Origin: Fibrobacter sp. UWH6
Lineage (GTDB): Bacteria; Fibrobacterota; Fibrobacteria; Fibrobacterales; Fibrobacteraceae
Length of the DNA stretch: 64,000 nt
Assembly: GCF_900142465.1 (NCBI RefSeq)
Contig: NZ_FRAX01000008.1
Coordinates: 1 to 64,000, forward strand
Direction: 5' to 3'
Shown: in pieces, positions 1 to 64,000 of the stretch
How the letters are laid out: every line of letters begins with the position of its first letter
Numbering within the stretch: the first letter of the stretch is position 1
The notes under the pieces: model-generated
The model's database searches: none
Seen by the model: the letters and a program-made list of their open reading frames with translations, nothing else
Told to the model about the DNA's origin: nothing
Translations under genes and position numbers: made by a program

Positions 1-3
1 CTC

Positions 4-2214
4 ATGGCTAGAGCGCGCAAGACAATTACCCCGGATCCGTATGCAAAACCGATAGCAAAGGTTCTCTCCCCCGAGCAGAGCCTTCCGGGCAGATTGCGTC
101 AGTTCCAGGCGCCGACCCGCGCCAACTTCGAACTGGTAAGCCAGTATGGCGCCGCCGGCGACCAGCCCAAGGCCATCGAGCAGATTACCGAGGGTTTCAA
201 GCAGGGCGATCAATTCCAGACGCTCCTTGGCGTAACCGGTTCCGGTAAGACGTTTACCATGGCCAACGTCATCAAGAATGTAGGCAAGCCTACCCTCATC
301 CTCACCCACAACAAGACCTTGGCCGCCCAACTCTACCAGGAATTCAAGGCTTTCTTCCCCAAGAATGCGGTGGAATATTTTGTCAGCTATTACGACTATT
401 TCCAGCCCGAAGCCTACATTCCCCACACCGATACCTTTATCGAAAAAGACGCCAGCATCAACGACGAAATCGACAAGCTGCGTCTGCGTGCAACGGCTAA
501 CCTGCTGACCCGTCGAGATGTCATCATCATCGCATCCGTCAGCTGCATTTACGGCTTGGGCAGCCCCGCCGAATATTTCGACCTGATGGTCCGCGTGAAA
601 AAAGGCGACATCAAGGATCGCGACGACTTGCTTCATGAACTGGTCCGCATCCAGTACACCCGTAACGACTTCAGCCTGGAACGTGGCACCTTCCGCTGCC
701 ATGGCGACGTCATCGAAATCCACCCCAGCTACGACGAAGACGGCATGCGCATCGAGCTGTTCGGCGACGAGGTGGATCGTCTGGTGCGCTTCAACATCAT
801 TACCGGCGAGGTCATCCAGGAGCTGGAAGAAATGACCATCGCCCCGGCAAAGCACTTCGTCACGAAGGAAGAAGGCCGAGCCGGGATCCTGCAGCGCATG
901 CAGTTGCAATTGACGGACCGCCTTGCGGAACTGGACAAGGAAGGTAAGGTCCTGGAATCCGCCCGACTGAGTAGCAGAACCCGCTACGACATGGAAATGA
1001 TCCGCGAGACCGGCATGTGCTCCGGCATTGAGAACTATTCCGCCCTTATCGAAAACCGCGGCCCCGGCACCCGCCCCTTTACCCTCATCGACTACTTCGG
1101 CGATGACTGGCTTTTGATGGTAGATGAATCCCATGTGAGCATTCCCCAGGTGGGCGGCATGGCCGAAGGGGACAAGAGCCGAAAGACGACGCTGGTAAAT
1201 TACGGTTTCCGTCTGCCTTGCGCCCTGGACAACCGCCCCATGAACTTCAAGGAGTTCGAATATATGTACCCCAAGCAGGTGCTGTTCGTCAGCGCCACCC
1301 CGGGGGAATACGAACTTGAAAAGACTGGTGGCGTAGTGGCCGAGCAGATTAACCGCCCCACCGGCCTATTGGATCCGAAGATCGAGATGTTCCCCATCCA
1401 GGGCCAGATGGACGTTCTGCTTTACCGTATTGACGAAGTGGTGAAGAAGGGAGACCGCGTACTGGTTACAACGCTGACCAAGAAGATGGCCCAGGACCTT
1501 ACGGACTATTTTGTAGAAGCAGGCATCCGCGCCAAGTACCTCCACAGTGACATCAAGACCCTGGAACGTCACGACTTGATCAAGGGGCTGCGAACCGGTG
1601 AGTTCGACGTGCTGGTGGGAATCAACCTTCTGCGTGAAGGTCTGGACCTTCCGGAAGTCAGTATGGTGGCCATTCTGGACGCCGACAAGGAAGGTTTCCT
1701 CCGCAACTACCGCAGCCTGATCCAGACCATGGGCCGCGCCAGCCGTAACGTAAACGGAACCGTATTGCTGTTCGCCGACAACATGACCGACAGTTTGCAG
1801 AAGGCCGTCGACGAAACCATCCGACGCCGCACCCTGCAAGAGGAATTCAACAAGGAACACGGTATTACGCCAAAGTCCGTCAGCCGCAAGCTGGAAGGGG
1901 ACCTGGTCATCAACGATCCGCTGATGGACCTGTGGCGCGGCGACAAGACTCCCAAGGCAGCCGAGGACCCGGATTTCGACGCAGATTACGGTTTCGCCGA
2001 CAACGACGAAAATGGGGATGCCCCCCTGTTCAAGGGCGCCCCCATGGGCAAACCCAAAAAATCCTCGAACCTGAAAGCAAAGCCACCTCACACCTCAAAG
2101 CGAAGCGACCTGTCAATCGAGGAGCTGGAAAAGCAGATGAAGGCCGCCGCGGCCAAGCTGGATTTCGAGGAGGCAGCCCGTCTCCGCGACCTGATCCGCG
2201 ACCTGGGAAAGTGA
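4..2214 (+). CDS. uvrB: UvrABC excinuclease subunit B
   Basis: UvrB is the damage-verifying helicase-like subunit of nucleotide excision repair; it receives DNA from UvrA and recruits UvrC. Visible are a Walker A motif (GVTGSGKTFT, about residue 75), the beta-hairpin region (FVSYYDYFQPEAYIP) that clamps DNA, the DESHVSIPQ helicase motif, the C-terminal helicase half (GRASRN) and a final UVR domain that binds UvrC (IEELEKQMKAAAAKLDFEEA). The 736 residues exceed the usual 660-700 because of an N-terminal extension of about 40 residues before the usual start and a charged linker before UVR. The ATG lies three bases from the window edge, so the true start could be further upstream. Confidence 0.96.
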   Translation: MARARKTITPDPYAKPIAKVLSPEQSLPGRLRQFQAPTRANFELVSQYGAAGDQPKAIEQITEGFKQGDQFQTLLGVTGSGKTFTMANVIKNVGKPTLILTHNKTLAAQLYQEFKAFFPKNAVEYFVSYYDYFQPEAYIPHTDTFIEKDASINDEIDKLRLRATANLLTRRDVIIIASVSCIYGLGSPAEYFDLMVRVKKGDIKDRDDLLHELVRIQYTRNDFSLERGTFRCHGDVIEIHPSYDEDGMRIELFGDEVDRLVRFNIITGEVIQELEEMTIAPAKHFVTKEEGRAGILQRMQLQLTDRLAELDKEGKVLESARLSSRTRYDMEMIRETGMCSGIENYSALIENRGPGTRPFTLIDYFGDDWLLMVDESHVSIPQVGGMAEGDKSRKTTLVNYGFRLPCALDNRPMNFKEFEYMYPKQVLFVSATPGEYELEKTGGVVAEQINRPTGLLDPKIEMFPIQGQMDVLLYRIDEVVKKGDRVLVTTLTKKMAQDLTDYFVEAGIRAKYLHSDIKTLERHDLIKGLRTGEFDVLVGINLLREGLDLPEVSMVAILDADKEGFLRNYRSLIQTMGRASRNVNGTVLLFADNMTDSLQKAVDETIRRRTLQEEFNKEHGITPKSVSRKLEGDLVINDPLMDLWRGDKTPKAAEDPDFDADYGFADNDENGDAPLFKGAPMGKPKKSSNLKAKPPHTSKRSDLSIEELEKQMKAAAAKLDFEEAARLRDLIRDLGK

Positions 2215-2286
2215 TTTTACCTCCTGCGGAACCCTTTTTAGTATGCTTTTTTAGCCTGAATTCACAATATTTTCACGTTTTTTTAC

Positions 2287-2301
2287 ACCTATTTAATAGG
2301 T
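2287..2301. promoter_or_regulatory. perfect 15-bp palindrome upstream of lipoprotein gene
   Basis: ACCTATTTAATAGGT is a perfect inverted repeat with a one-base centre, 71 bases before the lipoprotein start codon. It is AT-rich and could be an operator or overlap a promoter. No regulator is assigned. Confidence 0.3.
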
Positions 2302-2371
2302 CCCCTAGTCCGTTTTGGAATATTTTTGTGTATTTTCAATGGGCAAAAAACATTTAGAGAGAGGAATCTAT

Positions 2372-3418
2372 ATGACTTTTAATTTCGCAAAGACCCTTAT
2401 GATGGGTTCCGTGATTACCATGGGCGCTTTCGGCCTCATCGCTTGCGGTGATGATTCCAGTAGCGGCGCACCTGCAGATGAACAGCCGGGCAGCTCCGCC
2501 AGCGCCGACGCCACCCAGGATATTTCTATCAGCGCAACCAACCTGGGTTCCAGAATTAGAGGCAACGGTGCCGACGCCGAAGTAATTTTTAGCGGCAACT
2601 TCGACATCGACCTGAGCGCACAGCAGACCGGCGAAGCCACCGATATCAGCTTCACCGCCATTTCCTATGACGTGGCCTACGGTACCGTGGTTCCGGGCGA
2701 AAGCTACAGATCTCTGGGCGATCAACTTGTCGACCACAAGGAAGTCAGATTCCCCACCAAGATGATCGACTTGGGCTCCGACCACTCCGCCGGCGTTTCC
2801 ATTTCTCTTGCAAATCCCGCTCTTGACCCGGTCGGCTGCGGCACTTACACCTTGATCGTCAAGGTTTCCGCTGTCGATACCGAAGGCAACGACAAGGTTT
2901 CCAACCAGTTCATCACCTTCGACCGTCCTGAATCTTTCTGCAAAACCAGCGAACCGGAATCTTCTTCTTCTGAAGCCGTAGTCGAAGAAGTTCCCATGAC
3001 CAACTGCCAGGTTAAACTTTCTACCAACATGGCTCCGGGTCTCGACCTGGCAACCTGCACTGCAGTGGACGCTGCTTCTGCAGCAACCGCCGACGTCATC
3101 TTCACCGCAGCAAATGGCGACATCACCATGTCTAGCGGCAACGGCGCTATGTTCGGCAAGCTGGATGCAGACTACTCCGTAGGCTACTGGCCCGAAACTG
3201 CAAACAACCGCACCTTGGCTTACAAGAGCGACTTCCCGTATCGTGCAATTGCAAACGCAAGCTTTGCAAACATGATCGAAAGTGCAGAACAGATCTATGT
3301 CATCCAGACCGCTGCCGGCGGCTTCTACGCACTGGGCTTCGCAACCGAAAAATCTTACGAGAAGCTGACCAACAACGACTACTCCTTCTCTATCAAGCTC
3401 TACATGCCTGCACAGTAA
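2372..3418 (+). CDS. putative lipoprotein, unknown function
   Basis: A 348-residue exported protein that I do not recognise. It starts with a lipoprotein signal peptide: MTFNFAKTL, a hydrophobic stretch, then the lipobox LIAC followed by GDDSSSG, a Ser/Asp-rich linker typical of Fibrobacter lipoproteins. A second Ser/Glu-rich linker (ESSSSEAVVEE) divides the mature protein into two halves, each probably a beta-rich domain. An in-frame start 57 bases upstream exists, but the chosen ATG has a GAGAGGA ribosome-binding site and puts the signal peptide at the N terminus. A strong terminator follows, so it is probably monocistronic. Confidence 0.75.
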   Translation: MTFNFAKTLMMGSVITMGAFGLIACGDDSSSGAPADEQPGSSASADATQDISISATNLGSRIRGNGADAEVIFSGNFDIDLSAQQTGEATDISFTAISYDVAYGTVVPGESYRSLGDQLVDHKEVRFPTKMIDLGSDHSAGVSISLANPALDPVGCGTYTLIVKVSAVDTEGNDKVSNQFITFDRPESFCKTSEPESSSSEAVVEEVPMTNCQVKLSTNMAPGLDLATCTAVDAASAATADVIFTAANGDITMSSGNGAMFGKLDADYSVGYWPETANNRTLAYKSDFPYRAIANASFANMIESAEQIYVIQTAAGGFYALGFATEKSYEKLTNNDYSFSIKLYMPAQ

Positions 3419-3440
3419 TTCCTAGCGAATTTCTCCTTTT

Positions 3441-3474
3441 AAGGGCTTCCCGTTTAGGCGGGGAGCCTTTTATT
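3441..3474 (+). terminator. rho-independent terminator of the lipoprotein gene
   Basis: GGCTTCCCG (3444-3452) pairs with CGGGGAGCC (3459-3467) around a six-base loop, followed by TTTTATT. A flanking AAG/TTT pairing lengthens the stem. Confidence 0.85.
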
Positions 3475-3514
3475 GTACCCCACATTTTTCTATTTTTTAA
3501 CCGTAATTTAACAC

Positions 3515-3531
3515 GCCCGGAAGGTCCGGGC
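3515..3531 (+). promoter_or_regulatory. 5' UTR hairpin before gpmI
   Basis: GCCCGG-AAGGT-CCGGGC forms a six-pair GC stem that ends just before the GGAG ribosome-binding site (3538-3541) of gpmI. No T-tract follows, so it is not a simple terminator. It may protect the mRNA or modulate initiation; nothing identifies a ligand. Confidence 0.35.
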
Positions 3532-3547
3532 ATAACTGGAGTAAACT

Positions 3548-5182
3548 ATGCTTAAGAAGCTTTCCAACTTCCCTGGTATCAAGGGTCCCGTTGTCACTAT
3601 CGTGATGGACGGTTACGGTTTCAACCCCAACGAACAGGGCAACGCTATTGCCGCTGCTCGTAAGCCCACTCTGGACGCCTTGTTCGCCAAGTACCCCAAC
3701 GTTCTTCTGAACGCTCACGGCCGCGCCGTGGGTATGCCCACCAACGAAGACATGGGTAACTCCGAAGTCGGTCATAACGCTATCGGTGCTGGCCAGGTCT
3801 ATAACCAGGGTGCAGCCCTCGTTCAGGACGCAATCGTTTCTGGCGATATCTTCGGCCGCGACGCATGGAAGGAAATCTCCGCCAACGTTCGTGAAAAGAA
3901 CTCCGTTCTTCACTTCATCGGCCTCTTCTCCGACGGTAACGTTCACTCCAACATTTCTCACCTGAAGGCCATGGTGGCCCAGGCCAAGAAGGAATCCGTC
4001 AAGACCGTTCGCGTTCACATCCTCCTGGATGGCCGTGACGTTCCGGAAACCTCCGCTCTCGATTATGTCGGCCCGTTTGAACAGTTCCTTGCAGAACTCC
4101 GCTCTCCGGAATTCGACGTTTGCATCGCTTCTGGCGGTGGCCGTATGCAGATCACCATGGACCGTTACAACGCTAACTGGAAGATGGTTGAACTTGGCTG
4201 GAAGACCCACGTTCTGGGCGAAGGCCGTATGTTCGCTTCTGCAAAGCAGGCTATCGAAACTCTCCGTGGCGAAACCAAGGCTATCGACCAGGATCTTCCT
4301 CCGTTCGTAATCGCAGCTAACGGCCAGCCTGTTGGCACCATCAACGACGGCGACTCCGTGGTGTTCTTCAACTTCCGTGGCGACCGCGCTATCGAAATCA
4401 CCCGCGCCTTCGAAGAAGAATCCTTCAATGAATTTGACCGCGTCCGCTTCCCCAAGGTTTGCTACGCCGGCATGCTCCAGTACGATGGCGACCTGAAGCT
4501 CCCCAACCGCTTCCTGGTTCCTCCTCCGGCAATCAAGGAAACCTCCGGCGAATGGTTCGCAGAAACTGGCGTTAAGCAGTTCGCCTGCTCCGAAACTCAG
4601 AAGTACGGTCACGTGACTTACTTCTGGAATGGTAACCGTTCCAGCAAGTTCGACGGCGAAACCTACCTGGAAATCGAATCCGACGTTGTCCCGTTCGAAC
4701 AGCGCCCCTGGATGAAGGCTGCAGAAGTTACCGACGCCATGATCGAAGCTATCAAGAGTGGCAAGTACCAGACTCTCCGCTGCAACTACCCCAACGGCGA
4801 CATGGTGGGCCACACTGGTTCCTTCCGTGCAGCTACCATGGCTATCGAAGCTGTGGACATCGGCCTCGCTCGTCTCCTCCCGGTGATCGACGCAGCCGGC
4901 GGTGTTGCTCTCATTACCGCTGACCACGGTAACGCCGACGAAATGTACGAAATCGACAAGAAGACCGGCATGCCCAAGGTGAACAAGGATGGTTCCTTCA
5001 AGGCCAAGACCAGCCACACCTTGAACAAGGTTCCCTGCATTCTGTACGATAACGTTACCGGCGGCAAGCTTGGTCTCAAGGAAGGCAACTGGGGTCTGTC
5101 CAACTTGGCAGCAACCACCGCCAACCTCATGGGCTTCGAAAAGCACGAAGCCTGGGACGACTCTATGCTTATTGTTAAGTAG
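3548..5182 (+). CDS. gpmI: 2,3-bisphosphoglycerate-independent phosphoglycerate mutase
   Basis: This enzyme interconverts 3- and 2-phosphoglycerate in glycolysis through a phosphoserine intermediate and a two-manganese centre. Visible are the N-terminal metal site (VMDGYGFNPNEQGNA), the catalytic-serine motif MGNSEVGHNAIGAG, the substrate-binding stretch HILLDGRDVPETSA and the C-terminal metal motif TADHGNADEM. At 544 residues it is slightly longer than the usual 510-515. The ATG has GGAG seven bases upstream. It stands alone, with a UTR hairpin before it and two hairpins after it. Confidence 0.96.
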   Translation: MLKKLSNFPGIKGPVVTIVMDGYGFNPNEQGNAIAAARKPTLDALFAKYPNVLLNAHGRAVGMPTNEDMGNSEVGHNAIGAGQVYNQGAALVQDAIVSGDIFGRDAWKEISANVREKNSVLHFIGLFSDGNVHSNISHLKAMVAQAKKESVKTVRVHILLDGRDVPETSALDYVGPFEQFLAELRSPEFDVCIASGGGRMQITMDRYNANWKMVELGWKTHVLGEGRMFASAKQAIETLRGETKAIDQDLPPFVIAANGQPVGTINDGDSVVFFNFRGDRAIEITRAFEEESFNEFDRVRFPKVCYAGMLQYDGDLKLPNRFLVPPPAIKETSGEWFAETGVKQFACSETQKYGHVTYFWNGNRSSKFDGETYLEIESDVVPFEQRPWMKAAEVTDAMIEAIKSGKYQTLRCNYPNGDMVGHTGSFRAATMAIEAVDIGLARLLPVIDAAGGVALITADHGNADEMYEIDKKTGMPKVNKDGSFKAKTSHTLNKVPCILYDNVTGGKLGLKEGNWGLSNLAATTANLMGFEKHEAWDDSMLIVK

Positions 5183-5198
5183 GAATTATGAGTCATCT

Positions 5199-5256
5199 AC
5201 ACCGACCAAGGTCGGTGTTAAAAAAGGTCGGGCATTCAGCTCGACCTTTTCTTTTT
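5199..5256 (+). terminator. double hairpin terminator of gpmI
   Basis: The first inverted repeat (ACACCGACC/GGTCGGTGT, 5199-5218) is perfect. The second, AAAAGGTCG (5222-5230) with CGACCTTTT (5242-5250), is followed by CTTTTTT. The second is the likely terminator. Confidence 0.8.
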
Positions 5257-5304
5257 TATGTTCTTTTTATAGAATGCAGTTCTATTCTGCGAACAAAATA
5301 AAAA

Positions 5305-5712
5305 CTAGCGGAATACTTCGCTGGCGATTTCCTTGCCGGGGGCGTTGCTGCCCTTGCCGTGCTTGATTTCGTACTTGATGTCGCCTTCCTGGTTCAGTTT
5401 CACCCGGACTTCTACGTCCAGTTTGTAGGCGCCATGGGTGCCCTTGATCTTGAAGCCGCCGGCCACTTCATCGATTTTTACGTAGGCGGTTTGGGGAGCC
5501 TCGAATTCCAGGGTCTGCCAGCTGCCGCCGATTTTTTCGGGATTCTCGTCGGCCACCATATTGACGCATTGGACATAGCTGTCGCGGACCAGGGCCAGGT
5601 CTTCCTTGAACTCGTGGTATTCGTCCATGTCGCCATCATAGGCGAAGGCGGAAAGGCATCCAAACAGGCTCAGGGCCAGAAAAACAAGGGTATTACGGAT
5701 TAACTTCTTCAT
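5305..5712 (-). CDS. small exported protein, unknown function
   Basis: A 135-residue protein with an N-terminal signal peptide ([18 protein letters not shown], cleavage probably after AFA). The mature part is acidic at first ([11 protein letters not shown]) and then alternates hydrophobic and polar residues as in a small beta-sheet fold. I recognise no family. An in-frame start 33 bases upstream would place 11 residues before the lysines of the signal peptide, so the later ATG is preferred. It faces gpmI tail-to-tail. Confidence 0.65.
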
Positions 5713-5784
5713 AAAACCCAATGTAGCTAAAAAAACAGCCTGCATTGCCCCGCTTTTTTATATATTTGCGCTACGCTCACACCA

Positions 5785-5867
<83 letters not shown>

Positions 5868-5903
5868 TTAATGAGCTAACTTTTAAAAGGTAGCGAGGTC
5901 AAC

Positions 5904-6344
5904 ATGATCGACTTTTATCCGAACAGCATTTACTACCCGCGCGAAGCGGTGGAAGAGAAGCTTGCCAAGGGCGAACTTCAGCGCACCGAGAAGCACCTGA
6001 TTGGCTGGACGGAACGCCACCGTGGCGAAATCTGGGACTGCGCCCGTGACGACGCCGACGAACCTACCGACGAAATCCTTCTGGACAACCTGCGCGCCCT
6101 GCTGCTGTGCAAGGGCTCCCTGCAGCCCGCCGCCGAACTGGGCGACATGATCCGCGAAATCAAGAAGGAAGAATGGTATCAGAACGAAAAGGAAAAGGAC
6201 GGCGGTCACGAAGACACCGAAATGGTGGCTGACGATTGGCGTGCCAAGTACCTGATCAAGTGGCGTGAAGCCCGCATGTTCGAAGCCTTCATCCTGATCG
6301 AAAAGAAGGCCGACCAGTTGCTTTCTATTCTGAAGGCAAAGTAA
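5904..6344 (+). CDS. conserved hypothetical cytoplasmic protein
   Basis: A 146-residue charged protein with no signal peptide or membrane segment; I do not recognise its family. It is predicted mostly helical, with Trp-rich spots (GWTERHRGEIWDC) and a basic C terminus. A GAGG ribosome-binding site sits six bases before the ATG. The gene begins 36 bases after tRNA-Leu with no terminator between, so the two are probably co-transcribed, and a bidirectional terminator follows it. Confidence 0.65.
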   Translation: MIDFYPNSIYYPREAVEEKLAKGELQRTEKHLIGWTERHRGEIWDCARDDADEPTDEILLDNLRALLLCKGSLQPAAELGDMIREIKKEEWYQNEKEKDGGHEDTEMVADDWRAKYLIKWREARMFEAFILIEKKADQLLSILKAK

Positions 6345-6376
6345 TTCCAACGTTTATTTAAAGTTTGACGTATTTG

Positions 6377-6406
6377 AAAAGGCTGGGCGGAATGCTCAGC
6401 CTTTTT
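6377..6406. terminator. bidirectional terminator
   Basis: AAAAGGCTG (6377-6385) pairs with CAGCCTTTTT (6397-6406). It lies between convergent genes and has A and T tracts on both sides. Confidence 0.8.
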
Positions 6407-6409
6407 GAT

Positions 6410-6958
6410 TCACTTAGCCACGAAGGGGCTCCAGTCCTGTTTCCAGACGAAGGGGGCCCACATTTCAAAGCGACCGCCAGCGCTCTTCCTGTAGCGCCAG
6501 AACTGGCTGATATGCTGCTGCACCAGGGCGTTCAAAGCTTCGTCGTTGACGTTGCTGAAGAGGATCTGGGATTCGAATTGACCCAGAGAATCTAGGGAAA
6601 GTTTGATGCCCATGAGGATGTCGCCCTCGGAGGACAGGGGCTGCAGACGGCTGGGTTTCTTGCGGGATTTCTTCTTGGCCTTGAAGTGTTCGGCAGCCAG
6701 CCAGTGGAGGCCCGCGGCACGGCCCTGGATATACTGGGCGATCTGGTTCAGGTCGCGGTTGGCCGTATTCTCGAGAACGTAGATGTCGTTGATGGAAGGC
6801 ATGACCATGCGGCCCGTGTAACCGGCCATGGGGCTAACGGGAGCGGGCTCGGCGGGAATGATGGTCACGATGGGAGCAGGAGCCTGCTGGATGCGCAGGA
6901 GGGCAACCACCATTACGGCAATGACAAATGCCAGAAAAATCAGGGGAAGGTTACGCAT
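6410..6958 (-). CDS. membrane-anchored protein with a TonB-C-like tail (tentative)
   Basis: A 182-residue protein with one N-terminal membrane helix (LPLIFLAFVIAVMVVALL), a Pro/Ala-rich stretch, and a C-terminal region of about 70 residues with the alternating pattern of TonB/AgmX C-terminal domains (GDILMGIKLSLDSLGQFE, then a segment ending ISQFWRY). That layout fits a small periplasmic domain anchored in the inner membrane, but the similarity is weak and is my inference. It begins nine bases after recJ and is the last gene of the ftsX operon. Confidence 0.55.
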   Translation of the reverse strand: MRNLPLIFLAFVIAVMVVALLRIQQAPAPIVTIIPAEPAPVSPMAGYTGRMVMPSINDIYVLENTANRDLNQIAQYIQGRAAGLHWLAAEHFKAKKKSRKKPSRLQPLSSEGDILMGIKLSLDSLGQFESQILFSNVNDEALNALVQQHISQFWRYRKSAGGRFEMWAPFVWKQDWSPFVAK

Positions 6959-6967
6959 GATCCAGTG

Positions 6968-8722
6968 CTACTCGATGGCCTTGATGCAAAGTTGCAGGGT
7001 CTTCTTGCCGTTGAAGTAGTTCCAGGTGGGTTCGAAAAACACGGAGACCAGTTCACCGCGAGTCAGCAAGTTCTTGTTCTTGCGGAGGCCGAAGGCGATG
7101 GCCGGGAACACGCGGCTACCCGCCTGGGAGATATCCATCTGCAGGTGTCCGCCCTTCAGTTCACGCATCCTGTGTACGCGGACGCCGGCGGCACGGAAGG
7201 TCGGAGACGGGAAGTTACCGCCGAAGGGTTCCATCATATCGAAGAAGTCCAGCACCGTGATCATAGGACGCAGCATCTGGTTCTGGGCGAAGGGGATTCC
7301 CTTGGTGGGCATGTACTGTCCAGCTTCCACTTCAAGTTCGTGGAGAGAAACTTCAATATCGTAGGGGTAGGCTTCTTCCTGCAATTCCTCTTCGCCGGTG
7401 TAGCCCTGAACTTCGGCAGAGCGTTCCAGACGGGCGCGGAGTTCATCCACCTTGTCGGCAGGGAGAGAGAAGCCGGCGGCGTTGGCGTGGCCACCCCAAC
7501 GGTCAAACAAATCCTTGGATTCGAAAAGGGCCTTGTGCCAGTTAAAGCCGGGAACAGCGCGGGCACTGGCGTGGGCCATACCATCACAAACCGACATGAC
7601 GGCGGAGGGTCTGTGGAATTCCTGGGCCAGCTTGGCAGCCACGATACCGATCACACCCACATGCCACTTTTCACCGGCCACCACAATCACGGTGGGAATA
7701 CGTTCGCCATAGACAGCGCGAACCTGTTCCATGGCCATCTCGGTGATTTCCGCTTCCTTCTGCTTGCGGCGGGCGTTCCAGTCGCGAAGTTCCGCCAGCA
7801 GGGCATTGGCGCTGGCTCTGTTGGGGCTCAGCAAAAGCTTAAGTGCCGGATCCGGACGTTCCATTCGACCGGGGGCATTGAGGATGGGGGCAAACTTGTA
7901 CATCACGTCGATGCCGCCCACGGCGCTGTGGGGCTTCATCAAGTTGCCATACATTTCCTGAAGGCCGGGCCAGCTACTGCTCTCAAGATTCTTGAGGCCA
8001 GCCTTGGTAAAGCATCTATTCTCGGGAGTCATCTGAACCAGGTCGGCCAGAGTTCCAAGAGCCACCAGGTCCAGGAATTTTTCGGGAACGGGACGTCCGA
8101 GCCTGGAGTACAGAGCACAGACAAACTTATAGGAAACACCCACGCCGCAAAGTTCAGGGTTCTGGTAGGTATCGCCTTCCTGATGGGGATCCAGAAGAAC
8201 ATCGCAAACCGGGAGGCCATCGCCAGAAGGCTGATGATGGTCGATCACCATGACCGCCATTCCCAGTTCCTTGGCGTGAGCAATTTCGGCGTTGGCGGTA
8301 ATACCCGTATCGACAGTCACCACATAGCGGGCGCCAGCTTCGTACATCTCGTCTACCGCCGACATAGAAAGGCCGTAGCCATCACCGAAGCGGTTAGGCA
8401 GGCGCCAGTCAGACTCCATGCCGATTTCAGCCAGGGCACGAGTCATCAAGGTCACGGCAGTCATACCGTCCAGGTCGTAGTCACCAAAGACGAAAACCTT
8501 GCCACCTTTTTCGCGCACATCCAGAAGCCAGTTGACTGCGTCTTCCATCCCCATGATTCCAAAGGGGTCCAGCACATCATCCTTGCTACCGCAGAGCATG
8601 CGGTGGGCATCGGCCGCAGAAGTAATTCCGCGGGCCACCAGGAATCGGGCCACCACATGGGGGATCCTGAGGCTGTGCGAGATAGACGTCGCCAGGCGTT
8701 CTTCTGTTACGCCAAAAGTCAT
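6968..8722 (-). CDS. recJ: single-stranded-DNA-specific exonuclease RecJ
   Basis: RecJ degrades single-stranded DNA 5' to 3' in recombination, mismatch and base-excision repair. DHH-family motifs are clear: GDYDLDGMTAVTLM (motif I), TVDTGITANAEIA, VIDHHQP (the DHH triad), GTLADLVQMTPENR, and the DHHA1 motif GGHANAAGFSL in the second half. A C-terminal OB-like region follows. At 584 residues it is of normal family size. Its ATG overlaps the holB stop codon as ATGA, so the two are translationally coupled. Confidence 0.95.
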   Translation of the reverse strand: MTFGVTEERLATSISHSLRIPHVVARFLVARGITSAADAHRMLCGSKDDVLDPFGIMGMEDAVNWLLDVREKGGKVFVFGDYDLDGMTAVTLMTRALAEIGMESDWRLPNRFGDGYGLSMSAVDEMYEAGARYVVTVDTGITANAEIAHAKELGMAVMVIDHHQPSGDGLPVCDVLLDPHQEGDTYQNPELCGVGVSYKFVCALYSRLGRPVPEKFLDLVALGTLADLVQMTPENRCFTKAGLKNLESSSWPGLQEMYGNLMKPHSAVGGIDVMYKFAPILNAPGRMERPDPALKLLLSPNRASANALLAELRDWNARRKQKEAEITEMAMEQVRAVYGERIPTVIVVAGEKWHVGVIGIVAAKLAQEFHRPSAVMSVCDGMAHASARAVPGFNWHKALFESKDLFDRWGGHANAAGFSLPADKVDELRARLERSAEVQGYTGEEELQEEAYPYDIEVSLHELEVEAGQYMPTKGIPFAQNQMLRPMITVLDFFDMMEPFGGNFPSPTFRAAGVRVHRMRELKGGHLQMDISQAGSRVFPAIAFGLRKNKNLLTRGELVSVFFEPTWNYFNGKKTLQLCIKAIE

Positions 8723-9876
8723 TTATAGCCCTCGAAAAGTTTAAGGGCCAGATTCTGCAGACACATGGAGGCGGTCACGCGGCGGGACTCGATGCGGGAC
8801 ATGGTCTCCTGGACTGCAACCAGTGAAAGTTCAAGGGCGGTGGCATCTACCCGCGGGAAGTTCTCGATACCCACGTTAGCCGTGGTCTCGGGCAAGCGCA
8901 AAGCCGCACCAGCCACCAGGCGGATCAGGTCCGCAATCAGGAAGGAAAGAACTTCGAGGAATCGGTTGGCCTCGTAGGCCTCATCCAGTTCGGCATCCTT
9001 CAAAGTCATAAAAAGGTCGGTGTAGTCCTGCAACAGGGACTTGCGGACGAATTCGGCGGCAAGCTTGCACCAAGTCTTGCTCCGCTTGGCATAGTAGAGA
9101 GCCTTGCCCGGAGAGCCTACAGCCAGGCCCACCACATCGTCGGGAATTTCAACACCTTCGCTAAAGCTATCCTCATCCTGTTCCTCTTCGGAAACCTCGC
9201 CGGCAGAAACCCGGGCACATTCGCTGCGGACCTCGGCATCGGTCAGGGGCAGCAGGTGCAGGGCCAGGCAACGGGAACGGATGGTCTGCAGCATCTTCTC
9301 GCGGGAAGACGTGGTCAAGATGAAATAGGTATCGGGGGGAACGTCTTCCAAAGTCTTCAGGAAGGCGTTGCTGGCCGCCTCGTTCATGCGGTCAGCCTCG
9401 GCAATGATCACCACACGGACGCGGTCACCCTTCATGGCGAATCCACCGGTCATGGAACGGATCAGGTCCACCGAAATAAAGGAGGCAGGGCCAAAAAGGT
9501 CTACGCGGTAAGGGTTCTTCTGGATTTCCTCGATGTAGCCCTTCTTAATATCTTCTACAGTCTTGGCGGTACTGCCGGCGGAAACGTCGGCACCGCTCTT
9601 GGAGTGGGCTTCCTTGGAATCCAGGGGAATAACCCAGCTATTGGTATCGCCGCTGTCCATCGCCATACGGCAGCCAAAGCAGTGGCCGCAAGGGCGTTCG
9701 TCAGGGTTAGAGCACTGCAGAGCCTGAGAAAGCTTCATGGCCAGAGCCTTCTTGCCGATACCGGCAGGACCGTCAATCAGGATTGACTGCGGGAAACGAT
9801 TCTCACGGAGAGCCGACATCAGCCGGATCCTTGCACGTTCCTGGGAGGCGGGGCCATTTAGAATATATTCAATCAT
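8719..9876 (-). CDS. holB: DNA polymerase III delta' subunit (clamp-loader AAA+ ATPase)
   Basis: The delta' subunit forms the clamp loader with DnaX and HolA. The sequence shows a P-loop GPAGIGKKALAMKLS near residue 38, a four-cysteine zinc-binding stretch (CSNPDERPCGHCFGC), a long insertion, and the sensor/SRC motif TSSREKMLQTIRSRCLALHL that supplies the arginine finger. The intact-looking P-loop makes DnaX a minor alternative, but there is no gamma/tau C-terminal extension. It lies 12 bases after the EnvC-like gene and overlaps recJ by four bases. Confidence 0.88.
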   Translation of the reverse strand: MIEYILNGPASQERARIRLMSALRENRFPQSILIDGPAGIGKKALAMKLSQALQCSNPDERPCGHCFGCRMAMDSGDTNSWVIPLDSKEAHSKSGADVSAGSTAKTVEDIKKGYIEEIQKNPYRVDLFGPASFISVDLIRSMTGGFAMKGDRVRVVIIAEADRMNEAASNAFLKTLEDVPPDTYFILTTSSREKMLQTIRSRCLALHLLPLTDAEVRSECARVSAGEVSEEEQDEDSFSEGVEIPDDVVGLAVGSPGKALYYAKRSKTWCKLAAEFVRKSLLQDYTDLFMTLKDAELDEAYEANRFLEVLSFLIADLIRLVAGAALRLPETTANVGIENFPRVDATALELSLVAVQETMSRIESRRVTASMCLQNLALKLFEGYK

Positions 9877-9888
9877 CTACTGCTTTAT

Positions 9889-11262
9889 TTACTGCTTTAA
9901 CCACTGAAGGGGATCCACGGTCTGAGTCCCTTCGCTAACTTGAAAGTACAATTTAATTCCATTTAAGGAAGCAACGTCGCCCACCTCGCCAATTTCTTCG
10001 CAATTTCGGACTTCCTTGCCTTCTTGCACGCGAATAGACTTCATATGACCATACACGGAATAGGTTCCGCCCTGGTGTTCGATAATCACGGAGGGGCCGC
10101 GACCGTCAATTTCGGAGACCATGACCACGGTACCGGCAGAAGCAGCCTTCACCATTTCGCCACGCTTGCCACGGATTTCTACACCCAAATTGCGAGTCAT
10201 GATATGAAGCACCGGATGTTCCTGGAGACCATAATTACTGATGACGTCACCCTTCAAAGGTCTGCACTTAGGTCCCTTTACCGATTCGGCCACCACGACC
10301 TTGGGCTTGGACACCGTCTTCGTATCCTTCTTCTCGGGCTTCTTGCCCTTAGACTTGCCCGCCTTTTCCTTTGCCTTGCGTTCGGCTTCGGCCTTCTTGG
10401 CCGCCTCGATTTCCTTCTTGCGGCGCTCTTCCAGCTTCTTGATCAAGGCCAGCATGGTCTTCTGGTTCTGCTCAAATTCCTTGAGGGCGCGGCGCTGCAT
10501 ATTCTGGTCCTGCTTCAGGGACTTCAACATCCGTTCCTGACCAGACATCTGGCTCACGAGACCCTTTTCTTCGGCAGCTTTCTTGTCGCGCATTTTCTTC
10601 AAGTCAGCCAGATGGTCGGTGGACTGCTGTTTCTTTTCATCACGTTCATAAACCAGCTGCTGCAAGGTTTCCACTTCCTGCTGGTCCTGATTCAAAATTC
10701 GATGTACCCAGTACACCTGTCGATCAGGGTTGCCTTCCTGAGTCAGAAGATTATAAAGGACCTTCGCCTCGTTAGCGCGTCCATTTACATACAAAGTTCT
10801 AATTCTCTTTTTCATGGCCTCCTTTCGTTCCTCGATCTTCTGGTCAAGGGAATCGATATCGGCCTCCAGCTGAACAATGGCGCTTTCCAGCATGTTCTCG
10901 CTCTTGGAAAGTTCGCTGATGTAAGTTCGAGTCTGGTTCAAGTTCTGGTCCAGAAGAGAAATCGTGTTCAGCACGCCCTTCTCTTCGGTTTCAAGGAGAG
11001 CCAGTTCCTGACGTTTCTTGGCCAGGTCGGACTCCAGTTTCTTAAGTGCGTTTTTCTGTTCGCTGATCTGGGCGTCTGTTTTTTTGGTGACCGCCTTAGG
11101 AGCCGCAGACTTTGAGGCGGCCGGCTTACCGGCCGAAGGTTTTGAAGCCGCAGGTTTTGCAGGCGCAGATTTCGCAGCAGGTTTTGCAGGCGCAGCCTTT
11201 CCATTGGGAGCGGCAAAGCCTACACCCACCAGAAAGCACAACAGCAAGACCAAAAAACGCAT
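9889..11262 (-). CDS. envC: EnvC-like murein hydrolase activator with degenerate LytM domain
   Basis: A 457-residue exported protein with a signal peptide (MRFLVLLLCFLVGVGFA), an Ala/Lys/Pro-rich low-complexity linker (to about residue 60), a long coiled coil (about 60-300), a Lys-rich hinge and a C-terminal M23/LytM fold (about 335-457). The zinc ligands of active LytM enzymes look lost: the H-x-G-x-D motif reads NLGVEI and the final H-x-H reads KLYF. E. coli EnvC also has a degenerate LytM domain, works with FtsEX and activates amidases. The ftsX gene lies six bases upstream, which supports this role; the gene name is by analogy. Confidence 0.85.
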   Translation of the reverse strand: MRFLVLLLCFLVGVGFAAPNGKAAPAKPAAKSAPAKPAASKPSAGKPAASKSAAPKAVTKKTDAQISEQKNALKKLESDLAKKRQELALLETEEKGVLNTISLLDQNLNQTRTYISELSKSENMLESAIVQLEADIDSLDQKIEERKEAMKKRIRTLYVNGRANEAKVLYNLLTQEGNPDRQVYWVHRILNQDQQEVETLQQLVYERDEKKQQSTDHLADLKKMRDKKAAEEKGLVSQMSGQERMLKSLKQDQNMQRRALKEFEQNQKTMLALIKKLEERRKKEIEAAKKAEAERKAKEKAGKSKGKKPEKKDTKTVSKPKVVVAESVKGPKCRPLKGDVISNYGLQEHPVLHIMTRNLGVEIRGKRGEMVKAASAGTVVMVSEIDGRGPSVIIEHQGGTYSVYGHMKSIRVQEGKEVRNCEEIGEVGDVASLNGIKLYFQVSEGTQTVDPLQWLKQ

Positions 11263-11268
11263 GAAGCC

Positions 11269-12156
11269 CTATTCCTGTTCGTTACGCTTGACCATCAGGA
11301 ACCGGCGAACAGTCCTAAAGCTGAAATAACCCGACAGGGCCGTCACCAGCAAGACCACCAGCGCCAAGACAAGACCCAGCCCATCCAGGTAAGTCCAGAC
11401 AATCGGGAAAGCCTGCGTCACGGAATTGACCAGCGTCATCAAGAGGATCACCGCAAGACCGCTACCCACAAGGCCCTGAATCACGCCCTGCAGCACAAAG
11501 GGGAACTCGATAAAGAAATAGCTTCCGCCGGCGTACTTCATGTTCTCTACCAGCAGCTGGCGAGAGAACAGCGAAAGGCGAACGGAATTACAGATGATCA
11601 GCGACAGCGTCACCAGCAGCAACACGCTAATACAGACGGGCCAGAAAACCAGTTTGAATTTCCAGGCCGCAAATTTTTCAACCCATTCCACAGGCGCCTG
11701 GACTTCCTCGAAAAATTCTTCCTGGGCCAGGGCATTCCGCAAAGTCACCAGGTCGGCAGGATTCTGGCTAGCCTCATCCAGGGTCACCCTGAAAAACGGA
11801 GGAATGGGGTTCCCTTCCACAAGGTCCAGCATCTCACCCGAGAAATGGTTGCGGAAATCCGCCAGGGCGGAATCGGCACTGATAAAGGAAACGGAATCGA
11901 TATGCTTGGTATGCTGCAGGCGGGTCTGTATAACTTTTATGGAATCCATCGAAAGGGATTCGGGCAGGAAAGCCTCGATTGCATACAGGTTCCGCTCCGT
12001 AGACATCAGACGCACAACACCACCCAAAACGGTGATGGAAGCCGAAAGCAATAGGGAACAGAGAAAGATTGTGACCAACGAAGGCAAGATCACCGTACGG
12101 TGTTGCCTCATTCCTCTAAAAGATTCTGATATTAAGTAGCCGAGTTGTCCAAGCAC
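11269..12156 (-). CDS. ftsX: cell division protein FtsX
   Basis: A 295-residue ABC-transporter-like membrane protein. It has one N-terminal helix (TVILPSLVTIFLCSLLL), a periplasmic domain of about 110 residues, and three C-terminal helices, as in FtsX. The periplasmic domain contacts EnvC-type activators, which fits the next gene. The first start codon is GTG with no good ribosome-binding site, so the start is uncertain. FtsE, its ATPase partner, is not in this window. Confidence 0.88.
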   Translation of the reverse strand: MLGQLGYLISESFRGMRQHRTVILPSLVTIFLCSLLLSASITVLGGVVRLMSTERNLYAIEAFLPESLSMDSIKVIQTRLQHTKHIDSVSFISADSALADFRNHFSGEMLDLVEGNPIPPFFRVTLDEASQNPADLVTLRNALAQEEFFEEVQAPVEWVEKFAAWKFKLVFWPVCISVLLLVTLSLIICNSVRLSLFSRQLLVENMKYAGGSYFFIEFPFVLQGVIQGLVGSGLAVILLMTLVNSVTQAFPIVWTYLDGLGLVLALVVLLVTALSGYFSFRTVRRFLMVKRNEQE

Positions 12157-12202
12157 GGGTTGAATAATAACTAAATTTTCAAGAGTTCTTTACGGGGCGA
12201 CA

Positions 12203-13219
12203 ATGGGAAATATCGTAATAAAGATAACAGCACTAGTCTTTGGCATAGCCCTCTGGTTTCTTGTCATTTCACAGAAGGACTTCCAGCTTTCCATGGAAGT
12301 TCCCCTGCACTTCGTGAAACTTCACGAGAACATGGCCATCGCCTCTAAACCGCCCCACACCTTGCACATTACCGTAGAAGGCAAGTCCTGGGATTTGATC
12401 CGTCTGCGCCACCAGATGAACAAGGACAAACAGAATTCCGTAGCCATGGTGGTAGACCTGCAGAACGCCGAACTAGGCGGAACCCGAATCCACCTGGACG
12501 CCCACAACTTCGTGGCCCCCGGATTCCCCGACATCCGCTTTGTGGAACCCGACAACCAGCTTATCTTTATCGACCTGGAAATCGACACCCGCATCGTCCG
12601 TAACGTTCCCATCAAGTCTAACGTAAATTTCAACGCCGCCCAGGGTTACCTGCTGGCCGACGATCCCGCCATCCTCCCCGAAGAGCTTAAGGTTTCCGGC
12701 GCCCGTAATGCCCTCACCCGCATTATCGACATTCCCACAGACTCTGTCAACTACGATACCCTCCGTAAGAGCGGCAAGTTCAAAGTCCCCCTGAATTTCG
12801 CATCTCTTCCATCCTTCGTAAAGCCCAGCGATTCCACAGTGACCATCGCCGTGAACATCCAGAAGATGGACAGCAAGACTTTCCAGAATATTCCCGTCAG
12901 CCTGATTGGTTTCTTCGACAAGAAGATCTACTCCCTGAACCCCGACACCGTATCCGTAGAAATTACCGGCGGCGAACAGGTACTGGATTCCATCTCGTCA
13001 AAGGACATCGAACTGATACTGGAATTCAACCGATTTGCAATTGAAGACGCCGACAGCCTGGCCCCCACCGTCAAGCTTACGCTGCCCCCCAGCGTAAACC
13101 GCGAAATGTCCATCAAGGCTATCCAGATCAAGCCCGAAAAGGTTCGCCTGAACAAGGTAGAAGTCAAGCCGGCCGTCACCGAGAATCCCGAAGAAACAGT
13201 CCAGGAGGCCACACCATGA
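12203..13219 (+). CDS. YbbR-like domain protein
   Basis: A 338-residue protein with an N-terminal membrane anchor (VIKITALVFGIALWFLVI) followed by tandem YbbR-like beta domains (for example TRIIDIPTDSVNYDTLRKSGKFKV) and a Pro/Glu-rich tail. In Firmicutes the YbbR protein CdaR modulates the diadenylate cyclase CdaA; no cyclase gene is visible here, so only the fold is asserted. It is divergent from ftsX across 46 bases and its stop overlaps the tsaD ATG. Confidence 0.8.
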   Translation: MGNIVIKITALVFGIALWFLVISQKDFQLSMEVPLHFVKLHENMAIASKPPHTLHITVEGKSWDLIRLRHQMNKDKQNSVAMVVDLQNAELGGTRIHLDAHNFVAPGFPDIRFVEPDNQLIFIDLEIDTRIVRNVPIKSNVNFNAAQGYLLADDPAILPEELKVSGARNALTRIIDIPTDSVNYDTLRKSGKFKVPLNFASLPSFVKPSDSTVTIAVNIQKMDSKTFQNIPVSLIGFFDKKIYSLNPDTVSVEITGGEQVLDSISSKDIELILEFNRFAIEDADSLAPTVKLTLPPSVNREMSIKAIQIKPEKVRLNKVEVKPAVTENPEETVQEATP

Positions 13220-14223
13220 TTTGGCTTGGAATTGAATCCAGCTGCGACGAAACAGCCTGCGCCATCTTGCAGGATGACCCGCTGAAAGTGCTTTCCAACC
13301 CGCTGTACAGCCAGATCGACGAACACGCCCTCTATGGCGGCGTGGTTCCCGAAATCGCAGCCCGCGCCCACCTGCAGAAAATTGTTCCCGTCGCCGAAGC
13401 CGCCGTCAAGGAAGCAGGCATCAAGATGGAAGACATCGACGCCATCGCCTACACCACAGGCCCGGGCCTTATGGGACCTCTCCTTGTGGGCGCAAGCTTC
13501 GCCAAGGGTCTTGCCCGCGACTTGCAGATTCCCGCCTACGGCATCAACCACCTGGAAGGCCACCTGGCTGCCGCCTGGTTGAGCCACCCCGAAATCGAGC
13601 CGCCCTTCCTGACACTTACGGTATCCGGCGGCCACACGGAACTGGTGTTGGAAGAACCGGGATTCAAGTACACAAGCATCGGACGCACCCGCGACGACGC
13701 TGCCGGCGAAGCCTTCGACAAGTGCGGAAAGCTTCTGGGTCTCAAGTACCCTGCAGGCGCCACCATCAGCAAGCTGGGTGCCAATGGCAACCGCAAGTTC
13801 GTCGAATTTCCCCGAGCCCTCCGCTCCCACGACAACTGCGAATTTTCCTTTAGCGGCCTGAAGACCGCCGTGCTGCGCTATACCGAAACTCACGATCCGG
13901 AATACATCCAGCAGAACCTGGGCGACATCTGCGCCTCCCTGGAAGACGCCATCGTGGATAGCCTGGTGACCAAGACCATCAACGCCCTCAAGAAGACCAA
14001 GATGAAGACTTTGGTCATGGGCGGTGGTGTCAGTGCCAACGCCTGGCTCCGCACCCGACTGCAAGACTATTGCGGCAAACACGGCATCAAGTTCCTAGTT
14101 CCCGACCGCAGCCTCAGTACCGACAACGGCGCCATGATCGCCGCTGCAGCCATCCGCCGAGTCCGCCAGAATATGCTGACCTCCATTGACGTAGTCAAGC
14201 CCTGGATGCCTCTAGCCCAGTAG
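13216..14223 (+). CDS. tsaD: tRNA N6-adenosine threonylcarbamoyltransferase TsaD
   Basis: TsaD, with TsaB and TsaE, transfers threonylcarbamoyl to A37 of ANN-decoding tRNAs. Visible are the ASKHA N terminus (GIESSCDETACAI), the metal-binding histidines in HLEGHLAAAW, the nucleotide-binding VSGGHTELV and the late GGGVSAN motif. Its 335 residues match the family. Its ATG overlaps the stop of the YbbR gene (ATGA), so translation is probably coupled. Confidence 0.96.
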   Translation: MIWLGIESSCDETACAILQDDPLKVLSNPLYSQIDEHALYGGVVPEIAARAHLQKIVPVAEAAVKEAGIKMEDIDAIAYTTGPGLMGPLLVGASFAKGLARDLQIPAYGINHLEGHLAAAWLSHPEIEPPFLTLTVSGGHTELVLEEPGFKYTSIGRTRDDAAGEAFDKCGKLLGLKYPAGATISKLGANGNRKFVEFPRALRSHDNCEFSFSGLKTAVLRYTETHDPEYIQQNLGDICASLEDAIVDSLVTKTINALKKTKMKTLVMGGGVSANAWLRTRLQDYCGKHGIKFLVPDRSLSTDNGAMIAAAAIRRVRQNMLTSIDVVKPWMPLAQ

Positions 14224-14257
14224 CCCTAGATACCTGCGGTTTTACCAAAAAAATCGG

Positions 14258-14287
14258 ATCCTCCTGTTCCAATCAGAAGGATTTTTC
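14258..14287 (+). terminator. terminator of tsaD
   Basis: ATCCTCCTG (14258-14266) pairs with CAGAAGGAT (14274-14282) with one mismatch and runs into TTTTTC. Confidence 0.7.
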
Positions 14288-14373
14288 GTATCCTGGCAAC
14301 GTCTTCGTGTATTTTTTCGCACAAACTTTTGCACACCCCTCTTTTCGATTGCGTTTGTAAGTATATTATGAAC

Positions 14374-14847
14374 ATGAATTGCCCTGCTTTCAAAATTTCT
14401 CTGTTTACAGTGACCCTGGCAAGCCTCCTCTGGGCCCAGGATCTTTCTAAACCTGTAAACGACGTAGATGTGTTCCGCCCCGAAAAGCGCGAAACCCAGG
14501 TGCAATTGGTCGACTCCACCAAGAACAACGCCGTGACGCTGAACGTGGACATCTTTGCCGATGGCATGGTAGGCTCCTACTACATCCTGTGGGATGAGGT
14601 GGACCTTTCCGAAGACATCAAGAAGATGATGACCACCCGCGATTTCGCCCGCGACGAATTCTTTATGCAGAACATCGACCGCGAGCAATTCGAACAGGAA
14701 CGACTGCTGCAGCTCTTCGAAGACAAGAAGCGTGAATACTTCGCCATCTTCCCCGAAGAGGCCCTGAAGATGCTGGAAGACCAGAAAAAGGATGACCTGG
14801 TCGAGACAGAACTCGATCCCAAGAAAGACGAGCCCAAGGCTCAGTAA
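14374..14847 (+). CDS. small exported protein, unknown function
   Basis: A protein of about 157 residues with a signal peptide (MNCPAFKISLFTVTLASL, cleavage near WAQ) and a charged, largely helical acidic/basic mature part (KKDDLVETELDPKKDEPKA at the end). No family recognised. Starts at 14329, 14368 and 14374 are in frame. A TATATT box at 14362-14367 touches the second, so a transcript starting near 14374 would be leaderless; no ribosome-binding site is seen. It ends two bases before birA. Confidence 0.6.
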   Translation: MNCPAFKISLFTVTLASLLWAQDLSKPVNDVDVFRPEKRETQVQLVDSTKNNAVTLNVDIFADGMVGSYYILWDEVDLSEDIKKMMTTRDFARDEFFMQNIDREQFEQERLLQLFEDKKREYFAIFPEEALKMLEDQKKDDLVETELDPKKDEPKAQ

Positions 14848-14849
14848 GA

Positions 14850-15728
14850 ATGTTTTCTACGGAACCAAATTTTGACCGCTGGAAACTGACCGGCTTCGCC
14901 GGCCAGAACGCATACCTTTTGGAGACAGTCGAGAGTACACACTCTCTTATGAAACAGCAGGCAGCCACGGGCAAAATACAGCCTGGCGCCCTCGTTGTCG
15001 CCAACCAGCAAACCGCAGGCCGAGGCCGCCACGAACGCACATGGGCCTCCCCCGCCAACGAGAACCTCTATTTCAACATCCTGATTCCGCTAGAGGGAAT
15101 CGCCCTCTCCAAGGCACCGCAAATCACTCAGGTCGCCGCCCTCACCTTCGCAGAAACATTCCGCGACATCCAGGACGAATCCGGCACCGCACCGCAGCTG
15201 GGACGCGTCACCGTCAAGTGGCCCAACGACATCCTCTGCGGCAAGAGCAAGTTCTGCGGCATCCTGGCAGAAATCGTCTTTGTACCCGGCGAAACCGTAG
15301 ACGGCAAGCGCCAACCGCCCAGACCCGCAGTCAACATGGGCATAGGCATCAACGTCAACAGCGATCCCGCAAACTACGCCTTTCTAAACCGCCCCGTCAC
15401 CACCCTAAAAGAAATCGCAGGCGGCCGCCAGATCAACCGCGAAAAATTACTGCAGGCCCTCGTAGGTAACCTGGAGCGTGCCATAGGCCAGTTCCGCGCC
15501 TTCGGACTTTCTCCCTGGATTGAAGCCTGGCGCAAGATGGACCAGTTCATCGGCGCCCGGGGCACCATCGTGGTCAACAACAACTGCACCGACGAAAACC
15601 GCGACAGCGGCGCAGGCTCCATCAAAAAATCGGGCCGCATTCTCGACATGCAACCCGACGGAAGTCTACTATTCGAAACCGACGACGGCACCGTAGAAAC
15701 GGTCTACTCCGCCGACCTTGAAATTTGA
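14850..15728 (+). CDS. birA: biotin--[acetyl-CoA-carboxylase] ligase
   Basis: It attaches biotin to carrier domains via biotinyl-AMP. Key motifs are visible: ESTHSLM near the N terminus, the biotinyl-AMP loop GRGRHERTW, KWPNDILCG with the catalytic Lys region, and a C-terminal SH3-like domain. There is no N-terminal winged-helix domain, so it should be the monofunctional ligase, not a repressor. It is convergent with the next gene with a one-base gap. Confidence 0.92.
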   Translation: MFSTEPNFDRWKLTGFAGQNAYLLETVESTHSLMKQQAATGKIQPGALVVANQQTAGRGRHERTWASPANENLYFNILIPLEGIALSKAPQITQVAALTFAETFRDIQDESGTAPQLGRVTVKWPNDILCGKSKFCGILAEIVFVPGETVDGKRQPPRPAVNMGIGINVNSDPANYAFLNRPVTTLKEIAGGRQINREKLLQALVGNLERAIGQFRAFGLSPWIEAWRKMDQFIGARGTIVVNNNCTDENRDSGAGSIKKSGRILDMQPDGSLLFETDDGTVETVYSADLEI

Positions 15729-15729
15729 C

Positions 15730-15963
15730 TTATTTTCTCTTTGTCTTAAAGAATACGCTACCGACCAGCGCCACTGCCAGCACCACGATCATGGCAGTGA
15801 GCCCCATGTCCAGCAAATTCTGGTAAGCCTCGAACTTTCCACTCTCGATCATCAGGATGATAATCAGTGCAAGGACGGCTCCCAGGGAACCCAGACGTTC
15901 AAACATCTTGATCTTGTCTTCGTTATCAAACTTCTTCGGACCGTTACCACTAATAAAGGACAT
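15730..15963 (-). CDS. small two-helix membrane protein
   Basis: A 77-residue protein with two predicted membrane helices (LGSLGAVLALIIILMI and LTAMIVVLAVALVGSVFF) separated by a short loop and ending in KTKRK. Function unknown. Two ATGs six bases apart compete; the downstream one has GGGAGG eight bases upstream and is preferred. It overlaps the 3' end of the ubiA-type gene, so it belongs to the menaquinone operon. Confidence 0.65.
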   Translation of the reverse strand: MSFISGNGPKKFDNEDKIKMFERLGSLGAVLALIIILMIESGKFEAYQNLLDMGLTAMIVVLAVALVGSVFFKTKRK

Positions 15964-16843
15964 TGACATCGCCTCCCATTAAAATCCAGACGAAGAGACC
16001 CACCATGACCAACACACTGATGGTGACATTGGCCAAGAAGAAATCACGGTTCATCGCATCCAGATCGTCAGACTTTCTAAACAAGTGAATATAAAATACC
16101 GCGGCAGCCATCAGGGCCGTTACAGCCCACCAGGCTACACCCATCTGCCAAATAAAGCCGAAAGCCACACAAAGGGCAAGCATGGCCATATGACTCCAGA
16201 AGGCAATCTGCAAGGAACGCTTACGGCCAAATCTTGCCGGCACGGAATGCAATCCCATCTGGCGGTCAATCTCTTCATCCTGTGTGGCGTAGATAATGTC
16301 GAAGCCCCCCATCCAGAGCATCAGAATCATCAGCAAGAAAATGGGGAACAGCGCGAATTCGCCTCGGATAGCAATCCAGGCACCCAGGGGGCTCATGCCG
16401 ATGGCAAATCCCAAGAACCAATGGCAAAGCCAGCTAAAGCGTTTCCAGTAGGAATAGGACAACAGCAATAGCCACACAGGCAAGGCCAACAAACCGGCCA
16501 GAGGCTGCAACAGCGCCGCAAACAGAACGAACAGAACGCCGTTTACCGCCAAAAAGGCAATCACCGATTTCTTGCTCAAGCGTCCATCGGGCAGGTGGCG
16601 CTTGGCCGTGCGAGGATTCTTGGCATCGATATCTGCATCGGCAATGCGGTTAAAACTCATGGCGCTGTTACGGGCCGTTACCATGCAAAGCACAATAAGC
16701 ACCACGATGCGGGCAGTCTCCTGCCAACTCATATCACGGAAACCATTTGCAGCCACCCACATGGATCCCAGCGCAAAAGGCATGGCGAACAGCGAATGAC
16801 TCAAACGAACCAGGTGACCGAATTCAAGAATCTTATTTAACAT
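15950..16843 (-). CDS. UbiA-family prenyltransferase (menaquinone, MqnP-like)
   Basis: A polytopic prenyltransferase that joins a polyprenyl chain to an aromatic quinone precursor. Both Asp-rich motifs are visible: NRIADADIDAKN and, about 110 residues later, DEEIDRQMG, set among about eight hydrophobic helices. The 297 residues match UbiA/MqnP. Because futalosine-route genes (mqnD, mqnB) are in this window, a role like MqnP is more likely than ubiquinone synthesis; that is inference. The ATG at 16843 is preferred over a TTG three bases earlier. It overlaps ubiX by 11 bases. Confidence 0.88.
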   Translation of the reverse strand: MLNKILEFGHLVRLSHSLFAMPFALGSMWVAANGFRDMSWQETARIVVLIVLCMVTARNSAMSFNRIADADIDAKNPRTAKRHLPDGRLSKKSVIAFLAVNGVLFVLFAALLQPLAGLLALPVWLLLLSYSYWKRFSWLCHWFLGFAIGMSPLGAWIAIRGEFALFPIFLLMILMLWMGGFDIIYATQDEEIDRQMGLHSVPARFGRKRSLQIAFWSHMAMLALCVAFGFIWQMGVAWWAVTALMAAAVFYIHLFRKSDDLDAMNRDFFLANVTISVLVMVGLFVWILMGGDVNVLY

Positions 16844-17393
16844 CAACTTTCTTCCATGGTTCTACAATTTTCGTTTCTTCTCCCAGGTGTTTCAAAATTT
16901 TCGCCACCACCGTATCCACCAGTTCCTCCATCGTCGTAGGCTTGCTGTAGAACTGGGGGCTCGCGGCAATCACAACCGCTCCCGCGCGAGTCAGACGTTC
17001 CATATTTTCCAGGTGGATTAAATTATAGGGCATCTCCCGCGGAACCACAATCAGAGGGCGGCGTTCCTTCAGGCATACATCCGCCGAACGGACCAACAAA
17101 TTGTCAGATGTACCTGCCGCCATTCTCCCCAAAGTTCCCATGGAACAGGGCACCACTACCATGCCTGCATAATCGGCGCTACCGCTGGCACATTCCGCAA
17201 AAAAATCATTCACGTCAGGAAGTTCATCGCAGTAATCGTACAGAGATTCCTGCCCCTCGTAGGCCACCACTTCGCGACCCGGGGAAGTCACCAGGGCCGT
17301 CACATGATGCCCCAGTTTCTTGAGATGCATTGCAGTGCGGGTCGCATAGATAGCGCCGCTAGCACCCGTCACGCCCAGAATATAACGGCTCAC
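16833..17393 (-). CDS. ubiX: UbiX-family flavin prenyltransferase
   Basis: UbiX makes prenylated FMN, the cofactor of UbiD-type decarboxylases; in the futalosine route a UbiX/UbiD-type pair is used. The flavoprotein N terminus SRYILGVTGASGAIYA, the later PCSMGTLGRMAAGTSDNL and VVPREMP are family hallmarks. The start is a GTG that overlaps the ubiE stop as GTGA, giving 186 residues; a longer in-frame start would overlap ubiE by over 70 bases and is unlikely. No UbiD homologue lies in the window. Confidence 0.92.
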   Translation of the reverse strand: MSRYILGVTGASGAIYATRTAMHLKKLGHHVTALVTSPGREVVAYEGQESLYDYCDELPDVNDFFAECASGSADYAGMVVVPCSMGTLGRMAAGTSDNLLVRSADVCLKERRPLIVVPREMPYNLIHLENMERLTRAGAVVIAASPQFYSKPTTMEELVDTVVAKILKHLGEETKIVEPWKKVDVK

Positions 17394-18115
17394 TTGACCG
17401 CCCCCGCCGCAGATCCATCCGCAGAAACTTTCTTCAGAAGAACGCGATAGGCAACGCCCCAAAAGCAGGGCTTCACATGGACCAGTTCAAACCCGTTCTT
17501 TTCGGCCAGCTTCACAAATTCGTCTACCGGCAAAAAGTGCAGCACGGAATTCACCAGATATTCATAGGCATCATGCTTGCTGAACAGCGCCCCCATTACA
17601 GGAATGAACATAGGCGCCAAAACTTTATAGAAGAACTTATTGAACGCATTCCGCGGAGCGAAAAACTCAAGCACCTGCAGGTAGCCTCCGTGGCTCAGCA
17701 CGCGGGCCGATTCCTTCAAGCCGGCATCGGCATTAGGCAAGTTTCGCATACCAAAGCCATTCAGCACCACATCGAAGGAAGCATCGCCAAAGGGCATCTT
17801 CATGGCATCCAGCTGGACAGGAACCGCGGTCGTATTCTTGCCTTCTGCACCACGGAGCATTCCGTAAGAAAAGTCCCCGAGAATCGCCACGTCCTGAGTC
17901 CCGTTAAACTTTTCGTAGGTCACGGCAAAATCGCCAGTACCGCCGCACAGGTCCAGCAACCGCCTGCCCGGACGCAACTTTCTCAGTTCCTTACAGCAGG
18001 CCCTGCGCCAACGGATATCCTGAAAACAGCTGAGGGTATGATTCAAAAAATCATAACGCCCCGAAATTTCGTCAAACATCTTGCGAACGTAGCTCTTGTC
18101 TTCAGGATTTCTCAT
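17390..18115 (-). CDS. ubiE: demethylmenaquinone methyltransferase (UbiE/MenG)
   Basis: A class I SAM-dependent methyltransferase for the last methylation of menaquinone. It shows the family start FDEISGRYDFLNHTLS, the SAM-binding LLDLCGGTGDFAV, and FDVVLNGFGMRNLPNADAGL. Its 241 residues are normal. It leads the ubiE-ubiX-ubiA operon, each gene overlapping the next. Confidence 0.93.
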   Translation of the reverse strand: MRNPEDKSYVRKMFDEISGRYDFLNHTLSCFQDIRWRRACCKELRKLRPGRRLLDLCGGTGDFAVTYEKFNGTQDVAILGDFSYGMLRGAEGKNTTAVPVQLDAMKMPFGDASFDVVLNGFGMRNLPNADAGLKESARVLSHGGYLQVLEFFAPRNAFNKFFYKVLAPMFIPVMGALFSKHDAYEYLVNSVLHFLPVDEFVKLAEKNGFELVHVKPCFWGVAYRVLLKKVSADGSAAGAVK

Positions 18116-18133
18116 ACTTCAAATTTAGAAATT

Positions 18134-18169
18134 AAAAAAGAGTGCGATTCACAAACGTGAGCCGCACTC
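18134..18169 (-). terminator. terminator of the CotH lipoprotein gene
   Basis: On the minus strand GAGTGCGGCTCAC pairs with GTGAATCGCACTC (18140-18169) with a small internal mismatch and runs into TTTTTTAATT. Confidence 0.8.
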
Positions 18170-18205
18170 CTTTCAAATGTAAGCCACGGGATCGCCCGCC
18201 GGCAA

Positions 18206-20692
18206 TTACTTGAAGTTAGCCGTAATGGTCATGCCATCGGTAGGTGTAATGATATGGGGATTGTCGGTAGAACCGTCGCTCCAGCCGCTGAACACAGCGC
18301 CTCCCGTTGCGACGGCTGTCAATTCCATATTCATACCACCAAAGAACTTGCCCTTATAGGAACCGTTGCCCGGAAGTTTCATACCTTCCATCAACACAGT
18401 ACCGCTACCATTTGCAGAAATAGTCAGGGAAATGTCTCCAGAAAGACCAAATTCACTTGTATATTCGCTCCTTACAGTAGCGTCACGTTCAGAAGCCCAG
18501 GGGCCAAGCTTTTCGCCATAGGGGTCGAAGGAGTGAGCATAGCTGTTTCTTCTTTCCTTATAGGCTTCAACAGACATATCCCTTTCAACGTCAGATGCAT
18601 CAAGCATGTTGGCCAGGAACTTAGCCTTTTCCGTCACATTGCTTCCATTCAGGTAGGTACCGAACATCACAGAGGCATGGTTAACGAACAGACGCTTAAA
18701 GTCAGCATTCTTGATCAGGCTGTTGTACAGAGAGGCGAAGCAATTATTTGCAGCCGAAGCGCAACCATTCTTGCCACCCTTCTTTACCCAGGAGAACATA
18801 TTTGTAGACTGGCTGAAACCAGAAACAGACCAATCCCATTCAAAACCATGGTCAAGGTCATAGACCATAAACTTCCAGGGCTGTTCCGGAGACTTCCAGG
18901 CGCGAACGTTATTGTCGGGCCAGTCACCATTATGAATGTACATTTCTGCAATCATATAATCGGCAAAGTTTCCAATATCGATGAGAGTCTTGGCCGCTTC
19001 ATAATTTTCAGGAACGGTCATGTCGTTTCCACCGATAAAGGCCAGCATGGCCAGGTAATCAGCTTCGGTGCCGTTGCTCGCAGTTACAGTCTTATTCAGG
19101 TGCTTAATAAAGTTCACGGAGCCGGCATCGATGCCATAGTTTGTTTCTACATAGTTCTTGTTGTAGCGTTCACGCATATCGTGGATGCCATAGTATGTAC
19201 CATTGTAGAACACCACCACCTGGCGGCTGCGCTGGTAATCAACGCCACTGCCTTCAAGGATGGCACCGCCAGCAGCATCGGCAAAATAGTCAGCCACAAA
19301 GCGGTTACCGTTGTTACGGAGGTTAAAGCCCTTGAACTTGCTATTCTTATCCTTACGGGTTTCAAACAAAGGATATTCAAGCCAGCCAGCTTCATATTCT
19401 TCACGCATGACAATGGCCACAGACTTCTTTCGTTCCATGCGGCTCCAGCCACCCATCAGAGAAATACCACCATCAATTTCCCAGGCCTTCTTGCTAGACT
19501 TGCTTCCTTCGGCGTAGAATTCCACATGAACAGGAAGTTCACCAGAATCATCAGGATAAGCCTTGTTGGGTGCATACATCTGGTCTTTATCCATATCGGG
19601 TTCGCCACCGTTAGTCTTCTTATAGTACTTCGTAAAGAATTCCGGGGCTACGGACACAGACACCACAGGCATCTTCACCTGTTCACCAATAAAGTAAGTA
19701 TTGGTAACAACCTGTCTGGTCAACAAACCATCCTTAAAGGCGGCACAACGCAAGACTGTATTCTTGTCAATTACGATGGGGCTATTAAATTCCTGGGAAC
19801 TCTTCGTGGGAATAGAACCATCCTGGGTGCAGCGCACAGAAAGTCCACCGCTAACAGAGGGCGGATTCAATGTCACAGGTTCGTTATAGAAACCGCCCTG
19901 AGCGCCATCAAAAGAGAATGTAGGTGCATAGCCATCGTAGGCAGTAGACTGGTTGTTGGGCTGTTCCGGAGTGGGAACATCAAACATCTTCCAGGCGCCA
20001 CCATCCACGATACCCCAGCTTACGTTACCCGTCAATGCCGGATAAGTTACCGAGTCACGAATTCCATAGTAAGGGTCAATCAGGTATACGGTACCGCCAT
20101 CCTTTTCCAACTTCCAGTTGGTATGGACACGATAATGCCTGTCGAGGGTATCAGTTCCAGCCACTTCATTCAGGTTTTTCTTGTCGCAGAATACGGTGGT
20201 AAACTGCTTGGGCTTCAACACTACGTTACCAAAGAACCACTTACGGGCATTCTTCCTGTTTTCTACAAGGGTATAACCCTTCAGGTTTGCTTCGGTTCCG
20301 CCAGCGTTATAGATTTCAACCCAACCCGGGTCGCCACCTTCTTCGTCAAGCCAGTCCAAGTTCACCGGAGCAATTTCCGTAATCACCAGGGCAGAATTGC
20401 CAACCCAGCGAAGAGTCGTGTCAGCCGGATAGTAAGCCGTGTCTAGCTTAATGATCGTATCGCCTTCGGGAGTAACTACACGGATAGAATCAATCCCCAC
20501 CACGCTGGTATCGCCGCTGGGGCCAATAACAACAGTCGTAGTATCACCATCAGGGGTTACGATTACGGTAGTATTACCTTTCTTATCATCTTCTGCAGAT
20601 GCACTATCGTCGGAGCAAGCGATAACTCCATTCAATACCAGACCAAAACAGCAAAATGCTGCAAAACCTTTTAACGATTTTCCCAGAAACAC
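18206..20692 (-). CDS. CotH-kinase-family lipoprotein with lamin-tail domain
   Basis: A surface or periplasmic lipoprotein of about 828 residues. After the lipobox VIAC and a Ser/Asp linker come a lamin-tail domain (about 97-170, LVITEIAPVNLDW), a chitobiase-type beta domain (about 260-335, TQDGSIPTKSS), a CotH kinase domain (about 340-670, MPVVSVSVAPEFF; VYDLDHGFEWDW holds the metal-binding region) and a C-terminal bacterial repeat domain (FSGWSDGSTDNPH). CotH kinases phosphorylate proteins on Ser. The GTG at 20692 has AAAGG seven bases upstream and gives a normal signal peptide; an ATG at 20767 has no such site. Confidence 0.88.
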   Translation of the reverse strand: MFLGKSLKGFAAFCCFGLVLNGVIACSDDSASAEDDKKGNTTVIVTPDGDTTTVVIGPSGDTSVVGIDSIRVVTPEGDTIIKLDTAYYPADTTLRWVGNSALVITEIAPVNLDWLDEEGGDPGWVEIYNAGGTEANLKGYTLVENRKNARKWFFGNVVLKPKQFTTVFCDKKNLNEVAGTDTLDRHYRVHTNWKLEKDGGTVYLIDPYYGIRDSVTYPALTGNVSWGIVDGGAWKMFDVPTPEQPNNQSTAYDGYAPTFSFDGAQGGFYNEPVTLNPPSVSGGLSVRCTQDGSIPTKSSQEFNSPIVIDKNTVLRCAAFKDGLLTRQVVTNTYFIGEQVKMPVVSVSVAPEFFTKYYKKTNGGEPDMDKDQMYAPNKAYPDDSGELPVHVEFYAEGSKSSKKAWEIDGGISLMGGWSRMERKKSVAIVMREEYEAGWLEYPLFETRKDKNSKFKGFNLRNNGNRFVADYFADAAGGAILEGSGVDYQRSRQVVVFYNGTYYGIHDMRERYNKNYVETNYGIDAGSVNFIKHLNKTVTASNGTEADYLAMLAFIGGNDMTVPENYEAAKTLIDIGNFADYMIAEMYIHNGDWPDNNVRAWKSPEQPWKFMVYDLDHGFEWDWSVSGFSQSTNMFSWVKKGGKNGCASAANNCFASLYNSLIKNADFKRLFVNHASVMFGTYLNGSNVTEKAKFLANMLDASDVERDMSVEAYKERRNSYAHSFDPYGEKLGPWASERDATVRSEYTSEFGLSGDISLTISANGSGTVLMEGMKLPGNGSYKGKFFGGMNMELTAVATGGAVFSGWSDGSTDNPHIITPTDGMTITANFK

Positions 20693-20825
20693 ATCGCTAC
20701 CTTTTAATTTTTTAACAAAAGCCGAAATAATCCCAAAAATTCGGTCCCTACATTCAACACCTGGCATTAAATTTAGAAGTTTCTTAAAAAAAAAGGAAAA
20801 AATGTCGGTAATATCTTATTTACCC

Positions 20826-20854
20826 TTGACAAGACTCACAGATTGAGTTATATT
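20826..20854 (+). promoter_or_regulatory. sigma-70-type promoter of tRNA-Phe
   Basis: TTGACA (20826-20831), a 17-base spacer and TATATT (20849-20854), ending 15 bases before the tRNA. Confidence 0.85.
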
Positions 20855-20869
20855 TGGGCACATCAAAAC

Positions 20870-20942
<73 letters not shown>

Positions 20943-20944
20943 CG

Positions 20945-20977
20945 AAAAAAGACCTTAGCGAAAGCTGAGGTCTTTTT
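20945..20977 (+). terminator. terminator of tRNA-Phe
   Basis: GACCTTAGC-GAAA-GCTGAGGTC (20951-20972) with a GNRA-type tetraloop, flanked by an A run and TTTTT. Confidence 0.92.
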
Positions 20978-20994
20978 CATTTTCCCCATATACT

Positions 20995-21026
20995 AAAAAA
21001 AAATTAGACGGACCTGCCAGAGGTCC
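20995..21026 (-). terminator. terminator of the HD-GYP gene
   Basis: On the minus strand GGACCT-CTGGC-AGGTCC (21010-21026) precedes a run of nine T after a short spacer. Confidence 0.65.
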
Positions 21027-21075
21027 ACCCATTCATAAATAATTTATTCAAAGAATCCGTTAACGCCCAGCCCGA

Positions 21076-22233
21076 TTATCTGCGATAGTCAATGGCGTCG
21101 ACGTCAATAGTTGCATTCTGGGAACGGTAACAAGAATAGATATCGTCCCAATGTTCAAGCAGAGCATCAACAATTTCCGGCTGGAACTGGGAACCCTTCA
21201 TCTTCGCAAATTCGGTCTTCACCTTTTCTTCAGGCCACGGGGCCTTATAGCAGCGGTAGCATGACAAGGCATCCAGCACATCCGCCACGGCACAAATACG
21301 AGCAGCCAGAGGAATACTCTCCCCCTTCAAACCAAGAGGATAGCCCTGTCCGTCCCAACGTTCATGATGGGAGCGAGCCACATCGGCCGCATAGCGCAGC
21401 AGCTTTCTCTTAGAATTACAGAGCATCCTGTAGCCGAGATCCACATGAGTCTTCATGACGGCGTATTCTTCATCCGTAAGGCGGCCAGGCTTATTCAGCA
21501 CAGCGTCAGGCACGGCAATCTTACCCAAGTCATGGAGGGGAGCCGTCAGACGGATTCGTTCAACCTCATCCGGCGGCAGTCCGAGATACTCGGCCAACTT
21601 ACGGGAAATCTCAGCCACACGCAAAATGTGGTCACCCGTTTCCTGGCTACGGTATTCAGAAGCCTCACCCAAGGTATGAATAATTTCACGCTGGGTCGCT
21701 TCCAGTTCCGCTGTCAGCATGGCAGACTCCACAGTCTTCGCGGAATATACAGCAGTCAGCCTCAGACGTTCCAGGTCCTGTTCAGAAAATTCATCCACAG
21801 TCCCGCCCTGCTTGTTAATCGCCTGGAACACTCCCATCACCTGCCCCGTAGAATCCTTCAGGGGTACAGTCATCACTGACTTGGTATGGTAGTGAGTTTT
21901 CTGGTCAGTACGACTATCAAACCTGGAGTCCAGGTAGGCGTCCTTAATGAGCAGAGCTTCGCCGGTAGTTACGGAACAGCCTACAAAGCCTGCAGTCTTG
22001 GGAATCCGGAGTTCGCTGACACCATGGGCCACCTTCGTCCAAAGTTCGTCTCTTTCATCATCCACAAGCCAAAGGGAGCAACGGTCAGCCGAAACAATGG
22101 AACGGCCAAGATCGGCCATCAATACAAGCAAATTGTCCATCTTACGTTCAGCCGCGATCTTCGGCATGTAAGAGAACAGCAAATCCAGAATTCTCTGAGA
22201 TTCTATCGCCTGTTTTGAATCAAACTCCGTCAT
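21076..22233 (-). CDS. GAF and HD-GYP domain protein, putative c-di-GMP phosphodiesterase
   Basis: A 385-residue cytoplasmic signalling protein. Residues about 25-170 form a GAF sensor domain (SADRCSLWLVDDERDELW; SVMTVPLKDSTGQVMGVFQA). Residues about 190-350 form an HD-GYP domain with the HD pair in HDLGKIAVPDAVLNKPG, a further metal His in RSHHERWDGQGYP and the GYP triad itself. HD-GYP proteins usually linearise cyclic di-GMP. There is no receiver domain or membrane segment, so the signal is probably a small ligand bound by GAF. It is monocistronic between two tRNA genes. Confidence 0.9.
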   Translation of the reverse strand: MTEFDSKQAIESQRILDLLFSYMPKIAAERKMDNLLVLMADLGRSIVSADRCSLWLVDDERDELWTKVAHGVSELRIPKTAGFVGCSVTTGEALLIKDAYLDSRFDSRTDQKTHYHTKSVMTVPLKDSTGQVMGVFQAINKQGGTVDEFSEQDLERLRLTAVYSAKTVESAMLTAELEATQREIIHTLGEASEYRSQETGDHILRVAEISRKLAEYLGLPPDEVERIRLTAPLHDLGKIAVPDAVLNKPGRLTDEEYAVMKTHVDLGYRMLCNSKRKLLRYAADVARSHHERWDGQGYPLGLKGESIPLAARICAVADVLDALSCYRCYKAPWPEEKVKTEFAKMKGSQFQPEIVDALLEHWDDIYSCYRSQNATIDVDAIDYRR

Positions 22234-22278
22234 ACGATGTAAAAATAGCTAAAGATTTTCAAATAATCACAGGAATTG

Positions 22279-22308
22279 TTGACGGAAACACCCAAATTTT
22301 TCTATCCT
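22279..22308 (+). promoter_or_regulatory. putative promoter of tRNA-Ser
   Basis: TTGACG (22279-22284), 18 bases, then TATCCT (22303-22308), 12 bases before the tRNA. Confidence 0.55.
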
Positions 22309-22320
22309 TTGCCCACCCCT

Positions 22321-22401
22321 GGAGGAATAGGCTAATTGGTAAGTCAGCGGTCTTGAAAACCGCCGCCGTAAGGCTTGGGGGTTCGAGTCCCTCTTCCTCC
22401 G
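22321..22401 (+). tRNA. tRNA-Ser (UGA)
   Basis: Acceptor GGAGGAA pairs with TTCCTCC. The anticodon stem-loop is GCGGT-CTTGAAA-ACCGC, with anticodon TGA at 22354-22356. A variable arm follows, then T-loop GGTTCGAGTCC. The variable arm is short for tRNA-Ser but makes it class II. Confidence 0.92.
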
Positions 22402-22408
22402 CTCCAAA

Positions 22409-22446
22409 GAAGACCGTTCGAGAAGACCTCGACGGTCTTTTTTTTG
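22409..22446 (+). terminator. terminator of tRNA-Ser
   Basis: AAGACCGTTCGAG pairs with CTCGACGGTCTT with one bulged T, followed by seven or more T. Confidence 0.88.
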
Positions 22447-22469
22447 ACCCCGAAGCCGGCTGACCGCCC

Positions 22470-23186
22470 CTATCGGTAATTCCAGTCCATTCGATTATCC
22501 GCCACGAAATCAGCCACGGCCGTGATCGGTTCATCGTACAGCAGCGTACACACCTTAAGGGGCAGCGGGAAATCCACTCCCAGCGCATCCACACAGGCCG
22601 AAGTCGTCGACCCGGTCGTGTAGACATCATCCACAATAATAACGGTTCCACCCTCAGGCAGCCGTTCTGGCAAACGGGCCACAAAAGCCCCCATCACGTT
22701 ACGTTCGCGAGCCTCCCTAGAAAGTTTCGTCTGCGACATCACGAAGGTCCGCCTCTTCAGCCAGCGGCACACCTGGCCTCCGGTCACCAAGGCAAGAGCC
22801 GCGGCAATCTGCTCCGCCTGGTTATACCCGCGTTCCCGCATACGAGCCCTGTGAAGAGGCACCGGCACAAAATACAGCGGATGGGGCAAGAGCGCAAACT
22901 CCTGTCCCACAGCGCCGTCCCGCACCGCCGCCGAGCGCCGCACAAGATAGGCCGCCATCCCATGAATGCTCTTGTACTTCAGGGCATGCACCAAATTACG
23001 GGTCAACGACCGCATCGGGAAAAGACAGTACACCCCCTCCTTCGGGCTGGAATAGGATTTCATCTCCCTAGCCAGTTCATCCACACACTCCGGACAAAGC
23101 CAGGGGTCTAGACCCCCCGACGCCTTGCCGCACCCCAGACATTCCGAACCGAAAATAAAACCGCTCACCTGACTTGCAATACTCAT
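22470..23186 (-). CDS. comF: ComF-family phosphoribosyltransferase-like protein
   Basis: A 238-residue protein with an N-terminal zinc ribbon (CLGCGKASGGLDPWLCPEC) and a C-terminal type I phosphoribosyltransferase signature (VIIVDDVYTTGSTTSAC). In transformable bacteria ComFC helps DNA uptake at the cytoplasmic side; in others its role is unclear. The ATG at 23186 has AGAGGT upstream and places the zinc ribbon at the N terminus. It follows rodA, with a terminator overlapping its own leader. Confidence 0.88.
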   Translation of the reverse strand: MSIASQVSGFIFGSECLGCGKASGGLDPWLCPECVDELAREMKSYSSPKEGVYCLFPMRSLTRNLVHALKYKSIHGMAAYLVRRSAAVRDGAVGQEFALLPHPLYFVPVPLHRARMRERGYNQAEQIAAALALVTGGQVCRWLKRRTFVMSQTKLSREARERNVMGAFVARLPERLPEGGTVIIVDDVYTTGSTTSACVDALGVDFPLPLKVCTLLYDEPITAVADFVADNRMDWNYR

Positions 23187-23196
23187 ATCAACCTCT

Positions 23197-23228
23197 AAAA
23201 AAAGAGAGACCCACACGAGGCCTCTCTT
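23197..23228 (-). terminator. terminator of the mre-rodA operon
   Basis: On the minus strand AAGAGAG (23222-23228) pairs with CTCTCTT (23202-23208) and runs into TTTTT. It overlaps the comF leader, so read-through could be regulated. Confidence 0.65.
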
Positions 23229-23291
23229 ATTAACACGTTTGAAACAAGTCGAGATGACGAAAAACTTTATTTACAAAAAATTTCAGTCAAA

Positions 23292-24545
23292 CTATCGGCG
23301 GCTTCCCTGGTAACGCAGGCAAAGCAAAAATCCCACCAGCACCATGCAAGTCAAGGCAAAAGACCCACCATAAGAAAGGAACGGCAGGGGAAGCCCGGTC
23401 ACAGGCATAAGGCCTATGGTCATGGCGATGTTCACAAGAATATGGAACAGGAAAATCGTAGAAGCTCCCATCACCATCAAAGTCACGAACGGATCCGCCG
23501 AACGCTTACAAATAGACGTGGCACGCCACAGGAACAAACCATAAAGAACCAGGACAAAGGCGCAACCCACGAAACCAAATTGTTCCCCAAGAACACTAAA
23601 AATAAAATCGGTATGTTCTTCGGGCAGGAACGCCAAATTGGTTTGAGTTCCGTTACCAAAACCCTTACCGGATACGCCTCCGGAACCGATGGCGGTCAAG
23701 GACTGCAGCACCTGATAACCATCCCCCAGGGGATCACTCATTGGATCCAGGAAGGTATTCACACGCTTCTGCTGATGAGGCTCCAGCATATTCCACGCCA
23801 TGGTACTTGCATACCCAGCCAGAATATTTGCAAAAAGGAACAACCCCGTCAAAATCTTGGGCAATTTCCGACGAACCAAGGTAAACACGACCGCACAAAT
23901 CAGAAGCCCCCACAGAACCTCAAACTGTATAGACTGGGAATGGGAAAACAACACCGACAGCAGCGGGCTCACAATCAAGAAAACATCTGCAAAGGAAAGC
24001 CCGGCAAAAAAGAAACCGACCATAGTCACCGCAATAAAAACGAGGGCGGTACTCAAGTCCGGCTGCTTCAACACAAGGCCAAAAGGCACAATGAACAAGG
24101 CAAAGGGGACCGCAAAAGTCTTCACCTTGTGCAAGCTGACGGGATGTCTAGAAAGCCAATAGGAAATTGTCAGAAGGTAGGCAATCTTCGCAAACTCGGA
24201 AGGCTGAAGCTTAAAGACACCAAGGTCAATCCAGCGACCCGCACCCTTCACCACATCGCCAGCAAAAAAGAGAACCACCGCCAGGAGGATCAGCGAAACA
24301 ACATACAACGGAACCGCCGCACGCTTCAGCCAGTCAATACGGACAAAGACCAACGCTCCCGCCATAATAATTCCGCAGAAGAAATAAACAATCTGCTTAA
24401 ACCAGAAAGCATCCTTCAGGGGGACTTCTTCAAACACTGTCGCAGAATACACCAAAGTAATGCCGCAACCCATCAGGGCCAGCACCAGCACGATGAAAAG
24501 CCAGTCAAACTTAAGGGAATGATCTACAAAACGCTTTGAAATCAT
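23292..24545 (-). CDS. rodA: rod-shape peptidoglycan glycosyltransferase RodA
   Basis: A SEDS-family polymerase that builds lateral-wall glycan strands with PBP2. About ten hydrophobic helices are visible, with the family motif GAGRWIDLGVFKLQPSEFAK, the large extracellular loop containing FLDPMSDPLGDGYQV, and the terminal GLMPVTGLPLPFLSYGG signature. Its 417 residues are normal. The ATG overlaps the mrdA stop (ATGA). Position after mrdA in the mre operon favours RodA over FtsW. Confidence 0.94.
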   Translation of the reverse strand: MISKRFVDHSLKFDWLFIVLVLALMGCGITLVYSATVFEEVPLKDAFWFKQIVYFFCGIIMAGALVFVRIDWLKRAAVPLYVVSLILLAVVLFFAGDVVKGAGRWIDLGVFKLQPSEFAKIAYLLTISYWLSRHPVSLHKVKTFAVPFALFIVPFGLVLKQPDLSTALVFIAVTMVGFFFAGLSFADVFLIVSPLLSVLFSHSQSIQFEVLWGLLICAVVFTLVRRKLPKILTGLFLFANILAGYASTMAWNMLEPHQQKRVNTFLDPMSDPLGDGYQVLQSLTAIGSGGVSGKGFGNGTQTNLAFLPEEHTDFIFSVLGEQFGFVGCAFVLVLYGLFLWRATSICKRSADPFVTLMVMGASTIFLFHILVNIAMTIGLMPVTGLPLPFLSYGGSFALTCMVLVGFLLCLRYQGSRR

Positions 24546-26410
24546 GGTTCCTCCTCCACAATTCCTTCATCGAGCTTCTTGTTTTCAAAGTAAGCTTCCA
24601 AGACCTTCTTGGCTATAGGTCCAGAAACGGAACCACCGCCGCCTGCAGCTTCCATAATGACAGCCACAGCAATTTCCGGGGCATCCAGAGGGGCAACCGC
24701 CGCATACCAGGCATGAGTCTTCTCGCCCTTCTTCCATTCGCCAGAGCCAGTCTTCGCACCCACGCGAACATTAGGAAGAGCGCCTCGCTTACCCGTTCCA
24801 CCGGGATGGTTCACCACAGAATCCATGGCGTTCATCAAAATGCGATGAGTGTAAGGCTTCATGTTGCCCGGGCGAACAACCTCAGGCTCATAACGGCGCA
24901 CCACGTTACCCTTGTCGTCCCGCAGTTCCTTCATAAAGTGAGGCCTATAGACGCCCTTTCCCGTAGCCAGGGAGCCCACAAAAACAGCCTGCTGAAGCGG
25001 AGTCACAATCTGGCCCTGACCGATAGACAAGTTCAAAATCAAGCCGCGAGCCCAACGCCAGCCAGCCCTCTTGTTACGAACGTTGAAGGAAGCCGAATCC
25101 GGAAGCCAGCCAGCACGTTCTCCGGGAATATCAATACCCAGCAGCTTTTCACCATAACCAAAACGTCGGCCAAATTCGTTAATACGCTCCATGTCGATTT
25201 CCAAACCAGCCTGGTAGAAGAATACGTCACAGGAAAGACGGATGGCATGAACCACATTCAGGCCACCATGAGTTCCCCAGCACTTCTGATAGCGGACGCC
25301 ATACTGATACCCACCCGTACAGGATTTCGGGTAATACTTGTTCTCTGTCAAAACACCATGTTCAAGCCCCGCCCCAGCCGTCACCAGCTTAAAGACAGAA
25401 GCCGGCGGATACGTACCAGAAATGGCACGATTAGTCAAGGGTCGCATAGAGTCCAGAGCCACATGAGCCCAGCCCTTGTTACGTTCGCGACGCTTCAACG
25501 AGAAAATGTTCGGGTCCAGTCGCGGAGAACTGACCATGGCAAGAATTTCGCCAGTTCTGGGATCAAGGGCCACCAGGGCCCCCTTGGCGCTATCGGGAAT
25601 GGCGGCTTCAGCCACCTTCTGCAAACGCAAGTCAATGGTAGAAACCAGGTGCAGTCCAGGTACGGGAGCCAGCTCACCACCACTAGACACAACGCCCACC
25701 TCTCGACCAGAAGCGTTCACCTCAACAAGCTTTACACCGTTCTTTCCACGGAATTCCTTATCATACCCCTGTTCAAGCCCTTTCTGACCAATACGGTCAC
25801 CCTGGGAATAATCGGCGTATTCAGGCAACTTCAGCTGATCTTCAGAAATTTCGTTGGTATACCCCAGCACATGGGAAGCCAACGTTCCATAGGGGTATTC
25901 ACGGCGGGATTCAATCAAGGTCACCACGCCAGGCAATTCCGACGCATGCTCCTCAATCACAGAAACCTGTTCCGGCGAGGCGTCTTCCAGCAAACGGATG
26001 GGGCGGGTCTTAATCCAGCGGGACCTCATAAACGCCGTATCCAGCGAAAGGGAGTCGAAAAGACGTTCGCCTGACTTGTCTCGAATTCTCAGCAGACGAT
26101 TCAAGACAGAATCGCGCTGATCCTTCTTGCGGGGCATCTGCACCGCCTGCAACGAAATCTGATACGACGGACGATTTCTAACAAGAACTTCACCGTTGCG
26201 GTCGTAAATGTAACCGCGTTCCGCAACCAGTTCCACCTTACGGATACGGTTGTTATCGGAACGCTGCAAATTTTCATCGTAGTGGGTATACTGCAACGAA
26301 AACAGTCGGAAAAGCAAAACCGAGAACAGCAACACCACACCAGCCATGTAAATCAATACATGGAGGTTCCTGTTCTGCACAACCTCATTTTCCGAAGCAC
26401 CATTAAGCAT
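24542..26410 (-). CDS. mrdA: penicillin-binding protein 2 (elongasome transpeptidase)
   Basis: A 622-residue class B PBP. It has one N-terminal membrane helix (VLIYMAGVVLLFSVLLF), a dimerisation domain, then the transpeptidase: SVFK (SxxK with the acylated serine), SCD (SxD) about 55 residues later and KTGSGE near the C terminus. It crosslinks side-wall peptidoglycan with RodA. It overlaps mreD by eight bases and rodA by four. Confidence 0.95.
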   Translation of the reverse strand: MLNGASENEVVQNRNLHVLIYMAGVVLLFSVLLFRLFSLQYTHYDENLQRSDNNRIRKVELVAERGYIYDRNGEVLVRNRPSYQISLQAVQMPRKKDQRDSVLNRLLRIRDKSGERLFDSLSLDTAFMRSRWIKTRPIRLLEDASPEQVSVIEEHASELPGVVTLIESRREYPYGTLASHVLGYTNEISEDQLKLPEYADYSQGDRIGQKGLEQGYDKEFRGKNGVKLVEVNASGREVGVVSSGGELAPVPGLHLVSTIDLRLQKVAEAAIPDSAKGALVALDPRTGEILAMVSSPRLDPNIFSLKRRERNKGWAHVALDSMRPLTNRAISGTYPPASVFKLVTAGAGLEHGVLTENKYYPKSCTGGYQYGVRYQKCWGTHGGLNVVHAIRLSCDVFFYQAGLEIDMERINEFGRRFGYGEKLLGIDIPGERAGWLPDSASFNVRNKRAGWRWARGLILNLSIGQGQIVTPLQQAVFVGSLATGKGVYRPHFMKELRDDKGNVVRRYEPEVVRPGNMKPYTHRILMNAMDSVVNHPGGTGKRGALPNVRVGAKTGSGEWKKGEKTHAWYAAVAPLDAPEIAVAVIMEAAGGGGSVSGPIAKKVLEAYFENKKLDEGIVEEEP

Positions 26411-26891
26411 GCTTTTTCTTCTTGCCTACATCCAGGTAGAACAAAATGCTACCAATCAGCATGGTATAAGCGCAACCCGGCAAGGAGAACGTCAAGAACA
26501 AATTCGTAACGATTTCCTTCGAGAGTCCGGTAATGGCAAAATAAATACCGTCACAAATCAAGCACGAAAGTCCAAGCACGCCAATCTTTGCAGGCATGTT
26601 CAAAGACAGGAATCGTTCTTCCAGCTGTCCAACCACAAAGCCGATAACCGTCATTGAAATGGTATGAGCACCAAGCCATTCAATGGGAGCGTACACATCC
26701 TGAGTGAAACCGGCAAGGAATCCCCAGAAACAACCTGCAGCGGGACCGCACTTAATAGCCACAGCCACAATAAAGATGATGACAAAATCCGGACCCACGT
26801 CAAAAATGGAAAGCCAGTCCGCCACCGTAATCTGGAAAGCGAACGTAACCACGAAAAGGATCAGGAGACTAAACCACCTAAGGTTCTTCAT
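26403..26891 (-). CDS. mreD: rod shape-determining protein MreD
   Basis: A 162-residue hydrophobic protein with about five helices and the motif PAAGCFWGFLAGFTQDVYAP typical of MreD. It is an inner-membrane scaffold between MreC and the PBP2/RodA pair. It overlaps mreC by 14 bases. Divergent sequence is normal in this family, and context makes the call secure. Confidence 0.88.
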   Translation of the reverse strand: MKNLRWFSLLILFVVTFAFQITVADWLSIFDVGPDFVIIFIVAVAIKCGPAAGCFWGFLAGFTQDVYAPIEWLGAHTISMTVIGFVVGQLEERFLSLNMPAKIGVLGLSCLICDGIYFAITGLSKEIVTNLFLTFSLPGCAYTMLIGSILFYLDVGKKKKHA

Positions 26892-27711
26892 CGAGCAACT
26901 CCTTTATTTCCCAGTCCGGATCTTTTTCCATCACAAAAACTTCTTCCAGAGTAGAGAACTCCTGGAACGGTTCCACATCCATCTGACGCATTACATCCAG
27001 GTCAGACTTTCTAACCTGCTTAACCGTCCCCACGGGAATCCCCTTAGGAAAGATACCGCCAAGGCCCGATGTGACCAAAGTATCGCCAACACTGACGCCA
27101 GCATGGGCAGGCACCATGGCCGTAAGCACATGGCCATCCATGGATTCCAGGAAGCCCACGACGCGGGTGCGGCGCTCCATTACAGACAACTTAAGGTTTG
27201 GATCTACAAGCAACTGAACTCTTGAATGCGTAATCGAAGCCTTGGTTATCTTACCCACAAGTCCATTCATAGAGAACACAGGCATGTTCTCCTTTACGCC
27301 ATGCTTGCTTCCACGGTTCACCACCAGAGTCGTAAGGAAACGCCCCGGATTATGCCCCACCACGCGGGATGTCACGATCGGGAAGTCCCACTTGTCGTCA
27401 AACCGAACCAGCGTATGCAGTCGGGCCAACTCCTGCAGGCCTTCGCGGGCATGGTAGGTCTCCTGACGGAGCCTTGCATTTTCCGATTTCAGCTGGGCAT
27501 TTTCGTCTGCCAGGGAACGATAGGCGTTCACAGAAGACACAGCCAGCTGAGCCGGATAGAATACAGAACCTAATGCAGACGAAACGACACTCTGACGCAC
27601 CGAATTGGGAGACTGCCTCATCAGCAGCCCCAAAGCGAGAAAAAAGGCAAAGGCGACAACGCCATGCCTTTGAGTGAACAAGTCGATAATAAAGCGAAAA
27701 GCCCTAAGCAT
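26878..27711 (-). CDS. mreC: rod shape-determining protein MreC
   Basis: A 277-residue bitopic protein: one membrane helix (GVVAFAFFLALGLLM), a coiled coil (SLADENAQLKSENARLRQE) and a periplasmic two-barrel beta domain with the family motif VGKITKASITHSRVQLLVDP. MreC dimers activate PBP2 in the elongasome. It is 17 bases after mreB. Confidence 0.93.
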   Translation of the reverse strand: MLRAFRFIIDLFTQRHGVVAFAFFLALGLLMRQSPNSVRQSVVSSALGSVFYPAQLAVSSVNAYRSLADENAQLKSENARLRQETYHAREGLQELARLHTLVRFDDKWDFPIVTSRVVGHNPGRFLTTLVVNRGSKHGVKENMPVFSMNGLVGKITKASITHSRVQLLVDPNLKLSVMERRTRVVGFLESMDGHVLTAMVPAHAGVSVGDTLVTSGLGGIFPKGIPVGTVKQVRKSDLDVMRQMDVEPFQEFSTLEEVFVMEKDPDWEIKELLDEEP

Positions 27712-27728
27712 CGATCAAGATTCTGTTA

Positions 27729-28751
27729 TTAGGTAGAAGAGGCAATCAGGACCGGACGATACTTGTCCAGGTCTTCCAGAATGCGGGCGGCACCCTTGCA
27801 AACGCAAATGAGAGCTTCGTCGATCACATTCACAGAAAGGCCAGTTTCCTGACGGATGCGTTCGTCAAAGCCGCGAAGCTGAGAACCGCCACCAGTCATG
27901 ATAATGCCCTTGTCGTAGATATCAGCAGAAAGTTCCGGCGGAGTAATGCTCAGAGCCTGCTTGACCGCTTCAACGATAGCAGTCACAGGTTCGTTCAGGG
28001 CTTCGCGGATTTCAGCACTGTTGATGGTCATGGTGCGAGGCATACCGGCGATAAAGTCGTGACCCTTCACTTCCATGGTCAGTTCTTCTTCCAGGGGGCT
28101 TGCAGAGCCGATCTGCATTTTGATCTGTTCGGCAGTGCTTTCGCCAACGCAAAGGTTGTACATGGTGCGCAGGTAACGGACAATGGCTTCGTCCATTTCA
28201 TCGCCGCCAACGCGAACAGAAGCGTTACAGACAGTACCATTCAAGGCGATAACAGCGATATCGGAAGTACCACCGCCAATATCCACGATCATGTTACCCA
28301 CGGGATCTTCAACAGGAATACCCATACCCACGGCGGCAGCCATAGGTTCGTGAACCAGATGCACTTCCTTGGCACCAGCCTGCTTGGCAGCGTCGATCAC
28401 GGCACGCTTTTCCACTTCGGTAATACCGGAAGGAACACCAACCACAACGCGGGGCTTAACCATCCACAGCGGATACTTCTGAACACGCTTGATGAAAGTC
28501 TGGAGAAGGCTTTCCACCAGTTCAAAGTCTGCAATCACGCCATCGCGCATGGGGCGTACGGCGCGGCTTTCGCCCGGAGTTCTACCGAGCATCTTCTTTG
28601 CTTCGGAACCGATGGCGGAAACACGGTTATTCTTGCTGTCCACCGCAATAACCGTAGGTTCATTAATGACGATGCCCTGGCCAGCTACATGGACCAATGT
28701 ATTTGCTGTACCCAGGTCAATACCGATATCGCAAGAAAAAAGACCGAACAA
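27729..28751 (-). CDS. mreB: rod shape-determining protein MreB (bacterial actin)
   Basis: A 340-residue actin homologue that guides lateral-wall synthesis. Visible are IGIDLGTANTLVHV (phosphate 1), DIGGGTSDIAVI (phosphate 2) and MTGGGSQLRGFD (adenosine loop). The start codon is TTG, with GAAGGG about eight bases upstream; no in-frame ATG gives the usual MFGLFS N terminus. It leads the mreBCD-mrdA-rodA operon. Confidence 0.96.
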   Translation of the reverse strand: MFGLFSCDIGIDLGTANTLVHVAGQGIVINEPTVIAVDSKNNRVSAIGSEAKKMLGRTPGESRAVRPMRDGVIADFELVESLLQTFIKRVQKYPLWMVKPRVVVGVPSGITEVEKRAVIDAAKQAGAKEVHLVHEPMAAAVGMGIPVEDPVGNMIVDIGGGTSDIAVIALNGTVCNASVRVGGDEMDEAIVRYLRTMYNLCVGESTAEQIKMQIGSASPLEEELTMEVKGHDFIAGMPRTMTINSAEIREALNEPVTAIVEAVKQALSITPPELSADIYDKGIIMTGGGSQLRGFDERIRQETGLSVNVIDEALICVCKGAARILEDLDKYRPVLIASST

Positions 28752-28795
28752 AGTTGTGCCCTTCTTATAAAAAAATGAAACTTAACGCAGCAAAT

Positions 28796-28824
28796 ATAAT
28801 TAAGAGAAAAACAGTGCGTGTCAA
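28796..28824 (-). promoter_or_regulatory. putative promoter of the mreB operon
   Basis: On the minus strand TTGACA (28819-28824), 17 bases, then AATTAT (28796-28801). The -35 box overlaps the stop codon of the upstream lipoprotein gene. Confidence 0.55.
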
Positions 28825-29195
28825 TCGGGAATCGTATCCCTACCGAATTTCAGCACTTTCAGATAGCGATCCCACTTGCGGGTATGTACATCATACCTGT
28901 ACTTGCGCTTTTCATGCATGGCAATATCCTTGTAGATGAAAAAATCCACTTCGGCATAAGCCGCATAAATGCGGGACTCGGCCCCTTCGAACAAACGAAA
29001 ATCCTTGACGCGATAGTACGGCTCTTCCATCAAGGCCGACTTATCACCCGACGACCGGATCGTTTCGGCCACCATGAACTTCAGGTCCTCCTGCAAGTAC
29101 GGAGTTAACTTATTTTCAATACGGTCTGTAGGCTCGGAGCAACCCAGCACCAGGAATAGGAGGGACGTCAAAAAGAAAATCGCTAACTTTTTCAT
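28821..29195 (-). CDS. small lipoprotein, unknown function
   Basis: A 124-residue protein with a lipoprotein signal (MKKLAIFFLTSLLFLVLGC) and a charged mature part rich in Tyr, Lys and Arg (KRKYRYDVHTRKWDRYLK). No family recognised. It precedes mreB on the same strand, but a consensus-like promoter at its end suggests the shape operon is transcribed separately. Confidence 0.7.
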   Translation of the reverse strand: MKKLAIFFLTSLLFLVLGCSEPTDRIENKLTPYLQEDLKFMVAETIRSSGDKSALMEEPYYRVKDFRLFEGAESRIYAAYAEVDFFIYKDIAMHEKRKYRYDVHTRKWDRYLKVLKFGRDTIPD

Positions 29196-29265
29196 AAAAT
29201 TAAAAAACGTAAGAAGTTACACCCCTAAAATAGAAAAGCCCCTCAAAAAAAGAAACATCAAACAA

Positions 29266-29294
29266 ACAAAAAAAGAGCCGCCAAATGGCAAGCT
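29266..29294 (-). terminator. terminator downstream of the 431-residue outer-membrane protein gene
   Basis: On the minus strand GAGCTTGCC-ATTT-GGCGGCTC (29275-29294) is followed by seven T. A second GC-rich inverted repeat lies closer to the gene (about 29329-29347) without a T-tract. Confidence 0.75.
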
Positions 29295-29355
29295 CTTCAC
29301 ACCCGAATGACGGGTGGGAGTCCAGAGGGAGGGCAGGCCCTCCCTTTGCATCTCA

Positions 29356-30651
29356 TCAGAAGGAGTAGGTAGCGTCCAGACGAGAGAAGATGCGACCTTC
29401 ACCCTGGAACGGGTTGCGGAACAGCAGGTCTTCTGCGACAGTAACGTCGATCTTCAGCTTTTCTTCGATGTTGATACCGAAGCCGAAGCCAACATGGTCG
29501 TCATTGGAGCCATCAGCAAGAGGATTGGTGGTGAAGAAGGAACCATCGTCCTTGCAAACGCCGTTACCCTTGTGCTTGCCCTTTTCAGCAACTTCGCATT
29601 CGGTGTACAGGATAGACTTCTGACCGCCAACGCGGATCACGAACCAATCCCACCAGATGTTACGTTCAATACCGAAGCTGATCTTGCCGCCGATATCAGA
29701 ACGCTTGTCCCATTCAGGATCGTCTTCGTAGCGAGAGTCATAGACCCAAGCCTTCTTGTCGTTGCTGTAATAGTAGTCATGAGCCTTCAGCTGATTCCAG
29801 ATGAAGTCAACACCCATCCAGAAGAAACCGCGGTCCATAGCGACGTTAATACCGAGACCGCCCTGAGCGCGCTTGTCATCGATACCCGGAGCCTGAGCAA
29901 GTTTCATAGAGACTGCAGGAACCAGTTCGCCGTCAATTGCTTCGAGAGTGAAGAATGCACGAGCCTTAGCCAAGAAGGTAAAGTCACCATTTTCGAAGAA
30001 GTCATAGTGACCCGGGCCATACTGAACACGAGCCAAACCGAAAGAAGCTTCGTAAGAAGTACCACCGGAAGTCTGGATATTCAAGCCACCGTCAGCCTGA
30101 ACGATAGAAGCATGAGCTTCAGTATCCGGCTGATAAGTACCGCTTTCATCCAGATCGCCACCATCCTGGTGAGCGATGTAAATGTGCAAGCCCCATGCAT
30201 CACCGCTAGAGAAGGTGCCGCCAAGGAAACCGTCAAAGTTGGTCACGGTTTCAGGAACCTTGTAGAAAGCATTGTCGCCTTCCTGCACATAAGCAGGCAG
30301 GTACATAGCCAAGTCAGTGTTGATACGGCCAAAAAGACCACCGATCGTGAACTTCGGATCCGGATTGTTGTCATCGCCGAAAGAAACCGCGAAGATGCCA
30401 CCGAAGGTCGGGTGCTGAGGATCATGATTGCCACCTGCGGTAACGTTCATGTCGGTATAGGCACCGAAGCCACCGATCAAATAGTTGGAATAAAGATTTG
30501 CATTAGCAGCATTATCAAAAATGCTCACATCATCCATAATGTAAGTGGTATTCTTACCCATGGATTCTACACGAGCATAAGTTGCAAAGGCGGAACCTAC
30601 GCCAAAGACACCAACAGCGGCGCCAACAACAGCAGCAGTTCTTAAGTTCAT
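29356..30651 (-). CDS. outer-membrane beta-barrel protein, unknown function
   Basis: A 431-residue exported protein with a signal peptide (TAAVVGAAVGVFGVGSAFA) and a mature part of alternating hydrophobic/polar segments rich in Gly, Asp, Phe and Trp, ending in aromatic SRLDATYSF as outer-membrane barrels do. I recognise no characterised family. A strong AGAGGAG site precedes the ATG. It follows the TolQ/R cluster after a terminator. Confidence 0.7.
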   Translation of the reverse strand: MNLRTAAVVGAAVGVFGVGSAFATYARVESMGKNTTYIMDDVSIFDNAANANLYSNYLIGGFGAYTDMNVTAGGNHDPQHPTFGGIFAVSFGDDNNPDPKFTIGGLFGRINTDLAMYLPAYVQEGDNAFYKVPETVTNFDGFLGGTFSSGDAWGLHIYIAHQDGGDLDESGTYQPDTEAHASIVQADGGLNIQTSGGTSYEASFGLARVQYGPGHYDFFENGDFTFLAKARAFFTLEAIDGELVPAVSMKLAQAPGIDDKRAQGGLGINVAMDRGFFWMGVDFIWNQLKAHDYYYSNDKKAWVYDSRYEDDPEWDKRSDIGGKISFGIERNIWWDWFVIRVGGQKSILYTECEVAEKGKHKGNGVCKDDGSFFTTNPLADGSNDDHVGFGFGINIEEKLKIDVTVAEDLLFRNPFQGEGRIFSRLDATYSF

Positions 30652-30775
30652 TATAAAACTCCTCTTGAAATTTCTGCAATAAAGTTAGTTTTATTAAACG
30701 TAAAACGCAATAAAAATTTAAACAATTGCGTTTTTTTTGCCCCCTTTAAGTCTTTTTCGCCCAATAGCATAAAGG

Positions 30776-30809
30776 AAAAAGGCCCAGACCTTGCAGTCTG
30801 GACCTTTTT
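30776..30809. terminator. terminator of the TolQ/TolR/AgmX cluster
   Basis: AAAAAGG-C-CCAGAC with GTCTGG-A-CCTTTTT (around loop CTTGCA) forms a stem usable in both directions. Confidence 0.82.
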
Positions 30810-30841
30810 CAATCTCTACTGAAATATCTTCAGAAAAAGAA

Positions 30842-31786
30842 TTATTCAGAGAAGGTGAACGGAATCGTCACAGTGGTGTTACCGGACTTAACCTTGCTGA
30901 ACTTCCAACGGCTAACAGCGGTCTTGATTTCACCATCAAATTCGCCGAAACCAGTGGTAGAAGAAGCAATGGAGATGCTGATAACTTCGCCGCCCGGAGC
31001 GATCGTGAACTTCAAGGTAACCTTACCCTGGAATCCCGGTTTCTTCTTCAGGAACTTGTTATAGATGTGACGGAGACCCGGAGTACGCTGACGGACAACC
31101 TTCATGATGTCTGCAGCAGAACGGGAACCACCACCAGCGCCCATATCGATATCACGTTCAGACGGAGTCTTGATAGAGCCCTTAGACTTAGTAGCGATAC
31201 CACCGCCACCACCGCCAAGGAGGCCTGCAAGACCGTCACCGATACCACCGGAACCGCCTTCAGCGTAACCTTCGTTAAAGCCACCATCAGCCTTACCGCG
31301 ACGGCCACCGAGAACAGTCTTACCAGTAGTCTGGAGACCTGCAACGTCCTTCAGCACCTTATCGATGTCCTTAGAGAACTTCTGGTTCTTCATAAGGTCG
31401 TAGGCACCAGCACTTGCATTCTTGGTCTGAGCAGTGAGGAGCTTGAGCACGCCACGAGTCTGGGGAGCGTTGGGCTGACCCTTACCACGGGGCTTACCAC
31501 CGCCACCAGCCTTCTTACGAGGCTTCTTGGGTTCTTCCTTCTTCTTCTCTTCCTTCTTCTCTTCCTTCTTTTCTTCGATGGTCATAGAAGCAGTAAGATC
31601 AGCAGCTGCGGAGTCATCGAACACGACTTCATCCACAACCTGTTCGTACATGGAAGCCCAAAGGCATATTGCCAAAGCGACAACCAGAGAGATACCTGCG
31701 ATGGCACCCATCTTCTTATCGGATTCCGGCATCAGGGACGCTACTAACGGATCAATAGCAGGAGCTGCCTTTTTAGTCTTTGCCAT
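30842..31786 (-). CDS. AgmX/PglI-type TonB-like envelope protein
   Basis: A 314-residue protein. A membrane helix (MGAIAGISLVVALAICLW) is followed by a Lys/Glu-rich linker (IEEKKEEKKEEKKKEEPKKP), a Gly-rich region (GGSGGIGDGLAGLLGGGGGG) and a C-terminal domain of about 95 residues (IMKVVRQRTPGLRHIYNKFL; KVTLKFTIAPGGEVISISIA) matching the AgmX/PglI C-terminal pattern. In Myxococcus such proteins (GltG, GltJ) couple the AglRQS motor to the periplasm. It is the last gene of the TolQ-TolR-TolR cluster, with spacings of two to three bases, so it is the probable load-bearing partner of that motor. Confidence 0.82.
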   Translation of the reverse strand: MAKTKKAAPAIDPLVASLMPESDKKMGAIAGISLVVALAICLWASMYEQVVDEVVFDDSAAADLTASMTIEEKKEEKKEEKKKEEPKKPRKKAGGGGKPRGKGQPNAPQTRGVLKLLTAQTKNASAGAYDLMKNQKFSKDIDKVLKDVAGLQTTGKTVLGGRRGKADGGFNEGYAEGGSGGIGDGLAGLLGGGGGGIATKSKGSIKTPSERDIDMGAGGGSRSAADIMKVVRQRTPGLRHIYNKFLKKKPGFQGKVTLKFTIAPGGEVISISIASSTTGFGEFDGEIKTAVSRWKFSKVKSGNTTVTIPFTFSE

Positions 31787-31789
31787 ATG

Positions 31790-32284
31790 TTATTCCTCCC
31801 CGCCGTTCTTTTCCATCACGGCGAATGCAATATTGGTGTAACCGGCAAAGCCACAAGTAGCCATAACCTTATACATTGCATCGTAAGGGATGTTCTTGTC
31901 AATCTGCACAACAATGTGACCGGCTTCGTCGGCAGGCAGACCCTGCTTGAGGGCATGTTCCTGTTCAACAGCGCGGCGTTCCTTCAGCACAGAGTCCACC
32001 TGAGCAACCAGGAGGTCTTCCTGCTTCAAGACGTCGTCGGTCGGGATAATCTTAGCGTTATCAACGATCACATAGTTTGCGTCAACCACGACAGTCAGAG
32101 AAACTTCCTTCGGCTGCACACGAGAGGTGGAAACCGGAAGAATCAAGTTTTCTGCCTGAGTCAAGAGCTGACCTTCTGCGTCCATGTTCTTAATCATGAA
32201 CACCAGAATAATGGTCATCATGTCCATCATGGACGTAATTGAGAACGGGACTTCTTCACCGTATTTACGACTTTTTCTAGCCAT
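31790..32284 (-). CDS. ExbD/TolR-family protein with intact membrane aspartate
   Basis: A 164-residue inner-membrane protein: short basic N terminus, one helix (FSITSMMDMMTIILVFMI) and a periplasmic domain. The aspartate in SMMDMM sits where ExbD/TolR carry their proton-binding Asp, followed by hydrophobic residues. The periplasmic part has an insertion (LLVAQVDSVLKERRAVEQEH) and ends in the usual MATCGFAGYTNIAFAV-like strand. It lies two bases after the longer ExbD-like gene. Confidence 0.85.
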   Translation of the reverse strand: MARKSRKYGEEVPFSITSMMDMMTIILVFMIKNMDAEGQLLTQAENLILPVSTSRVQPKEVSLTVVVDANYVIVDNAKIIPTDDVLKQEDLLVAQVDSVLKERRAVEQEHALKQGLPADEAGHIVVQIDKNIPYDAMYKVMATCGFAGYTNIAFAVMEKNGGEE

Positions 32285-32286
32285 GA

Positions 32287-33183
32287 TTAACCTCCCAACT
32301 TAGCAAGATTGATCTTGCTGAAACCGGCTTCTTTAGCACGGTCCATAAGTTGAATGATCTTGTCAAACTGAGTATCATCGTTAGCAACGATAATAATATT
32401 GTCCACGTCATCAAGGTCGATGAACTGAGTATGAATCTGGATAAGGTCCTTAGCAATCAGATCATATGCAGACAGCGGGTAGATCATGTTCTTTGCAGCC
32501 ACATCCGGTTTCAGCTTACGAGCAGAGTTCGGAGTGAGGGTAGCAAGATCAGCACCTGCGCCCGGCTTCCTCAGAGTAGACGGCGGATTCAGACCAAGAG
32601 CGCCTTCACCCGGAGCCATGAGGAAATTGTTGTTACCATCTACGTATGCACTGTCAGCAACGGCTTCTTCAGCGGTACCGCCGTTGGTGTAAACAGCCCA
32701 CATAACCTTACCGGGATCTTCTTCAGATTCCTTATTGATAGCCCAAAGTTCGATGCTCTCGATTTCATAGAGATACTTCTCTACGTTCATCTCGGATCCA
32801 TCCTTACACTTAGGACCATGACCGCTTTCGACAGCTGCCTTAACATCATCCGGAGAATGGGTAATCAGCTTAGCATCGGACTTGCAACGGAACGTCCACA
32901 TTTCCTTGAAGTAGACATTCGGCTGGAAACCACCGCGAGCACCAATAACGAGGTACTTGTCGGTAATAGCCAGAGACAAGTTCAAAGCCTGCTGGTCCGG
33001 TTCCGGAGGTGTATCGTTGTCCATCTGCATCATGGAACGTTCCGGCAGATTGACTTCAACGATAGCCAGCTTGGAGAAGGCAGCCATAGACAACAGCATA
33101 GGAATCAGAATCGTGAACAAGCCCATGGCCGGCAACAGATCCGGTTCTTCAGGCTTTGCTGGTTTCTTAAGTTGTCTTGACAT
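32287..33183 (-). CDS. long ExbD/TolR-like protein lacking the membrane aspartate
   Basis: A 298-residue protein, about twice the ExbD length. The N terminus (EPDLLPAMGLFTILIPMLLS) aligns with the ExbD helix, but the position of the proton-binding Asp (three after the Pro) is Gly, and no other acidic residue lies inside the helix. A large periplasmic insertion with two Cys follows, and the end (NIIIVANDDTQFDKIIQLMD, then REAGF-like AKEAGFSKINLAKLGG) keeps the ExbD C-terminal fold. It is probably a structural partner of the shorter ExbD. Confidence 0.8.
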   Translation of the reverse strand: MSRQLKKPAKPEEPDLLPAMGLFTILIPMLLSMAAFSKLAIVEVNLPERSMMQMDNDTPPEPDQQALNLSLAITDKYLVIGARGGFQPNVYFKEMWTFRCKSDAKLITHSPDDVKAAVESGHGPKCKDGSEMNVEKYLYEIESIELWAINKESEEDPGKVMWAVYTNGGTAEEAVADSAYVDGNNNFLMAPGEGALGLNPPSTLRKPGAGADLATLTPNSARKLKPDVAAKNMIYPLSAYDLIAKDLIQIHTQFIDLDDVDNIIIVANDDTQFDKIIQLMDRAKEAGFSKINLAKLGG

Positions 33184-33218
33184 ATTTTAAACTCCAGTTA
33201 ATTATTAATCCTAGGCGA

Positions 33219-33839
33219 TTAAGCGAGGGAGTTGATAATCTTGAGGCCCTTTTCTTCCATTTCCTGGATAAGGCGTTCGGAGTTCATGTTCAGGAGGCCA
33301 ACGATGACCAGAAGAGGCACTGCAGAGAGAAGGCCCAGGAGAGTGGTACCCATAGCGATAGCAATACCGTCAGAAAGAGCCTTAGCACGTTCAGAAGCCG
33401 GCTTGTTAGCAACAGCGTCGAAGGTGAAGATCAGACCGTAAATGGTACCCATAAGTCCGAGCAAGGTAGAGATGGAAGCCATAACGGAGATGATGGAAAC
33501 GTAGCGAGTCAGACGGGGAGCTTCGGTCAGGAACACTGCATCGCAAGCAGCAGTCATGGTTTCGCGGCCACCGTTACGGGTAGAAACGATTGCAGCCATA
33601 ACGCGAGCGATGGGGAGCTTGGTAGCATTGGCGAGGCTCAGAGCCTGATCATACTGCTGAGAAGAGATCAGCTTACCGAAATCAGCGAGGAACTTTGCAC
33701 GACCCTTAGAGCTCTTGAGCAAGACGTAGACAAAACGTTCGATGGAGAAACCAAGGCCGATCAGGAAGACGACCAAGATGATCCACATGAACTGCCAACC
33801 ATCGGATTCAGGGCTGAAGGATTGAAGCATTTTAGACAT
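33219..33839 (-). CDS. MotA/TolQ/ExbB proton-channel protein
   Basis: A 206-residue inner-membrane protein with three helices: WIILVVFLIGLGFSIERFVY, a helix containing ASISTLLGLMGTIYGLIFTF, and GIAIAMGTTLLGLLSAVPLL. The second and third carry the conserved Thr and Gly residues that line the TolQ/ExbB pore. With ExbD-type partners it forms a proton-driven rotary unit. The AAAGGAG site before its ATG is strong. It leads a cluster with two ExbD-like genes and an AgmX-type gene. Confidence 0.92.
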   Translation of the reverse strand: MSKMLQSFSPESDGWQFMWIILVVFLIGLGFSIERFVYVLLKSSKGRAKFLADFGKLISSQQYDQALSLANATKLPIARVMAAIVSTRNGGRETMTAACDAVFLTEAPRLTRYVSIISVMASISTLLGLMGTIYGLIFTFDAVANKPASERAKALSDGIAIAMGTTLLGLLSAVPLLVIVGLLNMNSERLIQEMEEKGLKIINSLA

Positions 33840-33971
33840 TAGAGTACTCCTTTATTGAGTGTTTTGGTTTATTTTGAAAAATCTTTGTTCATATTTAATT
33901 TTTTTTGAGAAATATGGGACAATAATTGGGTAAAACTTAGTTTACCGAGTAAAAAACGCCATTTTTCTCAA

Positions 33972-34006
33972 ATAAAATAGGGGGAACCCTATGAACAAGG
34001 TTCCCC
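33972..34006 (-). terminator. terminator of the giant TPR gene
   Basis: On the minus strand GGGGAACC (33999-34006) pairs with GGTTCCCC (33981-33988), followed by CTATTTTATTT. It splits the envelope region into two transcription units. Confidence 0.75.
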
Positions 34007-34024
34007 GTAAATTTGTTTTTACCG

Positions 34025-37000
34025 CTAGTAGCCGGCTTCGTCAGCGTCAGCAGCACCTGCAGCAGCACCAGCACCGGTAGTCGTCGGAACCGGAGAAAGC
34101 TTCTTCTTCAATTCAGCAAGTTCAGCCATCAGCTTTTCTCTTTCAGCCTTAGCTTCCTTGATGATATCGCGGTAAGTAGCAATCTGTTCTTCCGGAGTCA
34201 TGACTTCGGACTTGGAAATCTGTTCGATACGAGCCTTGGTCTTGAAGTAGGCAGGATCAGAGAACAGAGTAGACGGGTCAAACTTTTCGATCTTGGTGTT
34301 GAGAGCTTCGTCGTTTTCGTCGAGGCTCTTGAGCAATTCGAACAGCTTGGCAGTCCACTGGTTGTCGATACCATAGTGGGCAGAGGCCTTAATACCGGTA
34401 GCGCACTGGGGCTTAGCAAGATCCTTAGCACCTTCAGAACGGGTATTCAGTTCTTCACGGTATGCTTCGAGGTCTTCATGCACAGCTTCAACAGCGTCTT
34501 CCTTAGCCATACCTTCGTATTCCACGTATTCCTTCACGATGGAGGCGGAGTCCGGGAGCGGAGAGTTAGCAAAGGCATCGGCAACTTCAACGAAGACTGC
34601 GCAACCCTGGTAGTACATTTCGATATAGCCTTCTTCAGCTTCGATCACGTCCTGGTTGTAGAAGCCCTGGTCGCGAGCGAGGTCGATGTTCTTCTGGAAG
34701 ATGGGACGTGCCTGTTCGTAGTAGCTGGGCAGCTGCTGAACAATACCGATACGTTCTGCAAAGCGTTCGTCTTCCTTCTTGCCGTTCAGTTCCTGTTCAC
34801 GGATCTTAGCAGCCATGGTGACGAAGAGCATACCCATACGGTTGGTAGCACGGAAGGTCCAGCGTTCAGATGCGTAGGTTGCAGACTTGGAGTAGTGACC
34901 CATAGCCTTCTGGAGGATGTCCACCAGCTGCTTGATGATCTTAGCCTTTTCCTTATCCTTACCCTTCAGGACGATGGGTTCCATCTTCTTGTATTCATGT
35001 TCACCGAGGTAGTAGGCAGCTTCAGCAGGAACACCCGGATCAGCGTTCTTGATCTGAAGACCGAACTTATCGTAGTTCTTCAAAGTTGCATCGTAGTCAG
35101 CAATGGCCTTGTCTTCTTCCTTCAGTTCCATGTAAGCACGAGCGGCACCGATGTAAGCAGCAATCAGCTTTTCCTTGTCTTCGGTGTACAGCTTGATGAA
35201 GGTGTGGTATTCCTTAGCAGCCAGATCCCACTTCTTTGCGTTAGCATAAGCCATGGGGATAGAGAATGCTGCATCCAGAGCGTAGGAGCTCTTCGGGTAA
35301 TCACGGACCAGGTCCTTGTTACAACGGATAGCTTCATCAACCATCTTGGCTTCGTCATAGCTCAAGCATGCGCTATAGAGGTAACCCGGAGTACGTTCAT
35401 CCTTCGGATAACGCTTGTAGGCGATTTCGTAGGTGACAGCAGCGGACTTCTTATCAGCGATGGAGTCATAGACCTGAGCAGCAGAACCGATAGCCATGAA
35501 TGCCATGGAATCCTGCGGGAAGTTGTTGGTGATGAACAAATAGGTCTGAGCGGCATTACGGTACATCTGATCGTAGTACTTCTTGTCGTTCTTCTTAGTT
35601 GCAGCTTCCTTCTTGTAAGCGTCACCAGCACGGACAATGCCCTTAATGGTGAGCGGAGAAGAAGCATACTGCTTGGGCAGCATCATGAAGGTTTCAGAAG
35701 CCTTGGTGAACTGCTTTGCGGATTCATATGCAACTGCAGCTTCGAACACAGCCTTATCAGCAATGTCGATGAGCGGGTAGCGCTTCACGAGAGCCAGGTA
35801 AGCCTGAGCACCCTTTTCGAACTGACCCTGCTTTACACTCTGTTCAGCCATCTGGAAGAGAACGTAAGCGATAGCCTTTTCGATTTCCTTGGCCATGGAG
35901 TCATTTCTGGTTTCCTTGACCTTGGTGTACTGAACAAAGAGCCATTCGAATTCCTTCAGAGCGTCATCCAGCTGGCTGGATTCCAGGAGGGACTGAGCCA
36001 ACATACGGCTGATGAGCAAGATGTACTGATGGTTGGGGAACTTCTGCTTCAGATCGCGGAGCACCACAACTGCAGTCTTGAACTGCTTTGCATCATAATG
36101 AACGATAGATGCGTTGTAAGCGAGTTCTGCGGCTTCCTTGTACTGACCGAACTTAGCCATGTACTTATCCACCTGAGCGAAGTAAGCCTTGGTTTCTTCG
36201 GACTTGTAAGCCTTGACAGCGTCATCGCCATACTTGTTCTTCTTGGCAGTTTCGCGAGACTGATCCATCATGAGCACGGCGTTATAGGCTGCTTCTTCCT
36301 TCTTCAGGAGAGCTTCAGAACCCATGGGACGACGGCCATAACGGGTAGTATCAGTGTCAACGATCCAGTTGAACATCTTAGCAGCGTTAGCATACTGAGC
36401 CATTTCCTGGTAAACGAGGGCCAAGTTGATGTGGACCTTGTATTCATCCCAGGTCGGTTCCTTCTTGTAGCGAGCCAAGAATGCTTCGTAAGCCTTGATA
36501 GCTTCTGCATACTGCTTCTTACCGGCTTCCAAGTCACCTTCCTTAGTGAGCTTAGCAGCGCGAGCGTGGTGGTACTGCGGAATGTCGAGCATAGCGCCAC
36601 GGATTGCAGTTTCAGCGTTCTTCACAGATTCCGGATACTTCTGGTTCTTCTTGTACCAGGAAGAGTTACGGTCATAACGCTTCACGACAGTGTAACGATG
36701 CTTCTGAGCTTCTTCAAACTTCTGCTGGATGATCAAGATTTCGATCATAGCGATGTCAGCCAGAGGAGCGTCGATATAGTCGGGGTTGATGCTCATCAAG
36801 CGCTTGAAGGACTGGACAGCTTCTTCGTTACGGTCATGGTCCTTATTCTTCATACCGATACGGTAGTAGACGGAATCCTTGAACGGAACCTTCTTGTCCT
36901 TCAAGAAAGCTTCAGCTTCCTGGACACCACCACCTTCCAAGTCAGAGAAGGAAGCTGCCATGAAGTCCATAGCTTCTGCGCGCAAGTCAGCAGGGTATTT

Positions 37001-37846
37001 ACCCTTGTCAGCGCCAATGATGTATTCAAAGTACTTGATAGCTGCAGTTTCGTATTCTGCAGTGTTATAGTAAGATTCTGCCAAGTGGTACATGGCAAGT
37101 GCGGCTTCCTTACCGGTCAGGTTGTCGAAGCCAGTCACCTTCTTATAAGCATTGATAGCGTCACGGAACTTACGGTTCATGAAGTGGTATTCCGCAATAC
37201 GGAGCCAAGCCTTCGGAACGAGACCGTTATCCGGGAACTTTTCAACAAGACGCATACGAAGCTTGTAAGCCTTGTCGTCTTCGCCAGAAGCTTCCTGCAC
37301 TGCAGCAGCCTGGTAAATCACGGTCGGGGTCTTGCTTTCGTTGGGATACTTGTCGATGTATTCCAGGAAGTAACCCAAGGACTTCTGGTGGTCGGCCTTG
37401 GGGAGCTGATCGATGTTAGCGCACTTAGCCGGCTTGTTATCGCGGTCTGCGCACCATGCAACATCCTCTTCATACTGGGCATTTTTGTCCAGGAAGAGCT
37501 TTTCTTCCAACTGGAACTGGTAATGACCCAACTGCTGGAGAGCAGAAGCGCAACGGGCATTCTGCTTACCCTTACAGTTATTAACCTGTTTTTCCCACTG
37601 AGCGATAGCCTGACGCATACCGTCTTCATCAAGGCCACCAGAACGGCAAGCCTGAGCTGCCTGGTTCTTAATAACCTTATAGGAACTTGCACACTGTTCG
37701 TAGCCAGAGTTGCCCTTACCAATGGACTTACACTTGGCCATCATCTTTTTTGCTTCGGCGGTCTTTTCCTTACAAGGATCAGATGCTGCAATGGAATTTC
37801 CAGCAAGGGAGCAAATAATTGCTGAAACAAGCAAAAGTTTTTTCAT
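34025..37846 (-). CDS. giant periplasmic TPR-repeat protein
   Basis: A protein of about 1273 residues with a signal peptide (MKKLLLVSAIICSLAGNSIA) and then almost continuous tetratricopeptide-like helical repeats, for example GYLYSACLSYDEAKMVDEAI and EAAYYLGEHEYKK. It ends with a coiled coil (KAEREKLMAELAELKKKL) and an Ala/Gly-rich tail. Such proteins act as periplasmic scaffolds; GltE and related gliding proteins of Myxococcus are TPR proteins, but orthology is not shown. The ATG at 37846 is preferred over a GTG 15 bases earlier. It lies 50 bases after the PorV-like/TPR gene. Confidence 0.82.
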   Translation of the reverse strand: MKKLLLVSAIICSLAGNSIAASDPCKEKTAEAKKMMAKCKSIGKGNSGYEQCASSYKVIKNQAAQACRSGGLDEDGMRQAIAQWEKQVNNCKGKQNARCASALQQLGHYQFQLEEKLFLDKNAQYEEDVAWCADRDNKPAKCANIDQLPKADHQKSLGYFLEYIDKYPNESKTPTVIYQAAAVQEASGEDDKAYKLRMRLVEKFPDNGLVPKAWLRIAEYHFMNRKFRDAINAYKKVTGFDNLTGKEAALAMYHLAESYYNTAEYETAAIKYFEYIIGADKGKYPADLRAEAMDFMAASFSDLEGGGVQEAEAFLKDKKVPFKDSVYYRIGMKNKDHDRNEEAVQSFKRLMSINPDYIDAPLADIAMIEILIIQQKFEEAQKHRYTVVKRYDRNSSWYKKNQKYPESVKNAETAIRGAMLDIPQYHHARAAKLTKEGDLEAGKKQYAEAIKAYEAFLARYKKEPTWDEYKVHINLALVYQEMAQYANAAKMFNWIVDTDTTRYGRRPMGSEALLKKEEAAYNAVLMMDQSRETAKKNKYGDDAVKAYKSEETKAYFAQVDKYMAKFGQYKEAAELAYNASIVHYDAKQFKTAVVVLRDLKQKFPNHQYILLISRMLAQSLLESSQLDDALKEFEWLFVQYTKVKETRNDSMAKEIEKAIAYVLFQMAEQSVKQGQFEKGAQAYLALVKRYPLIDIADKAVFEAAVAYESAKQFTKASETFMMLPKQYASSPLTIKGIVRAGDAYKKEAATKKNDKKYYDQMYRNAAQTYLFITNNFPQDSMAFMAIGSAAQVYDSIADKKSAAVTYEIAYKRYPKDERTPGYLYSACLSYDEAKMVDEAIRCNKDLVRDYPKSSYALDAAFSIPMAYANAKKWDLAAKEYHTFIKLYTEDKEKLIAAYIGAARAYMELKEEDKAIADYDATLKNYDKFGLQIKNADPGVPAEAAYYLGEHEYKKMEPIVLKGKDKEKAKIIKQLVDILQKAMGHYSKSATYASERWTFRATNRMGMLFVTMAAKIREQELNGKKEDERFAERIGIVQQLPSYYEQARPIFQKNIDLARDQGFYNQDVIEAEEGYIEMYYQGCAVFVEVADAFANSPLPDSASIVKEYVEYEGMAKEDAVEAVHEDLEAYREELNTRSEGAKDLAKPQCATGIKASAHYGIDNQWTAKLFELLKSLDENDEALNTKIEKFDPSTLFSDPAYFKTKARIEQISKSEVMTPEEQIATYRDIIKEAKAEREKLMAELAELKKKLSPVPTTTGAGAAAGAADADEAGY

Positions 37847-37896
37847 CGTTCTCTTATCCACCTATGATATCATCATAGAAAAGGGAAGAACCCGGA

Positions 37897-40137
37897 TTAC
37901 TCCAGGTCCTCCAGTTCATCAAGTTCCTGCTGAGCTTCCTGAGATACACCAGCACCCTGACCCATCTTGGTCTTAACGGTTGCCAAAGTAAAGCCAGCAT
38001 CATCAAGAATACGCTTACGGTTGGATTCGAAGCGGTCACTCTGGATTGCTCTCTGGTTGAATGCAGCGTAGTCTTCGATAGCTGCATTAGCCTTATCAAA
38101 GCTGGGCTTGAGAGCTTCACGCTTGCTTTCCACACGGGGAGTGGGCAGCTGGCGAGCGAGGTCAAGAGCCTTAACCTGCACAGAGTCGAAATCATCCTGC
38201 ATAGCTTCGTATGCCTGGCGAGCGCTATCACGGGCAGCCACAGAAACAACCGGCTGTTCAGTGCGCTTTTCAGCCTGTTCGAGAGCCTTGACAGCACCGT
38301 TGTAGTCCTTCTTCATGAAGTGGCAGTAACCAATCACGAGGTAGGCTTCAGAAACCAGGAAGGATTCCGGGAGGTTGCTGACGATCCACTGAGCGGGCTT
38401 CATAGCTTCATTCGGCTTGTTAACCTTGAGGAAGGACCATGCAATGCCGAGCATAGCTTCATCGTACACCGGAGAACCGGGCTGGACCTGACCATACATC
38501 TGAGCAGCAGCACCGATGTCAGCCTTTTCGCCAGAGAAGAACAAGTGGCCGAGCTTCACACGAGCAGCATCCTGCAGGTCGCGTTCAGACTGGTTGGAAA
38601 CGGGCTGTTCGGTAATGTCGCGGAAGCAGTTTTCAGCTTCGTCGAACTTGCCGAGACGGCTGTATGCGATACCCATGGTATAGCGAGCATAGAAGTAGTT
38701 GGCGTTACCCGGAAGAATTGCAGCGAGCAGGTCGACAGATTCCTGATAGAGACCCTGTTCGAACTTGATCTGGCCTGCAACGTAGTCAGCGTCAGCCTTA
38801 ACGTCGCTTTCACCGAACTTCTGAGCAATTGCCTGATACTTAGCCATAGCGTCAGTGTACTTGCCTTCCTTATAGTCGATGTTCATCAACTGGAAGTGGT
38901 ACTTGGCGCGTTGGTCACTCTGCGGATAGCGCTTGATAGCGTCTTCGTACACAGACTTTGCAGCCTTGTGCATACGGAGGTTTTCAAAGGACTTTGCCTT
39001 GTAGAAAGCAGCCTGGTCAACAAGGTGGAATGCGGGGTACTTGGTCTGAACCTTACCGAAAGCATAAGCAGCTTCGAGGAACTGACGGTTCAAGTAGAGA
39101 CGCATTGCTGCACGGTAGTCGTTTTCAGGTTCGATCTTCAAGCGGCGATAACGTTCTTCACCAATCTTTTCTTCGCGGGTGTCACCGAAGCGAGAAGTAA
39201 TCTTCACGGCCCAGATGAAACCACGATTCTTCTTGGCATAGAGGTCATCGTGAGACATTTCCAGATCCAAAGCCAGGTAACGGAAGATGCTAACATCCTT
39301 AACGTTAACGGTGGCACCTGCAACCGGGTAGCCTTCCTTAGTAAAGCGGAGGCGGACACCGAGATGAGAGGACAGGTAATAAGTCAAGGTGAAGCTCATT
39401 TCCGGGTTCACACCGTCACCACCTTCGGTATCGGAGTGGAACACGTCGATGAGGGAAATTTCAGCCTTTGCTTCGAGAGAGCGGTTGAGACCGCGGTAGA
39501 AGAAGGAAAGGTTCAGGTTGCTGGGGATGTTGTAGGCATCATCGCGATCGCCACCGAAGAAACCCGGAGCGACGAAGCTGCCACCATCTTCTTCCATGCT
39601 GATGCCCGGCTGAGCCAGGTTCTGCAGGGCCACACCTACCAAGAGGTAGCCATACTTAGAAGAAGCAAGGGGATTCCAGCTAACACCCACGTCAGCACCG
39701 ACGGTCAAGTGCTTGACATCGTCGAACTGGTTGATGTAAAGAACGGAAACATCGATACCCAGAGCAACACACTGCATCAGGTTGTAAGCATAGCCGAGCA
39801 ACCAGGAGTATTCACCATAGGACTTACCGCCATCAATGGAAGCACCGTTTTCGAAGAAAGACAGGCCCAAAGTGTGCTTGTAATCCATGGGGAAGGTCAA
39901 GCTGACGTATTCCTGAGAAGCTTCACCACTGATGGAGCTGAAGAAAGCTGCGCTGAATTCCAGCTGTTCAGTTTCTGCAATTCCTGCCGGGTTGACGTAC
40001 ATGGCGGTATTGCCACCGAATTCTGCAAACCAGTCATTCTGCTGATACTTATGCGGAGAATAAGTGGCTTCTGCAAACAGAGAAGTGCTGGCTACTGTGA
40101 GTCCGAGGACTGCGGTTTTAATAAAACTAGAACGCAT
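37897..40137 (-). CDS. PorV-like outer-membrane barrel fused to TPR domain
   Basis: A 746-residue protein. After a signal peptide (MRSSFIKTAVLGLTVASTS), residues about 25-330 resemble PorV/PorQ-type barrels: FAEFGGNTAMYVNPAGIAE at the start, then many amphipathic strands (HLGVRLRFTKEGYPVAGATV). Residues about 345-640 are TPRs (AAKSVYEDAIKRYPQSDQRA), followed by a helical tail. PorV proteins shuttle type IX secretion cargo in Bacteroidota; fusion to TPRs is unusual. The ATG at 40137 has AAAGGAG six bases upstream. It lies 11 bases after the OmpA-like gene. Confidence 0.8.
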   Translation of the reverse strand: MRSSFIKTAVLGLTVASTSLFAEATYSPHKYQQNDWFAEFGGNTAMYVNPAGIAETEQLEFSAAFFSSISGEASQEYVSLTFPMDYKHTLGLSFFENGASIDGGKSYGEYSWLLGYAYNLMQCVALGIDVSVLYINQFDDVKHLTVGADVGVSWNPLASSKYGYLLVGVALQNLAQPGISMEEDGGSFVAPGFFGGDRDDAYNIPSNLNLSFFYRGLNRSLEAKAEISLIDVFHSDTEGGDGVNPEMSFTLTYYLSSHLGVRLRFTKEGYPVAGATVNVKDVSIFRYLALDLEMSHDDLYAKKNRGFIWAVKITSRFGDTREEKIGEERYRRLKIEPENDYRAAMRLYLNRQFLEAAYAFGKVQTKYPAFHLVDQAAFYKAKSFENLRMHKAAKSVYEDAIKRYPQSDQRAKYHFQLMNIDYKEGKYTDAMAKYQAIAQKFGESDVKADADYVAGQIKFEQGLYQESVDLLAAILPGNANYFYARYTMGIAYSRLGKFDEAENCFRDITEQPVSNQSERDLQDAARVKLGHLFFSGEKADIGAAAQMYGQVQPGSPVYDEAMLGIAWSFLKVNKPNEAMKPAQWIVSNLPESFLVSEAYLVIGYCHFMKKDYNGAVKALEQAEKRTEQPVVSVAARDSARQAYEAMQDDFDSVQVKALDLARQLPTPRVESKREALKPSFDKANAAIEDYAAFNQRAIQSDRFESNRKRILDDAGFTLATVKTKMGQGAGVSQEAQQELDELEDLE

Positions 40138-40148
40138 CACTTACTCCT

Positions 40149-41666
40149 TTACTTAATATCCGTGCGGATGAACTCGATACGACGGTTCTGAGCACGACCT
40201 TCCGGTGTCTTGTTGGATGCGACAGGCTTGGTGTCACCCATACCGTCGGTGACCATACGGCTTTCGTTAATACCCTTTTCTACAAGGAAGTTCTTAACGG
40301 CGGCAGCGCGATCTGCGGAAAGCTGCTTGTTCTTGTCTTTGTTACCAACGTTATCTGTATGACCGACGATTTCAAACGTTGCTTCGGTGAAGGTTTCCAT
40401 AATGTCGACAACCTTCATCAGAGAGATGTAGGAATCCGGAGTAATCGTAGCCTTACCAGATTCGAAGTTAACACCTTCAAGGACGAACACCTTCTTAGGC
40501 GGCTGGGGAACTTCATCCGGGCAACCATCTTCGTCCTTGTAGCTGTTGAGAGTTTCAGCCTGTTCGGGGCAGAGGTCAACGCCCTTACAGACGTGAGCGA
40601 AGTTGGCCAGCATACCCTTAGCTTCTACCCACGGGTCGCAGAGACCGTCGCGGTCGTTATCTGCATCCGGGCAGCCATCGTCGTCCTGGAAGCCGTCGAA
40701 GTCTTCAGCTTCTTCGGGGCAGTTGTCGAGGCCGGTGCAGACAGAAGCATACTTGTCGGAGAAGCCTTCTTCGGAAACCCACGGATCGCAGAGGCCATCG
40801 CCATCGGTATCCGGATTACGAGTTTCTTCAACGGCTTCTTCTTCCTTCACCAGTTCGGCAGCAGTCAGACCGATGTCCAGCTTGCCCTTACCGCGCTTCA
40901 GCATCGGAGAGGTGGACTGGCAGTAGAAGTTCGGCTTGGAGAGCGAAGGATTCATGAACTTCGGATCCAAGGAAACGTTAGTGCGGTTCACCTTGATGAA
41001 CTGGTTGAACGGATAGTAGTTCTTGTAGATGTTGTTGTATTCCACCTTGGTCTGGCCGGCAGCGGGGTCGGCGAACACACCGTAGTAGTGGTTTTCCATG
41101 AAGATGTTGTTGCGGGCAATCACGTTGGTCGGGCCCTTGAGAGCGAGACCGGAGTAGCCGTTACGGAGCACAACGTTCTGTTCGATATAAGCGTCGAGGG
41201 ACTTAGCACCCCAGGCCAGAATGCCGGACCAGCGGTTGCCGTACACCACGTTATTACGAAGATGCGGGAGGGAAATGAAAGCACCGATACCGGTTGCCTT
41301 GTTATCCATCACGTAGCAGTGATGAATGTAGGGGGCTGCGTTTTCGCACAGAATACCTTCGAGGCCGTTCTTCACAGTGAAGTGAGACATTTCGGCGCCA
41401 GAAGTACCCATGACGGTCGGACCGCGACGGCCACCATCGATGATGGTAGTGAGCGGGTCCTCGCCCTTAAGCACAACGCCCATCACCAAGGTGATGTTTT
41501 CGTTGTAAGTACCGCGTTTGACGAGGATGGTATCCCCGGCATCTGCATTACCGAGTGCGTCTGCAATCTTCTGGTAGTCGCCAGGCACGTTGATATTCTT
41601 TGCCATGGCGGTTCCAGTCAAGAGCATAGCCCCGGCCGTGATCAAGACCAGTTTCTTTAGGGTCAT
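40149..41666 (-). CDS. beta-helix / thrombospondin type 3 / OmpA fusion protein
   Basis: A 505-residue exported protein. After a signal peptide (MTLKKLVLITAGAMLLTG) come a NosD-like right-handed beta-helix (about 25-260, with repeats such as ARNNIFMENHYYGVFADP), calcium-binding TSP3 repeats (about 285-375: DTDGDGLCDPW, DNDRDGLCDPW) and an OmpA-like peptidoglycan-binding domain (about 395-505: IVGHTDNVGNKDKNKQLSAD). It probably links the outer surface to peptidoglycan. It is the first gene of the envelope operon and has a near-consensus promoter. The ATG at 41666 is preferred over an upstream TTG. Confidence 0.88.
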   Translation of the reverse strand: MTLKKLVLITAGAMLLTGTAMAKNINVPGDYQKIADALGNADAGDTILVKRGTYNENITLVMGVVLKGEDPLTTIIDGGRRGPTVMGTSGAEMSHFTVKNGLEGILCENAAPYIHHCYVMDNKATGIGAFISLPHLRNNVVYGNRWSGILAWGAKSLDAYIEQNVVLRNGYSGLALKGPTNVIARNNIFMENHYYGVFADPAAGQTKVEYNNIYKNYYPFNQFIKVNRTNVSLDPKFMNPSLSKPNFYCQSTSPMLKRGKGKLDIGLTAAELVKEEEAVEETRNPDTDGDGLCDPWVSEEGFSDKYASVCTGLDNCPEEAEDFDGFQDDDGCPDADNDRDGLCDPWVEAKGMLANFAHVCKGVDLCPEQAETLNSYKDEDGCPDEVPQPPKKVFVLEGVNFESGKATITPDSYISLMKVVDIMETFTEATFEIVGHTDNVGNKDKNKQLSADRAAAVKNFLVEKGINESRMVTDGMGDTKPVASNKTPEGRAQNRRIEFIRTDIK

Positions 41667-41751
41667 ACTGCTACGTTTCTCCAATCATAGAACACATAAA
41701 ATTCATGCATCTATACTACCCCCAATGGGGCAAGTATAAAATTCAAATGGG

Positions 41752-41780
41752 AATATACCTTCAAAAACGCCATTAGTCAA
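41752..41780 (-). promoter_or_regulatory. promoter of the envelope operon
   Basis: On the minus strand TTGACT (41775-41780), 17 bases, TATATT (41752-41757). This leaves a leader of about 80 bases before the OmpA-fusion gene. Confidence 0.8.
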
Positions 41781-41853
41781 ACGATTTTCGCAAAAATGGG
41801 CAAAATTATCGTAAAAATATTGTGATAGTGGTCGCATTTGAAGTTTTCCCAGG

Positions 41854-42054
41854 TCAATCGTCGGCTTCCGGTTCGTCCTTTTCGCCGTCCTTCTTCGCCC
41901 CCTGGATGGAGACGCGAATCTCTTGGCAGGTTTTCTTTATGTCCTGCAACACTTTACGAGCTCTTGTACCAGCGGACTTATTGCCGCGCTGGAACTTCTC
42001 GTACTCGCGCTTAAAGTTCTCGACTTCCTGTTCAAGATCGTTCACTAAACTCAT
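41854..42054 (-). CDS. histone H1-like (Hc1-type) small DNA-binding protein
   Basis: A 66-residue, mostly helical protein. The core RGNKSAGTRARKVLQDIKK resembles the Hc1-like proteins of Bacteroidota and, more distantly, chlamydial Hc1, with a KKDGEKDEPEADD acidic tail. It may bind DNA non-specifically and compact the nucleoid. A GGAG site lies eight bases before the ATG; upstream in-frame codons would add a hydrophobic stretch with no such site. Confidence 0.75.
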   Translation of the reverse strand: MSLVNDLEQEVENFKREYEKFQRGNKSAGTRARKVLQDIKKTCQEIRVSIQGAKKDGEKDEPEADD

Positions 42055-42178
42055 AAGCAAACTCCAAAAAAAAGATGCTGTAGGGAAAATAATTAAAGTT
42101 TTTTCTAAAAATTCGCCATTTTGTAAAATTAAGTTCACATTAACATAATATTACAATAAAACGAAACCCTTCAACAAC

Positions 42179-42973
42179 TTATAAACCACGTACCAACGTC
42201 CACAAATGATCCAGGGCGGCCTGGCCGCGTTCCCCGACGTTTTCGGAGAAGTCATTGACAAACATCCTGATGTGGGCTTCCATGACAGAATCGTCCTCGA
42301 TCTGAGCCTTTTCGCTGATAAAATCGGTGATGAGCGTATCACGGGAGCGGGCCATTTGCAGACTCTTCCGGATTTCACTTTCAACCAGTTTAACGGTCTC
42401 GGGTCCGAGTTCCCTTCGCGCCAGCGCAATTCCCAGGGGGATCGGGGTTCCAGTTTCCTGTTCCCAGAAGGCACCAAGATCCTGCAACAGGAACAGACCG
42501 TCCCTTTTCCAGGTAAAACGATGTTCGTGGATGACAACGCCCTGAGGAGCCTCCTTGGAGCGCAAGGAACGATAGACTTGGTCGAATAGGGCGTATCGCA
42601 GGTCTGCGGGGACTTTCCGGGTTCGGGAATGCCAGAAACGGAACAGCAAGGCGGCCGTGGTGTCGCAACCGGGCAAGGTTACCGGCAGGGAATCGTCAAA
42701 GGACTCCCCCACTGCGGAAAGGAGCAGAGGTCCGCATCCATAGCCGATAGCGCCGCCACAGCCCAGGCAGACATAATCCTTTTCCACCTTGGGGTAAACC
42801 TGGGCGCTCACCTTGGCCACGTCCAGTTCGCCACGGCGGACCATTTCGTTCAGGGTCTGGACATCGGCAAAATGGACGTCCCAGTCAAAAGGGGAACCTT
42901 CAAGGCCCTTTACCAGGGCTTCGTAAATGTAGGTGTCATTGGGGCAGGAAGAAATTCCGAGAGAAAGTCGCAT
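42179..42973 (-). CDS. mqnD: 1,4-dihydroxy-6-naphthoate synthase
   Basis: MqnD makes 1,4-dihydroxy-6-naphthoate from cyclic de-hypoxanthinyl futalosine in the alternative menaquinone pathway. It is a periplasmic-binding-protein-like fold: LSLGISSCPNDTYIYEAL at the N terminus, ELDVAKVSAQVYPKV, a Gly-rich GCGGAIGYGCGPLL and GIALARRELG are typical. The ATG at 42973 fits the family start and gives 264 residues. The futalosine hydrolase gene lies about 110 bases upstream. Confidence 0.93.
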   Translation of the reverse strand: MRLSLGISSCPNDTYIYEALVKGLEGSPFDWDVHFADVQTLNEMVRRGELDVAKVSAQVYPKVEKDYVCLGCGGAIGYGCGPLLLSAVGESFDDSLPVTLPGCDTTAALLFRFWHSRTRKVPADLRYALFDQVYRSLRSKEAPQGVVIHEHRFTWKRDGLFLLQDLGAFWEQETGTPIPLGIALARRELGPETVKLVESEIRKSLQMARSRDTLITDFISEKAQIEDDSVMEAHIRMFVNDFSENVGERGQAALDHLWTLVRGL

Positions 42974-43081
42974 AAGAGATGAGGGGTGAGAGACGAGATA
43001 CAAGATATGAATTACTAATTAAACAGCTAGCGTTTCCATCCTGCGAACCCCCTTTAGCCGTTTCGCTTCAACCTTTTCGCT

Positions 43082-43771
43082 TTACGCTAAAATGGTTGCG
43101 CGCAGTTTTTCTAGGGCTTCCCTGGATTTCCACTGGCTCTTGTCACGGGATGTGGCAAAGTTGCTAACGGCGCGGATCTGGAAAGCGGGAATCTGGAATT
43201 TTTCGCAGACCGCGAAACAGGCGATGCCTTCCATGGACTCTACGTCGCAATCCAGTTTCTGGGAACGCAAAATGGAGGTACATTCCGTACCGGTGCAGCA
43301 ATTTACGGTTGCGCCTCTGACAGATTTCAGGTTGGAAACAATGTTGCGGATGGATTCCGGAGCCTGTTTGGGAGAAGCGGCGTGACGAGCTTTCGCCCAG
43401 GAACTAAAGGAACCGTCCTGCTCCTCGCAGCCGTAATCGCCCAGCAAGTCTTCGTCGACACGGACCACGTCAAGAAGGTTCAGACAACGGTTCGGATATG
43501 CGCCACAAATACCGACGTTGACTACTGCAGAAACGGCAATATTAGTTTGTCTACACTCAAGGAGGATGCTTGTCAGACCAACAGAAAAATCCAGGGCACC
43601 GACGTCAAGTACGCAGGCGTAGGCACCGCCGGGAAATTCATCGATAGGGATCAGCTTATTGACAGCGTCGGGATATTCTGCGGACGCCTTGGGGAAGACC
43701 GCCGAAAATTCCATAGCTGTCGCAAAGGCAAACAAGGGTACATTTTCAAAGGCGGGCTTTTCCATAATCAC
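43082..43771 (-). CDS. mqnB: futalosine hydrolase
   Basis: A nucleoside phosphorylase-fold hydrolase that removes hypoxanthine from futalosine. VVNVGICGAY (ribose/phosphate region), DVESMEGIACFAVCE (MEG purine-nucleosidase motif) and QIRAVSNFATSRDKSQW are visible. At 229 residues it is of normal size. The GTG start overlaps the kinase stop as GTGA; an ATG six bases later is also possible. The closeness of mqnD supports MqnB over a methylthioadenosine nucleosidase. Confidence 0.87.
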   Translation of the reverse strand: MIMEKPAFENVPLFAFATAMEFSAVFPKASAEYPDAVNKLIPIDEFPGGAYACVLDVGALDFSVGLTSILLECRQTNIAVSAVVNVGICGAYPNRCLNLLDVVRVDEDLLGDYGCEEQDGSFSSWAKARHAASPKQAPESIRNIVSNLKSVRGATVNCCTGTECTSILRSQKLDCDVESMEGIACFAVCEKFQIPAFQIRAVSNFATSRDKSQWKSREALEKLRATILA

Positions 43772-44724
43772 TCCAGTTTTTCTACGGCTTCGGCCAGGGA
43801 CGCCTGCAGTTCCGACACACGTTCCAGCTTAAGATTCCAGGGACGATCCGTTTCGCAACGGGCTGCGGCGACTGCGGTGGCAAGAACCAGACTGTCTTCG
43901 AAAGACATGCCCTGGGTATCTGCGTACAGCCAACCGGCAAAGAAGGAATCACCTGCACCAACGCTGTTCTTGACCTGAATTGTAGGCGGCTGGATCTGGA
44001 CTCCCTGGAACTTTCCTTCTAAAAGTCTGAAGGCTCGTACCGGAGATTCCTCATCCGTAACCACAAGGTTCTTGATCGGCAGACGTTCCAAAACCGCCGT
44101 GGCGGACATCTTCCAGAACTGGGGGCTGGACATGACCAGGGGAATTCCCATTCGTTCGCACAACTTGCAGTATTCCTGCATGTTGATCTTCAGCAGTTCC
44201 ACGCCCTTGGCAAGCCAGGCATCGATGTCTTCTACGGCATCCACAAAAATTTTTTTGCCGGTAAAATCCAGGGAATTGATCTTATTGACATCAAAGCCCT
44301 TGGGGAACGTTCCACAAAGGGCCACACGCTGGGTGGAGTCCCAGTAGTCGTTCAGGTTCTGCAGGAAATCATCATTCTCGGATTCGGTCAGAACGGGAGA
44401 GGGTTCAATCAGCTCCGTAGATTCACCAGCACTGACGATGGTGGTACAGATTCGGGTCGGTTCCTTGATCCACACCGGGGCCTGCTGAACACCGCAAGCG
44501 GAAAGTTCATCAAAGATGTGCGAACCGTTCTGGTCGCCAAGGAAATGCATCAGAAGAGCCGAACCGCCCAGCAGCTGCAGGACGCGACCACAGTTGATGC
44601 CCTTGCCCGAGGCGTATTCCTCTACCTTGGAAATACGATGTACCTCGCCAGGCGTAAACTTGTCCAGGAAGAACAAGCGCTGCCAGGCGGGATTCAAACC
44701 GAGGATGAGAATTTCTTGAGCCAT
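43768..44724 (-). CDS. PfkB-family sugar kinase (1-phosphofructokinase-like)
   Basis: A 318-residue ribokinase-fold enzyme. The N terminus ILGLNPAWQRLFFLDKFTPG, EYASGKGINCGRVLQLLG and the catalytic signature NSVGAGDSFFAGWLY are visible. The 1-phosphofructokinase/tagatose-6-phosphate kinase subgroup fits best (ASGKGIN); the true substrate cannot be read from the sequence. The ATG at 44724 has AAGGG eight bases upstream. It sits between tyrS and mqnB on the same strand. Confidence 0.85.
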   Translation of the reverse strand: MAQEILILGLNPAWQRLFFLDKFTPGEVHRISKVEEYASGKGINCGRVLQLLGGSALLMHFLGDQNGSHIFDELSACGVQQAPVWIKEPTRICTTIVSAGESTELIEPSPVLTESENDDFLQNLNDYWDSTQRVALCGTFPKGFDVNKINSLDFTGKKIFVDAVEDIDAWLAKGVELLKINMQEYCKLCERMGIPLVMSSPQFWKMSATAVLERLPIKNLVVTDEESPVRAFRLLEGKFQGVQIQPPTIQVKNSVGAGDSFFAGWLYADTQGMSFEDSLVLATAVAAARCETDRPWNLKLERVSELQASLAEAVEKLE

Positions 44725-44745
44725 ACCCAAACCCTTAAAACACCC

Positions 44746-45963
44746 TTAGAAGTTCACCTTGTAGAACTTACGCTTACCCACCTGGATAACCATCTGGTCA
44801 CCGCCCTTGATTTCAATCTGGGCCTGGGGGTCAGCAAGTTTTTCACCGCCAATCTTTACGCCACCGTTCTGGACCATGCGGCGGGCTTCACCCTTGGAGG
44901 CAAAGGCCTTGACTTCAACGAGGAGGTCGAGAGCGCCGTAGGAACCGGCTGCTACAGAGCATTCTGCTGCGTCGCTAGGAATGGCGTTACCGCTGTGGAC
45001 TTCCTTTTCCTTGGCGGCGGCAGCGACCGCGGCTTCGGCGCCGTAGTACTGGGTGACGATGTCAATAGCCAGGCGATGCTTAGCTTCGTTGGGGTTCATC
45101 TTGCCGGAAGCCACGTCAGCCATCATCTGCTTGATTTCTTCCATGGGGATTTCGGTCAAGAGTTCGAACCAGTTTTCAACGATGCTGTCAGCCAGGCTGT
45201 AGATCTTGTGGTACATCACGTCCGGGGCTTCGTTGAGGCCCACGTAGTTACCGATGGACTTGGACATCTTGACCTTGCCGTCGGTACCAAGGAGGATAGG
45301 CATGAAGAGACCGATCTGGGGTTCCATGCCTTCAAAAATCTGAAGGTCGCGACCGCGGAGCACGTTGAACTTCTGGTCGGTACCGCCAAGTTCCACGTCG
45401 GACTTGATAGCCACGGAATCGTAGCCCTGCATCATGGGGTACATGAATTCGTGAAGGCTAATGGGGGTATTTGCAGTATAGCGGTTGTGGAAGTCTTCGC
45501 GTTCCAGCATCTGGGCTACAGTGAACTGGCCCATGAGTTCTGTGACCTTGCTGAAGTCCAGCTTGGAGAACCATTCGCCATTGTAGTGGATTTCCACCTG
45601 GTCGCGACGGACAACCTTGAAGAACTGTTCCTGGTATTCCTTGGCGTTTTCCAGAACCTGTTCGTGAGTCAAACGAGGACGGGCCTTGTTACGGCCGCTG
45701 GGGTCACCAATCTGTGCGGTGTAGTCACCGACGATAAGAACAACGGTATGACCCAGATCCTGGAACTGACGGAGCTTGCGCATCACAACGGTATGGCCGA
45801 AATGAACGTCCGGTGCGGTGGGGTCCACGCCCATCTTAATACGGAGGGGAACGCCAGTCTCGTAAGACTTCTGGAGTTTCTTTTCGAGTTCATCCTGCGG
45901 GACGATATCGATAACGCCGCGCATCAAAATATCAAGCTGTTCTTTAACAGGACGGAATTGCAT
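44746..45963 (-). CDS. tyrS: tyrosyl-tRNA synthetase
   Basis: It charges tRNA-Tyr. This class I synthetase shows the HIGH-like motif HFGHTVVMRKL, the KMSKS motif KMSKSIGNYVGL, and a C-terminal S4 RNA-binding domain (KGEARRMVQNGGVKIGGEKL). HFGH and the 405-residue length are typical of the TyrZ-like subgroup. Its leader contains the TAG-rich simple repeats. Confidence 0.95.
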   Translation of the reverse strand: MQFRPVKEQLDILMRGVIDIVPQDELEKKLQKSYETGVPLRIKMGVDPTAPDVHFGHTVVMRKLRQFQDLGHTVVLIVGDYTAQIGDPSGRNKARPRLTHEQVLENAKEYQEQFFKVVRRDQVEIHYNGEWFSKLDFSKVTELMGQFTVAQMLEREDFHNRYTANTPISLHEFMYPMMQGYDSVAIKSDVELGGTDQKFNVLRGRDLQIFEGMEPQIGLFMPILLGTDGKVKMSKSIGNYVGLNEAPDVMYHKIYSLADSIVENWFELLTEIPMEEIKQMMADVASGKMNPNEAKHRLAIDIVTQYYGAEAAVAAAAKEKEVHSGNAIPSDAAECSVAAGSYGALDLLVEVKAFASKGEARRMVQNGGVKIGGEKLADPQAQIEIKGGDQMVIQVGKRKFYKVNF

Positions 45964-45971
45964 AATTTTCT

Positions 45972-46110
45972 CAGTGGTTAGTGGTTAGTGATTGGTGGTT
46001 AGGAAATGCTAGCCATCAATCAACTAAAGCCCATGGAAAAAGAGTGAATTTTCATTTTCTACGGGGAAAGATAGAAATTAGTAGGAAGTAGGTAGTAGGT
46101 AGTAGACAGG
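45972..46110. repeat. TAG-rich simple repeats in the tyrS leader
   Basis: Two short tandem arrays: GTGGTTAGT units at 45972-46002 and GTAGGAAGTAGGTAGTAG units at 46079-46110. The same two words recur at 48472-48507, 54652-54688 and 56437-56470. Confidence 0.7.
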
Positions 46111-46152
46111 AGAAAGGTCCACGGAAGGCGCCTTACCAAAGATTAACAAAAG

Positions 46153-46181
46153 TTTACAAAAAAACAACAATCTACTATTAC
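46153..46181 (+). promoter_or_regulatory. putative promoter of the 209-residue outer-membrane protein gene
   Basis: TTTACA (46153-46158), 17 bases, TATTAC (46176-46181), leaving a leader of about 36 bases. Confidence 0.5.
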
Positions 46182-46223
46182 TCTTTTTTATCTTTTACGT
46201 TGTTCAATTTTAGGAGGATTACC

Positions 46224-46853
46224 TTGAAAAAGAGTTTGTCTATACTCGCTCTTGCTGCGGCGTCCACTTTTGCGGCTTCTGCACCCCACACCCATGACGG
46301 ATTTTTTCTGAGTTTTGCAATGGGACTGGGTTTCCAGAGCATTGATTTTGTCCTTGGTGATTATGATGACGAAACAACCAGTCAATCGGGGCTAGCAACA
46401 GACATTGATATAAAAATCGGTTTTTCCTTAACAAACAACCTCGCCCTTCACTTGACCCTTGCTGGCAACACCCCCACATCCACGATTTACGATCTTGAAG
46501 ATTTTAACGAGGATGACGAATTCAAGGATTTTAAGACAAACCTTTCCATCCTCGGCATCGGTGCTACATACTATTTCCCGGGCAACTACTTAGCATCTGC
46601 GTCTATCGGCGTCGGACAGTTCCGCGTATGTGATGACATTCCCACATTCCAGGCCAATGTCCAGGGGAATCCAGACGATTACTCCCGCAGTGGCTTCGCT
46701 CTCCAGCTGGCCGGCGGCAAGGAATGGTGGATCAGCGAAAACTGGGGTATCGGCGCAACGGCCGCTATTCTGTACGGCAGAGAAACTAATCTTGGCGACG
46801 CAACTGAATCTTCCATCGGTATATCCGCAAGGCTTACCGCAACTTGGAACTAA
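46224..46853 (+). CDS. small outer-membrane beta-barrel protein
   Basis: A 209-residue exported protein starting at a TTG with a perfect AGGAGG six bases upstream. It has a signal peptide (LKKSLSILALAAASTFAAS) and then eight or so amphipathic strands (IDIKIGFSLTNNLALHLTLA; AILYGRE), ending in SSIGISARLTATWN, which resembles an OmpW/OmpX-like eight-stranded barrel. No specific family is recognised. It is divergent from tyrS and convergent with the regulator. Confidence 0.72.
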   Translation: MKKSLSILALAAASTFAASAPHTHDGFFLSFAMGLGFQSIDFVLGDYDDETTSQSGLATDIDIKIGFSLTNNLALHLTLAGNTPTSTIYDLEDFNEDDEFKDFKTNLSILGIGATYYFPGNYLASASIGVGQFRVCDDIPTFQANVQGNPDDYSRSGFALQLAGGKEWWISENWGIGATAAILYGRETNLGDATESSIGISARLTATWN

Positions 46854-46878
46854 AGTTTCTACGATAAAAAATTACAAG

Positions 46879-46903
46879 GACCTCCCCAAAGGAGGTCTTT
46901 TTA
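46879..46903. terminator. terminator between convergent genes
   Basis: GACCTCC-CCAAA-GGAGGTC followed by TTTTTAT on the plus strand; it overlaps the last bases of the regulator gene. Confidence 0.8.
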
Positions 46904-48433
46904 TCGGGTAAATGCAGCTAGGTCGATGCCTAGCTGTTTTATTTTGTACGTAAGAATGCGGGGCGTGGTGGAGAGGCTGCGGGCGGCAGCGGCCATCTTG
47001 CCCTTGGAACTCTTGAGGGCATCGCAGATGATGTCGCGTTCGTAGGCTTCCACCATCAGCTTCAGGTTGCCGGACACCTGGGTGCCGGAAGTTTCTGCCG
47101 TCTGCAGCGTTGTGGGGAAATGGTGCGGGTAGATGACGTCTTCGTCGGTCACGAGGACCGCGCGCTCGATGGCATTTTCCAGCTCGCGGACGTTGCCGGG
47201 CCAGGGGTAGCTCATGAGCATGTTGATGGTGGTGCGGGCCAGACGGCGCACATTCTTACCTACAATACGGCAGTAATGTTCCACAAAGTGGTCTGCCAGA
47301 AGAACAATATCCGTCTTGCGGTTATGCAGGGCGGGAACGTAAATGGGAGAAATGTGAAGCTGGTAGTAAAGGTCCTCGCGGAAAGTTCCCTCGGCCACCA
47401 TCTGCTGCAAGTTCTTGGTGGTGGCGGCAATGATGCGGACGTTCACCTTCTTTGAAAAACGGGCGCCCACGCGTTCCATTTCGCCGTCCTGCAGAAGGCG
47501 CAAAAGTTTCACCTGAAGGTTGGGAGAAAGCTCCGCCACTTCATCCAGAAAGAGAGTTCCACCATCAGCCTGCTCCACGCGGCCCGGAGTTTCCGTAAGC
47601 ACGCCAACCAAGGCGCCACGCTCGCTTCCGAAAAGTTCGCGGTCCAGCACAGATTCTGGCATAGAGGCGCAGTGGACGCGAATGTAGGGATGAGTGTTGC
47701 GGTCGGAACGGTAATGGATAGCTTCAGCCACGAGGCCCTTGCCGGTACCCACCTCCCCCACGATCAACACGGGAAGAGGATTCTTGGAAACCTGGTCGAT
47801 CTGGGCGTAGACACGCTGCATTTCACTGGAGCGACCGATAATATTGTCAGGCTGGAAACGGTCCTTAAGCTCCATGGTCAAGCGTTCATTTTCGGCCTTG
47901 AGGATCTCGTTTTCTTCGCGAGCCTGACGGCGCAATTTCACGGCCGCGGCCAACATCTGGGCGATAATTTCCAGAAGGCGAAGTTTTTCGGGAAGCTGTT
48001 CTTCCACAGGATCCTGGACGTCGGCACTCAAGGCACCAATGACCTCATGTTCCATGATCACGGGAACGCAAAGGAAAGCACGGTTTTCATCCTTACCACG
48101 ACCAGTACGGTCAAGGAAGTTGGGATCCTTACCCACAGAGGGAATGATGACCGGCTTACCAGTTTCCACCACGCGGCCAGTGACGCCTTCACCCACCTTA
48201 TAGCGACCCTTACGGGCCTGGCGGCTGGAAAGGCCTTCTGCAATTTCAATGGAGATTTCGCCGGTATGGCGATTATACAAAGTAAGGGTGGCATGCTGCA
48301 CACCCATGGTAGACTCCAACACTTCAAGAATGGGATGAGCCACATTCTCGAAGTCCAGACTCTGGTTCAAAATGGAGCTGATCTTGTAGAGCAGCTCCAG
48401 TTCTTGAATCTTACTTTGTTGTAGTTTTTCCAT
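46901..48433 (-). CDS. GAF/AAA+/Fis transcriptional regulator with degenerate GAFTGA loop
   Basis: A 510-residue protein built like NifA-type activators: an N-terminal GAF domain (about 18-160), a coiled linker, an AAA+ domain (about 195-420; Walker A GEVGTGKGLVAEAI, Walker B GGTLFLDEVAEL, arginine-finger region REDLYYQL) and a C-terminal Fis-type helix-turn-helix (GKMAAAARSLSTTPRILTYK). The sigma-54-contact loop GAFTGA reads GALVGV (residues about 273-278), so classical sigma-54 activation is doubtful. It may act with another sigma factor or be a repressor, as TyrR is. Confidence 0.88.
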   Translation of the reverse strand: MEKLQQSKIQELELLYKISSILNQSLDFENVAHPILEVLESTMGVQHATLTLYNRHTGEISIEIAEGLSSRQARKGRYKVGEGVTGRVVETGKPVIIPSVGKDPNFLDRTGRGKDENRAFLCVPVIMEHEVIGALSADVQDPVEEQLPEKLRLLEIIAQMLAAAVKLRRQAREENEILKAENERLTMELKDRFQPDNIIGRSSEMQRVYAQIDQVSKNPLPVLIVGEVGTGKGLVAEAIHYRSDRNTHPYIRVHCASMPESVLDRELFGSERGALVGVLTETPGRVEQADGGTLFLDEVAELSPNLQVKLLRLLQDGEMERVGARFSKKVNVRIIAATTKNLQQMVAEGTFREDLYYQLHISPIYVPALHNRKTDIVLLADHFVEHYCRIVGKNVRRLARTTINMLMSYPWPGNVRELENAIERAVLVTDEDVIYPHHFPTTLQTAETSGTQVSGNLKLMVEAYERDIICDALKSSKGKMAAAARSLSTTPRILTYKIKQLGIDLAAFTR

Positions 48434-48444
48434 CTAGTAGTTTT

Positions 48445-48507
48445 CGCTGGATCCTTCGCTTCGCTCAGGATGACATCACTGTCTACTTCCTACTAACCAC
48501 TGTCTAC
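48445..48507. repeat. dispersed palindromic element plus TAG-rich repeats
   Basis: On the minus strand the leader of the regulator contains TGAGCGAAGCGAAGGATCC, a palindromic sequence I know as a common intergenic repeat in unrelated bacterial genomes. It is preceded by the GTAGGAAGTAG and GTGGTTAGT words. Confidence 0.6.
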
Positions 48508-48978
48508 TTACTTCAGGGCTTCCTGGACCAGGGCGCTGACGCGCTTGCCATCGAAACGGCCCTTCACCTTGGGCTGAAGTTCCTTCATGATCTTGCCCAT
48601 ATCCTTGGGAGAGGAAGCACCAGTTGCAGCCTTGATTTCGGCGATGAGAGCCTTCACTTCTTCTTCGGAAAGTTCGGCAGGCATATACTTCTTGTAGATG
48701 GCGATGACAGCTTCTTCAGCGGGAATCTTGTCTTCAAATCCACCCTTCTTGAGGATTTCAATGGCTTCCTGCTTCTGCTTCACGCTCTTTGCCAGGGCAT
48801 CGACGCACATTTCGTCGGTAATGCTTTCGGTAATCTGGGCGGGAGTAGCGCCGGCCTTCATGGCTTCATTCTTGATATCAGAATGAAGAGTGCGAAGAAC
48901 GCTGAGAGTTTCGGAATCATGAGCCTTCATAGAGGCCTTGATATCATCAAGAATGCGAGTCAACAATTCACTTGCCAT
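48508..48978 (-). CDS. GatB/YqeY-domain protein
   Basis: A 156-residue helical protein of the YqeY family, related to the tail domain of the GatB amidotransferase. Visible are LLTRILDDIKASMKAHDSE at the start, the central AIEILKKGGFEDKIPAEEAV and the end KGRFDGKRVSALVQEAL. It probably binds tRNA, but the cellular role is unknown. The ATG at 48978 with AAGGG upstream matches the family start. It lies downstream of rpsU on the same strand. Confidence 0.9.
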   Translation of the reverse strand: MASELLTRILDDIKASMKAHDSETLSVLRTLHSDIKNEAMKAGATPAQITESITDEMCVDALAKSVKQKQEAIEILKKGGFEDKIPAEEAVIAIYKKYMPAELSEEEVKALIAEIKAATGASSPKDMGKIMKELQPKVKGRFDGKRVSALVQEALK

Positions 48979-49137
48979 ATTTTTCCCTTTGACTATAAAC
49001 ACCTAATGAGCCACCAACCACAGGTTAGCGACTCACAAAGTAGAAAGTTTCGCTTTTTAGGAATGCCCGGCTACGCGTAAGCTAGACATTCTCCGGCGTG
49101 ACACTATCTGGACTGTACCCTAGACAGGGCGACCAGA

Positions 49138-49347
49138 CTAGTAGAGACGCTTGCGGTTCTGGTCAGCGATTTCCTTCAGGCGCTTGCGACGAGCAGCAGT
49201 TTCGATGCGCTTCTTTTCTTCAGAAGGCTTTTCGAAGCGCTGACGCTTCTTGACATCGGAAATGATGCCGTTCTTTTCGCAAGACTTGGTGAAACGCTTG
49301 AGAGCGCGTTCGAAAGGTTCGTTGGACTTAACAATAACGCCGATCAC
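49138..49347 (-). CDS. rpsU: 30S ribosomal protein S21
   Basis: A 69-residue basic protein with the S21 pattern: GVIVKSNEPFERALKRF, CEKNGIISDVKKRQ and a Lys/Arg-rich tail. The start is a GTG with AAAGGA at normal spacing; extending further upstream would add a hydrophobic segment foreign to S21. A near-consensus promoter lies about 40 bases upstream. Confidence 0.95.
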   Translation of the reverse strand: MIGVIVKSNEPFERALKRFTKSCEKNGIISDVKKRQRFEKPSEEKKRIETAARRKRLKEIADQNRKRLY

Positions 49348-49390
49348 GATAATCCTTTGGTTAAGTTTAAAATTCAAAATTGGATAGCCA

Positions 49391-49419
49391 AATATATTTA
49401 TTCCCAATAGTTCCGTCAA
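49391..49419 (-). promoter_or_regulatory. promoter of rpsU
   Basis: On the minus strand TTGACG (49414-49419), 17 bases, TATATT (49391-49396). Confidence 0.8.
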
Positions 49420-49457
49420 GGGTAATAAAAAAAAGACCCTTTTTATTTTTTTATAAC

Positions 49458-49486
49458 TTGCGGAATATCAAAGACTTATGTATATT
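49458..49486 (+). promoter_or_regulatory. promoter of the SPOR lipoprotein gene
   Basis: TTGCGG (49458-49463), 17 bases, TATATT (49481-49486), about 55 bases before the start codon. Confidence 0.65.
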
Positions 49487-49545
49487 TTAACCGAAAATCA
49501 TATAGCTTATTTTTTTGATACATTCAATAAAATTCGGAGATTTTG

Positions 49546-50334
49546 ATGAAATCCCTTTCCGTTTTTTCTGCGAAAATCGCAACGATAATTTCTCTTGCCG
49601 CGGCATGTTCGATGTTCGTTGCCTGCAACGAAGAGGAAGACCTCGTTCCCCAGATGGAACCCGCCAAGCCCGCCGCCCAGGCAGCACCCGCTCCCAAAGC
49701 AGCAGCTCCCGCCCCGGCTCCCAAGCCCGCCCCCGTCGAAGAAGCTAAGAGCGCAGACGAACCGGTCCTGGTTCCCATCCAGTCCCTTTCCAACGACAAC
49801 AAGGATGATGCTCCCGCAGCAGTTGCCGCCCCCGAAGGCAGCAACCAGCCCGGCAGCAAGGGCGACTTCGTAATTCAGGTCAGCATCCAGTCTTCCAAGA
49901 AGGCCGCTGACGGTATCGTAAAGAAACTGGCAGAACAGAATATCAAGGCCTACATCGCCGAAGTCGAAAATCCGGGCGAGCTGGAAGGCACATACTACCG
50001 CATCCGCGTCGGTTTCTTTGAAACCAGCAACGACGCCCAGGAATACGGTAAGCAAGTCCTGAAGGCATTGAATTTTGCATGGTGGGTCGACAAACGTAAG
50101 AACGACGAAGTCGGCAATCCCGCAGGCGATTACTCCAGTGATATGGAAGAAGACGACGAAGAAGAAGAGGAAGAAACTCCGGCTCCGGCACCCAAGCCCG
50201 CACCGGCTCCTGCTCCTACTCCGGCTCCCGCTCCTGCCCCTGCACCGGCTCCGGCACCCGAGCCCGCACCGGCACCCGAGCCTGCTCCCGCTCCCGAAGC
50301 ACCGGCCGCAGACGGTTTCGACGACTGGGACTAA
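49546..50334 (+). CDS. SPOR-domain lipoprotein with Pro-Ala-rich segments
   Basis: A 262-residue lipoprotein: signal with lipobox FVAC, a Pro/Ala/Lys linker, a SPOR domain (about 105-185: FVIQVSIQSSKKAADGIVKK, then YYRIRVGFFETSNDAQEYGK), an acidic run (MEEDDEEEEEE) and a long Pro-Ala repeat ending in DGFDDWD. SPOR domains bind denuded glycan at division sites, so a septal role is likely. The Pro-Ala array downstream of SPOR is unusual. Confidence 0.85.
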   Translation: MKSLSVFSAKIATIISLAAACSMFVACNEEEDLVPQMEPAKPAAQAAPAPKAAAPAPAPKPAPVEEAKSADEPVLVPIQSLSNDNKDDAPAAVAAPEGSNQPGSKGDFVIQVSIQSSKKAADGIVKKLAEQNIKAYIAEVENPGELEGTYYRIRVGFFETSNDAQEYGKQVLKALNFAWWVDKRKNDEVGNPAGDYSSDMEEDDEEEEEETPAPAPKPAPAPAPTPAPAPAPAPAPAPEPAPAPEPAPAPEAPAADGFDDWD

Positions 50335-50349
50335 TTCAAAAAAGAGATT

Positions 50350-50387
50350 AAAAAAAGCTCCGTTCCAAAGGAACGGGGCTTTTTTTA
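50350..50387 (+). terminator. terminator of the SPOR lipoprotein gene
   Basis: AGCTCCGTTCC-AAA-GGAACGGGGCT with flanking A and T runs. Confidence 0.9.
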
Positions 50388-50405
50388 ATTGCTTCAAAAA
50401 ACGAA

Positions 50406-50846
50406 CTACATTTCGCCGCGGCTAACGAAATCGTTGAAACTTTGGCATATGTCGTTAAAATTTTCTTCGACTTCGTCCAAGCCCTCTGCAGCGCCGTATA
50501 AATACTCGCTGTATTCATCAACAGTTATCTGCAAGCCGGAGCATTCGACCTGGTAGCTGCCATCTCTCCATGAAGCAGCTTCTTCCTTCTGATCAGCACA
50601 AGCCACATCGGCATCCGCCTGAGTCGAGTAACCATAAACAGAATGGAAGGTCACCTTGGAGTCGCTAACCACAGTTGCAGTGGACGTATAGGAAATACCC
50701 ATTACGTATTCGCTCAAAGTCACAGAGTTTCCAGACCTGGAAACACTACATTGAGCACCCTGGGCATTAGAGCTGCTATCACCACAGGCAGTTAAAGAGA
50801 ACATGGCACCAGCGGCCACGACAAATGCGAATTTACTCAAGTTCAT
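50406..50846 (-). CDS. small lipoprotein, unknown function
   Basis: A 146-residue lipoprotein: signal MNLSKFAFVVAAGAMFSL, lipobox LTAC, linker GDSSSNAQG. The mature part has five cysteines and ends in an acidic helix (YGAAEGLDEVEENFNDICQS). No family recognised. The AAAGGAGG site before its ATG is very strong. Confidence 0.72.
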   Translation of the reverse strand: MNLSKFAFVVAAGAMFSLTACGDSSSNAQGAQCSVSRSGNSVTLSEYVMGISYTSTATVVSDSKVTFHSVYGYSTQADADVACADQKEEAASWRDGSYQVECSGLQITVDEYSEYLYGAAEGLDEVEENFNDICQSFNDFVSRGEM

Positions 50847-50898
50847 AATTCCTCCTTTTAAGAAAGTTAGCTCAAATACACTCTTTTTCTGCCAATCA

Positions 50899-50927
50899 TT
50901 GAAAGCTATTCCACCGAAATCTATATT
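50899..50927 (+). promoter_or_regulatory. promoter of rimO, probably giving a leaderless mRNA
   Basis: TTGAAA (50899-50904), 17 bases, TATATT (50922-50927). Transcription should begin about seven bases later, at or next to the rimO ATG (50934). Confidence 0.7.
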
Positions 50928-50933
50928 TTACCC

Positions 50934-52250
50934 ATGCCTACAAGAAAGCCTAAGATTTTCGTCGTTCATCTCGGTTGTTCCAAAAACCAGGTGGACGCAG
51001 AACGCCTCGTTGGAGAAATGCTGAACGTCGGTTTTGAAACCACGGAAACAGCCTCCAAGGCCGATTACATCCTGGTAAACACCTGCGGATTTATCGAAGC
51101 CGCCAAGGAAGAATCCATCAACGCCATCCTCGCCCAGGTAAAGGGCAAGAAAGCGAAGCAAAAGCTGATCGTGACGGGATGTCTCAGCAAGCGCTACGGC
51201 GAAGAGCTGGAAAAGGAAATCCCCGAAGTCGATTTCTGGGCAGGCACCTATCAGCCCGGCGAACTTCTGGCAAAGATGGGCATCGACCAGCCGGCAGGCT
51301 GCAATCCTGCCAAGCTTCCCCGCCTGAACCTGGGCGGACTCCCCCACCACGCCTACCTGAAGATTGCGGAAGGCTGCAACCGCCGCTGCGCCTACTGCGC
51401 CATTCCCAATATCCGCGGGCTGCAGAAATCCACCTCCGTTGCGGAACTGGTGAAGGAAGCCAAGGAACTGGAAGCCCAGGGCATCAAGGAACTGACCCTT
51501 ATCGCCCAGGACACTACCTTCTTCGGTCGCGAAAAGAAGAAGGAAGGCGAAACCCTCACGGACCTGTTGAAGGCGCTGCTCGCCGAGACGAACATTCCCT
51601 GGATCCGTATGCTGTACTGGTACCCCGCCTTCATCGACGATGAACTGCTGGACCTGATGGCCAAGGAACCCCGCCTGGTCAAGTACATCGACATGCCTAT
51701 CCAGCATAGCAGCGACCCCGTTCTGAAGAACATGCTGCGCAAGTACACCCGTCAGGAACTCCGTGACATCCTCCGCAAGATCCGCACCAAGCTCCCCGAC
51801 GTCACCCTCCGTACCACCGTGCTGGTAGGCTTCCCCGGCGAAACCCACGAAGACTTCGAAGACCTGATGGACCTGCTCCAGGAAATCAAGTTCGAGCACT
51901 TGGGCGGATTCGTGTTCAGCCCCGAAGAAGGCACTCCGGTCATGAACATGAAGAAACTCGCCCCCGTGGACGAAAGCGACGCCCGCGCCCGCCTGGACGC
52001 CATCACCGACTTCCAGGAAGAACTGGCAGCACAGCGCGCCGAAGAAATGATCGGCAAGACAGTGACCGTCATCCTGGACGAAGAAGCCGAAGAAAGCGAA
52101 TACCACTTCTACGGCCGCACCGAAGGCAACTCCCTGGACACCGACGACATCGTGAAGGTGCTGGAAGGCGACGGTGAAGTTGGAACGTTCCGCCAGGCAT
52201 TGGTTGTCGATGCGGAACCCCACGAACTGATCGTAAAGTTGCTAGACTAG
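50934..52250 (+). CDS. rimO: ribosomal protein S12 methylthiotransferase
   Basis: RimO adds a methylthio group to an aspartate of ribosomal protein S12. This radical-SAM enzyme has an N-terminal MTTase domain (VHLGCSKNQVDAE; NTCGFIEAAKEES), a radical-SAM CxxxCxxC motif (GCNRRCAYCAIPNIRG) and a C-terminal TRAM domain. HLGCSKNQ and AIPNIRG favour RimO over MiaB. Its 438 residues are normal. No ribosome-binding site precedes the ATG, in line with a leaderless mRNA. Confidence 0.94.
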   Translation: MPTRKPKIFVVHLGCSKNQVDAERLVGEMLNVGFETTETASKADYILVNTCGFIEAAKEESINAILAQVKGKKAKQKLIVTGCLSKRYGEELEKEIPEVDFWAGTYQPGELLAKMGIDQPAGCNPAKLPRLNLGGLPHHAYLKIAEGCNRRCAYCAIPNIRGLQKSTSVAELVKEAKELEAQGIKELTLIAQDTTFFGREKKKEGETLTDLLKALLAETNIPWIRMLYWYPAFIDDELLDLMAKEPRLVKYIDMPIQHSSDPVLKNMLRKYTRQELRDILRKIRTKLPDVTLRTTVLVGFPGETHEDFEDLMDLLQEIKFEHLGGFVFSPEEGTPVMNMKKLAPVDESDARARLDAITDFQEELAAQRAEEMIGKTVTVILDEEAEESEYHFYGRTEGNSLDTDDIVKVLEGDGEVGTFRQALVVDAEPHELIVKLLD

Positions 52251-52301
52251 ATTATTTTGGGGTGGTCCGCCGACCCCAAGCGCAAACAATAAAAAGAACA
52301 T

Positions 52302-52328
52302 AAAAAAAGACCCCCGCTGGGGGTCTTT
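52302..52328 (+). terminator. terminator of rimO
   Basis: AAAGACCCCC-GC-TGGGGGTCTTT; its T-rich tail is part of the repeat described next. Confidence 0.75.
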
Positions 52329-52520
52329 GGCGTTTTTATGCTCTCGACGCGATTCATCAAAACTTCGTTTTGATAGCTCCTGCGCGGCTCGGCAATGAAC
52401 GAACAAGTTCGTTCGCTGCACTCGCCTTATGCAGGAGTCGAACTAGTTCTCGTCGCCTAGTAAAATAAAACACCAAAGACCCAATGGGTCTTTGGCGTTT
52501 TTATGCTCTCGACGCGACTC
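52321..52520. repeat. direct repeat of the tRNA-Arg 3' end flanking a palindromic segment
   Basis: A 35-base sequence covering a terminator arm, spacer and the last 16 or so bases of tRNA-Arg occurs at 52486-52520 (in the gene) and at 52321-52355 with one mismatch. The 130 bases between carry several inverted repeats, including TCAAAACTTCGTTTTGA (52358-52374) and GAACGAACAAGTTCGTTC (52398-52415). No protein gene lies in 52251-52503. Confidence 0.75.
52462..52495 (-). terminator. terminator of tRNA-Arg
   Basis: CCAAAGACCC (52473-52482) pairs with GGGTCTTTGG (52486-52495); the minus-strand continuation is T-rich. Confidence 0.8.
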
Positions 52521-52578
52521 GAACGCGTGACCTTCTCCTTCGGAGGGAGACACTCTAATCCAACTGAGCTACGAAAGC
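52504..52578 (-). tRNA. tRNA-Arg (CCG)
   Basis: Minus strand: acceptor GCTTTCG with CGAGAGC, D-arm AGCTCAGTTGGATTAGAGT, anticodon stem-loop TCTCC-CTCCGAA-GGAGA with anticodon CCG, T-loop CGTTCGAGTCG. CCA is not encoded. Confidence 0.94.
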
Positions 52579-52628
52579 GAAAGCCTCTAGAACCGTTGAA
52601 CGTTCTTCAAGGCGATTCGCAATATAGT

Positions 52629-52661
52629 AAAAAAGAAAACCGCCCATCTTGATTGGGGCGG
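52629..52661 (-). terminator. terminator of the Asp-rich outer-membrane protein gene
   Basis: On the minus strand CCGCCC (52656-52661) pairs with GGGCGG (52640-52645) and is followed by TTTTCTTTTTT. Confidence 0.85.
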
Positions 52662-52693
52662 CATTCTTTAAAACTTGTTCCAAAAGTTAGCTG

Positions 52694-53707
52694 TTATCGA
52701 CCAGCAGCGCTAGAACGGGCACGAGCCTTTTCACGTTCACGACGACGCTTTTCGGTGTCATCCGGGAAGAGTTCCGGCAGGGCATAACCGATGGCGATAC
52801 CGAAGACAATACCAGTCTTGTTCATACCGTCCTGGTTAACCACCTTGGAATCCCACTGACCATTCTGCCACATGCCAAGCACTTCACGCTTGCCCCAGCT
52901 GGGGTTGTCGGTGGATTCATCCCACTGGGCAGGCTTCTTTGCCAGCTTGGGAGCATAGTACATACCGATAGAGAACTGCAGGTAGTACCATTCATTGGTC
53001 ATATAGGCAATAAGAACGTCAAACTGGTAACCTTCCACAGAAATCAAGGCACGAACGTTATTATCCGGTTTGATGTCATGGTCGAAGTAAACAGTGCCAT
53101 AAGAAGCAGAAATACCCAGATGGAGAGGATTCTTCGGGAAGAGGTAGTAGTTAATACCGGCCTTCCAACCAGAGCCACCTTCCAATTCAAATTCTTCGAA
53201 GTCGGTGTCGGTACCCTTAGGCAGGAAACCGAAAGAACCGAATACGGCCAGATGGAACGGCAGGACGTATTCCGCACCGATACCGAAGCTCATACCCATA
53301 CCGGTTTCACCCATGAAGGCATAGCGAGAACCCATACCCATCTGCAGAATGAGACGGTTACGGAGCCAGTCACGACGACGTTCGGAGTTTGCGTATTCAT
53401 CCTGACGCTGTTCTTCTTCGAACTTCTTGCGTTCCAGCTGTTCCTTGCGCTGAGCGACAGTCAGATCGCCGCTGGCAAATTCTTCATCTTCCCCTTCTTC
53501 GTCATCGTCGTCCATGGCAGCAGCACGGGCAGCCTTGCCCTTAGATGCCTTCGGCGGAGCAGAGACAAAGCCATCATCGTCTTCGTCAGAAGCAACAGAC
53601 GGAGCGGAGACGTAATCGTCGTCATCATCATCCTGAGCCCAAGATACAGACGCAAAAGCGGACAAACCGAGAGTCAAACAGGTAGTCAACAAAAGTTTTT
53701 TTAACAT
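52694..53707 (-). CDS. outer-membrane protein with Asp/Glu-rich N-terminal region
   Basis: A 337-residue exported protein: signal peptide MLKKLLLTTCLTLGLSAF, then an acidic region with two similar units (DDDDDDYVSAPSVASDED; DDDGFVSAPPKASKGK) and DDDDEEGEDEEF, a charged coiled segment, then amphipathic strands of a barrel domain (GMGMSFGIGAEYVLPFHLAV) and a basic C terminus (RRREREKARARSS). No known family. The ATG at 53707 has AGAGG upstream and is preferred over a TTG three bases earlier. Confidence 0.72.
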   Translation of the reverse strand: MLKKLLLTTCLTLGLSAFASVSWAQDDDDDDYVSAPSVASDEDDDGFVSAPPKASKGKAARAAAMDDDDEEGEDEEFASGDLTVAQRKEQLERKKFEEEQRQDEYANSERRRDWLRNRLILQMGMGSRYAFMGETGMGMSFGIGAEYVLPFHLAVFGSFGFLPKGTDTDFEEFELEGGSGWKAGINYYLFPKNPLHLGISASYGTVYFDHDIKPDNNVRALISVEGYQFDVLIAYMTNEWYYLQFSIGMYYAPKLAKKPAQWDESTDNPSWGKREVLGMWQNGQWDSKVVNQDGMNKTGIVFGIAIGYALPELFPDDTEKRRREREKARARSSAAGR

Positions 53708-53842
53708 CAAAAGCCTCTGATTATATAATCGCCTTTGGAATATAACTTATTAAATCCGCCAAATGCAAAAGCCTTTATGTAAAAGTTGATTAAAAATGCC
53801 GATTTTTATAAAAACAGCGGGTTTGTGCGACCCAAGGTCCCG

Positions 53843-54646
53843 CTATTCCACTTTTAACAACTTAGCTTTTATGGAACCGAGGGCAATTTCGCACTCCATA
53901 AGGACCGGAATACGACGTTCATCATCGGTCAGCCATATAAAAATGCGGCCCTTCGACACAAAAATGCCGTCTCCATCCAGCACGGGTTCCACTTTTATAG
54001 TGTTTACCGTGCCAATTTTGGTCTTTAGGGTTTCGCGTCCATGGACAAGGACCTTCAGTTCGTAGCGTTTCTTGCCGCTCACTGCCGAAAAGCGAGAAGT
54101 ATCCCCTACCGTCAACGGCAGAGTTCGGACCAGGTAAAAGGCAGACATGATGCTGTGCTCGATACCCTGGATGGCCACGACGGTATCGGCGGAGCGCTTG
54201 ACCTTGCGAACCTTTCCGTCGGTAAAGACCGTGTCGGAAAGCCATGCCTTTTCGCCCTTGCGGTCGAACCGGATTACGGACTTGTTATGGTAGCTACCCT
54301 CGTTCAAGGTCTTGCGGAAAACTTCCGTCATGAGCCCCTTGTTACGAACGCGGGTGTAGATGGTGTCAGACACCGGATAGATTTTCTTGAGGGACCCCTC
54401 ATCATGAGCCAAGGTGTAGAATTCAGTCTTGCCGTCCTTGGAAGGTTTGACCTCCAGCACGGCCTTGCCTGCAGTAATGATACCCCAGCCCAGACTAAAA
54501 GTCAGACGTTCACCCTTCATCCAGGGAGCCTTGACCTCGGGAAGGTTCGGCTCACCGGCAAAGGATGAAGTAGAAAGCAGGCCTAGAAACGCAAATGCAA
54601 AAAACAACTTAGACACAAAGCCAAATTTGCACTTGATTTTTTTCAC
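53843..54646 (-). CDS. DUF3108 domain protein, exported
   Basis: A protein of about 267 residues with a signal peptide (FVSKLFFAFAFLGLLS) and the DUF3108 pattern: APWMKGERLTFSLGWGIITA near the start, IEHSIMSAFYLVRTLPLTVG in the middle and FIWLTDDERRIPVLMECEIA at the end. This periplasmic beta-rich family has no settled function. Two in-frame GTG codons (54646, 54658) are the only plausible starts; the first one upstream lies inside the TAG-rich repeat, so 54646 is chosen. Confidence 0.8.
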   Translation of the reverse strand: MKKIKCKFGFVSKLFFAFAFLGLLSTSSFAGEPNLPEVKAPWMKGERLTFSLGWGIITAGKAVLEVKPSKDGKTEFYTLAHDEGSLKKIYPVSDTIYTRVRNKGLMTEVFRKTLNEGSYHNKSVIRFDRKGEKAWLSDTVFTDGKVRKVKRSADTVVAIQGIEHSIMSAFYLVRTLPLTVGDTSRFSAVSGKKRYELKVLVHGRETLKTKIGTVNTIKVEPVLDGDGIFVSKGRIFIWLTDDERRIPVLMECEIALGSIKAKLLKVE

Positions 54647-54651
54647 GATCC

Positions 54652-54688
54652 TAACCACTTCCTACCGTCTACTTCCTACTACCTACTA
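54652..54688. repeat. TAG-rich simple repeat between purE and the DUF3108 gene
   Basis: Plus strand reads CTACTTCCTACTACCTACTA with CTAACCACTTCC beside it, the complement of the same two words seen near tyrS, the GAF regulator and purD. It ends on the purE stop codon. Confidence 0.65.
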
Positions 54689-55156
54689 GCCTTCGATGTC
54701 GCCCAGACCCTTGCGGTATTCCACAAGCTTTGCCTTGACGGCAGGGTCAGTGAGAGCGACGATGTGGGCGGCCAGGTAGCCGGCGTTCTTGCCGTTACCG
54801 ATACCAACAGTTGCAACAGGAATGCCACCGGGCATCTGGACGATGGAATGGAGAGCGTCCACACCGTTCAGGGGACCGCCAGCGCAGGGCAGACCGATCA
54901 CCGGAAGGATGGTGTGAGCGGCCAACACGCCCGGAAGAGCTGCGGCGAGACCGGCAACACCGATGATGACCTGGAGGCCACGGCCTTCAGCTTCCTTGGC
55001 GTACTTTGCAGTAGCGTTGGGAGTGCGGTGTGCAGAGTAAATGTTGAATTCCCACTTGATGCCGAAGCTGTCCAGCACAGCGGTGATCTTGTCTACAACT
55101 TCCTGGTCGCTCTTGCTACCAGCAACGATGCCGACCTTAGCGTTTTCTACTAGCAT
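54686..55156 (-). CDS. purE: N5-carboxyaminoimidazole ribonucleotide mutase
   Basis: PurE class I converts N5-CAIR to CAIR in purine synthesis. Signatures: VGIVAGSKSDQEVVDKI, IYSAHRTPNAT (catalytic His region), GLAAALPGVLAAHTILPVIG and GGIPVATVGIG. Its 156 residues are normal. It overlaps the purD stop by seven bases. No purK is visible. Confidence 0.95.
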   Translation of the reverse strand: MLVENAKVGIVAGSKSDQEVVDKITAVLDSFGIKWEFNIYSAHRTPNATAKYAKEAEGRGLQVIIGVAGLAAALPGVLAAHTILPVIGLPCAGGPLNGVDALHSIVQMPGGIPVATVGIGNGKNAGYLAAHIVALTDPAVKAKLVEYRKGLGDIEG

Positions 55157-56427
55157 CTTGCCAAACCCTTCTTACCAATGTCCTTACGATAGAACTTACC
55201 TTCGAATTCAACCTTTTCGCAAGCGGCGTATGCAACGTCCAGAGCTTCGCGAAGAGTTGCACCGTGACCTACGACGCCGAACACGCGACCACCGTTGGTG
55301 ACCAGCTTGCCGTCGGCCATCTTGGTACCGGCGTGGAGAACCTGTGCGCCGTTCTTTTCGGCTTCTTCGATACCGGTAACCACCTTGCCCTTTTCGTAGG
55401 AACCAGGATAGCCAGCGCTTGCGAGAACCACGATTGCAGCGGAACCCTTGGGAGCCTTGGGGGCGCCAAGCTTAGAGAGTTCGCCCTTTTCGGCAGCGTC
55501 AAAGAGAGCCAGCACGTCGCCATCGTAAAGCGGCAGAACAATCTGGCATTCCGGGTCGCCCAGACGGCAGTTGTATTCCACAACCTTGGGGCCCTTAGAG
55601 GTCACCATGATGCCCACATAGAGCACGCCAGTGTAGGGCTTGCCTTCGGCAGCCATACCCTTGAGGGTAGGTTCGATAATGGTCTTCTTCACTTCGTCCA
55701 GCAGAGCGTCGGTAACAACCGGAGCCGGAGAGTATGCACCCATTCCACCGGTGTTGGGGCCCTTGTCGTCATCGAAGACGCGCTTGTGGTCCTGGGCGGA
55801 AGAGAGGATGGCGTAATCCTTGCCGTCGGAAACGACGAAGATGGAAGCTTCTTCGCCGTCCATGAATTCTTCGATCACGACAGTCTTGCCGGATTCGCCA
55901 AAGACGGCCTTTTCGCCAAGCATTTCTTCCACAGCGTCGTCAGCTTCCTTGTCGGTCATGCAGACGATGGCGCCCTTACCAGCAGCAAGGCCGGAAGCCT
56001 TCACCACGATGGGAGCGGGATGTTCTGCCAGGAACTTCTTTGCGGAAGCCAGGTCAGTGAAAGTTTCGAATGCTGCGGTGGGGACATTGTACTTCTTCAT
56101 GATGTCCTTGGAGAAAGCCTTGGAGCCTTCCAGAGCAGCAGCACCGGCGGTGGGGCCGAATGCACGGAGACCGCGAGCGCGGAATTCGTCAACCACACCT
56201 GCTACCAGCGGAATTTCCGGTCCGATGATGGCCAGGTCGATGTTGTTAGCCACAGCCAGATCTGCAATAGCCTTGGGGTCAGCCACATCAACGGGGATGC
56301 ACTTGCCCAGGTTTGCCATGCCAGGATTGCCCGGTGCGCAGATGAGAGAATCGCACATGGGGGACTTCTTAACAGCGAGGGCGATGGCGTGTTCACGACC
56401 GCCGCTACCGACTACGAGAATGTTCAT
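55150..56427 (-). CDS. purD: phosphoribosylamine--glycine ligase (GAR synthetase)
   Basis: An ATP-grasp ligase of the second purine step. It starts with MNILVVGSGGREHAIA, has PIVVKASGLAAGKGAIV (ATP-grasp), NTGGMGAYSPAPVV, and the terminal-half VEYNCRLGDPECQ motif with metal-binding residues. At 425 residues it is of normal length. It leads a purD-purE operon; its leader holds a TAG-rich repeat. Confidence 0.96.
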   Translation of the reverse strand: MNILVVGSGGREHAIALAVKKSPMCDSLICAPGNPGMANLGKCIPVDVADPKAIADLAVANNIDLAIIGPEIPLVAGVVDEFRARGLRAFGPTAGAAALEGSKAFSKDIMKKYNVPTAAFETFTDLASAKKFLAEHPAPIVVKASGLAAGKGAIVCMTDKEADDAVEEMLGEKAVFGESGKTVVIEEFMDGEEASIFVVSDGKDYAILSSAQDHKRVFDDDKGPNTGGMGAYSPAPVVTDALLDEVKKTIIEPTLKGMAAEGKPYTGVLYVGIMVTSKGPKVVEYNCRLGDPECQIVLPLYDGDVLALFDAAEKGELSKLGAPKAPKGSAAIVVLASAGYPGSYEKGKVVTGIEEAEKNGAQVLHAGTKMADGKLVTNGGRVFGVVGHGATLREALDVAYAACEKVEFEGKFYRKDIGKKGLARC

Positions 56428-56436
56428 ACTAGACCT

Positions 56437-56470
56437 TGGTGGTTAGTGGTTAGTGTTTAGTGGTTAGTGG
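56437..56470. repeat. TAG-rich simple repeat in the purD leader
   Basis: Five partial copies of GTGGTTAGT, beginning nine bases upstream of the purD start codon. Confidence 0.7.
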
Positions 56471-56549
56471 ATGAATACGACACTAACTAATTTTCGGATA
56501 TAAAGTAGAAAAAAAGCTGTCAGGAAATGTGGAAGGGGACTCGCAAAGG

Positions 56550-56750
56550 CTACAATGCTTTTACCTGTTCCTCGGTGAGATTCTGGTACTTAATGACCTT
56601 TTCCAAAGGAATATTGTCACGAAGCATCTCGCGAGCAGCCTGCAACTTCTCAGACAAAGCCTTTTGGCGTTCTTCCTTGCGGCCAATATCTTCGCCGTCG
56701 GCTTTACCCTGCAGGTACGAGCCTTCTTTTTCGTATGCGAGATCAGTCAT
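56550..56750 (-). CDS. candidate internal in-frame product of the Rpn gene (C-terminal tail)
   Basis: Inside the Rpn gene an ATG at 56750 is in frame and preceded by GGAGG at 56759-56763 with an eight-base gap, a near-ideal ribosome-binding site. It would yield a 66-residue protein (starting MTDLAYEKEGSYLQGKADGE) made only of the C-terminal helical tail. This matches the known arrangement of intragenic Rpn antitoxins. The purine-rich match could be chance, and expression is unproven. Confidence 0.55.
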   Translation of the reverse strand: MTDLAYEKEGSYLQGKADGEDIGRKEERQKALSEKLQAAREMLRDNIPLEKVIKYQNLTEEQVKAL

Positions 56751-57500
56751 GCCGTCGGCCTCCAGAAGAAAAACATCATTAGTGTACGAGGAAAAAGATA
56801 CATCATTTGCAAACTCCCTGTCAAGGAGACCTTCGGCTTTTTCCTCCGTGATTTCCTTATCCTCCAAAATTTCGCGGAAGAGACGAAGCATGTCGGCTCG
56901 GCGGCTCCGTTCACGCTGTTCCAGCGGAGTACGGTCCTCAATAGCAAAGAACTTTTCCAATTCCACCAGGTTAACATCTAGTTTATCATAGTAAAACTTT
57001 TTGTTGCGAACCAATTCCAAAGTGTGGTAGTAATGGTCTCGGTCCAGGACGAACTGATCCTCGGTTAGGATACTCAGAATGTAGATGTGCGGCAGGTCGT
57101 AGGACTTGGATTTCTTCACGGTTCTACTGATTACACGGGATGTGTAGTAGATGAGACGATCAACAAACAACTGGTTATAGTTTTGCTGAACTTCAATGAG
57201 TACAGGTTCCCCCACCTGGGTAGTACCATAGATGTCAAAGATTGCAGTCTTCTCGTTCAGTACGCCAGGGTTTTCTTGCACGCCTAGGGAAAACTTCGAA
57301 ATGGCCTTGTCACCCTCCAAGCCAAGCATTGCGTTGAGGAACATTACGGTTCGCAGCGGTTTGGCTTCGTTCGCTAATAAAATTTTGATCATTCCATCAC
57401 TGAACGGATAGACATTCTTGAAGATCTTGCGATAATGGGCCAGACGGTCGGGATTCTTTTTGATATCCTTCGCCATGGCGATAAATTCCTTGCGATTCAT
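56550..57500 (-). CDS. Rpn-family PD-(D/E)XK nuclease / transposase-like protein
   Basis: A 316-residue protein of the Rpn/PD-(D/E)XK transposase-like family. The N-terminal half has FKNVYPFSDGMIKILLANE and the nuclease core TAIFDIYGTTQVGEP, then VLIEVQQNYNQLFVDR, i.e. the D...E-x-Q catalytic pattern. The C-terminal tail (LRDNIPLEKVIKYQNLTEEQ) is the variable helical end of the family. E. coli RpnA is a toxic anti-phage nuclease held in check by a small protein translated from inside its own gene. GGAG lies before the chosen ATG. It is accessory relative to its housekeeping neighbours. Confidence 0.88.
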   Translation of the reverse strand: MNRKEFIAMAKDIKKNPDRLAHYRKIFKNVYPFSDGMIKILLANEAKPLRTVMFLNAMLGLEGDKAISKFSLGVQENPGVLNEKTAIFDIYGTTQVGEPVLIEVQQNYNQLFVDRLIYYTSRVISRTVKKSKSYDLPHIYILSILTEDQFVLDRDHYYHTLELVRNKKFYYDKLDVNLVELEKFFAIEDRTPLEQRERSRRADMLRLFREILEDKEITEEKAEGLLDREFANDVSFSSYTNDVFLLEADGMTDLAYEKEGSYLQGKADGEDIGRKEERQKALSEKLQAAREMLRDNIPLEKVIKYQNLTEEQVKAL

Positions 57501-57644
57501 TTTCACTCCATAAAAAAAGACCGCCGCTGCTTCCGGGCGCAAGCCCTAGGCAGTAAAGCGATCTAACAAACTATGTTACGTGATGGAATTTAGAAAGAGG
57601 CTACGAGAAAAACAAGGGACCAGGTTTCCACTGACGCATTTTGC

Positions 57645-57838
57645 AAACAACTGTTTGCACGAGAGCCTTGGCGATCAAGTTTACTTGAATCGACATGGCC
57701 GAGGCTTAGGTTGTTCTAGAAACAACTGTTGACACGAGTGTCGTGACCATGGCAAGTTTACTTGCCATTGGGCACCTGTCCTCGCTTGACGGGGATGACC
57801 GAGGTCAAGGTTGTTCTATAAACAACTGTTGACACGAA
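57645..57838. repeat. three copies of a palindrome-bearing repeat between divergent genes
   Basis: AAACAACTGTTTGCACGAG (57645-57663), AAACAACTGTTGACACGAG (57720-57738) and AAACAACTGTTGACACGAA (57820-57838). The last two extend leftward through GGTTGTTCTA into CCGAGG, forming a hairpin (GTTGTT/AACAAC) in a unit of about 40 bases spaced 100 apart. GGCAAG-TTTA-CTTGCC (57751-57766) and a similar palindrome at 57672-57692 lie between. The 57501-58001 gap holds these repeats and the promoter of the small gene, and no larger gene. Confidence 0.75.
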
Positions 57839-57848
57839 AACGTGGCCC

Positions 57849-57878
57849 TTGACTTATTGCACCAGATGGATGTATATT
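57849..57878 (+). promoter_or_regulatory. promoter of the 57-residue gene
   Basis: TTGACT (57849-57854), 18 bases, TATATT (57873-57878). A hairpin GCGCAAT-TAA-ATTGCGC (57880-57896) would lie at the start of the leader, which is about 115 bases long. Confidence 0.7.
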
Positions 57879-58001
57879 TGCGCAATTAAATTGCGCATTA
57901 ATCTGCGCCTCGGTCATATCCAAGCAATCTTGGCTGCGACTCTCGGCTTGCGATTAATTTAGGGTCATTGGCTTATAGAGAATTTCAAGGAGGCATTCAG
58001 A

Positions 58002-58175
58002 ATGGATTTCGTTCGTCCAAACTACAAGACTGTCGGCGACGCCATTTTTGAAGACGGAGAAAAGCGCCAGGCCGAAGAAACCGCCCGCAGGATACTTGCC
58101 GAAAATGAGCCCATGGAAAAGATTATCGCCTACACAAGTCTTTCCAGGGAGCAGATCGAAGCGCTCAAGAAATAA
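58002..58175 (+). CDS. 57-residue protein resembling the Rpn C-terminal tail
   Basis: This short gene has AAGGAGG eight bases before its ATG, a promoter and a strong terminator, so it is very likely expressed. Its C-terminal half (ARRILAENEPMEKIIAYTSL, then SREQIEAL) aligns without gaps to the tail of the neighbouring Rpn protein (AREMLRDNIPLEKVIKYQNL, then TEEQVKAL), about half the residues identical. The N-terminal half begins MDFVRPNYKTVGDAIFEDGE and is also present as a linker-like region. It may be a free-standing relative of the intragenic Rpn antitoxin, or a relic of a decayed rpn copy. Confidence 0.8.
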   Translation: MDFVRPNYKTVGDAIFEDGEKRQAEETARRILAENEPMEKIIAYTSLSREQIEALKK

Positions 58176-58194
58176 TTTGTACGGGTTTAAAGGG

Positions 58195-58228
58195 AAAGGC
58201 TTCTGTCTACTTGACAGAAGCCTTTTTT
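58195..58228 (+). terminator. terminator of the 57-residue gene
   Basis: AAGGCTTCTGTC-TACTT-GACAGAAGCCTT, a perfect 12-pair stem, then TTTT. Confidence 0.93.
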
Positions 58229-58249
58229 ACAACAAAAAAATGCTAGCAC

Positions 58250-61200
58250 TTATCTTTTCAATAGGACTTTCCACATACGTTTCCCAGCCATAACGATATA
58301 CGTTCCAGGGCGATTCACTTTTATCCGAGCAGTTCCATTTGAATAAGACTTCGAAAGCAATTTTCCATTCACATCAAATACAGTAACAAAACCATCAAAT
58401 TCGTCCACAAAGATTTCATTTTTAAAAGTGTATATAGACACAACGGGAATCTTTTTCAATTGGAAATCAAGCCCATCTGTAGCTGAACTGGAATCGGGAT
58501 CAACTTCGTCACTCGGACTCGATTCAGGATTTTCGCTTGAACTTGATTCCAAAGTTTCGCTTGAGCTGGATTCAGGAGCATCACCTGGATATGAGGGAAT
58601 AACTGGAGCTCCAGAAATATTTATTTCACCGGTCAAATTCGGATAGGAATCTACGCCAATGTTTTGTCCCCACATCGATCCATCAATTTCATCACTGTCA
58701 TATTCACGCAAGGCTTTCGCAATTGAACCATCAGCGAACTCTAGCTGAGTCGCAGCTGAGCCAACTGATTCTACACTATCAAGAGACAAATAATAAGAAT
58801 GTTCAACTTTGCACAAGGAATCGCTATTGCAATTTATTAGGTTAGAATTACCATTACTTAAAACCATCCCGTTAAAAGAATTGACAATACGAACGAAGCT
58901 CCCCGAATTAATTTTTCCAACCAAGCCTCCAACACTTACATCATCCCCACTTCTTACGGAACCGATATTAAAGACATTCCGCACAAGCAAGTGACCATTC
59001 TGTTTTACAAGACCGACTAAGCCACCGGCCAGCCCAGCTGAAATAATAGAGCTGTTGAATACACCTTCCAGCAAAACGTTTCCTTCAACAGTTCCTGCAA
59101 TCGCACCAGCCTGACCAGAGCTTTTTAGATATGATTGTGCAATGCCAACGTTCTTGACAACAGCTCCATCACCCTCGACATCTCCTTTCAAATTTGCAAA
59201 CAGTCCTACCCCTACAACATAACTTGACGCATAAAAGAGTCCGTTTATTGTATGTCCCTGACCGTCAAAGGTTCCTCTAAAGTTTTGAATTGGAGTCCAT
59301 ACAACCAAATCATCATCACTAAACTTCAACGTTCCATCTGGTTTAAGAAAGTCCTTATTAACAGTGATATCAGCTACTTGTTTGGCGCAGGCTCTTTCCT
59401 GTTTACTCATTCCATTTGCACCATTAACAATAGCAGCAAAACTGTACAGGTCATCGACTGTTTTTATGACATAACATTCATCCTCTGTTTCCGGCTCCCT
59501 GATTGAAATCCACTTTGCATAAAATTCCATATCACCCTTAGTTTCAGCATTTATAGGATGGACTACAGAACCATCAAATGATTTATTATTATACCATCCA
59601 ACGAATATCTTATTTTGTACGGATGGGTTCTTGATATATTCTGGAACACCTTCAACGTAATTCATGACTTCGTCTGTAATACTATCGTCATTATAGTGAA
59701 ACGCTGCTTTTGAAACTTTAAATAATTCAGCATCGAAATTAACGTTTAAAACAGGATATAAATCTACGCCTACATTTTGTCCCCATACGGATCCATCGAC
59801 ATCCGTACTTGAATAGTTATGCAAGGCCGAAGCCACAGAGCCATCCTTGAACTGTTCTAACTTGACCGAGGTTTCTCCATAGCCAGACGAACTAGGAGCA
59901 TAAGAGTGAACAACAATAACACTACTATCCTTTTTATTCTTAACGTACCCAACAAAGCCTTGTTTCGTATTGAAGGAATTTATGAACTTGACCTGTTCGT
60001 TTCCATACGAACCACCTAGCATACCTCCTACACATTGATAGCCAGCAACGTTTCCTGCGAAGTACGAATTGCTAATAGTAAGGGCATGTCCATTTTCGTA
60101 GCCAACAAGGCCTCCCGTAAACGTCCCTCCTTTTATTGTACTTGTACTGTAAGAATTTTTGACATAAACATAGCCTGTCGCCTTGCCTATCAAAGTCCCC
60201 GCATCATCGTGCGAATTGATATAGGAATCTACAAGGCCAACATTTTCTATAATGCCAGGATTTTCGCTTGAGCCAGATACATAACCAAAAAGACCAATCT
60301 GATCCTTCTTGGAATCATTGTAATAAAGTCCAGATATATAATGTCCTTGGCCATCGAATGTACCGCTAAACGGGCCTATCGGAGTCCAGGTTTTAAAAGT
60401 TGATGAACCTGCACTATTCAAATTTCCTTTTTCATCAAGAACATTTTTATTGACAACAATATTTGCAGTCAGCCTGCCACAAGCAGTTCGTTCCTGAGTA
60501 AATCCATCATTTCCATTGACAATTGCAGCAAAAACATAAAGATCTTCACCTGACGAAATTTCATAACAACCGTCTTTCTTTTCAAGTGTCTTTAACCACT
60601 TCGCAAAGAACTCTTTTGAGCCAGTATCACTCGCCAAAATTTTCGTTACAGCATTCCCCGAAAAGTCACTATCGGAATACCATCCTCCAAAAAGATAATT
60701 CTGCCGTAAAGGGACCTGTAATGTAGTGCCAACACCTTTCAAATACTGTTGGACATATTCAGCAGTGTCGCCATCAAAGGTATGCAGTTTGACATCATAA
60801 AGAGTTACTTCTCCCGAATACCCTTTTACAAACCCACTCAGAATCGGATACGGATCTGTACCAACGTTTTGACCCCAAACCTCACCTTTAAAGCCATAGT
60901 GAAGCATAACTGCTAATTCGCCATTAGAGAAGGACGCATCCGTTCTCTCAAATTCACCCGAATTCGTCCCTTTATTGAACGAATTATTCGTTGTCAAGTT
61001 TGCGGTAGCATCTACATATCCAACCAAACCTGACAACAGTGCGTTATACAGTTTTACTGTATTAAAAGAATTTTCAATCGTGAGATCAGTTTCTTTACCA
61101 ACAATTCCGACAATTCCCCCAACATAACTTCCCGATTGATCAATTTGCGCGATGTTGTAACAATTTCTCACCAGGTTCTTACCCGTATGAATATAGCCGG

Positions 61201-61873
61201 CAACACCACCAATGTACATAGCCGGATAAATACTATTGGGTCGTTCATATCCTTTAACAACGCCCTCGTTGTACGAATTAAGGAACGTTCCATTCATGCT
61301 GGAAAGTCCAACAAGTCCACCTACCCCCGTAGAGCCAACCACAGTACCCTTGTGAAAAACATTTTCCAAAGTGAGATTTCTCGCAAGAGCAACAATTCCT
61401 CCTACATACAGATCTCCATAGAAATAAGAATCAACAATTCCGACATTCCTCACAATCGAGTAATCTTTTTCGGACGTTCCCGTAACAGTCAGGATAAATC
61501 CCGCAGAAGCAAAGGTTTCCGTATTTTTGTAGTAAAGTCCTGATATCGTATGATTTTGCCCGTCAAAAACTCCCGTAAAATTGGCAATAGGAGTCCAGGG
61601 AATAAAATCACTTCCATCCCCATTCAGGGAGTCACCTTCTAAAACATTGTTGTTGACTACAATATCCGCAACAAGCTTCGCGCAAACCGACTCCTTCGAT
61701 TGCCCCCCAGCATCCATCTCATTCATGATTTTTGCGAAACCATACAATTCTTCTGCAGAAGAAATTTGGTAGCAATTGTCAATTTTCATAGGAACCTGCG
61801 GGGTTCCTGAGTATGCAGCAAGAACTGATTCACTTAAAAGGAGGCATAATCCAACGAGAGATACGAATTTCAT
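58250..61873 (-). CDS. large GLUG / InlB-repeat surface protein with C-terminal sorting-like domain
   Basis: A 1207-residue exported protein made of three homologous modules beginning near residues 33, 436 and 801, each opening with a cysteine-led motif (CYEISSGEDLYVFAAIVNG; CYVIKTVDDLYSFAAIVNG). Each module holds GLUG repeats (GGIVGIVGKETDLTIENS); the first two end in a Listeria-Bacteroides repeat (FGGWYSDSDFSGNAVTKI). A Ser-rich linker (about 1098-1130) leads to a C-terminal beta domain like type IX sorting domains. The coding sequence is clearly more AT-rich than its neighbours, suggesting acquisition. It is probably an adhesin-like surface protein. Confidence 0.85.
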   Translation of the reverse strand: MKFVSLVGLCLLLSESVLAAYSGTPQVPMKIDNCYQISSAEELYGFAKIMNEMDAGGQSKESVCAKLVADIVVNNNVLEGDSLNGDGSDFIPWTPIANFTGVFDGQNHTISGLYYKNTETFASAGFILTVTGTSEKDYSIVRNVGIVDSYFYGDLYVGGIVALARNLTLENVFHKGTVVGSTGVGGLVGLSSMNGTFLNSYNEGVVKGYERPNSIYPAMYIGGVAGYIHTGKNLVRNCYNIAQIDQSGSYVGGIVGIVGKETDLTIENSFNTVKLYNALLSGLVGYVDATANLTTNNSFNKGTNSGEFERTDASFSNGELAVMLHYGFKGEVWGQNVGTDPYPILSGFVKGYSGEVTLYDVKLHTFDGDTAEYVQQYLKGVGTTLQVPLRQNYLFGGWYSDSDFSGNAVTKILASDTGSKEFFAKWLKTLEKKDGCYEISSGEDLYVFAAIVNGNDGFTQERTACGRLTANIVVNKNVLDEKGNLNSAGSSTFKTWTPIGPFSGTFDGQGHYISGLYYNDSKKDQIGLFGYVSGSSENPGIIENVGLVDSYINSHDDAGTLIGKATGYVYVKNSYSTSTIKGGTFTGGLVGYENGHALTISNSYFAGNVAGYQCVGGMLGGSYGNEQVKFINSFNTKQGFVGYVKNKKDSSVIVVHSYAPSSSGYGETSVKLEQFKDGSVASALHNYSSTDVDGSVWGQNVGVDLYPVLNVNFDAELFKVSKAAFHYNDDSITDEVMNYVEGVPEYIKNPSVQNKIFVGWYNNKSFDGSVVHPINAETKGDMEFYAKWISIREPETEDECYVIKTVDDLYSFAAIVNGANGMSKQERACAKQVADITVNKDFLKPDGTLKFSDDDLVVWTPIQNFRGTFDGQGHTINGLFYASSYVVGVGLFANLKGDVEGDGAVVKNVGIAQSYLKSSGQAGAIAGTVEGNVLLEGVFNSSIISAGLAGGLVGLVKQNGHLLVRNVFNIGSVRSGDDVSVGGLVGKINSGSFVRIVNSFNGMVLSNGNSNLINCNSDSLCKVEHSYYLSLDSVESVGSAATQLEFADGSIAKALREYDSDEIDGSMWGQNIGVDSYPNLTGEINISGAPVIPSYPGDAPESSSSETLESSSSENPESSPSDEVDPDSSSATDGLDFQLKKIPVVSIYTFKNEIFVDEFDGFVTVFDVNGKLLSKSYSNGTARIKVNRPGTYIVMAGKRMWKVLLKR

Positions 61874-61967
61874 ACGTAAACCATCCTATGGCTAAACTGA
61901 TTTCTTCCACCATCGCAGTGAATTGACTCAGCTAAATCTGATACGGGACTCAGGATGACGCCATGCG

Positions 61968-63347
61968 TTACTTCAAGAACAGGCTCAGCTTTCCGAAATC
62001 GAGGATTGTGATGAACACGAAGAAGCTGATGAAGAAGGCTGCAGCGACGTTCTGAATAATAGTCTGAGTCTTTGTGGAAAGGGGCTTGCCACGGAGTTTT
62101 TCGATGCCGAGGAACATGAGGAGGCCGCCATCGGTAATGGCCAGCGGAAGCAAGTTCATCACGCCAAGGTTGATGCTGATGAGTGCCAGGAGCATAAGGA
62201 ATTCCTGGAAGCCGCTCATCCATACGTTACCCATGACCGCCACGATGGAAACGGGGCCGGAGAATGCGTCCATCTTGACTTGACCCTTGAAGAGGCGGCC
62301 AAAATAACGGAAGATGCTGGTGGTCATTTTCCAGCTGGTAGCGCAAGTCTTTTCAAGAGCCTCGATGGGACCGCGACGAACAAACTTTGTTTCGCGGAAG
62401 AGGACATAGCCCATCTGCACACCCACCATATAGCGCTTGTATTCTTCGTTATAGACCGGAGTCATGGGGAGAGTAAGAGTGTCGCCATTGCGTGTAACGG
62501 TTACGCAGACTTCTTCGCCCTTGGAACCATCAATCTGACGGACCACATCTTCGTAGCGGCCAATATGCTTGCCGTTAATTTCAAGAACGGTATCGTTCTG
62601 AAGAATTCCAGCCTTTTCTGCAGCGGAACCTGCCACCGGCGGCAAACGGACAATCACGCGATTCTGAGGGTAAATGCCAATATCGCCGATACCCATCTTG
62701 GTTTCGGAATCGGTGGAGTCCTGTGCGGGAATTACCAGTTCTTCGGGCACCACAACAATGGTCTGCACAGAACCCTCGCGATGGACTTCCAATTCCACAT
62801 TGGCGCCAAGGCTTACGCCGATCTGCTCGCGGAAATCATCCCAGCCCTGAGTGGGCTTACCGTTAATGGCGGTGATGGTGTCGCCGGGAATAATGCCTGA
62901 AACTTCGGCGGGAGAATTCTTACCTACAAAGCCAATAATCAATTCCTTGTTAGCGGGTTCCTGAACGCCCACCATGTAAAGAATCATCAAAAGGACAAAT
63001 GCAAACACAATGTTGATGAAAGGTCCGGCAAAGGCGATGGCTGCGCGGGCGCCAACGGACTTAGCCATAAAATCACGTTCATCCAGAGCTTCGCCTTCCT
63101 GGATCTTGTCGGGATTTTCACCGGCCATGGCCACATAGCCACCAAAGGGAATGGCGGAAATACAGTATTCGGTTTCGCCAACCTTGTACTTCAGAAGTTT
63201 CTTGCCAAAGCCAACACTAAAGGTGTTCACCTTGACGTTATTCCACTTTGCCACCAGGAAATGACCCAGCTCATGGATAGTCACCAAAAAACTCAGGCCA
63301 ATCAGGCCCAAAACAAACATCAAAACATTATCAAGGACATTTTCCAT
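61968..63347 (-). CDS. rseP: RseP-family intramembrane zinc metalloprotease
   Basis: A site-2 protease that cleaves anti-sigma factors or signal-peptide remnants inside the membrane. The zinc motif HELGH is in VTIHELGHFLVAKW in the first helix, tandem PDZ domains follow (about residues 115-300: GFVGKNSPAEVSGIIPGDTI; GSAAEKAGILQNDTVLEING), and the third ligand lies in NLLPLAITDGG near the last helices. Its 459 residues are normal. It lies 94 bases after the GLUG gene's start on the same strand. Confidence 0.94.
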   Translation of the reverse strand: MENVLDNVLMFVLGLIGLSFLVTIHELGHFLVAKWNNVKVNTFSVGFGKKLLKYKVGETEYCISAIPFGGYVAMAGENPDKIQEGEALDERDFMAKSVGARAAIAFAGPFINIVFAFVLLMILYMVGVQEPANKELIIGFVGKNSPAEVSGIIPGDTITAINGKPTQGWDDFREQIGVSLGANVELEVHREGSVQTIVVVPEELVIPAQDSTDSETKMGIGDIGIYPQNRVIVRLPPVAGSAAEKAGILQNDTVLEINGKHIGRYEDVVRQIDGSKGEEVCVTVTRNGDTLTLPMTPVYNEEYKRYMVGVQMGYVLFRETKFVRRGPIEALEKTCATSWKMTTSIFRYFGRLFKGQVKMDAFSGPVSIVAVMGNVWMSGFQEFLMLLALISINLGVMNLLPLAITDGGLLMFLGIEKLRGKPLSTKTQTIIQNVAAAFFISFFVFITILDFGKLSLFLK

Positions 63348-63411
63348 CGTTTTTCAATATAGCAAAAGGCGAGAGCAACGACGAGTAACACTATGGGCTT
63401 TATAGCAGAAA

Positions 63412-63431
63412 GGCGAGCCGCAAGGCTCGCC
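63412..63431 (-). terminator. terminator of the cellulase gene
   Basis: GGCGAGCC-TTGC-GGCTCGCC on the minus strand, followed by TTTCTG. A second hairpin (CCGGCC/GGCCGG, 63452-63466) lies closer to the gene. Confidence 0.75.
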
Positions 63432-63483
63432 CATCCGCAGTTTTTTATTTACCGGCCAAGGGCCGGTTTTCAAAAGGTTAGAA

Positions 63484-64000
63484 CTACTTTATCTGCATAC
63501 CCTTCAAATCAAAACGTTTTCCATTGCGTTCAATGAAGACCTGCTGATCCACAAATCGCATACGGAGAGCGCCTTCTGGAGAGGAGTGCCTTGTCACAGA
63601 GGGTTTAATTGATGTAGCTTCGCCCTTGGCCACACCACCCACAGCAAAGCTAGGAGCATGGCCAGCATTAAGGGCTTCGATTGCACCAGCCAAATAAGCC
63701 AGCGGAGCATTCCAGTTGATAGCCACTTCGTTGGATGCATAGCTACAATTGTGGTCGGTGTAGGAAGTTGCGGGAACTCCCGTGCGGTAATCCTTACATT
63801 CCCAGGATTCAGAACCGATGTCTTCACCACCGGGCTGAGGACCACCCACCAACATACCGGGCACAGGGTCAGTCACCTTGTCAGCGGTACTGGGACGATG
63901 ATGAGGCTTCTTCGGGGACTTGGTTCCAAAACCTGTCATAAAGGACATGTCCAGAGGATTCTTGCCCAACAGATAATCCAGGACCTTGCGGGCTGCCTTG
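63484..64000 (-). CDS. glycoside hydrolase family 9 endoglucanase, 3' end only
   Basis: The C-terminal part of a GH9 cellulase whose 5' end lies beyond the window. LDYLLGKNPLDMSFMTGFG, then HHRPS and LVGGPQPGGED, are GH9 active-site stretches, and SYASNEVAINWNAPL holds the catalytic-acid Glu. After the catalytic domain come a short linker and a basic module ending VFIERNGKRFDLKGMQIK, like the basic terminal domain of Fibrobacter cellulases. It hydrolyses beta-1,4 glucan outside the cell. Confidence 0.93.
   Translation of the reverse strand, partial: KAARKVLDYLLGKNPLDMSFMTGFGTKSPKKPHHRPSTADKVTDPVPGMLVGGPQPGGEDIGSESWECKDYRTGVPATSYTDHNCSYASNEVAINWNAPLAYLAGAIEALNAGHAPSFAVGGVAKGEATSIKPSVTRHSSPEGALRMRFVDQQVFIERNGKRFDLKGMQIK

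Follow-up and report, generated by a model that had tools for sequence, protein, structure and literature searches.

A Fibrobacter rpn nuclease gene that probably encodes its own antitoxin from an internal promoter and start site

From the comparison of related genes, it appears very probable that the rpn gene at 56550-57500 of the window (the whole 64,000-nucleotide stretch of DNA that was analysed) is an RpnL/RpnS-type intragenic toxin-antitoxin unit, whose expression and antitoxin activity are predicted from sequence and by analogy. This reading is based on an internal Met codon and Shine-Dalgarno (SD) sequence under synonymous constraint, on a putative promoter at a fixed distance from them, and on the homology of the protein tail to the E. 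coli antitoxin RpnA_S. It is further based on gene remnants that retain promoter, SD and tail, and on broken nuclease genes in which the tail is still open. The earlier note on this DNA had proposed that the gene encodes both a nuclease and a C-terminal antitoxin, which the synonymous constraint, the fixed-distance promoter and the RpnA_S homology support; both the internal promoter and a neighbouring orphan tail gene had been overlooked there.

The rpn gene (RpnL, 316 aa) is located on the minus strand of a 3.92-Mb genome, with its ATG at 57500, its stop at 56550 and a GGAG five bases 5′ of the ATG, at which the alignments of its homologues also start. On the same strand, 122 nt 3′ of it, lies a gene at 56427 which we take from its sequence to be purD. 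The rpn product matches PF12784 (PDDEXK_2) in Pfam over residues 33-194 with an E value of 8.9e-24, and in this nuclease domain (56919-57404, minus strand) the PD-(D/E)XK catalytic motif is intact, with D89, E103 and Q105 invariant. When matched by motif, these are the counterparts of D63, E82 and Q84 of E. coli RpnA, known to be catalytic from mutants (PMC5350276). The NCBIfam Rpn model TIGR01784 spans nearly the full length (residues 37-315) and scores 42.6 bits, below its cut-off of 52.1. A Foldseek search with the full-length model (pLDDT 68) gave weak matches (E 0.046 or worse) that were not taken as proof; several of the top ones are PD-(D/E)XK enzymes (EcoO109I, NucS/EndoMS and McrC). 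No relatives of the gene were found in viral contigs, no PADLOC family matched it, and no Rfam family was found near it. Terminal inverted repeats are a mark of the autonomous transposase named in older annotation; when the 5′ flank (57480-58200) was compared against itself only, no inverted repeats of at least 14 nt were present, and the literature finds no terminal ones for rpn genes.

Inside the gene, as had been claimed, a GGAGG (56759-56763, minus strand) precedes by eight bases (CCGACGGC) an in-frame ATG at 56750, which opens a frame of 66 residues in the rpn frame (RpnS, 56550-56750, minus strand). To check its conservation we have compared 62 related Fibrobacter rpn genes of the PDDEXK_2 type, covering 35-100% protein identity, and every one of them carries an in-frame ATG behind an SD in its tail, so that no intact nuclease lacking an internal start was seen among them. 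The internal Met and the GAGG are invariant in all aligned homologues, including those only 35% identical, so that the lack of conservation by which the earlier note would have been refuted did not show up; the full GGAGG, which the earlier note had put forward as the motif, is present in part of them only. Such an arrangement is rare in other genes of the same genome, represented here by about 460 kb (400 kb of stretches plus the window): a GGAGG lies 5-9 nt 5′ of 9 out of 2871 internal in-frame ATGs in 325 genes, and in only three genes is the site separated from the stop by 40-100 codons. When the SD rule was relaxed, an SD-ATG was found in the tail of 12 of 267 background genes as against all 62 PDDEXK_2-type rpn genes (for the long-repeat clade of which the tail range was widened to 150 codons), and also in 31 of 36 PF04754-type rpn genes and in seven of seven other, more distant PF12784 genes. 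When E. coli genes were scanned in a similar way, the internal start published for rpnA (codon 244, 49 residues) was found again, and rpnB, rpnC and rpnE gave internal starts as well. Counted against the RpnL/RpnS reading is the weak or absent internal SD in most of the six further rpn-like genes that this genome carries, where L001, L004 and L005 have none, L003 and L007 a weak one, and L006 an AAGGAG. A Fibrobacter-type rpn gene (L145) also occurs in a record titled as a Ruminococcaceae MAG, reflecting either a transfer or a binning error.

Upstream of the internal start, a TTGACA (56819-56824) and a TATCTT (56795-56800), separated by an 18-nt spacer on the minus strand, are placed 45-74 nt before the ATG, and a consensus promoter scan independently listed the same pair at 56824-56795. 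Read as sequence only, this pair would be a sigma-70-like internal promoter. The −35 hexamer is formed by codons L226-D227-R228, of which CTT GAC is invariant in 31 of 31 genes with no synonymous change on the tree, and the −10 hexamer by V234-S235-F236, where GAT GTA is invariant and Ser, when present, is always TCT; GTA (12%) and TCT (10%) are rare codons. In the profile of synonymous conservation, the top 15 three-codon windows all fall within residues 224-257. Among 144 well conserved degenerate columns of 25 close genes, only seven are codon-invariant, and six of the seven are L226-D227 (CTT GAC), D233-V234-S235 (GAT GTA TCT) and the SD residue E247, which amounts to 6 of 17 columns inside the region as against 1 of 127 in the rest of the set (Fisher p = 7e-6). 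When synonymous changes were inferred on a tree of 31 genes, itself constructed from residues 1-220, the promoter and SD columns had none, compared with 7.4 for the mean column and 5.9 for the other columns of the same region. Gene conversion was judged an unlikely cause of this low synonymous change, since the codons between promoter and SD vary near-normally (5.9 versus 7.4).

The pattern CTTGAC-N15-GATGTATNTT occurs about 60 times in 38 genomes of the genus, and a chance origin was rejected since the reversed pattern, used as a control, does not occur at all. Within rpn genes the CTTGAC pattern precedes the SD-ATG by exactly 75 nt where the gene is of the PDDEXK_2 type and by exactly 72 nt where it is of the PF04754 type, the PF04754-type subfamily thus showing the same promoter-SD-ATG arrangement. 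Some of the non-rpn CTTGAC-N15 sites seem to be intergenic, one of them 130 nt 5′ of the start of a 472-residue frame (L236), and these sites look placed as a general promoter would be; the regions 5′ of genes in this genome show a mild enrichment of TTGAC-N17-19-TA...T spacing. In a third rpn type (L075, L204, L225, L228 and L237), CTTGAC-N15-GATGTATATT lies in the central part of the nuclease, well away from the tail and with no SD-ATG nearby.

By profile comparison, the tail is homologous to the RpnA_S antitoxin of solved structure. A profile of 16 tails matched the E. coli RpnA_S entry 7TH0 in the PDB with an E value of 3.4e-8, and the sole match above it was 8VD6, a helical repeat protein hit five times through its own repeats. 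AlphaFold2 models predict, with moderate confidence, one long and two short helices for the tail, which is the layout of RpnA_S (PMC10327210). The four-residue repeats GKAD-GEDI-GRKE (56673-56708, minus strand) begin 15 residues after the internal Met, within the 8-20 residues published for the repeat onset in RpnS. Related tails differ in length mostly by 0, 4 or 8 residues, and nuclease parts that are 85-93% identical can bear tails that are only 38-40% identical. A second hypervariable spot besides the repeats is a short patch near helix 2 (ARNYSVDDIAAI, AEGDSVDKIVRV, AEGLPIEMIVRV), which accounts for most of the difference among the tails of four near-identical genes (L020, L021, L048 and L128). 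In the locus L056 of G000:C26 (positions 149-469 and 2700-2857 of L056), an orphan tail with a main-clade promoter shares its last 158 bases at 95.6% with the tail of an rpn gene of a different type on the same contig; the junction is inside the four-residue repeat region, which suggests exchange of tail modules between rpn types.

In addition to the rpn gene itself, the window contains on the plus strand a 57-aa orphan rpnS of the PF04754-type subfamily (58002-58175), whose nuclease part has been lost and whose full-length relatives carry it as a tail after an internal SD-ATG. Its best PDB match is again 7TH0 (E 0.027), and it has retained a promoter-like TTGACT-N18-TATATT (57849-57878) and an SD, AAGGAGG (57987-57993), both also on the plus strand. 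The full-length relatives read ...NFMEAFK-MDFVRPNYKTV, with TGGAGGC before the Met and TTGAC(A/T)-N18-TATATT upstream, and a 35-nt block (57845-57879) is 97% identical to the intact gene in genome G025. We infer that the 57-residue gene is an antitoxin left behind by a second rpn gene, the rest of which has been deleted. Between the orphan promoter and SD lies an 88-nt insertion with hairpins (57880-57967, plus strand) that is absent from the homologous G025 locus; a 46-nt part of it has one further copy in the genome (G000:C18:6255-6300, 87%), and near the G025 locus there is a copy that has diverged. Between the two rpn units, at 57645-57850, there are three direct copies of a repeat of about 31 nt with spacings of 75 and 100, containing AAACAACTGTTGACACGA, the 24-nt core of which was found nowhere else in the genome when up to three mismatches were allowed.

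At the G025 locus the situation is reciprocal, an intact 296-residue PF04754-type gene adjoining a lone PDDEXK_2-type tail with 90.8% DNA identity to 56550-56831 of the window, in the same orientation. The outer genes of that locus do not align with the window, so the rpn pair may have moved as a unit. Homology of the deletion remnants begins 7 nt upstream of TTGACA in G025 and 4 nt upstream of TTGACT in the window, and in a third orphan (L062, in G006) the start is some 6-9 nt before TTGACA; the remnants L030 and L062 and the window orphan all retain promoter, SD and tail. Three downstream copies (L010, L011 and L043) start right past the rpn stop and consist of SD and tail only, as if they relied on the rpn message. 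In the broken nuclease genes L054, L055 and L061 the tail frame is still open. In contrast, two miniature relics (L207 and L222) keep the promoter codons along with the extreme end of the tail while both nuclease and internal start are gone, and a promoter without an internal start is counted against the RpnL/RpnS reading. Deletion end points 4-9 nt before the −35, as in these three cases, are what an anti-Rpn immunity gene would leave as a footprint: it is possible, if still a tentative idea, that the promoter-SD-tail segment is selected in its own right, the antitoxin being kept after deletion of its nuclease to neutralize related Rpn nucleases, whether newly arrived or still present in the vicinity.

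That GGAGG and ATG are a mere by-product of the peptide Leu-Glu-Ala-Asp-Gly-Met, with no role in translation, would be partly understandable from the conservation of Met251 and Glu247 as residues, by which the protein fixes a part of the motif. The choice of codon, however, makes this explanation highly improbable. E247, the Glu that precedes the internal Met, is encoded by GAG in 30 of 30 genes where GAA is the usual codon (GAG makes up 17.5% of Glu codons genome-wide), no other conserved Glu column in the codon alignment is entirely GAG, and the promoter codons are invariant too. In L052, L143 and L144 one codon has been lost here and the register shifted, yet GGGAGG and the ATG are retained, and orphan tails without a nuclease still have both SD and ATG. 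In a far clade of 12 genes the SD glutamate is likewise GAG in all 12, and a TTG/TTT pair there fits a TTGCTT-N17-TAACTT promoter, although this is suggestive only. Taken together, the invariance of GAG and the absence of any change in the promoter codons point to selection at the DNA level; on the comparative evidence, the putative internal promoter, the SD and the in-frame ATG are shown to be kept by selection on the DNA itself, beyond that on the protein. The promoter might instead serve purD, which is only 122 nt downstream on the same strand, but its constant distance of 72 or 75 nt from the tail SD-ATG in many genomes and its travelling with the tail in orphans leave very little room for such a role.

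A different possibility is that the internal product is made but, instead of being an antitoxin, supports the nuclease as a positive partner, for example as a subunit for assembly or DNA binding or as a repressor of the gene. The tail is a helical dimerizing domain, helix-turn-helix-like features have been reported for RpnS (PMC10327210), and complementary internal products are known, such as Cas11d inside cas10d. Nevertheless, the homologous E. coli tails block their nucleases in vivo and in vitro (PMC10327210), and orphan tails persist after their own nuclease has gone, which makes a positive partner rather improbable. Under the RpnL/RpnS reading, transcription from the internal promoter would begin about 38 nt 5′ of the internal ATG, and the tail, translated from this separate short message, would outnumber the full-length protein. 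By analogy with E. coli, the 66-residue tail would be a helical dimerizing domain that pairs with its counterpart in the full-length protein, so that the PD-(D/E)XK nuclease stays inactive until it is triggered, for example by phage infection, and matching of repeat numbers would make each antitoxin specific for its own nuclease.

As far as the literature consulted shows, what is new here is the Fibrobacter member of the PF12784 type, the codon-level selection on its predicted promoter and SD, and the reciprocal orphan locus. The antitoxin-inside-toxin arrangement would be extended to Fibrobacter, a distant phylum, and to PF12784-type nucleases. A codon-invariant promoter and SD may also serve as a simple comparative test for gene-within-gene antitoxins in genomes without expression data, and since at one locus the nuclease has been lost reciprocally and the tail kept, it becomes testable whether free RpnS genes protect cells from Rpn nucleases.

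Several of these features have known counterparts. The cas10d gene also has an in-frame internal start from which its C-terminal part is made separately, but the small product there, Cas11d, is a complex subunit and not an inhibitor. Closer is an rpn gene of C. difficile, in which blots and mutation have established that an internal start gives a tail protein, this protein being lost when RBS and ATG are mutated (PMC10327210), an experimental result in a different phylum for what is inferred in Fibrobacter. The closest parallel is E. coli RpnA_L/RpnA_S with its paralogues (Zhong et al. 2023, PMC10327210; 7TH0). There, internal in-frame starts yield the tail proteins, as proven by blots, profiling and mutation, and a short message arises from transcription that begins inside the gene; each tail binds to the full-length nuclease it belongs to and inhibits it, with repeat number setting the specificity, and one plasmid-borne system lowers phage plaquing (PMC10327210). 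Internal promoter and internal start were both already marked in a figure legend, and separate rpnS genes were already known (PMC10327210). Shared with the Fibrobacter gene are the PD-(D/E)XK nuclease with its D..ExQ motif, the in-frame internal SD-ATG (there with tails of 49-60 residues), the internal promoter, the four-residue repeats after the internal Met, and the free-standing tail genes. The proven E. coli examples are of the PF04754 type, while the gene here is of the PF12784 (PDDEXK_2) type and from Fibrobacter, which, together with the TIGR01784 score below cut-off, is counted against the RpnL/RpnS reading. Two further differences are that the putative Fibrobacter promoter is shown by codon-level conservation, and that the Fibrobacter tail orphan stands divergently beside the intact gene of the other subfamily.
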